A stretch of DNA of 64,000 nt. Origin: Liolophura sinensis (lineage: Eukaryota; Mollusca; Polyplacophora; Chitonida; Chitonidae). Below, piece after piece: positions 1 through 64,000 of the stretch. The first letter of the stretch is position 1; every line of letters starts with the position of its first letter. Where the stretch lies: NCBI RefSeq assembly GCF_032854445.1, contig NC_088302.1:17727338-17791337 (forward strand), read 5' to 3'. A program made the position numbers and the translations under genes. The notes under the pieces were generated by a model. It worked only from the letters and a program-made list of their open reading frames with translations. It was not told the origin of the DNA and made no database searches.

Positions 1-340
1 TGTCACGGCTGATGTCGTCCACGTTTGTCTACCCACCATTCACATTGGTGCCGCCTGCCGCCCGCACCAGAGCGCTATCAGCATCGGCGCTGTGCGAGGC
101 AAACTCCCCCTGGTGAGCGACAGTTGCCTGGTGATAAGGACGCGGGCTTGTGCACCTCGCGACGTGGCTGGTCATGGGGAGGTAACTCTCCTCATCTCAC
201 CCTCAGCGATGGCGGCTCTTGCTGGATCACACTCGCTGGACACCTGCCAATCTATGTATCTTTCCTGGCGGACACTGGTGGAGCTCTCATCATGTTTTCT
301 CCTAAAGCCTTTCCACAGTAGGATGTTGGCAAACCTCTGT
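1..340 (-). other. UPF1: UPF1 3' untranslated region (partial)
   Basis: This lies directly downstream of the UPF1 stop codon (TAG at 341-343, minus strand). No exon with family resemblance was found in it, and no AATAAA is present on the minus strand, so the transcript end probably lies beyond the left edge. The open frames here (25-321, 172-504) have no recognisable domain and overlap the last UPF1 exon. Confidence 0.6.
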
Positions 341-22425
<22,085 letters not shown>

Positions 22426-22695
22426 CTTGACAGCCCTGTATATCCTGTCAGCAAGTTGTTGGGTGCATAGTCCTTTCGATTACCGGTTGGTCAGGTAAGT
22501 AAACAACTTTCACTCGAGCAGCAATAGATTTTCTAACCGAAACTAGCGTTGATCTAACATCCTCCTCGCCATTTCGTTCCTTCTCTCGATGTTGACGTCA
22601 CTGTCGTGCACATGTTTCGCTGACCGTATTCTTGCACAAACTTTGATGACGTATTACACATGGACAGCAGCTCCATGTGGTTATTCGACAACATC
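22426..22695. promoter_or_regulatory. Divergent UPF1/GLD2 promoter interval
   Basis: This lies between the UPF1 start codon (minus) and the first plausible GLD2 donor (GTAAGTG at 22696). It holds a perfect palindromic CRE TGACGTCA (22593-22600), a second CRE half site TGACGTA (22647-22653) and a YY1-like CGCCATTTCG (22567-22576). It has no obvious TATA box. These are typical of TATA-less housekeeping bidirectional promoters. The transcription start sites are not visible in sequence. Confidence 0.55.
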
Positions 22696-23450
22696 GTAAG
22701 TGTGTAAAATGAACTCATCATGCCAAGATTCCACGATGCACGGAATTCTAATGACTTTATCTGAAGTCTGTTAATCTCAGCATGTTTGATTGTCGCTGTG
22801 AGCCTGGACTATATGTTTTGTCATCCATCATAATTCGTTAAACCTTTCCACTTAACTTAATTTTGAATGAAACTGAGGACAAACTTTCCCCGGCGGATGT
22901 ACTTACTTGTAGTAGTTAAAGCTGGAACTTTCAGTGTTATATTAACTGAAGTCTGAAATTTCCCTTCATTTCTAAATCATTGTACTGTAATGTTCTAAAA
23001 ATATGCAACTACTTGTACAGTACCAGGCCTTAGCGCTTTAGTGGGCCTACGATTAGTTTTACATTATGCCACCTTCGCTCCGATATTTTGATATCACTAC
23101 AGTAGTGATATCAAAATTCATGTGTCAGATCGATGGTGGTGTCAGTTAGAACTTAAGGCAGTCAGACATGTAGAAATTTATATTGCGTTTCAATGAATTT
23201 TACATATTTAATATACCATCTGTACACTATTAATGAATTATGCGGATATATGTGTGACAGTGACATTAAAAAAGTCTTGTCCCCTTACATCTGACTACTA
23301 TGGGCTGGACTAGTGTGGTACCAGTGTCACTAATCTTTTCAATACTCTCATTGTATGTGTGTAAAAGCTTTGAGACAAGCAAATCCAATATTTGTGCTTT
23401 AACAGTACATAGAAAACTTGTTTTATTTCTTTTTCTGTTATTTATTGCAG
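22696..23450 (+). other. Probable 5'UTR intron of GLD2
   Basis: The stretch is bounded by GTAAGTG at 22696 and a pyrimidine-rich acceptor ending TTTATTGCAG at 23450. An in-frame TAA at 23462 just after the acceptor means the coding sequence must start downstream in this exon. The intron contains a perfect 31-bp palindrome at 23086-23116 and no other recognisable feature. Confidence 0.55.
23086..23116. repeat. Perfect 31-bp palindrome
   Basis: TTTTGATATCACTAC (23086-23100), a single A, then the exact reverse complement GTAGTGATATCAAAA (23102-23116). It can form a hairpin with a one-base centre, though a minimal loop would open a few more pairs. It lies within the presumed GLD2 5'UTR intron. 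Confidence 0.9.
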
Positions 23451-23626
23451 TTGAAAGATTGTAATACCCTGCCATTCCAAACCTCAAATGCCAATGGATA
23501 GGGATGTGTCAAAGCTGGACAATTCTTTATGATACCATAGGGTCTAGAGCCTGTCAGTTGTGTCTTTCACCAGAGCTTAAAATATTACAGGGACTTTTTT
23601 TCCAAGCTTTAGCTAAAAACTGTGAC

Positions 23627-26600
23627 ATGTTTCCTTGGATGGCACATGGGTATCAGAGTGAGAGTCATGGTCATCGCTCATCAGAAATACCAGGTGATTA
23701 CAGAGAGCCTGTTTACAGCAGCCAGCAACAACATAGTTCAGGGCTGCATACAGTTTACGATGTTGCCAGCTTATCTCAAATGAGGCATTACCCAGTTAGG
23801 TCTATTTTGGAGCATTCAAACCAGAGACATTGTCACGCCTCTGACAAGCCTGTTATACATGCACAAACAGAGCAGCACAGACCACAACAGATTCAGGGCT
23901 ACGTAATTTCAAACGTGGGATCTCGATTTCTGAGTTCTTCAGTTTCCCCGGTGAGTGTATCAGAGCAAATCAGAACCCGTCAGACCTGGGTGGACCATCG
24001 GATTGCTGCACAGCAGCTTTTTCAGGAAAGTGCAAACCGTTGCAGTCCTGTGAATTCAAACTACACTCTGTCGACTGATGCATCACCCATGCCCGGAGCT
24101 GCATCTCATACAAGTGCTACTAGAAACTCGAACACTGCTCAAGTCTTCAACTACAATCACCGCCATCAGGAAGAGGAGACGCTGAAAGAACAGATACGGG
24201 CTAATATCTTACAGCAAATATATCACTCACCACTGCATCATCCAGGCCAGCGAGGCACCACAACACTCCCTACCCACCCAACTCACTCTCACACTCCAAA
24301 ACTAAGTGACTTAGAGAGATGTAGAGACTATAACTCTGAGCTGAACAGGCAAGCAGACACTCATCTCAGGGAAGGCAGCAGTTCTGTCATTGATTGTACC
24401 TCAGAGCTTCATCCACCATTGAGTAGGTTCAGCCATACTGCAGATGTTCATGCCTCTGTACTTCCCCATTTCACCAGTCCTGAAGAATCCACACAAGATA
24501 GTCATGAAAATGACTTCAACTTGTCTTCACTTGGACAGGCTGACCATGACCGAAATCCTGACATGATACAAGGTTCAGGATTGGTTTACAACCAGAGTCT
24601 GTCTTCAGCCAAAAGTGGATCAAAGTAAGTCATTGGAGTGACATGTTCTTTTAAAGGATACACAAAACATATGGTTTTAATTGAATATGTTTGTATTCAG
24701 TTAATATCTACCCCAAAATGGGTTTAAACTATAATTTTCTGAAGGTACAGTGATCAGTGTGAAAGTTACATGAAAGTAGTCAGGGCCATATCTAGAGTGG
24801 CTTTGGTTCTGGAGAACATAAGTAAATTAAACAAAACTATGATGGTTTACCAATAAAACATTGGGTTTTCATGTAAATTTCTTTCATTCACAGACTTATA
24901 ATCTCTTAAAAAGCATCATTTTGAGATGCAGTTTTTTAAAGTTCTTTGATGCACAGTCACAATGTTACCAGTAAAGTTTGAGGTCAGAACCTTTAATGTT
25001 TTTTTAGACCTGACTCTGGTAGTGATAACTCTGTTAGGGAGAGTCCTAATGTAGGGTGTCAAGTTTGTGTCGCTAAACCTGTAAGTTCACTGTTAATATC
25101 ATTTCATAAATTTCAGTCAACTAAAGGAAAATGTTCATATGCAAATAGAGGGCTCATTTTGAGAGATATTCTCCAAAAACGAAAATTAAAAAAAAAAGAA
25201 AATTGACCTAATTTTTTTCTATTTCCCACATTACCCTAATCTTCATTTTGGAGTTACTTTTCATCAATCCTCTATGTCTCCCACCTTACTGAACTACAGA
25301 GGTGGAGAGATTGGTGTGAAGGAGTGTCCCGCCCAAGGGGAAGATGTAGGTTCAATCCTGATGTGGGTCATTCAAGTTTAGTGTATGGCAATCTTGTTAC
25401 TTTCTCATTCGACACCTAAGAGGGTTAGGACATGCACTGGTCAGCGCAGTATCAGTAGTGTGAGTGGAGTGGAGTGGAGTGACTGGTTGAAGGCATCATG
25501 TCTGGTGTCCGTAGCATTATGTTCTGGTGAGGCATCACAATAAATTGCAGCATTATGACCTGTTTTAATGCATCACATCATGACTGAAATGTTATTTTGA
25601 AATCGATGTTAAAGCTGAAAGAAATAAGCAAATGTATCAATTAGATTTTTGCGAGAATTATTCTGCCTAGATTGTTTAATATTGGACAGGAGCCATCCGG
25701 GGTTCATGTTAATTGTCAATTGTAAACTTAGGTGAGCTGTGTGAACTGCAGTAGTGAGAGACCTGCTATGCTTTTGGCAAAAGAGGGGCTATGATGTTCA
25801 CATATACACTGTTTATCACATACATTCAATTCGTACGTTACTTTAATGGATGCTAATGCATAAATTTTGACCGTTTTTTTTTCCAAAATTATGAAGGAGG
25901 CAATCTAGTTTCCAAGAAGATGTTGGTGGGAAAAAAAAGAGAATGTCTGATGAAGATCGAAAAAATGGACTGAAACGTTATTCCCCTAGACAACAAAACT
26001 CCCCAGCAAGCCAGTCATTATCTGGTGATGCTCTGCAGAGGGGAATTGAAAGTTACCACGGCAATGGAGCGAACTTTGTACCTCGCCATGAGTTACCAAT
26101 CCCGAGCAGACGTGGTCTCTCTTCCAACAAGGATACATGTGAACAGGTCAGAGAATCATTTTTGCTTTATTCTTTTGTTTATAATTATTTGATGCATATG
26201 TATGTGTATCTATTCAAGTTGTGCATTGATTTTACTTCTTGAACACTTCGTTTAACATTTTCAACTGTAAATACAGTGCAGACAATGAGCAAGTAGCTAT
26301 TAAAAGTACTCTGTCAGTGGGCAACCAGTGTAAGGTCAGTATTTTACCTGAGGCACTCTGGTTTCTTTCATGAGAGATAATTAATGCCAGTTAATTGTTA
26401 GCTTTAATAATTCATCGGTCAATCATTCAGTCACTGGCTAAGCAGACACACAAGGTATGTGTGCAGAACAGATACTCTATATGACCATAAAATTCGTCCA
26501 TTTTTTCTGATTCTGAGAGTTCTGTGGAGTTTAGAAAGGTGTTTTGAGATTTGCTAGGAACATGAGATGATATTCTACTGGCAAATTGTAAGGTTCAGGA

Positions 26601-29600
26601 CCAAATCTAAGCCTTAATAGCAAATCAGACCTAAAAATGAACTTTTGGGGGGCAAAGTTTAGGGTTATTTAGGGTAATTAGTTAGACTCCACTGAAGAAT
26701 GTTCCCCCAAATGAATTGCCATTTGTAAGTGTAACTAGGGACAAAACAAAGCCTTGGCTTACATGGCCTCAAAGAGCCTTAGAAATGAGGTGGGCTACAT
26801 GTGCTTGGAGTAATTTAAACTACGAACCTTTGTCTATGCATGTAATTATTCCCAAAGTCCATCTCCGGACATGATTCGGAAATGTCCGGATCATCCTGAC
26901 CTCCGGTCAGCTGACCAAGAATTGGGTGGACACTACAACTTATTTTGCATCTAAGGTAAGCCTTGTCAGTGGTTGTATAGCAAATTCAAGTTTTACAACA
27001 ATTTTAGGGGCCTCCATGGCTCGGCTGGTTAGAGCGCTGGCGCAGCATAATGGCCCAGGAGCCTCTCACAAATGCAGTCACTGTAAGTCCTGCTCATACT
27101 GGCTTCCTCTCTGGCCATAAGTGGGACGGTCTGATAGCATCCTGTGGATGGTTGTGGGTTTCCCCCAGGCTCTGCCCAGTTTCCTTCCACCATAATGTTG
27201 GCCACCGTCATATAGATGAAATATTCTTGAGTACGGCGTAAAACACCTATTAAGTAAATGAATAAATTGTAACAATTTTATGCAAAAATATTATCCGACA
27301 TGGCATTGTTCATTATCCTTTGCAGATCTCAAAAGCCATCATTAAGTATTTCTTGGAGAATCAACAAACGGATGCTGTTAGTGCTAGGAAAATGCAGCTA
27401 AGAGATGCCTTGTCTAACATTGTACAGAGTGTTTTTCCATGTGAGTTTCTGAAGTCCTAAGGTTTGTGTAGAGAATAACTTATTTATTTTTGAGTATCAC
27501 ACAAAATACAAGATAAATATTTGAAATAATTAATTTTAATTGAAAACCTTTGCATAAATTTGACATGATTTTGATAATGAAATTTGATAATGTGATTAAT
27601 GATCTTTGCTGGTCATTGTTTTTATTCTTCTGCCACTAAAGGGCGGGCCTATCTCTGAACGTATTCGCATGAAATCCATGACCTTTTACTGAAATAATTA
27701 TTGGGATTGATAAAAATGCCTCTTGTCTCTTTTTTTTTCAGATTCAGGATTGTACATAGTTGGCTCTTCCTTGAGTGGATTTGGGACAAGGAAAAGTGAC
27801 ATGGATATGTGTTTGATGATATCTCAGAAAAATGTAAGTGTTCTTCATAGAGTGCTGAAGGCTGTTTTACACAAGATGTGATACAACAAGAATCACAACT
27901 GAAAAACACAAGGTCATCTGAATGAATGATTATTTTGTACCACTATAAAGTGCTCTAGTAAGTTTTCCTTGTATAAAAAGCACACTGACTGAGGGTGATG
28001 TTTTGTCATTTATGCTGTGCATATGTTATATGTCATTACCATAGACTATGACCATTACCAGAAATTCCTGATTTCATATCTCTTTTCTGTAGTAGAATCC
28101 ATGTTAAGGTAAAAGGGGCCTGTGTGGCCAAAGGGTAAGCACGCTAACATAGCCTGATAACCAGGAGACTGTCACCAATGTGGTCACTGTGAGTTGAAAT
28201 CCAGCTCGTGCTGGCTCCCTCTGCAGCCGTAAGTGGGATGGTGTGGCACAAACCTGCAGATAGACATGGGTTTCCCTTGGATCTGCCTAGTTTCCTCCCA
28301 CCATAATGCTGGCAGCCCTTGTATAAGTGAAATATTCTTGAGTGTAGTGTCAGACAACAATCAAATAAACTAACAAATGTTAAGATAAATGTTGGAATAC
28401 TTTATGTGTTGAGCAGAAGTTTTGCATTTATGTGTCTCTTACAGGTGAGCTTTTTTTTTTTGTAGCCGTGCCACCAAATCTAAGCCTTAACAGCATTGGT
28501 GAATTAAGTATGCAAAGTGAAAAATATAAAGAGCTGCAAACAACTGTCATTTTGACCAGTAATTTTTTATTTCACCTTCTAAGAGACCCATTTGCCTTAT
28601 ACTTGTAGAATGTACAGAAAAGGGAAGCCATTGACCTGCTATACGCCTTACAGAAATGTTTACGAAAGTGTTGTAAGTAGACCTTTTAGGAGTTATTGTC
28701 CTACTGCTACATGTAACACTGAAGGTGTCAGTCCCTCTCCTGGCTAAGACCTGACATGGTGTTTGTTAAGTAGACCTTGTATGAGTTATTGTCCTACTGC
28801 TACATGTAACACTGAAGCTGTGAATCCCTCTCCTGGCTAAGACCTGACATGATGTCCGTTAAGTCATTGGATCACGTGATGAGCTTTCTAGTCCCTCATC
28901 CGAAATGAGCTATTTGGCATTAGATTTGGTTGGTTATTTGCATTAAGTATTCTCTTGGCATTAGACGTGTCCTTTGTATTAAATGTGCTCTTGGAATTAG
29001 ATGCGCTTTTGGCATTTATAAATGTGCTAATGATATTTTAAACAGAATAAAGATTTTGAATGAACTGTTTTAACTGTACATGTAATTTTCTTTTTTAAAG
29101 AATCCTCTTCATATTTTACTGTAATGTAACCCTGCCTGTCATCATATTAATTTTTGTAATTTTTGCAAATACGTAATAAAAACTTCATAAAAATTTTCAG
29201 CATTTGTTAAAAATCTGGAGGTGATCCCTGCCAGAGTGCCAATCCTGAGGTTCAGAGACAAGATAAGGTACGCTATGGCTTTGCATTTGGCTAGGATGAC
29301 AGTCAAGTATTTCATAGAAGGGGTTCACAGAAGTCATTTTTCCGTGTACTGACCACCACTTTCTGGGCGAAACTGAGTTTTTCTTTCAGCTGAAATTGAT
29401 TTTTTTTGTGTTTCAAAGAACCGTTTGTGATACTAAAGTTGAACATTTTTGTACATTACTATCCTTCAATGATTAAGGTGATTTTCACTGCCTAGATGTG
29501 AACTCCAGCTGACCTCCTGGTTGATACTGCAAACTGATAATCGGCACACACTGCAGTTATTGTTATATGTATTTCAGGATACCAGTCCAGTGAAGTGTAA

Positions 29601-32600
29601 AGATCTGCCCAGAAAACTTACAACATGAGCAGTTGGTCTTGATTTCAATTTGAAAAAATATTTAATAGTCATGAATCAAGACAGAATGGTCACGCATTAA
29701 TGGCTTATGGAATATGTGGTTGTCACTTTCTCGGCCTGCCTGTCAAAAATTATCGAAAGAAAAAAAATTCAGAAAATTGAAAATCATGCAACTAGCACTG
29801 AATCTAGTGCATGCAGATAAATGTTTTGTGCATTATCCAAATTCTCTTGAAATATTATCCTTACTTGTCAGAACAAACAAAGATTTCAATCCACAAAAAC
29901 AGTTTAAAACGGAATCTGATTGACTTATTGATGGTACTAATCACATGAAATTTACCGCAAGAATCACCCACCAATAATAGGAAAATTAGAAGACCTGCAA
30001 GTAGTGAATTACCCCATGGAGTGTAACTATAATGATCTTTAAATAGAGAGGCTACATATTTAGAACAAGAAAATATACTGCTGTCAGACAGACTGGAGGC
30101 AAACTGTGTGCTTTCCTTAAAAGGAGCTGAAGGTATTAGTGCCACCTGATGACAGGAGGAGGAATTCAGTTGGACTGCGTGTGCTTTCATGCAGTCACTC
30201 ACACTACACTTATGTCAAAAACAGAATGATCGGAAGCTGAAGTAGGTCAAATTATTCGTGTGGAACGATTTGGCAGAGACCAAAGAAGCTTACTGTCTCT
30301 CATATTTGATTTCATTTGCCCCTCCGTTTCCAAAACTTACCTTCTTAAATCTAAGCAATGCAGAGGGTTATAAAGATTTCTTTAAAAGGGAGGTAACTTG
30401 TAACTTTGCGGAACTTTGGATATGTTTAAACTGAGTTTAGGTACAATTTTGAATGTTTCTTTCCTAAAACAACCTCAAATTGAGTAAATATAACCAGCTA
30501 TTCAGTTTTTTATTCAATCAATAGACCGAATTCCAGCTGTCTAGACAACTTCTGTGAACCCCAGGTTCAACTTTAAAGTGAAAAGAAGAACTGTTAAGTG
30601 TGTATGTCATTGTCTCATACCTTTGTTCAAATCTAAAATCTATAAATGTTAAATTTCTGTGATCAGTTCGTGGCATGTAAAATTTGAGGGATTTGTCTTG
30701 ACAAATGGGGCGTTATCTCTGTTTTGGGGCATCATGTCTGGGTGAACATCAAGCCTGGATTGGGTATGATGCCTGGATGGGGCATGTCAGCAACTAGGGG
30801 TGGCACTAGGGCATCGAGTCTTGATGGGGCATCAAGTTTGGATGGGGCATCAGGTGAAGCAGTCTGGTGATTGTACAGTGGGGGCATCAGGTGTTTGCAT
30901 GGGACTGCATCTCTAGGTGGAGTATCAAGTTTAGCTGGGGCATTGTGTTTGGATGTGGCAACATCTTCAGGTTGGGTATCATGTCTGGATGCACATCAAG
31001 CCTGGTTTGGGCATCATGTCTGGCAGGGGCATCACTGGGCCGGGGCATCATCTCCAGGTGACCATCAAATCTGGATGGATATCAAGTCTGGGTTGGGCAT
31101 CATGTCTGGCAGGGGCATCGCTAGGCCGGGGCATCATCTCCAGGTGACCATCAAATCTGGATGGATATCAAGTCTGGGTTGGGCATCATGTCTGGCAGGG
31201 GCATCGCTAGGCCGGGGCATCATCTCCAGGTGAACATCAAATCTGGATGGATATCAAGTCTGGGTTGGGCATCATGTCTGGCAGGGGCATCGCTAGGCCG
31301 GGGCATCATCTCCAGGTGAACATCAAATCTGGATGGATATCAAGTCTGGGTTGGGCATCATGTCTGGCAGGGGCATCGCTAGGCCGGGGCATCATCTCCA
31401 GGTGAACATCAAATCTGGATGGATATCAAGTCTGGGTTGGGCATCATGTCTGGCAGGGGCATCGCTAGGCCGGGGCATCATCTCCAGGTGAACATCAAAT
31501 CTGGATGGATATCAAGTCTGGGTTGGGCATCATGTCTGGCAGGGGCATCGCTAGGCCGGGGCATCATCTCCAGGTGAACATCAAATCTGGATGGATATCA
31601 AGTCTGGGTTGGGCATCATGTCTGGCAGGGGCATCGCTAGGCAGGGGCATCATCTCCAGGTGACCATCAAATCTGGATGGATATCAAGTCTGGGTTGGGC
31701 ATCATGTCTGGCAGGGGCATCGCTAGGCCGGGGCATCATCTCCAGGTGAACATCAGATCTGGATGGATATCAAGTCTGGGTTGGGCATCATGTCTGGCAG
31801 GGGCATCGCTAGGCCGGGGCATCATCTCCAGGTGAACATCAGATCTGGATGGATATCAAGTCTGGGTTGGGCATCATGTCTGGCTGGGGCATCGCTAGGC
31901 CGGGGCATCATCTCCAGGTGAACATCAAATCTGGATGGATATCAAGTCTGGGTTGGGCATCATGTCTGGCAGGGGCATCGCTAGGCAGGGGCATCATCTC
32001 CAGGTGAACATCAAATCTGGATGGATATCAAGTCTGGGTTGGGCATCATGTCTGGCAGGGGCATCGCTAGGCCGGGGCATCATCTCCAGGTGACCATCAA
32101 ATCTGGCTGGATATCAAGTCTGGGTTGGGCATCATGTCTGGCAGGGGCATCGCTAGGCCGGGGCATCATCTCCAGGTGAACATCAAATCTGGATGGACAT
32201 CAAGTCTGGTTTGGGCATCATGTCTGGCAGGGGCATCACTGGGCCGGGGCATCATCTCCAGGTGAGCATCAAATCTGGATGGATATCAAGTCTGGGTTGG
32301 GCATCATGTCTTGCTGGGGCATTGCTAGGCCGGGGCATCATCTCCAGGTGAACATCAAATCTGGATGGATATCAAGTCTGGGTTGGGCATCATATCTGGC
32401 AGGGGCATCGCTAGGCCGGGGCATCATCTCCAGGTGAACATCAAATCTGGATGGATATCAAGACTGGGTTGGGCATCATGTCTGGCTGGGGCATTACCTC
32501 CAGGTGGGCCGTCATCTCTGCTTGGGCATCATATTTTATGGGGCGTCATGTAAGAGTGGGTCATCAAGTCTGGGTGGGTCATCATACCTGGGTAGGGCTA

Positions 32601-35600
32601 AGGCATCAAGTCTGAATGGAGCATTAAGTCTGGATGGGGCATCAGGTGAAGAAGCCTGGTGATTTTAGTGTTTCAGTGAAACAGCACTGTGCATGGTGTC
32701 AAGGTCAACGTATTACAAATCTATGACCCAAGTCATTTCCCGGATGAAGGTAAACCCAGGTGTACAATCGTTTCTTGGACATCTCATCCATATGTTGTGT
32801 TGTGGATTTCTGCAGTGATGTGGAGTGTGACCTCAATGTGAACAACCTGGTAGGGATCCGGAACACCCATCTCCTGAAGCACTACGCCCTCAGTAAGTCA
32901 CTTTGCGTATGTGTATACATCCATGTTCAGCCCATCGTCTTGTTTGTTAATAGATTGTCTCACATGAAGTTTACAGGAGATTTATTTATTTACTTATTTA
33001 TTTATTTACTTATTTATTTATTTATTTACTTATTTGATCGGTGTTTTATGCCAAACTCAAGAATATTTCACTTACACGACAGCGGCCAGCAATAAGGTGG
33101 GAGGAAACCAAGTTCTAAACCACGATCATCCACTGGTTGCTGACACACGTACGAGTTTATAGGAGATCGCTTGTCTTCCACCAACCTATACAGGACAAAT
33201 CTGTGTGTCACACATGGGAAACTTCGTTGACAGGGGTAGTTTACTCTGGTTTCACCGCACACAGTACTGACCTCAGGATCAAAAATTCAGTCGTTAAACT
33301 GGGTATGTTCCTTTCTGTTATTTTAACTGAAATTTATTTTATAATAACTTATCTGGAATTGACATTGTCAAGCAATATTTTTACAGTGTTACGTGTGAAA
33401 TAACAATTTTAAAGTGATTTGAAATTCTGACTTAAGTTTAAGATAGCTTCACGATCCTGGGGCCAGATGCCCAAGGTATGGTGTGGAAATGTAATTAGCA
33501 AATCTTATTATTGGAGTACTATGATATTAGAGGCTTAGCTCTAAGTACTACTGAAGTCTTTGCTCTTCTCAACCTTTGAAAACATGATATGAATACTTTC
33601 AAGCATTCAATATCAGTATTACCATTGTTTCATTGATCAAATAGTCCATGTGGTTAGATAGCAATCCCACTAGAGTTAACTAAGAAAGTATTGAGCTCAA
33701 ATCCAGGTTCAGCAAATTTTTGTTTTTTTATTTTTATTCTTGTGAGGAAGTTTGTCTGGTACTTGATGGGTTACAATGTTCAACCTGGACCCAATTTCTC
33801 AAACTGATGTGCCCTTGCAGTTTCTTCCAAGTTTTGTCGAGCAGCTCAGTTCTGACTTTCTGCTTTTACCATATATAGAGAAACTAGTATTAATCACTTG
33901 CACTAAGAAGTTGCTTAATGAAGTCGAGCCTTGGGCTCTGCTTTGCAATAATATGTAAATATTTACCAGTAAATATTTATTTATTTATTTATTTGATTGT
34001 TTTTTTATGCCTTACTCAAGAATATTTCACGTATACGATGGCGACCATTATTATCATTTATGGTGGTGGGAAACTCGGCACGATCAGAGCCAGAGAGAAC
34101 TGTCTGTAAATAAATAGATCAGATAAACAAATCACATGATCTACGTGAATAGATAATTAGCGTTATGTTTTTTTCCTACAGTGGACTGGAGAGTGAGACC
34201 ACTTGGCTTGTTCATTAAATACTGGGCACGATGCCAGAATATCAATGACGCCAGAAACATGACTATTTCCAGTTACTCCTTTGCGCTGATGTTGATACAT
34301 TACCTGCAGTGTGAGTACGCCAGACATAGTGAAGATGCTGACGGCAGATTGGCTAAATGTCACTCTATAATAGATCTGGTGCCTGCCGATTTCACAAAGC
34401 CTCTTACGACTTGGCGTATTTAAGAGTTCAGTTAGTGCTTACTTTCAAGTCATACAAGTTAACAAATCACTGTCTTGCCATCAGGGGCAGATTCCCCACT
34501 TAAGTCAAAATCCAAAATGTGATCTTAATTTTCATCTTTAGAAATTAACATTTTGTCCACTTTGTCAGTGTTACCTTAAGACAAATGTGTCAATGTCCAG
34601 TACCAAAAACTGGGTATTCTGAGGAGGTTTTCAAGTTTGACTTGAAATAAATTTGTGAAATCAGCCCCTGGTGCGTTGTTAAGTGAATGGCTCATCTCAA
34701 AAATTTACCAACCAGCCTATGTGTGTTTGATGGAATATCCAGATATTACAAGGTAAAAATGAGCAACTGGATACAATATCAGTGAATTCAGCGTCACGAA
34801 TTGGGGTCATTTTACATGTTTCAGGTGGTTGTGCTCCTCCAGTTTTGCCTTCCTTACAAGTACGATTCCCTGTAAGTATGTTTACACTTGCAGATATTTT
34901 CTGGGATTTTGAAGTTTGAAAGGCTGTATGGTGTGTTGTCTGCTAAAGTATGTCGGAATGTTTGTCTGGAATGTTGTCGATGGAAGTAGGCTGGAAATTG
35001 CGTCTGGGATGTTGTGTGGTGGAAAGTTTGGTCGGAATGGTGTTTGCGAAAGTTTACATATATGCATGTTTTGTCAGACTCTGAAAGTTCTGTTGATCTT
35101 TCTGGAAGGTAGGATATAAGTATCAGTGCCAAAAGTAATGTTTTTATGAGTTATAACCAGACTCTAAAAGTTCTGTTGATCTTAGAAAGATGTCTGAAAG
35201 GTAGGATATAAGTATCAGCGCCAAAAGTAATGTTTTTATGAGTTATGACCAGACTCTAAAAGTTCTGTTGATCTTAGAAAGATGTCTGGAAGTTAGGATA
35301 TAAGTATCAGTGCCAAAAGTAATGTTTTTATGAGTTATAACCAGACTCTAAAAGTTCTGTTGATCTTAGAAAGATGTCTGAAAGGTAGGATATAAGTATC
35401 AGCGCCAAAAGTAATGTTTTTATGAGTTATGACCAGACTCTAAAAGTTCTGTTGATCTTAGAAAGATGTCTGGAAGGTAGGATATAAGTATCAGCGCCAA
35501 AAGTAATGTTTTTATGAGTTATAACCAGACTCTAAAAGTTCTGTTGATCTTAGAAAGATGTCTGGAAGGTAGGATATAAGTATCAGCGCCAAAAGTAATG

Positions 35601-38056
35601 TTTTTATGAGTTATGACCAGACTCTAAAAGTTCTGCTGATCTTAGAAAGATGTCTGGAAGTTAGGATATAAGTATCAGTGCCAAAAGTAATGTTTTTATG
35701 AGTTATAACCAGACTCTAAAAGTTCTGCTGATCTTAGAAAGATGTCTGGAAGTTAGGATATAAGTTTCAGCACCAAAAGTAATGTTTTTATGAGTTATGA
35801 CAGTAATTTGCCTCTTTAAATGCGTGTTTGTGGTAAAATGTTAGGTCCTTTGCAGTAATTCATATTTTCCAAAAATCTGTTCAAGAAAAGATTTTCTTGC
35901 TCTTGATGAAAGAAACCTTACAGTACATCTGAGTGTTATGCAACACAGAGAGAGTATCTTTTTGTTTTGTTGAATAATGATCATGCAATTTTTGATGTTT
36001 ACACACAACAGTAACTTATAGACTTTGTCCCTGTTGATCAGAGTGAGTTCAACCCCAAGAGCGATGTTTGTACGCTGAGACCAGTCACATTGAACCACCA
36101 CTCTCCAAACGACTTGTCAGTAGGAGAACTGTTTCTGGGCTTCCTCGAGTACTTCACCTTTACATTTGAGTAAGTGCCATTGGTTCGTCTTTGCTTGCTA
36201 AGTGACATTAGACCTGAACTCACTGCCCAGTGGTCAGACAGGGAATCATTTTACGTTTGGTGATAGTAAGCAGTTGAAATGAAAAAGAAAGAAAAAATTT
36301 TAATTTTTTTTACAAAGAAAATTTGCATTCTACCAACATCAAACTGAGTGAGAAAATCAGTGTATGGCATTTGGAAAAGTTGGTTTACTTCTGAATCTCC
36401 CATTTTTCCACGGATGAAAATACATCACCTCACTCACATAAGAATTATTCTTAAGAGGGATGGTAAATGCTGATTATTCAAATCAGCCATTATCTGATAT
36501 TGGCCCTCACTGACTCAGTTGTGTACAGCACCTGTTTTGCTGCAGACAACATATAGGACAACTTGACCATATAGGACAACTCTAGCTGGTTTGATCAAGG
36601 CTTTATGTCGGGAGGTTTGTCATTTACCTTAATGAGGCTTTCACCAGCCTCTGCTCAGTTTCCTCCACCCATAACCTTGGCAACCATTGTATTCTGGTAA
36701 GTGAACCAGCGTTTCTGCAGCGTATATACACGACTATATGGAGAGTAATTTTCTGATAGTACAGGAGATGGGAGATGCCCTCTCAACCCACAAATGGTAA
36801 AGACTGGAATTTACCTTTTTCAGAAGGCATATAGCATCGGTGAAATAAATGGAAATAAAATGAAATTTATGATGTTTAAAGTTACAGGAGAGATGCAATA
36901 AGTGTGCGCCAGGGAAAAGTTTTGCCCATTCATGTGGTGCAGCGACAGACAGAGGACAAGAGGCAGTGGAGCTGTCTATGTATTGAAGGTTAGAGGCTGA
37001 TCTTATGGTTACATGTTAGTGTCACACCTAGTGGCTAGCATGAAGGGTAGATGATAGTGTGAAGGTCAGAGGCTAGTCTCAAGGTCAGAGGCTGGCATGA
37101 AGGTTAGTTAAGCTCTTGTGAAGTTTAGGGTAGACTAATTTTTAGTTGCCTTGAAAGAAAGCAGCTAAAGCTTTGAAGACCCTGAAGTCAGTGCTCTGAA
37201 CTCTGCTCCATCTGGTATAGAAATTGCTTCATTTGTCCTACGACCAATACGGTCGCAGACTGAAACCAGTCCTCACTGGTTTAAGCTGTATGTCGGGAAT
37301 CTTGTTAGTTCTCTGGCAAGGGATGGTGGTTTACTCCAGGCATTCTAGTTTCCTTCAGCTATAAACATGACACCTCTCGTAGAAGGCAAAACTGTTTTTG
37401 TATGTACGTATTAAACAGAAATTAAGAAAGTCCTTTTACGCTTGAAAAACCTAAGTTTTCATATTACAATACCTTCCTACTTTCCAACCTTCCAAAGTAG
37501 CCTTAAAGCACATTTTCCAAGATCAGACAACATCAGTAACTTAGTCATGGTCAAAAGTTTGGGTGTGAATAATATTTGGTAAAATATTCTGTGGCGAATC
37601 CTCTCTGGAACATCATTACTCTTCTGTAAAGCACCACTGAAATGAATACATTAACCCAATTCTGTATTTGACCCAATACGTCTATTTTTCCCATGGCCAA
37701 GTTACTTATTATACCTGATTATGAGAGTTTTTAGACAATTATTTTAGATGGTTTTTTGTGCTGGAAGATGGGATGATAGCCTACTAAAAAAAGGTAAATT
37801 TCTTGCATCAAAAAATAATTTGGGTTTTTGTTTTCTCTAAAAATGCAGCTTTTGGGATTAAATTACATATACGGAAAATATTTGCACTTTTCAACTCTTT
37901 CTACATTTGCTTTCAGAACCATTTGAGCTGAGTAACACTGCCCGCTCTGTATTTGACACAGACAAGTTCAAGCAAATCCAGAAAGTGTTCCGAACTAGCT
38001 TTATGAAATTGGACAAAAAGAAAGATGTAAAGTTGGTCCTTAGAAAGGTTTGGTAG
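23627..38056 (+). CDS. GLD2: GLD2 / TENT2 cytoplasmic poly(A) RNA polymerase, complete, 12 coding exons
   Basis: GLD2 is a non-canonical nucleotidyltransferase that lengthens poly(A) tails of cytoplasmic mRNAs or monoadenylates small RNAs; it lacks its own RNA-binding domain and needs partners. Exons: 23627-24624, 25909-26146, 27326-27440, 27742-27833, 28609-28672, 29201-29267, 32816-32892, 34182-34310, 34825-34871, 36042-36169, 36888-36988, 37917-38056; 2196 nt, 731 residues, all phases agree. Seen: a long Q/H/S-rich N-terminus, GSSLSGFGTRKSDMDMCL with catalytic D470 and D472, SDVECDLNVNNLVGIRNT with D530, PLGLFIKYWARCQNINDA, and the PAP-associated segment LSVGELFLGFLEYF. The start at 23627 (MFPWMAHG) resembles the vertebrate MFPNS start; an in-frame ATG at 23504 would add 41 residues. 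The N-terminus is longer than the human one (whole protein about 480 residues). Confidence 0.95.
25280..25560 (+). mobile_element. Possible degenerate SINE (tRNA-like head)
   Basis: CAGAGGTGGAGAGATTGG and GAAGATGTAGGTTCAATCC resemble a worn A box and B box about 60 bp apart. They are followed by GTGAGTGGAGTGGAGTGACTGG. The resemblance to the other two families is weak and the 3' limit is uncertain. It lies in a GLD2 intron. Confidence 0.4.
26478..26695. repeat. Dispersed repeat R3, single copy
   Basis: CATAAAATTCGTCCA, GATTCTGAGAGTTCTG, TTAGAAAGGTGTTTTGAG, GATATTCTACTGGCAAA and TTTAGGGTTATTTAGGGTA are shared in order with 42255-42490 and 44128-44340. The middle is the ancestor-like form of the 92-bp array at 35070-35800. 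The origin of the family is unknown. Confidence 0.65.
27007..27270 (+). mobile_element. SINE family A, full length with target-site duplication
   Basis: The copy has the complete head-to-tail structure starting GGGCCTCCATGGCTCGGCTGG and ending in the AT-rich tail. Direct repeats AACAATTTTA flank it at 26997-27006 and 27271-27280. It lies in the GLD2 intron just before the exon at 27326. Confidence 0.87.
28114..28376 (+). mobile_element. SINE family A, full length, older copy
   Basis: GGGGCCTGTGTGGCCAAAGG starts a diverged but complete family A copy ending near ATCAAATAAACTAACAA. Flanking 13-bp near-identical repeats ATGTTAAGGTAAA (28101-28113) and ATGTTAAGATAAA (28377-28389) mark the insertion. 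Confidence 0.82.
28671..28862 (+). repeat. 93-bp tandem duplication starting at a GLD2 donor site
   Basis: TAGACCTT recurs at 28678 and 28771, 93 bp apart, within two near-identical copies (GAGTTATTGTCCTACTGCTACATGTAACACTGAAG in both). Copy 1 begins at the exon end and functional donor (TGTT then GTAAGTAG). In copy 2 the equivalent site has become TTGTTAAGTAG, a decayed donor. Confidence 0.85.
30690..32660. repeat. 86-bp minisatellite, about 18 units, with older short-period flanks
   Basis: Units of 86 bp built around GGGGCATCATCTCCAGGTGA and GGGCATCATGTCTGGCAGGG recur with exact spacing from about 31021 to 32483 (18 landmarks, 17 x 86 bp). Both flanks (30690-30960, 32530-32660) are looser repeats of a GGGGCATCAAGTCTGGATG-like motif of about 20 bp, suggesting the 86-mer arose from a shorter repeat. 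It fills the GLD2 intron between 29268 and 32815. Frames open through it are periodicity artefacts. Confidence 0.93.
32981..33160 (-). mobile_element. SINE family A with long (TTTA/TTAC)n tail
   Basis: A run of TTTATTTACTTATTTA-type repeats is followed by GATCGGTGTTTTATGCCAAACTCAAGAATATTTCAC and a partly preserved body up to about 33150. The head is lost. It lies in the GLD2 intron after the exon at 32816-32892. Confidence 0.8.
33270..33464. mobile_element. MITE-like element, family M2
   Basis: The right terminus AGATAGCTTCACGATCCTGG and inner text AACAATTTTAAAGTGATTTGAAATTCTGA match the M2 copy at 16512-16704. The left terminus (CCTCAGGATCAAAAATTCAG) is more diverged. Confidence 0.65.
33972..34108 (-). 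mobile_element. SINE family A, partial
   Basis: TTTATTTATTTATTTATTTG, ACTCAAGAATATTTCACGTATACGATGG and GGTGGTGGGAAACTCGGCA are present; most of the body and the head are missing. It is 70 bp upstream of the GLD2 exon at 34182. Confidence 0.75.
35065..35802. repeat. 92-bp tandem array, about 8 copies, in GLD2 intron
   Basis: The unit contains ACTCTAAAAGTTCTGTTGAT, CTTAGAAAGATGTCTGGAAG and CCAAAAGTAATGTTTTTATG; ACTCTAAAAG recurs at 35161, 35253, 35345 and so on, exactly 92 bp apart. The unit aligns with the middle of dispersed repeat R3 (see 26478, 42255, 44128), and the right flank continues into R3-like text (AATTTGCCTC). Confidence 0.92.
36480..36730 (+). mobile_element. Degenerate SINE-like family C
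   Basis: CTTTATGTCGGGAGGTTTGT and CTCAGTTTCCTCCACCCATAACC parallel GCTGTATGTCGGGAATCTTG and CTAGTTTCCTTCAGCTATAAAC at 37225-37400. Both are heavily worn. They lie in GLD2 introns. Confidence 0.45.
36985..37115 (+). repeat. Degenerate tandem repeat starting at a GLD2 donor site
   Basis: The exon end TTGAAG with donor GTTAGAGGCT is followed by imperfect repeats of the same text: GTGAAGGTCAGAGGCTAG, CAAGGTCAGAGGCTGG and ATGAAGGTTAG. Period is about 25-40 bp and irregular. The functional donor is the first; later copies read GGTCAGAG or GGTTAGTT. Confidence 0.65.
37225..37405 (+). mobile_element. Degenerate SINE-like family C
   Basis: GACTGAAACCAGTCCTCACTGG, TTTAAGCTGTATGTCGGGAA and GGTTTACTCCAGGCATTCTAG resemble the reverse of GTAAACCACC / GGAAACCGG-type segments seen at 590, 52920 and 56570. 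It lies in the last GLD2 intron. Confidence 0.45.
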
Positions 38057-38212
38057 TCCGGAGATATTTAATTACAGAACTGTAAGCATTAGATTTTTCC
38101 TTTTGTGGATATTCTGTGTGAAAGTGAGGAGAAAAGTGTGACTGACGTGAATTTGAAAATTTTGAATGAAACGTGTGATAATTTAATAAGGAAACGTGAG
38201 GTAACAATGTGA

Positions 38213-38218
38213 AATAAA
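38213..38218 (+). terminator. GLD2: Candidate polyadenylation signal of GLD2
   Basis: The first AATAAA after the GLD2 stop codon (38054-38056) is about 160 bp downstream, followed by a GT-rich stretch near 38263-38280. It is the simplest candidate for the 3' end. Later AATAAA hexamers also exist, so alternative ends are possible. Confidence 0.5.
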
Positions 38219-39232
38219 CTGCGTATCAGGTGTGATTGTATCAAGTTTCACGTTACAGTGTGTAGGAAAGTGTTGTTGTATTGTGAATACCACTGAATAA
38301 TGCCCCTCCAAGAAATCCTGTCAAGTTCAGTGTATGGACATCATTCTGAAGGGCTAAGAAGCTGTTTGTGCTTTGTATCCACCAAAAATCTTTACAAAAA
38401 ATATACGTTTTTGACATCCAAAATTACAGTGGCTGGTATTTAGAAAGCACTTCACAGTGGTGAAAACACATTGACATGGTTCGATTTGTTATTCCAACTT
38501 CCACATTAATTAATTCATGTCAGTCAGCAAGTGTGAATTTCACATAATTTTTGTAGTATGATACTTATACAAATCGTGTGAAATGTCCTGTGATGGTTTG
38601 ATTCAGAAGTTGCAAATAGCTCTACATGAATGTGCATTCACAGCTGCTGGATAAGACCGGTAAATATTTCCACCTCATTGATACCTTAAGATGCCTTAAA
38701 TCTCAATATCATCCTTTGATTATTCATAAATTAGATTATGCGACACCTCAGGGTTTAGGGTGTGGCCTAAAACATTTTGATTTGATTACTGTAATTCTTT
38801 GCATCAAAACTCAGTCTCATAACAATGGTGCTGAGTCATATCATTAACCGTTTATGTCAAGTAAAGAGATGCATGTTGTAGGTTTGTGAGCTTTTGTTTT
38901 ACTCTTTTTTTATACTGCGCTGTTAAAATGGTAAAGTTGTGAAATCCCCAAAAATATTTTTCAGCAGATAACAACTCTACTTTAAGTTTCCTTTTATAGT
39001 TCAAACTGTTTTAAGCTTTGTCTTTCAGTTAAATTTGTCATCTGTAAATTACGCAGATCTGTAAAACTAAATAGCAGATAGGCAACATGTATATGGCGAG
39101 ACAGAGATAGTACCAAAAATGTACAGAAAAGTGATTTTATCACAAATGATTTTACAAGTAAATGTTCTGTAAACACAACTGTTTGTTGCTCTGTTTTATG
39201 ATTGCGTTTTTTTTAGACTGTATGAGATCAAA

Positions 39233-39472
39233 GTACCCTAATTCCTCAACCTTTTCGCCTAAGAAAGAGCAACCTTCAGTGCAATTTATGCATGGTTTTA
39301 AATTGCCTTTGAAGGCAAAACTACATTGGTTGGATTGGGCAATTTCTGGGCTTCACAAAAAGTATAATTTAATAATATAATCAATCTACATGGAACAATG
39401 CCCTCAGAAGTTGCTTGAATAAACATCTGGCTAACATGCGAAAAGGTTGAAAAATTACAGAACTTAAACGTC
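39233..39472. mobile_element. MITE-like element, family M1
   Basis: Inverted ends GTACCCTAATTCCTCAACC and GGTTGAAAAATTACAG flank a core with GCAAAACTACATTGGTTGGA and TTGCTTGAATAAACA. It is shared with copies at 18337 and 63682. Confidence 0.8.
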
Positions 39473-39639
39473 AAACCCAGAATAGTGGCCACAATACAAA
39501 AATAGAATGCATATTTTTGGCTTTTGACAATGGTGGATTTTGTTTGACGTTTACCAACATTATTCAAGTGATATAATGATTTGATTGACATATTAGATTG
39601 TTGTATATTGCCATAAGAATTTTTCATTGATTTGTTGAT

Positions 39640-39850
39640 TAGTATTACGAGTGGAGAACCCAGGGGTGCCGCGGGGTAAAGCTCTGACAATTGGCAAACA
39701 ACTGACAACCTTTCCCACATGTGACGTTCAGATATTCATACCATACTCGTGGTGGACAGGTGATCTTTCACAAAGCGAGCAGGAGAACCTACAAATTCCC
39801 TGTCCAAGGCTGGTCTTGAACCTGGACCTAATCTGTCCGGCTCCCTAATG
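39640..39850 (-). mobile_element. SINE-like family C copy
   Basis: GTGGAGAACCCAGGGGTGCC, AACTGACAACCTTTCCCACATG, CCATACTCGTGGTGGACAGG and AAGGCTGGTCTTGAACCTGGACC match, in order, the copy at 52920-53115 and the shorter fragments. Confidence 0.6.
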
Positions 39851-40404
39851 TCACAATGATGTGTGGTTTTAGCATGGAGGTATATATTCAACAGCTATTT
39901 ACTTAACCACCTCTCTGGAACATATCACGCTGACTGACTGATTGTTTTAACTCCAATGCAGTATTCAAAAATATTTGACTTTTTGTCTGAGGTAGTCACC
40001 GCTAGACTTCAACCAACTTTTCCCCACATGACACACTACCATCACCCCCACCTCACAATAACCACCCAGAGCGAGCTTCAGGTAGTGCCCCGAGGGGCCA
40101 CTCCTGTTGAAGTCCTGACATGAGTGGTAGTATAAACAGAGGGACATCCATGTATCCTTCCAGTCTGAAGATTAACAACCACTCAGTAGTAGTATACATG
40201 TAGGCTATTCAGTGTTTTCCCATCAAGCTAATGCCAATGACAAGGTAATGCCAATGACAAGCCAATGCAAAAACACATGACTAAGAATATTTTCACTAAT
40301 GAACTTTGTTGTATTATAAGCCGAGCATCATTGCTACATTTTTGCAATAAAAGTTCTCTTCCCTGCAATTGGCTTAAAATGCGACAAGACATTGTTCACA
40401 AGTT

Positions 40405-40538
40405 TCAGCAACCTGCGGATGGTTGTGGGTTTCCTTCAGGCTCCACCTGATTTCCTCCCATCCTAATGCTGGCTGCCATCATATAAGTGAAATATTCTTG
40501 AGTACACTGTAAAACACCTGTCAAATAAATAAAATAAA
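40405..40538 (+). mobile_element. SINE family A, 5'-truncated
   Basis: CAGCAACCTGCGGATGGTTG, ATAAGTGAAATATTCTTGAG and CAAATAAATAAAATAAAT form the 3' half of family A in plus orientation. The head is missing. Confidence 0.82.
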
Positions 40539-41834
40539 TCAAGTTAATGCATCCTGCCCATTAACATGATTGATCCCTGGATATAAACACTGTCAGAAGT
40601 AGCTGTTCCACTGTCAGACAGCTCTCACCTGCTATTCCTCAATTGTGGCGTCCTACTTGCAATGCATCTCCCCTGCTGCACACTGTGATCTTGGCCAATA
40701 TACCTTCCGACTAGGCCATTACGCTTTACAACTAGGCCAATACAACTTTCCACTAGGCCAATATACATCCCACTAGGCCCAACAACCTTACACTGGACAT
40801 ATGTTTTCCATAGCTGCATTAGCATTATTCAGGTAATAACAGGCAGTCAATTAATAAAATTCTACACACAATACCGACAATTAAATTAAAATGACACATA
40901 CTGGTTTGTAAAAGTTGTTTATCATGAAGTACAACAATTCATACATATCATACAGCTGCTGTGTACTCCTTCTCATCATCATAAGTTAGACATTCATCAC
41001 CACTAACCTCCTGACATCTTGTTACACACGCCTTAATGACACGTACTTTGTTCACTGCACGCACCCATACTTGATTTACATCCATTAAATATTATTTTTA
41101 AAGGCACACAAACTTCTATTTATTAACTTGGAATCAACAAATTTGAATCTTTATACATTATTAACTATAAACAGAAAGAGAACAATGATGAGGCCTAGGT
41201 GTTACTTAGGTGTTAAAAATACATGTAAATACATTAAAAAAAGTAGAAGAATGCAATGTTAAACTTTCAAAATAACTAAACACGAACCTAACAACAATTA
41301 TCTAGGATAAAACTAACCTTTATCATGTTTTTTGAGTGAAACAGTGTGTTTTGTTTAAATGATGAAAACATTTCAATGAACTATAAAAATTCAATTAAAA
41401 GTTTTATCATTCAACTTGAGTATGATTAAATGTATATTACACTAAAACTATAATTAAACTTACTGCCAAATATTTGGTTAAAACCATTCAATCATAAAAC
41501 CACATGCAATGTCTTCTGAGAGAAAAATACTTGTGAGGCTGGATATAAATTTAGAAAATATCGTGACTAGGTTCAGTATTGTTTAGAATGAGGAATGTCA
41601 TGCAAATTAGCCAGGTGTTACAAATGAATGATGATATGAGGGGTATGCACATCCGTGTGCACATTCTCTCAGATGAAATGGCATTATATTGTCATTAATA
41701 ATATATAAAGCACAAAGATTTTTTAAGATGAACTTTTAACACCCATCTTCTGATTCAACACTGAAAGCTGAAATATTTCTTTACTTCCCAAATTATACTG
41801 ACATTTTTTAATCCTATGGTGGGCTTAATAGACA

Positions 41835-42050
41835 AGCCCTGGGATCACCAAGTGATCGGAGACATAAGTCAAAATATCAAATCTCTTTCAAAATGCTATT
41901 GTAACGATGTGCTATTGTAACAAGGTCTAAATATTGCCTGACAATGTAAATTCTGGATATGTTAATGCACAATAAATTTCTGCTAAAATAATGGAAAGGA
42001 ACATACCAAATTTAATGATTAAAATTTTGTCACTTCGTGATCCCAGGGCC
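41835..42050. mobile_element. MITE-like element, family M2
   Basis: Inverted ends AGCCCTGGGATCACCAAGTG and CACTTCGTGATCCCAGGGCC are nearly perfect. The core carries ATGGAAAGGAACATACCAAA, the complement of text in the 16512 copy, so this copy is in the opposite orientation. Confidence 0.82.
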
Positions 42051-42254
42051 ATAATGACAATATAAAGAAGTGACCTATCATAAAATATCAACTTTTGACC
42101 TCAGAAATAAAACATTTAACTTTTAACTTTTGACCTCAAAAATAATTTCTTGTAATTTTTCACCCAAAAATCACTCTGCTGTACCAAGATGGCGCATGAA
42201 ATCATACCTGATCAACAGTACATGTAAATCATATAAAGTCACATGATTTTCATT

Positions 42255-42490
42255 ACCTACCCTAAATTACCTAAAACTTTGTCCATGACTAAGTTGCTCA
42301 ATTTTGTAGATACTGTGAGTTCTACTGATTTCAGAAAGGTGTTTTGAGGGGTATTTGGAAGGAAGGATGATATTCTACTGAGAAAATATTAATTTTAGCA
42401 CCAGAGGCAATATCTCATGACATTTATCTGACAAAAATTTTTATTTGCCAAAAATGCTCATTTGTGGCCAAATTTTTAGGTTATCTAGGG
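42255..42490. repeat. Dispersed repeat R3 copy
   Basis: ACTTTGTCCATGACTAAGTTGC, GATTTCAGAAAGGTGTTTTGAG, GATGATATTCTACTG, AATATCTCATGACATTTAT and AATTTTTAGGTTATCTAGGG recur in the same order at 44128-44340. Confidence 0.75.
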
Positions 42491-43666
42491 CACCAGTATT
42501 AATCATTTCCGTGATGTGGATACTGGTGCATGTACTTCTTACTTCTTACACACCAATATGCTTTATGTCCATCCTACTAAAGCCTGGCTAATATGGAACC
42601 AGATACCTTGGATCTTTTGAGTTGGTTGTGGAGTCAATACAATATACCCTAATTCTTTTAATTTTTGGGACAAAAATAAGTATTGTTGAAACTAAAATAC
42701 TGCATTTCTTTGGAAGAGTAAAGATATGAGTAGGTTGTTCATTAGATGGTCTAACCATGTGAGAAAAAATAAACTTAATATCCGTGCTACAATTACATAG
42801 ATATTGCATTAAAAGAAATAGGATACAATTAACTATAATGCAAAAATAACTATCATCTGCCTGGCTAATATCGCAAAATGTTGCCTGTGCCATAAAATGT
42901 AAAAAGAGGTAATCTTTTTGCAACATTACAACCTTGATTTTGGACATTAACATAAAAATTAAATATTTCCCATACATTTGCATGTACAAAATGCAAGAAC
43001 TCAAACCAACAAATCTTCATCAATAACATTTCAACATACTCAACATTTTCAGCTAAAAATCAAGTACATGTGACTGCACCCCTGTTACCATCCTGAAGTG
43101 GTAAAGTGAGCATTCTAATTAAAGTATTTTGAGCCTACACTAATAACTCAAATCAAAAATCAAATATAATTTCTATTAAAACAGCTAAATTTTGAACAGG
43201 TAATTAAAACATGGCATAGAATAATACGTATGTGTCATCTTAATCTTACACTGTTTACATTTATCTATCATGTGCAGCCAAATAATGTCTCTCTTAAAGA
43301 TGTATAAATAGTTTATAAATAGACAGGCATAATTTGAGCAACTTCCGCTTAAGTACGAACTGACGTCATATTTTTTGAAAACAGCAGTTTTTCTCATCCA
43401 CTTAAAATTTCACCCTTAAGATAAAGCAGGTGATGGTAAACACATATTTGCATAATACTTTACATGTAGGAAATTTACTACCTACTCTGTAGATAATGAA
43501 GTTTTGAAAATCCAAAAATCAGTCATCCCTAAACAAATCCTCACCTAATGTGGATTATTTGATAAGAAAAAAATATCGATGAAATAAAGCTTTATGCATT
43601 AATGAGGTGATGCTGGTATTACTTATTCTCCGTGTAAGTTGACATCATTATCCATGAATCACAGCT

Positions 43667-46600
43667 TTACCTGTCCAAATAATGAGGATGATATCGTGGA
43701 TGAGATCTAGTGTCCACAAACTCCCCTCTTATCAAGCACTGTATAACCCATTCTGTGGACACAACAGGTACGTTGGCTAGCTCCGACTTAACGATGAAAC
43801 TTTTGGGACACGTACAATCTGTTACGACAACACCCAAGTCTTTATCTGTGCAAAAAACAGAAACACGCACAGCAGTTTATTAGGATATTTCCACAATCTT
43901 TTTGCAAGGTGGCGGGATGAATTCAGTTGGCACTACTACATTAAAACACAGCCTCGCGCTTGCCGAACTTTAGAGAGCATGCCGCGAGGAGGGTGATTAA
44001 TTAGTCTCGCACTGCTCAGCACTAACCAATAGATCGTACGATGGGTGCCACTGACAATGGCACCCAATTGTACAGACAATGCTCACAGGGCTAGAGATTG
44101 CAGTGGAGGCCATTAATCCCAACTACCGTACATGACATAAAATTTTGTCCACGACTAAGTTGCCGTTTTTCCAGATTCTGGGAGCTCTACTGATTTTAGA
44201 AAGGTGCTTTGAGAGGTGTTAGGAAGGCAGGGTGGTATCCTACTGGGTAAATTTTAGCAGCAGAAGTAATATCTCATGACATTTATTTGCCTCCAAAAAT
44301 GCTCTTCTGTGGTCAAATTTTTAGGTCATTTAGGGTAGTGCCAAAGCAGTATATCAGAGGACTGAACTGGAAAACAATTACTCCATAACCATCAATTTCA
44401 AATACATAATTTCATGGAATTCCAAACAATTCCTGTTGTATAGTACCATAATTGGTGAAAAATCAATGAAATGGAAGTAACAACCAACAATAATACACCC
44501 ATTTTGTAGATGACTTGATCTGATTATTGTTGTATGGGTACTAAGTATGACCCCATTTCTAAGATGACGGTTCACTTTGAATCTGAGAGAAATGGGGGAA
44601 ATTGTCTCAACCTCAAAATGTTTACCGTTCTAAACTGTGACCGTTATTAAGAACGGACTGAAAATTTTATGACAAAATTGAAAAGCAGTACTTATATTCT
44701 AAGGTAAGTAATAATACTGGTTAGGACTACTGAAGTCTGAGTTAAGTGCAACACAGCTTTGTAATGTCGTGGTATGGTGTCTAACAGACCAGAGATTAAA
44801 ATACAACCTCCAATGGCGTTTCCAGCAAGATGACATCCATGAATTCTGACTGATTTACAGTTTCTCAGTCAAACTGTTCTTCATTAATTTCTAAACAAGA
44901 TTCTAAAGTTGAAACCAACAAGCAATCAGAATTGGCAGTTCTAAAATCAGCAAAGATGTTTTGTCCTTGGATAATCAGGCACTGACAGAAGGGAATGATG
45001 TGTCCCAATCCAGCTCATGCTCGGTCAGCTACAGCAGCAAATGCTTATCTCCCTCAAGGCAGCCAAGCGGCCCTTGACCAATGCTTATCTCCTTCAGGGT
45101 ATCCAAGCGGCCCTTGACCAATGCTTATCTCCTTCAGGGCAGCCAATTGGCCCTTGACCAATGCTTATCTCCCTCAGGGCAGCCAATCGGCCCTTGACCA
45201 ATGCTTATCTCCCTCAGGGCAGCCAATCGGCCCTTGACCAATGCTTATCTCTCTCAGGGCAGCCAAGCGGCCCTTGACCAATGCTTATCTCCCTCAAGGC
45301 AGCCAAGTGGCCCTTGACTAATGCTTATCTTCCTCAGGGCAACCAAGCGGCCCTTGACCCATACTTATCTCCCTCAGGGCAGCCAATCGGCCCTTGACCA
45401 ATGCTTATCTCCCTCAAGGCAGCCAATCGGCCCTTGATCCATACTTATCTCCTGTCAAGGCAGCCAATCTGGTCTTGACCAATGCTTATCTCCCTCAGGG
45501 CAGCCAATCGGCCCTTGACCAATGCTTATCTCCCTCAAGGCAGCCAATCGGCCCTTGATCCATACTTATCTCGTGTCAAGGCAGCCAATCTGGTCTTGAC
45601 CAATGCTTATCTCCCCTAAAGGCAGCCAATTAGGTCACAAGCTCAACTCTGGCTCTTGTCAATTCTGTTCCTGCTTTAAAAGGATATAGAATCAACGCTG
45701 AATGGCTGACTAGACATAGGGCCTCCTGAGTTAACTCTTGTAGCCTGTGACACATCTGAATAAATGTGCCATACTTTAAATTTCCATTAGGCAAGTCATA
45801 GCCTGTACCTGCCTATCTCTCACATCAGCCAATCAGAATCAATTCTGTATCCCTTTAAGTCAGAAGGATAGTGGGGTAACTTATGCTGCGGTGTGTTTCT
45901 TCAGGTTCTGGCTGGTTCCATCCTCCCACAAACTTGATCAACCACAATCACATAAATGACATATGCACAAATATGGCACAAACTCCAATTTACCCACTCA
46001 TCCATCAACTAAGCTACTGGTGAGAAAAGGTTTGGCACTTACCCACTCATCTATCAACTAAGCTACTGGTGAGAAAAGGTTTGGTACTTACCCACTCAAC
46101 TATCAACTAAACTACCAGTGAGATGAAGGTTTGGTACCTACCCACTCGTCCATCAACTAAGCTACTAGAAAGAAGGAGGTTTGGTACTTACCCACTGGTC
46201 CATCAACTAAGCTACTAGCGAGAAGAAGGTGTGGTACTTAACCACTCATCCATCAGCCAAGCTACTAGTTGGAAGGTTTGGTACTTACCCACTGGTCCAT
46301 CAACTAAGCTACTAGTGAGAAGAAGGTTTGGTACTTACCCACTCATCTATCAACTAAGCTACTGGTGAGAAAATATTTGGTACTTACCCCCTCATCTATC
46401 AACTAAGCTACTTGTGAGAAGAAGGTTTGGTACTTAACCACTCATCCATCAACTAAGCTACTTGTGAGAAGAAGGTTTGGTAATTACCCACTCATCTATC
46501 AACTAATCTACTGGTGAGAAGAAAGTTTGGTACTTACCCACTCATCCATCAACTAAGCTACTAGTGAGAAGAAGGTTTGGTAATTACCCCCTCATCTATC

Positions 46601-49600
46601 AACTAAGCTACTAGTGAGATGAAGGTTTGGTACTTACCCACTCATCCATCAACTAAGCTACTAGTGAGATGAAGGTTTGGTACTTACCCACTCATCCATC
46701 AACTAAGCTACTAGTGAGATGAAGGTTTGGTACTTACCCACTCATCCATCAACTAAGCTACTAGTGAGATGAAGGTTTGGTACTTACCCACTCATCCATC
46801 AACTAAGCTACTAGTGAGAAGAAGGTTTGGTACTTACCCACTCATCCATCAACTAAGCTACTAGTGAGAAGAAGGTTTGGTACTTACCCACTCATCCATC
46901 AACTAAGCTACTAGTGAGAAGAAGGTTTGGTACTTAACCACTCATCCATCAACTAAGCTACTAGTGAGAAGAAGGTTTGGTACTTAACCACTCATCCATC
47001 AACTAAGCTACTAGTGAGAAGAAGGTTTGGTACTTACCCACTCATCCATCAACTAAGCTACTTGTGAGAAGAAGGTTTGGTACTTAACCACTCATCCATC
47101 AACTAAGCTACTGGTGAGAATAGGTTTGGTACTTACCCACTCATCTATCAAATAAGCTACTGGTGAGAAGAAAGTTTGGTACTTACCCACTCATCCATTA
47201 ACTAAGCTACTAGTGAGAAGAAGGTTTGGTACTTACCCACTCATCCATCAACTAAGCTACTAGTGAGATGAAGGTTTGGTACTTACCCACTCATCCATCA
47301 ACTAAGCTACTTGTGAGAAGAAGGTTTGGTACTTAACCACTCATCCATCAACTAAGCTACTAGTGAGAAGAAGGTTTGGTACTTACCCACTCATCCATCA
47401 ACTAAGCTACTAGTGAGAAGAAGGTTTGGTACTTACCCACTCATCCATCAACTAAGCTACTGGTGAGAAGAAAGTTTGGTACTTACCCACTCATCTATCA
47501 ACTAAGCTACTAGCGAGAAGAAGGTGTGGTACTTAACCACTCATCGATCAGCCAAGCTACTAGTTGGAAGGTTTGGTACTTACCCACTCATCCATCAACT
47601 AAGCTACTTGTGAGAAGAAGGTTTGGTACTTACCGACAGTGACCTCCGTCGAGAGCTGTGACGTGACGACACAGCCAGCAGTCTGCAGAATAGAGACCCA
47701 GGCATCCCGGAAATCAGCTGACAACGACACAACGCTCACAGCCAGTCCTGCCAGAGCATTCCTCTTACTGCTGTTAAAAAACAATTCACAAGACTGTCAG
47801 CCACAGGAAAATATATGTAGTTGATGTATATTATGTCCCTTGTGGGACTGATCGGGAGAAATTTTGATCGGCGTCCTATACTCACATTACATCACTGAAA
47901 TTTGCAACAATTTCAAGTTGAGGTGCAAGGGATGAGATTGATGTCAGAAAATCTAAAACCTATTCTTAAACCTTTTTTCTCTTACTAAATAAATCTCTGA
48001 GTCTTTTCAACCAAATTATGCACATCGTTATTGCAGCAGACAATGTCCTACACCTTTTTTATCCTTCCAGTGAAAGAAAACGTTTCTCAAACACTTTCAG
48101 GGGCCTACTTTCCTCTGTTTTCCAGCACTTTCTTGAGCTTTTCAGCTGAAGTCCAAACATTCATGTGAAGAATAATGGATAATGTTTAGGTAGCTTCCCT
48201 ACTGGTTTCCTTCCATCATAATGCTGGCTGTTGCCATGTATGTTAAATGTTATTGAGTAGGTTGTAAAACAAAAATCAAAACAATAAATAAATCTTCATT
48301 CGTCTATATCTAACATAAGGCAACATGATCATTAATTTTGAAAAATCAAATATTTTTCAAGGTCATATCCCAAATTTACTGTAAATCTTCAACCTTTTCA
48401 ACGCATGCAATTATTATTAAAATGACGCCAGAAATGATTTGTGTCACTAAAGATGCCTGCTTTTTAAAACTGTGCAAATTGTTTCTGTACACCCCATAGT
48501 TCTCTCAGAATGTTTCACAAAATTGGTGTCATATGCGGTTTAAAAGGTTGAAGAATTAGGGTAAAATTTTTTCAAGTTCTTTTAAGGTCTGAAAACCTCT
48601 TAAAGAAAGAAACAATGAGAACCCTGGTTTACACACGATCTGCACATGGAACAGATTCGGTGGCTAAACCTTGTAGTTAATGTTGTGTCCACAATTCGAT
48701 CGGGTTTATATGCGTGAAAATTCAAGAACGATAACTTGCTACTTTTAGTCTCTTTTGAAATAAGAAGTCTGAAGTACTCAAACCTACTTTAAATTAGAAA
48801 TACTTCATCCCCATATGAGCCTGCATACCAAATTTTGAATCCTTGTGTGTAACCGAATGATATTCATTGTGTTCACATTGCTGAAAATCAATATTTTCAT
48901 TAACAAGAATAAATACCATTGAAAAAGAATGATTCAATTATCTTACCACTCCATTATTTTCCTGGTTTCTATGTTTAGTCCTGCTGGTAATATGTAAGAG
49001 AGTGGATCCAGTAGCCTCCCCTGAATGACAAAAGCATCCTGAATATCAGTGGTGAACAACGACAAATGACAGAAGCCAAAACATTTATGCATTAAATTTG
49101 TAATAAACACCAGCTTTCCAAAATGACCACTGAACGGAATGTCTGGATATCCTTCTCACATCTCCTGTTGCCTACATTTTCTTGAACTGACTCAATTGTT
49201 ATTAGAACACCTTTGCCTGTTGATAAAACTTCTCAAATATTGACGTTATTACTTCACCTAATGATAGAATTTCGTTGATCAAGAGAAGCGCCTCACCTGT
49301 TTGCAGGAGTCTCTGATCCAGACATGTGATACGCAGGTGACTCCAGCCGCCAGACATAGGAAGTATTTCACAGTTCTCTGGTAACTGTCTGACACCAGAT
49401 AACAAACCTGAGCCCTGGTCACCTACACAGTCAGGTAAAAAAAATGCCGTTAGCAAAAGCTAATATCATGGAAAAAGAAATCGTCACCTGTTCTACACTT
49501 ATATGAATGACATATGAGGACAAGAAAATATGTAGATCGAGCAAAGACTTGAAATTCAGCGAGGTTAAACAACAGTATTTTGATATTCACAACATCTGGA

Positions 49601-50780
49601 TATCTTCAGTGATGACCAAATTTAGCGCCTTTCTCGGAGTGACCTACAGAATCTGCCATGTGTACCAGAAGTTAATAAGTGGGTGACCATTGGATGTATT
49701 CATGCAGAAAAGGTTTTATGCCACATCCTAATTATGACTACTGCTTACCAAGCTTGGAGGTCAATGAAATTAAAATAAATTTCCATACCATATATAAGAA
49801 TTAAAAATTTTATTAATAAACTAGGGAGAGTGCTTGTTTTTCCACAAATCGTGACATATATAATTACTTCATAAATAATGGAGAAGATGTTAGAATAAGG
49901 ACAAACAAAAAATAATAATAAAAAATATTAACTTCATGCAAGCTTTATAAAAACACTACAATAACACACTGATGGAGAATTTTTTCTTTACTTCTCAATA
50001 AGGTGTTTTGAGTTTTTGTTTCTTGTTTTTTTTTTTTTTCCAACAAAGCCCAGGCAACAGACTTGCTTCAGCCTACCTGGTTCAAGTCAAACTTGTCCAG
50101 AATGACTCCACCACCTGCTGTTATTTGAGCTTTCAAATGTTCTTTATCAAACGGTACAACCACCTCATCTGTGAATAAACAACAATAACATCATCATCAG
50201 AGATTCTGTAATATTTATACAACAATAACAACATATCACAATGAGTTGAGATATCAAATTACGCTTGAAAATAACCCCTCTCATCTCTGCTCCAGTCTTA
50301 CTTTGAATCTCTTTGATTTCATTTCATTTGATATTTTAAAAGAGGCCTTTAGAAGGCCACAAGACACATGACAACCTCAACTAATTTATTTAGCTTATTA
50401 GTTTCATCAACTTGTTGACTTAGCTTACTAGTCTCATCAACTTGTTGACTTAGCTTACTAGTTTCATCAACTTGTTGACTTAGCTTACTAGTCTCATCAA
50501 CTTGTTGACTTAGCTTACTAGTTTCATCAACTTGTTGACTTAGCTTACTAGTCTCATCAATTTGTTGATTTAGCTTATTAGTTTCATCAACTTGTTGACT
50601 TAGCTTACTAGTCTCATCAACTTGTTGACTTAGCTTACTAGTTTCATCAACTTGTTGACTTAGCTTACTAGTCTCATCAATTTGTTGATTTAGCTTATTA
50701 GTTTCATCAACTTGTTGACTTAGCTTACTAGTTTCACTATTTTACCATCCACAAAGACAGTTTTACTGTACACTTTATCC

Positions 50781-50826
<46 letters not shown>

Positions 50827-53800
50827 ATAACACAGCATTTGGAGAACAATCCTGAAATTTCTGAAATGTTCACCTTCAATAGCACTTTCGTCCGTGGATC
50901 CCTCAAACGAAGATTCTATCAACAAGTGTTTCTCCTCTCTCCTCTGCTCCAGAGTCTTGTCCACATGGGTCAGAAGAAACACCATACCCTCAAACATGTA
51001 CCTGTCCGTCGGCATCGGTCCCTTGGCATCGTCAAATAATTCTGTCAAGCACAACATATACATGTATATGGAGTTTAATCTTCATTCAAGATTTGCATTA
51101 GTGTAACATGAATGTAATGCAGATGGAAAAAATCCAGACAGAAAAATTTCAACATCATATATTTTACTCTTTTTAATCTTCAAATCTCCCTGCCCATTGA
51201 AGTACATGTACATCTTCCCTACAACCTGATACAGAATCAAAACATCTCTACAGCAAAAACATCAATACTTAAACCTTTGAAGTTTTGCAGAAGACACAAG
51301 AGAATACATGTACATCTTCCCTACAACCTGACACAGAATCAAAACATCTCTACAGCAAAAACATCAATACTTAAACCTTTGAAGTTTTGCAGAAGACACA
51401 AGAGAATACATGTACATCTTCAAATAAAAAGTGGCCGCCTGCATTTATACTGAAGTTTGTAAGTGAATGCTGTTACTACATGGCTTATGACTACCGCAAT
51501 AGTCAATAAAGACATTGTTTTATTTTGACAAACAGAAAAATCAACCTTTCAGTGCACAAATCCTCTGCCACGTTCTTCTTTATTTTACAGCCACTGACCG
51601 TCACCAAATGAAATATATCATGCTATTCACATAGTTTCATTTTGTGCTGCTAATAATGGTACAACTGACATGAATGCATGCACCTTTTACCCCAATGAAT
51701 GCGACAGACCTGTTCTAACACGACGAGAGGACCTAGAAACAGTCTTGGGTGAATCTACAGCCCCTCCCAGCTGTTTGGGAGCTGGTGATGCCACTGCAAT
51801 GGACATAAAGCAAACTAAACACAATGCGTGCAACAACATATGGTTTAAACTCATTTCTCAATTATTTCATAATTACAAATGATTATAGATACAGATATAT
51901 TTACAAATTTAAACCATTTTAAACATTTTTTCAGTCTTTTAGTTTTCTTATGTCCTGATTACAAAATTTAAGCAACAAATATATACTTTTTGTTCAAATA
52001 TATACAATGTACATGTAGCCTCATTAATACAACTACAGTGATTTTAAATCAACAAAGTTAATGCCTTCCCATCATTCTCTGACACTGCACGTATATAATA
52101 TTCAACAGTGACAAAATACCAAAAAGACAAGCACCTATTCTCGTTTTCCTCCCACTCTGTGTTGGGGTTGGAGTGCTAGTCTGAGAGGGCTCAAATGCAG
52201 ATAATTTTCTCTTGACACCAGAGCCTGTTGATTTTGAACTCTTGGCAGCTGATTTTGAACTCTTGGCTGATTTTGAACTCTTGGCAGCTGATTTGGACTT
52301 CTTGGATGCTGGTCCTTTTCCCTTTGTTACCGGAGCTGGAGCTCTTCTAGAATGACGTTTGCCCTCCACAAGATTGTCTGGTGGAGAAGACCAAGTTTGC
52401 ATAATGATCACAACTGCCTAATGACAAAGGCTGCATATCAGAAAGGAAGTCTTAAGCTTTCTGATATTAATTTGGGGTAAATGTCCTAAAAGTCGCCTCC
52501 CAAAATGCATTTCTAAAGATAAATAACATATTACTTTTGATGTTGAAATTTAAATCTTTTCACAAGGATATCATCTTATCTTCTGAACAAACATCAAAGC
52601 ACCATTCTAAAATGAACAAAACTTTCAGAAGCAGGACAAAAAACGTAAGACTGATGAATGCAATTATTTATTTATTTTTTTGATTGGCGTTTTACGCCGT
52701 ACTCGAGAATATTTCACTTTCACGGCCAGCATTAAGGTGGGAGGAAACCGGGCAGAGCCCTGAGTAAACCCATGACCATCTGCAGGTTGCTGACAGACCT
52801 TCCCACGTACGGATTGATGAATGTAGGTCATTGTAGCAAAATTTCGGGTAGTTTACTATACATTGTACTGGAAATGATTAATCCTTTTATTCAATGATTT
52901 GTGTTAAATGTCTTAGTTAGGAAAATTCTACTTATATGGGTCGTCAGCTTCACAGGTGGCTGAAACCAGAGTACCTGAATAAACCACTGTTCTTTGGCAA
53001 ACCAATGACAGACTTTCCTACGTGCTATGCAAGGATGTTCATCTACAGGGAAAGCTCAATGTGTATGCCATATTGGTGGAAGGGACTTGAACTTCAGCCA
53101 GCTTCATGCCAGGCCACGTGAACAGCCATACAAGCTGTGAACAACACACACTGTAGAGGAAGCATCTTGAAAATTCTGTATCTGTGGCTGGGATTGAACA
53201 ATGATGTACCCCCAGTTACCTAGTGAGACCTGGTAGCAGTTGTGCAGCACACAACATCAACCCAGAAACGGAAGAAATTTTCTTCACTTTACTTTCTTTA
53301 ACACATCATACTCTAATTCCTTCAGATTGACATTTATTGGGTGTTTCCACTGTAAAGGGCTGCAAGTTATCTCATCTGTTAAGTCTACAGAAAGTATTTG
53401 ATTGTCATTACAACTCTGGTGCCCCCAGCTGTGCACATCTCTGCCCAAGTCGAGTGTCAAGTTTCCACATATGGAGGCGAGGCTTTGATGTTCAGTTAGC
53501 CCTGAAATGGGATTACCCATTCCCCCATTTCACACCCCCAACACTCATTGGGATGCCCCCCTGTGGTAAAGCCTCAAATCATGTCCGAAATTTTGGAAGA
53601 ATTATGTATACCTGATGAAGTAACTGATTTGAAAAAAGGTGATGAGATTTGAGAGGGTAGTAAATTTCAAATTGCTTGTTTCTGTCCTGTGCCAATTCAC
53701 ATACACGTAGATTCGATTCATGACCATCAGTACTTGATATCTATTTCATTATTTATTTATTTACGAGTTTTACGTCGTATCCCAGGTACAACTGGAGAGG

Positions 53801-56800
53801 ACGTCAGCATGAGCTGGACTTGATCTCACATTGATCGCACTGGTGACAGATGACAGCTGACTTACCAAGACTAACATCTGCTGCACTGGTACTATGGGAG
53901 GGGCCAGGGGTGGATGGGTCAGGGCTCTGCCCCAGTATACACGCTGCCTGGTCTGCACTCAGGATCACCTTACTTCTCATGTACCTGACAGTAACGAGTA
54001 AGGACACAGGTGTTACACATGCATTTCTCTTAATTTTCACTAAATAACAGCTGGGTACCGTGTTTTAAAAAAAAGAATCTTTTTTATTCAGCGCAAATAC
54101 CAGTCTAAATCAGAGAAGTTATTATCACTTACAAATACTAGGTTATTCTGATCTTAAAGTCACATATAAAATTTTTTTTTTAACTCTTGCTCTTGAAATC
54201 TTTTCTATATGTGATTTTCAGAAAGAGTATTACATACCTGTTTGTGACACCGTCATCTGTCTCCACAGTATACCCCGAGTTTGTCCCACGCCCGTAGTAG
54301 CCAATCACAAGCCCAGGATCATATCCTCCATCGCTGGACTCCACCAGGACTGACTGACCAATACTAAGTCTGTCCACGATTATCACATCACCAAGTCGCA
54401 CAGCCAGATGGTCACCGTCCGCAAAATCTACCAAGCATCTGGACAACACAGAACAATTGTGTGATGAAACCTACCACATGTGCACCACAATCGTCTATTT
54501 TTTCCTTTTCTATTCCAAGTTTTTTATGAAAATTTGGTTCTATCAGTCTGTGTGCCCATTTTTTTCTTTGTTTTTGTGAACAATTAAAACCTTCACATAT
54601 CATCCGATTTTGATAAAACTTTGTATGCATGTTCACTTTTTGAAACCACAGATTAGGTTTAAAAACCAATCCAGCTTGGGAATTAAGGCATGTGTTTTAA
54701 TATACTCAGCGTGTGATGAAAATTTTCTGAATTTACTTGTTTTGTCGGAGGCTAAAAATCAGTTTCAATGTAACTTCTGTCATATCACAACAATACCTCT
54801 GTAACACTTGTACACCAAACAACCAAGCAAGACTGCCAATCTTAAAATTGTACAAAGTGGCCCGAATCAGAATTGAATCTGTGACTCTTACCAGTATGAT
54901 ACACATGTGTTAATAAGCTATCAAGGCAACATACTTGTCATTAGGTTTGGGTCCAACTAAGGTTCCTGGATAGTAGTAACCATCTCTCCATTTTGCTATC
55001 ACTAAGGCTCCTGCAACAGTCAAATAAAGACAAAAATACTGAAGACAAAATACTAACACAAAACAGCTCTGCTCATGAAAATATTATACACATGCAATCA
55101 TAGTGACCAATAAGACAGAAACTGTAAGAACCATTTCCTTAACAAAAACTATCACGGCTGTACAGAACAGATATCCTCTTCCTACTGCCTGTACAAAAGC
55201 ACTGACCCGCACAGATTATCTTATGGCTGCATGTTTTATGCCATATTGCAGTAATAACGCATACTTTACTCTCATCAGTGTAACCTCATGAAATTATACC
55301 AAAAGTCCAACACAAAGTGTTGTATAAACATAATGTGGCTGAGGTGGCACTGTTCAAAACCCATTGGTTGGTTAAAAAGTTTTTGTCCCTTTTGAAAGGC
55401 AAATCAAGCTATGACTCATAAGCTCATGAATTTTCCCCACTTTTACTGATGCTATAGAGTAGTTTCTTTGACAATCCACCAACCTTTATGGTGGATTTAC
55501 ACACACATCCTACTGTAATTCTTCAACCTTTCCACATGCATAATCGCAAACGCCCCTAGATTCCTACAATAAGTGTGCTACTGGTGAGCCAGTGGTGAGT
55601 CAGTGGCTTGCCCGTGGGAACCTTTAACCAGCCTGATACTACAACATCGAAACTTGTCAGACATCTTTCATACTAGCTGATGTAACCCACCTTTCTGTGA
55701 GCTGACTGTGTCAGGGGTGACTCTCCTATACTCTGTCCCCTGCAGGCCTAACTCTGGTTTCACCTTCCCTTGGAGAGGGAACTCTGGGCTGCAGTATCAG
55801 ATTAAATGAAAGATTTATAACTGGCGTGATAGTGAAATTTATCTGTAATGGTACATGTAGTAAAAGGATTTACTGTGTTAGCCACGCCAGGATTTAACAT
55901 CAAGATTTATTATTATAGTCATACCACGCTGATGTAGCATGTTCTGAAGAGAAGAGGTATGATGCATGACCAACCTCACAACAACTTGGCCGTGAATAAC
56001 AACAATGCCAAATTTCTTCATCAGTACTGATGCCAGTGTCAATTGTGTCCGCTCTTAACTTGAAGTCAAATGGCTTGAAAACGCTACACCTATATGTACA
56101 CATGAAGCTATTGACCTGTCTGTACAAAATTACATTCCTATACATATTTTGTACGTTTTTTCCTGTTTTTTGTCATATTTATAACTATGGAATGCTTTGG
56201 TGTTAAATAAAAATATTATTATTATTATTATATTTCCCAGGCCTAATTAAAAAGCAGACATCATCACAAGATGTTATCTGTTATGTTACCAGGCTCACTA
56301 CACTTTTGGTCAAGAACTACGAAAACAATTAATATGAACATCAATCTTTACATCATTATTTAATGCCCGTTAATGTTGTTATACCTGATGTCATCAGAGT
56401 TTCCACTAGTGTCAGACTTTATCTTTGCTTTCCCTTTCTTTAGTGAAGGAGCTTTTTTAGGGGAATCCCCTACGTGAATGACTGAAAAAAAAAAAAATAA
56501 GTAAACATTTATCAATTACAACCTTTGACTTTAAACCCAAACCATAATCTTCAGTTAAGATAAGTATTTATTTCATTGGCATTCAATGCTCTCAAAATTT
56601 TCACTTATACAAAGGCAGTCAGGTTCAAGGATGGAAGAAGCTGGAGCACTCAGAGTAAACCACTGATATTTGTTAGGTACATGTACTTAAATTAAATTTC
56701 AATTTCAGATTTAAATGTTGATCTGATTAAGTTTCTACTTTCCAATCCTTCAAAAACCTGTTACATACATGAACACCGCACCGGACTTTCACAGAAACAT

Positions 56801-59800
56801 GTATGCCTGAAAAGTTCCACTCTGATGTTCCATCAAATTCCAGATTTCAAACAAATGGAAAGAAAAACAAGTTAGAAATTCAATGTGGATGTCTGAAATA
56901 CTCCCCACCTCATCTTCCCAGTAATAGGCCTCCTCTAAATTACATCCCTTGTTATACGATAGCAAATATGACTTATCGTGATACTTCTTTTTGAGGCGTG
57001 AAATGGAAGCCAACCTAGCTAAGCATGTATGGCGTAGGTTATGTCACGAGAGTTGCTACTGTTTTCTAGACAACAGAATGTAGGAAAACATGACATCAGC
57101 CAACGTGAGTCGCAGAAATGGCAAGAGATGTTACATGATGTCAACCTTTTTTAGCTTTAATAGGTTGAATACAGATGTTGACTTCCTTGTATGCTGTAGT
57201 TTATGTGATCACGTATTTCACTGCAGATTTTTAAATTTCCTCCAAATTATTTTAATGAAAAAAATATTAATTCTGTCCACATCACTTTACAATATTAAGA
57301 ACTATGCTCAAGACAGGTCTTCAACAACCTTATGTTGCTTTAACTTAGACACTCACCACCAGCCATTTTCACATGGACCACCTAACAACAACTTGCTCCT
57401 AAAAGCGTACCATTCAAATAGGAGAGGAGTGGTCCCAAGGCAGGTAATTCAGTGCTACCTTACTAAAATGCAATAATGATTAAAGTTTGAAAGACTTTAA
57501 ATTCCCCTTTGTGCTACTTTTCATCCACCATGTTGTGTAAAATTTACCTTTTCTCTTCTTTAAAGGCAGATCTTTACTACTGGAGGAGCTGTGGCATGAG
57601 CTTGACCTGGACACCTTGGACTTCTGACCAGATTTGAACATCCCACTTCCTGTCTGGTTGTTAGACTCACACCTTTCTTCTTCACTGATACCTTGCTCCA
57701 AAACCGTGAATCCACCACTAACCTGACGATCACCCATACTGCTACTGGAAACATCGGGAGAAATAATGACATTCTGTGTTTTCCCACCAGATATACGGTT
57801 GTCTTCACTACTGTCTGCGGCTTGCTTCTCGGGCCCAACAACAGGAGGAGGGTCCTCGTCTACAATTGGAGATAACTCCATATGGCTGACGTCTAAATCC
57901 TTGTGACCATGCTTGGAGCTGTCGTCCATATCGGAGCTTGTGAACAACACATCAGATCCATCTCTGCTCAGTCGACTTTTCAGCCCGGCATCACCAGTGC
58001 GGCTCACTGCGGGTGGCTGGTCAGCATGACCCGTGTCCTCTGCTGTTGTGGTTTGTGGTTTAGGGGCCGATTCAGCATGTTTAGGCTCTTCTCGGGATGA
58101 TGGACCCGATGATGACATTCTCTCCAGGCTACAGTGCATCCTGTCAAAGCTCCCGCTGCTGCTGGTTTTAGAACCGTGACTTCCTGAGCGAGATAGTGAG
58201 CTGCTGACGTCGCCAAGGTCACCAGAGGTCACAGTGCTGGCGCTGCGGGAGGGCGACGGCCCGGGGGATAGATAATCTTCCTCTTCCTGGGTTGTCATGG
58301 ACTTCCATTCCACCACAGGTTCTTCATTCTCCTGATACAAAATAACATCCAACGATCAGACAATATTATCACATCAGTACATTTTGTTTTTTCAATATCT
58401 TTTTGCAAACATTTGCATTCAGAGGAGATTTATTTATATGAAACTTAGCACAAGACTTTGGCTCTCTTGCACAATTCCTTGTAGCATTACATCCACACAA
58501 ATACCATAGCAACGCCACGACTTCAGTACTAGCTGCTATGGTAATTACATGCAAAGAAATTCAACAAGCGCCTTGGAAAATTGTCCTGTGAATCAAAACT
58601 GAACTCCATTTTTTCAAAGGTATAATCATGTAATATAAAGTGTTGACACAAAACAAACGAAAACACAAAATAAGCACAATTTTTGTTTCAGCAAAACATC
58701 ATAAAATTAAATGAGATATGGTGGATTTGCATATGATACAAATGTACTCCACATACCTCTCTTGTTTCACAGAACACAACTTTGCCGTCTTTCCTTTCCT
58801 CTATGGTAATTAGGCGTTTCTCATACAGTATTCTAGTCTTCGTGGTCACAATCTTCTTCCAGCGAACCCCTGGCTGTGAACTTCCTCCCTGTCCTCCTTC
58901 TGACACGTTCAGGGGAAGCTGATAATTACAGCCAAAGTGATAACGCAAATCAATTCACAGTTTTTCGAGTTTCGTCGATACGACAACAGACTGGCATGAC
59001 GGTGTAAAGTGTCATCTGCTTTACCCCACGTGTAGGGCTAGCTACTTGACAACATTCTTAACATTGTAGTTCTTGTGTTTGCATAGAACATAATGCCTGA
59101 TTATAGAGTTACCGTTCAGATCTGTTTCAACCCCTCATCCTAAAAAACTCATGTCATACTATTTGCTGTCTTTTCTTTTAAGACTGGACTGCTCAAATAA
59201 GACACTGTTACATGACTGGGATAGGACAGGAAATGATTTTACTGAAATAATATAAACCGACACGAAACATTTTCTTAGGTTTTAATACAGCATTAACATG
59301 CAAAAGTTTACACCTGGGGCTTTGCCTTTGTTTATATACGTTAACCAAGCCTGGGGCTTAATAACTGGGACACTATTAAATATCTCACGGTTCATTTTGT
59401 CCCAATATGCGCAACTTAACGGATACATGAAAAGGTACTATGAAACGAAGAGTATGGTTTTAAGCATAATAAAAAAAAAAATTTGCCAAAAGAATGATAA
59501 AATTTTTTTTTGGAGGCGTATTTTACATTTTTTAATCACACCTCTGTTTTATGGCTTTCTTTTGTCGTTGTTCAGGAATATTTGGAAATGAGGTCATCGA
59601 TGAACATAGCAATGGGGGATTAGCTTAGTGCCCCCTGTTTGGCTGGTTAATTTCCGGACTAAATGCTGTAGCCTTTAAGAGGAACACTGGTTTAAAGAAA
59701 TTTTCCACCCCAATGAGAAAGCTGAGAAGCCTTTTTGTACTATAATATGTTAGGCTACATCTTATACATCTTATGAGTTAAAATATATTTTACAAGCCAA

Positions 59801-62782
59801 GCTAAATTTTATGATTGATAGCAACCATTTTAGAGCCTGAAATGCAGTACCACTCTGTGCAAATACAACTGAAGCAGCTAATTCTGACAAAATAACATGT
59901 CTTTATTTGCTCTTATTCACGCTGACATATAGCACATACAAATAATGTTTTCAGAGATTTTCTTTTCATCTTCACACACTGTTCATTTTGTTTACCTTAA
60001 CAAAATAGTAGAAATGTATAATAAGAGCTTTGCTTCAATAGATTTCTTGCTTTACACTCTTTTTGTGCAAATGAATAAATTTCTAAATTCTGATCTGAAT
60101 GGAATTTCTTATGCTTCTGCTGATTTGACACTTTTACATCACAAATAAGCGCCACAGCTAGACCTTACCATTGACCAATCAAACGTGCATAATGCGGGGA
60201 CAACTACAAACTATGAAAGTGTCACCTCCACACACTTAACAGCGTTTTAACTGTTTTCTTTTTAACTGAATAAATAAAACACTGCATGCTAGTACTATAA
60301 TTCCTGGAAGTCAAAACACCATCTCTTTTGAATACATAATGAACCAATTTTGTGAAAAGCCTCAGTCACATGTTTAAATGTGCAATGGCTACGTAACAGA
60401 AACTGGACCATGTATAAAGCTGCGATGGCCATTCGTCTGGAAAAAGTTGTTTTAGAAAGGTTGGCTCTATGAATTCCGTTTTCTTGCGTTTTTTTTTAAC
60501 CTTCAGTTATCAGCAAGTAAACTGAGTTATTTCTGTCGTCTTTATTTTTTTACTGAAAATATTCATATTTCGACGCCAAAATTGATATCAATTCGTAAAA
60601 TCGACGTGTACGAATCCATGCAAGCCTTTCATATATTCTTTAAACAGGTGAATGTTTATTTTTTGGAGTTAGGGGTCACAACCTTACCTGTGAAGGACGA
60701 GCAGCAGCGTCTGTGGATGTGGAGGGAGCTGGCTCTTCCACCTCAACCCCAGGCTCTTCTGTCTTACCCGCTAAGCTTAACCGTACCTTCTTCTTCTCCT
60801 TCTTCTCCTGCAGTCGGCGTGTGCGGGGGTTGCGCCGCACAGTAGCAGTCTGGTTTTCAAATCTTCCACTATGTTCTCTGGCAGGGGTTTTATCGGCTTC
60901 TTCACTGCTGCTAAGGCTAGCTCCAGGAGGCACCTCAGACCTCACACTCGCGCCACGTACCCTAGTCTGATGAGAAGAGCTTACTGCCTTCTTCCGCTTT
61001 CTCTTACCGCTGCTTTCCTTGAAAGTAGATTTGGGCATCAGTACTGGAGTCTGCAAAGCAAGGACATGATACGATGAAACACACTGTCCTGAGTTAAACT
61101 CATCTGAATTGAACTCGCGTTCTCTGTGGTTGTATCTCCCGCAAGGCACGGCAGACGCGGAAACGCAACCACACAGAATCAGAAGATAAAGCTTTTGGTG
61201 CAGTGGCTCATTAAAGAGTCCATTTTTAACTTTAATATAGGATAATGTGTAAAGATCAGCTAGGACCAATTAGAGCTTTCTTTCAGAATCAACTTCTATA
61301 TCCAAGTATTTGTCAATTATCAGGATGTTAATGATAGACTGATACACTACCAGTAGTATACATTATGAGCATAACATGTGTCCAAATTAGGCAGTGTAGT
61401 GCACTGTTACAGAGACCATTTCTGTGATGTGATTCGTCAAAAATAAAGACAAAAATTCATTTTAATATGATTTGTATCCCCAGAAAGAAACTAAATGATT
61501 TGCTCACACATTTACATTTTTTTGAATTTTGAGAGTTGGTGCAACAGATTTACACATTAGACAACTCATAAGCCTTTCACAACCTGGTTTAAAACTGTCA
61601 TAGTAAAAACTACAACACATGGGTTTAAAGACGTACAGTGTTAGGATCTTTGATAGGCCCTCCTACAGCTTGTGATTGGGTACTGTGGAAGTCATACAGG
61701 TCAGTTGACTTGGGTGACTGTTTTGATTGGTGTTTGGCTGAAGACTGACTTTGAGTAACCACTGGGCTGTCAGTGTGAGAAGGCACAACAGTTGCCTTTC
61801 CTACTGGCTGTTTTGATTGGTATTTAGCTGAAGGCTGACTTTGATTACAAGAAGTGTGAGAAGATTCTTGAGTTGCCTCCCCTCTTGGATTCACTTTAAT
61901 TCCTGTGTATGTTTCAACATCATACACAATGGTTTCTTGCTCGCCATCATCGTCAACTTTATTCTTGTCACAAGTAGTGTGCTCCGACAGGCAGATGGAC
62001 GCCTCAGCAGATTTGTCCTGTTCCTTAAAAGACAGACTTTCTGGAGGGATTGTCACATCTAGATCTTCTTCCACCTGTCAATCAAACAATCAAAGAAAAG
62101 GAACATTACAAGCATCAGTGAAAACTGATGTACACAGCTTATTTTGCTTCTTAATTGTTTTCTAACCCGAAAATTCATTGATTTATTTAAATTTTCACAT
62201 CCATATGGGCTGGTATCCTTGTGAAATGTTAAACAAGGCCAAATTCACTCTAGATGTGACAGCCCATGTTGCCTTGCAGTCAGGTCCCTTGCTGCATGAA
62301 TGGCCTGTATCAAAAGATAGGATATTAAAAATCTGACTGATCAACCAAGAGTCAGGACAACAAATACACCTGCTTGTCGCAGTTAAAATCTGTCAATTAC
62401 CTGCTCTACCACAGCTTCGTCCTTTGGATTATCTCCGCTCTGCTGTTGACTGGAGGTTATCTTCTGATGTGACTTTTCCAATGTAATCTTTTGATAACCT
62501 CTTTGTACAGCCTCACTTGAACCTCCTTCTACAGCCTCATGTGAACCCTCTTCTACAACCTCATGTGAACCTTCTTCCACAGATTCATGTGGGCCCCCTT
62601 CCAAATCCTCGTGTGAACCCACTGGTCTTTCTTCAGCTATGTGTAAGCCTCCTTTCACACTGTAATCCGTGGCTTTGATGCCTTTCTCAACCTTCTGTGA
62701 CACAGCCTGCCTCTTTGGTTTTGGAGGTTTGTCCTGACTTCTTGGTGTAAACGAAAATGGGTCATCCTCCTCATCCTCTGTG
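43667..62782 (-). CDS. TP53BP1: TP53BP1 (53BP1), C-terminal part, 18 exons; 5' end outside window
   Basis: 53BP1 is the nuclear chromatin reader that binds H4K20me2 and H2AK15ub nucleosomes at DNA breaks and steers repair to end-joining. Exons in transcript order: 62782-62401, 62074-61637, 61050-60688, 58918-58757, 58331-57548, 56481-56385, 55788-55691, 55010-54935, 54438-54238, 53984-53866, 52377-52135, 51793-51710, 51041-50874, 50168-50077, 49422-49297, 49020-48947, 47770-47634, 43845-43667. They give about 1273 residues in one phase-consistent frame (human protein 1972). Seen: acidic SHE-repeat region, KDGKVVFCETREENEEPVVEW and SGDLGDVSS (oligomerisation region), Tudor segment, DNLVEGKR, BRCT 1 (SHVWIRDSC), BRCT 2 (PVVSTEWVIQCLIRGEF) and the end HPHYLDR. 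No RG-repeat (GAR) motif was found in these exons. The donor of the 52377 exon could instead be at 52120. Confidence 0.95.
44128..44340. repeat. Dispersed repeat R3 copy
   Basis: ACATAAAATTTTGTCCACGACT, GAGCTCTACTGATTTTAGAAAG, TATCCTACTGGG and AATATCTCATGACATTTATTTGCC parallel the copy at 42255. It lies in the last TP53BP1 intron. Confidence 0.75.
45041..45640. repeat. 40-bp minisatellite, about 15 copies
   Basis: The unit is ATGCTTATCTCCCTCAGGGC followed by AGCCAATCGGCCCTTGACCA. It recurs at 45041, 45081, 45121 and so on, with small length changes after 45441. On the minus strand each unit shows AGATAAGCAT, a GATA-factor consensus (WGATAR). It lies in the last TP53BP1 intron, downstream of the 50-bp array in the transcript. 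Confidence 0.93.
45990..47636 (-). repeat. 50-bp minisatellite carrying the TP53BP1 5' splice site, about 33 copies
   Basis: The unit in transcript sense is GTAAGTACCAAACCTTCTTC, TCACTAGTAGCTTAGTTGAT, GGATGAGTGG (50 bp). The first unit begins exactly at the exon end (47634), so its GTAAGTACC is the functional donor. Most later units keep GGGTAAGTACC, a strong U2-type donor match, while a minority read GGTTAAGTACC and have lost it. The sequence after the true donor contains an in-frame TAG within the first unit, so splicing at any later copy would create a premature stop. Confidence 0.93.
48190..48292 (+). mobile_element. SINE family A, degenerate 3' part
   Basis: CTACTGGTTTCCTTCCATCATAATGCTGGC followed by TATTGAGTAGGTTGTAAAAC and CAATAAATAAAT are the worn 3' end of family A. 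Confidence 0.65.
48377..48566. mobile_element. MITE-like element, family M1
   Basis: TTACTGTAAATCTTCAACCTTTT at the left and AAAAGGTTGAAGAATTAGGGTAA at the right form inverted termini. The interior is diverged from the other M1 copies. It is in a TP53BP1 intron. Confidence 0.7.
50386..50735. repeat. 30-bp minisatellite, about 12 copies
   Basis: The unit GTTTCATCAACTTGTTGACTTAGCTTACTA alternates with a GTCTC variant. A further TTTGTTGATT variant recurs every 120 bp (50561, 50681), so there is a higher-order structure. It lies in the TP53BP1 intron between 50169 and 50873. Confidence 0.93.
50784..50824. repeat. (TA)n microsatellite
   Basis: About 20 uninterrupted TA dinucleotides lie 50 bp on the intron side of the TP53BP1 exon at 51041-50874. 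Confidence 0.95.
51205..51420. repeat. 102-bp tandem duplication
   Basis: CATCTTCCCTACAACCTG recurs at 51211 and 51313, with the whole intervening text duplicated nearly perfectly and a third partial start (ACATGTACATCTTC) at about 51410. It is in a TP53BP1 intron. Confidence 0.88.
52135..52377 (-). other. TP53BP1: TP53BP1 ubiquitin-reader motif and K/S-rich linker exon
   Basis: The exon junction restores SLDNLVEGKR, identical to the core of the human ubiquitination-dependent recruitment motif that reads H2AK15ub. It is followed by HSRRAPAP and then a low-complexity run of KSAAKSSKS-type repeats encoded by 21-24-bp tandem repeats. VKRKLSAFEPSQ could serve as a nuclear localisation signal. 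The donor at 52134 (GTGCTTG) is weak; an in-frame alternative (GTATTTTG at 52119) would add five residues. Confidence 0.8.
52665..52815 (-). mobile_element. SINE family A, tail and body
   Basis: TTTGATTGGCGTTTTACGCCG, GGTGGGAGGAAACCGGGCAGAGCCC and GACCTTCCCACGTACGG are close to the apparent consensus. The head is missing. Confidence 0.82.
52920..53115 (-). mobile_element. SINE-like family C copy
   Basis: GGCTGAAACCAGAGTACCTG, CAATGACAGACTTTCCTACGTG, GCCATATTGGTGGAAGG and ACTTGAACTTCAGCCAGC follow the same order as the copy at 39640-39850. Confidence 0.6.
53745..53852 (-). mobile_element. SINE family A, internally deleted
   Basis: TTTATTTATTTACGAGTTTTACGTCGTA joins directly to CAGGTACAACTGGAGAGGACGTCAGCATGAGCTGGACTTGA; the central body is missing. 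It ends 14 bp from the donor of the TP53BP1 exon 53984-53866. Confidence 0.75.
53866..55010 (-). other. TP53BP1: TP53BP1 tandem Tudor exons
   Basis: Exons 55010-54935, 54438-54238 and 53984-53866 encode the methyl-lysine reader. ALVIAKWRDGYYYPG matches human LRVVAKWSSNGYFYSG, including cage residues W1495 and Y1502. CLVDFADGDHLAVRLGDVI matches human KLLFDDGYECDVLGKDI, keeping F1519 and D1521, but human cage Tyr1523 is Asp here. The second Tudor fold follows (VLVESSDGGYDPGLVIGYYGRG) and then RYMRSKVILSADQ, matching human KRMAVILSLEQ. Confidence 0.88.
55509..55552. mobile_element. MITE family M1, one terminus only
   Basis: CCTACTGTAATTCTTCAACC followed by TTTCCACATGC matches the M1 terminus well. 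No matching right end follows. Confidence 0.5.
56570..56680 (-). mobile_element. SINE-like family C fragment
   Basis: TTTCACTTATACAAAGGCAGTCAGGTTCA and GCACTCAGAGTAAACCACTGA match the tail-side half of family C. Confidence 0.5.
58919..60687 (-). other. TP53BP1: TP53BP1 intron without recognisable genes
   Basis: This intron lies between exons 61050-60688 and 58918-58757. It is AT-rich and contains no repeat family described elsewhere in the window. The open frames at 59298-59591 and 59945-60148 are low-complexity and show no domain. Confidence 0.7.
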
Positions 62783-63289
62783 CTGTAGGAGTAGTAACAG
62801 AATGGTAAGAACTACAAGTCAGAAATCAATTTGATGCATTTATTTTGCAGCATCAGACAAGATCTCCCATTTCCACTGATAAGCAAGTTGTATATCAGTT
62901 GGACGTGTATATTCCCGTATCCTGCAGCTGATGCCTTATGTGTTGACTAGGTTATCTCCCTTGGCCTGGGTGTGAAGACAGTGATACACCAGCCATCTTT
63001 GCTGAATAGGTCTTTTGCTAACAAAAAAGTAATCACCTGCTTACTCAGTGATGCTGCACCCAATATAAACATTCCTAACACCATTTATTTCTGTATTCGG
63101 TCAGCGAGTATTAGCAGTACACAGCTCTGCTCGTTGTGCCCAGTCTGACCAGACTGGAGATTGGAAACAAGGATCTCTGGATTTCCAGTCTTCGTTCTAC
63201 CACTGGACTAAAAGGAAAATTCCTCCAGCAAAGGGGTCGAAAGTGCTTCTTGCCAGCACCCTGCTATATCATACTGTTATCATACTGTT

Positions 63290-63311
63290 ATATGATATAT
63301 ATATATCATAT
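63290..63311. repeat. TA-rich palindrome
   Basis: TATGATATATATATATCATA (63291-63310) is a perfect palindrome, extended by one base pair on each side. Confidence 0.85.
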
Positions 63312-63354
63312 GATAGCAAAGTTTTCTTATCTGACAAGATTTCTAAATAATTAA

Positions 63355-63500
63355 TTTATTTTATTTATTTATTTGATTGGCGTTTTACTCCGTACTCAAA
63401 AATATTTCAATTAATTATTCAATTAAGAGACCAACATTATGGTGGGACGAAACCGTGCAGGACCCAGGGGAAACCCACGACCAACCGCAGTATTCATTCA
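63355..63500 (-). mobile_element. SINE family A, partial
   Basis: TTTATTTATTTGATTGGCGTTTTACTCCG, CAACATTATGGTGGGACGAAACCG and GGGGAAACCCACGACCAACCGCAG are recognisable; head missing. A second short tail-like stretch (ACTCAAGAATATTTCAC) follows near 63510. Confidence 0.78.
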
Positions 63501-63681
63501 TTTGATTCATACTCAAGAATATTTCACATCCATATACATCACAGCAGTCGTTTCCTATTCATGACTCAATGACACAGTTTTTCACCTTCAGAATGAGTTC
63601 AAGGTGTAGGCCACAGTGGTGGAACACAGGCCAACTCATATTTCCTGTAACACCTCATATTTAAAGTGGCTCTATTACCGT

Positions 63682-63884
63682 TGTTACACTAATTCTTCAA
63701 CCTTTTTGCATATGAAAGACCAATTTTCAGTGCAATTTATGCATTATTTTAATTTAATTTTGGAGACAAAACTACATTGGTTGGGTTGGCCATTATCAGG
63801 GCTTCACACAGAATAATGTCTTCAGAATTTGCTTGAATAAACACCTTGCAAACAATGCAAAAAGGTTGAAGGATTACTGTAACT
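63682..63884. mobile_element. MITE-like element, family M1, best preserved
   Basis: Inverted termini GTTACACTAATTCTTCAACC and GGTTGAAGGATTACTGTAAC flank a core of about 160 bp that has no long open frame. The shared interior includes CAGTGCAATTTATGCAT, GACAAAACTACATTGGTTGG and GGGCTTCACA. Confidence 0.82.
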
Positions 63885-64000
63885 TACTGTCAAAAGAGCC
63901 CTAAGAACAGTTGTCAGAGAATCTCAAAAATTCCTTTAGGATGGAATAGAGGAGTTTCAAATACTGTTAACGGTAAAAAAATTCTAACTGTACCATGTGG

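Follow-up and report, generated by a model that had tools for sequence, protein, structure and literature searches.

A minisatellite copying the 5' splice site of the last TP53BP1 intron in the chiton Liolophura sinensis is probably a neutral boundary repeat

Turri is said to have described, in 1995, a minisatellite with multiple splice donors in the human IFI6 (6-16) gene. The unit of this minisatellite is short, at 12 bp. Two downstream repeat units of human IFI6 serve as donors (PMC4526556). In human duplicated genes, variable internal tandem repeats alter gene structure; about half of them lie in coding sequence, they may form novel introns, and some sit at an exon-intron boundary with cryptic splice sites (PMC2812944). 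In amphioxus, minisatellite-like tandem repeats over exon-intron boundaries, called 'mirages', are described in Adh3 and globin genes (PMC3087553), and the passages available name Adh3, TnC, the globin genes BflGb6 and BflGb9, and PGBD5 (PMC3087553, PMC3902484). Their units range from 10-72 bp in Adh3 to 150-160 bp in BflGb6 (PMC3087553, PMC3902484). Regular splicing is reported to be undisturbed by these repeats (PMC3087553, PMC3902484), their length is unstable (PMC3087553), and in lancelet PGBD5 they directly adjoin the 5' splice site (PMC3902484). Earthworm metallothionein introns also contain minisatellites, and the passages available from that source describe no donor copies (PMC12783039). 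Among the open-access titles, starts of abstracts and passages covered, we found no report of a donor-copying minisatellite in a mollusc.

We analysed a 64,000-nucleotide stretch of the Liolophura sinensis genome (the window), for which the original prediction had proposed about 33 tandem copies of a 5' splice site at the start of the last TP53BP1 intron. The mitochondrial COX1 of this genome is consistent with the invertebrate genetic code, the echinoderm code being excluded by AAA codons where COX1 has conserved lysines; a search for the GFP family found no match here or in the control genomes. Joining position 47634 to 43845 yields V-D-K-D and a BRCT2 that runs to the stop, the protein ending in ...HPHYLDR. 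The joined exons encode a 102-residue stretch that matches Pfam BRCT_3 (E 2.5e-24), and all three of its PDB matches at E <= 0.001 are 53BP1 (1gzh, 1kzy and 5ecg, E 4e-15 to 5e-15; 4.3e-15 for 1gzh). On these matches, the gene is TP53BP1 with a 53BP1-type second BRCT. The 5' end of the penultimate exon is approximate, with an acceptor near 47771-47769, and the acceptor of the last exon reads TTTTTTGCACAG before the junction and ATAAAGAC after it. The last intron, from 47633 to 43846, is 3,788 bp long and leads to the terminal BRCT exon. Tandem arrays cover 2,235 of these 3,788 bases, chiefly the 50-bp and 40-bp arrays (Table 1).

Table 1. Features of the TP53BP1 locus and of a second donor-anchored repeat in the window (slash, splice junction)
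Feature	Position	Strand	Evidence
Penultimate TP53BP1 exon (first half of BRCT2)	47634..47771	-	Open frame SKRNALAGLAVSVV...STEVTV; PDB and Pfam match with last exon
Authentic 5' splice site TCG/GTAAGT	47632..47633	-	Join of 47634 to 43845 restores BRCT2
Last TP53BP1 exon (BRCT2 end and stop)	43668..43845	-	Sequence; PDB and Pfam match
50-bp x 33.1 minisatellite	45990..47634	-	Tandem Repeats Finder (TRF), unit alignment, motif counts
Second minisatellite of the same intron, 40 bp x 14.7	45040..45630	.	TRF
Second donor-anchored repeat, 93 bp x 2.1	28674..28864	+	TRF, sequence

Tandem Repeats Finder assigned the array a period of 50, 33.1 copies and 91% matches. On the minus strand the array originates at the last exonic base of the penultimate exon (G 47634): the text across the edge reads GGAGGTCACTGTCG on the exon side and GTAAGTACCAAACC on the array side, the array opening with that G, and the functional GT (47633-47632) lies inside it. 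Visual comparison shows that the exon tail CTCGACGGAGGTCACTGTCG differs from the end of the unit except in its last few bases, which places the start of the array within ~3 nt of the boundary. The opposite edge again closes with GGTAA (GTGGGTAA followed by ATTGG), and GGTAA is thus found at both edges. GT is kept at the donor place in 26 of the 33 units and GGTAAGT in 23, the true donor included; GTAAGT is kept in 22 of the 32 units downstream of the true donor, and GGGTAAGTACC occurs 21 times. According to the unit alignment and counts, 7/33 units read GGTTAAGT, with the +1 G gone and GT lost; the remaining GT units comprise two with GTAATT and one with GTAGGT. These are the features of a boundary minisatellite: the repeats cross or adjoin the junction of exon and intron, and many of the units, not all, retain the splice signal. 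The gene, the intron, the copy number, the start of the unit at the exon end with the functional donor inside the array, and the retention of the donor by most other units all agree with the original prediction.

If the array were a product of misassembly or collapse, the HiFi coverage of only 14x would be the reason to suspect it (PMC11068029). The mean HiFi read, at 8,347 bp (PMC11068029), is longer than the 1,645-bp array and so spans it, and the units differ from one another at the 91% matches given above. An assembly artefact is unlikely as the source of the array, and we attach very little weight to it.

From the protein match, we infer that splicing uses the first donor. When scored with a model from 48 chiton donors, the first donor and the usual copy both reached 4.19, and unit 26 was the single copy to score above the first donor. 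The true donor stood near the bottom among the 48 model donors, with one below it, these 48 having been selected by a cut-off on tabulated donor scores. The U1 duplex energy was -10.7 kcal/mol for the true donor and -11.7 kcal/mol for the usual copy. Since the usual copy ties in score and is slightly better in U1 pairing, donor strength fails to set the first one apart. Splicing from donor 2 would extend the exon by 50 nt, and the in-frame TAG ends 15 nt ahead of the junction. Unit 3 would give a distance of 62 nt from TAG to junction, yet it lacks GT and is no donor; for units 4, 5 and 6 the distance is 112, 162 and 212 nt. Vertebrates provide a 50-55 nt rule for nonsense-mediated decay (NMD). 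By this rule, the donor 2 product should escape NMD, and the products of units 4 to 6 would be NMD substrates. The claim that any donor but the first adds an in-frame TAG is right for donor 2, and among units 2 to 6, for which the outcome was computed, all meet the TAG. Its extension, that such transcripts become NMD targets, stands for units 4 to 6 and fails for donor 2. Most copies do pair well with U1, as had been claimed, and to produce 53BP1 the gene would require a strong preference for the first donor, one of the options that had been raised.

Accessibility was predicted to differ between the first donor and its copies. At 20°C, the predicted opening energy was 3.89 kcal/mol for donor 1, against a median of 6.43 kcal/mol (5.25-10.03) for the 32 copies, and the median for 106 other chiton donors was 4.36 kcal/mol. 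Our reading of the predicted folds is that GGUAAGUACC can self-pair with the neighbouring unit. The fold of six units showed no excess stability over tiled shuffles (74/100 shuffles were as low or lower), so the structure looks like a by-product. Among five other arrays, the first donor had a clear opening advantage in L134, a slight one in L081 and none in L049, L076 and L017, and the last three count against a general rule. We rejected the idea that RNA structure hides the copies as such a rule, which fits 53BP1 and L134 and fails in the same three arrays.

Column diversity among the 33 units showed no sign of selection for or against the repeat donors. Mean diversity was 0.075 over the nine donor columns and 0.076 over the other 41; the donor window ranked 21 of 50 rotations, being average overall, and its +1 G column was the third most variable. 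Identity between units showed no regular decay along the array: neighbours (lag 1) shared 0.915, units at lag 20 shared 0.883 and those at lag 26 shared 0.917. Units 2 and 3 recur 26 units away as units 28 and 29, with 98% and 94% identity. This repeated two-unit block is consistent with turnover by block copying, and in this one haplotype it hints that the array has turned over.

The Liolophura genome is rich in minisatellites, which make up 10.2% of the window; tandem arrays occupy 11.0% of bases +6 to +400 in 106 sampled introns. Within the window, the 93-bp repeat starts within 1 base of a GTAAGT (28673) that would follow a probable plus-strand exon at ~28609-28672, a call based solely on splice signals and an open frame, the 21-residue piece having no Pfam hit. 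Tandem triples of GGTAAGT were not enriched (871+1072 matches, vs 1303+1482 for the motif reversed), and the first 4.12 Mb of C1 held 10 GGTAAGT arrays and 8 control arrays. The 5' edges of 21 fetched GGTAAGT arrays were scattered over the unit. Phase was known in 17 of them (the L023 array extends beyond its fetched locus), and 3/17 had an edge within 4 bp of the word, where a hand count gives ~4 as the expectation, two of them at phase 0 (L009 and L017). GGTAAGT arrays thus mostly start elsewhere than at the word, and the exact donor edge in TP53BP1 is not explained by general anchoring. The idea that minisatellites are drawn specifically to donor motifs was rejected, given no enrichment over the reversed word and no concentration of edges at the word.

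How often arrays copy donors was assessed in myosin-head and kinesin genes. For myosin heads, the best 60 of 81 matches were fetched, and 48 donors were kept and 12 dropped as unclear. For kinesins, 80 of 132 matches were fetched, hand-picked in roughly list order from those without internal stops and missing at least one (C3:22661996), and 58 donors were kept and 22 dropped. Matches to TCP-1 stayed outside the survey. The donor picker chose the second copy in L132, and other donors may be misplaced likewise. We then compared the 30 bases around each donor with the next 400 bases by ungapped match. At 26/30 or better, 3/106 donors recurred (L049, L076 and L081), as against 1/848 in a cross-intron null, and an interior control at +60 gave 4/106. 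With the threshold lowered to 24/30 the counts were 4/106 for donors and 7/106 for this control (Fisher p 0.54), which argues against any attraction to donors. An earlier myosin cut, at 28/35 or better, found donors recurring in 2/48, rarer than the 35/240 at interior points, several of which come from each intron and are not independent. Donors are therefore found in arrays at about the same rate as other intron positions, or at a lower one.

All cases at 21/30 or better in the recurrence test were myosin, the clear ones amounting to 3/48 myosin and 0/58 kinesin donors. In L134, a kinesin gene, the repeated stretch comprises the last 38 bp of the exon and GTAA, and six more copies follow up to the end of the locus; the ungapped test missed this case, which came to light through TRF and visual inspection and has no separate null. 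Clear copied-donor cases with the exon tail included thus number 4/106 (95% interval 1.0-9.4%), three from the set test and one from inspection. L132 is a degenerate fifth case. As a limit on the rate of copied donors, the set-test cases are all myosin and the sole kinesin case was found by eye.

These data suggest that the TP53BP1 array is probably a 'mirage', a neutral minisatellite of the intron that was seeded by a segment beginning at the splice donor. Two GGTAA words ~50 bp apart may have allowed the initial duplication, by slippage or unequal exchange, and turnover would later have enlarged the array. Selection on the exon keeps it from being invaded, so that growth would have been confined to the intron. 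The first donor would be chosen through its exon-proximal position, and the copies would leave with the intron. Self-pairing among the copies in RNA may aid this choice in the 53BP1 array, since the first donor is predicted to be easier to open. The original prediction had also raised the possibility that the ladder is a special device, and this is not supported: donors within arrays recur at other genes (4/106), the donor columns are as diverse as the rest, and the +1 G is lost in 7/33 units.

Several functional readings can be set against a neutral minisatellite. The array could act as a splicing rheostat, in which some transcripts use repeat donors to give truncated or NMD-sensitive 53BP1 and array length tunes the dose. 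The many intact GTAAGT copies, the advantage of 1 kcal/mol that the usual copy has over the true donor in U1 pairing, and the predicted products (a truncated protein from donor 2 that should escape NMD, and NMD substrates from units 4 to 6) would all suit a rheostat. Such a role would be hard to reconcile with donor columns that show no constraint, with the loss of GT in 7/33 units, with copies predicted to be harder to open, and with similar ladders in myosin and kinesin genes, and we consider it improbable. A related reading, in which the number of intact donors sets first-donor success, is also improbable, and marginally more so; array length, expected to differ from animal to animal, would then tune the balance of full-length and truncated 53BP1, and ladders in other chiton genes would act likewise.

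Two further readings would assign the copies a task other than setting dose. As a U1 sink or in telescripting, they would hold U1 snRNP and shield the last intron from premature polyadenylation, as the strong pairing of most units with U1 might suggest. The donor columns are again without constraint, and the 3,788-bp intron has two AATAAA/ATTAAA words (44287 and 43881), both more than 1.7 kb beyond the array; this reading is very unlikely. For recursive splicing, the units would be ratchet points for stepwise removal of the intron, and GT donors do occur at regular spacing. Ratchet points need AG/GT. Immediately ahead of the donor place, 32 units carry GG and the first carries CG; none of the 33 has AG/GT, and recursive splicing is extremely unlikely.

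A neutral minisatellite of this kind would still be of use, as a natural experiment rather than a unique device. Ladders may touch ~4% of the donors in this genome (4/106 of those sampled) and, if this is general, could number thousands genome-wide; this rate deserves more attention than the TP53BP1 locus by itself. Chitons seem to be rich in introns where nearly identical, evenly spaced donors compete with one another. In score, most copies match the true donor, so position can be separated from strength, and the first-donor rule should be directly measurable in ordinary RNA-seq. Donor ladders also bear on intron lengthening and on the origin of new introns.

Compared with the systems described in the passages available, the chiton array resembles the variable internal tandem repeats found in duplicated human genes in being a minisatellite, as they are, some of them likewise at an exon-intron boundary, but it is intronic whereas about half of those repeats are coding. 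Like the IFI6 minisatellite, it multiplies the splice donor that closes an exon; in IFI6 downstream donors are used, whereas in the chiton units 2 to 6, those computed, would meet an in-frame TAG. With the amphioxus mirages it shares tandem repeats that abut the boundary and copy splice signals. It differs from them in its place in Mollusca, in its ~33 copies and in a unit with at most 1-3 exonic bases; normal splicing is reported for the mirages, and in the chiton the protein match favours the first donor. The chiton array is most likely of the same kind as the amphioxus mirages and would extend the phenomenon to a mollusc.

At the myosin locus L049, 10 of the 11 donor words listed are identical to the true donor (Table). 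Downstream copies at another myosin locus, L076, look like pseudo-exons with intact donors.

At the kinesin locus L134, six additional copies of the exon tail plus GTAA follow the donor and reach the end of the locus; the true donor reads GTAAGA and its copies read GTAATG. At another kinesin locus (L132), the first of the three donor-like words, CAG/GTAAAA, seems by eye to fit the kinesin reading frame.

A separate set of fetched GGTAAGT arrays included one (L017) whose edge comes after an open frame ending FYVPAIILL. A Pfam search with this open frame returned no match. It is probably a further donor-anchored array.

Coordinates of donor copies and other tandem repeats
Feature	Location	Strand	Description
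L049 donor	base 589	reverse complement	myosin exon tail + CAG/GTATGT; ~8 repeats; period 66 bp, then 25 bp
L076 donor	base 577		myosin exon tail 115 bp + 9 intron bases; 6.3 copies; 97%
L134 donor	base 105	reverse complement	kinesin exon tail 38 bp + GTAA
L132 donor-like words	~128-190	reverse complement	CAG/GTAAAA, CAG/GTGAGA, CAG/GTATGA; ~30 bp apart
L017 GGTAAGT array	1454-2056		43 bp x 14
30-bp repeat	window 50349-50741	minus	open frame, SQQVDETSKL-like repeats; within TP53BP1 span
24/48-bp repeat	window 62496-62619	minus	in open frame, GSHEAVEE-like

Two other repeats lie in the TP53BP1 region of the window. The 30-bp repeat is either coding or intronic. The 24/48-bp repeat, which is positioned toward the N-terminal side of TP53BP1, is possibly a coding minisatellite.

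Elsewhere in the assembly, contig C99 contains COX1 seven times at a spacing of ~15.5 kb, with one of the seven matches partial, and contig C632 holds one more copy. The C99 series looks like a head-to-tail mitochondrial concatemer within the assembly.

Arrays with a period of at least 10 cover ~10% of the window. In the repeat table of the published genome paper (PMC11068029), the class containing simple repeats accounts for 0.08% and the unclassified share is 14.04%. Minisatellites may be concealed in this unclassified share.
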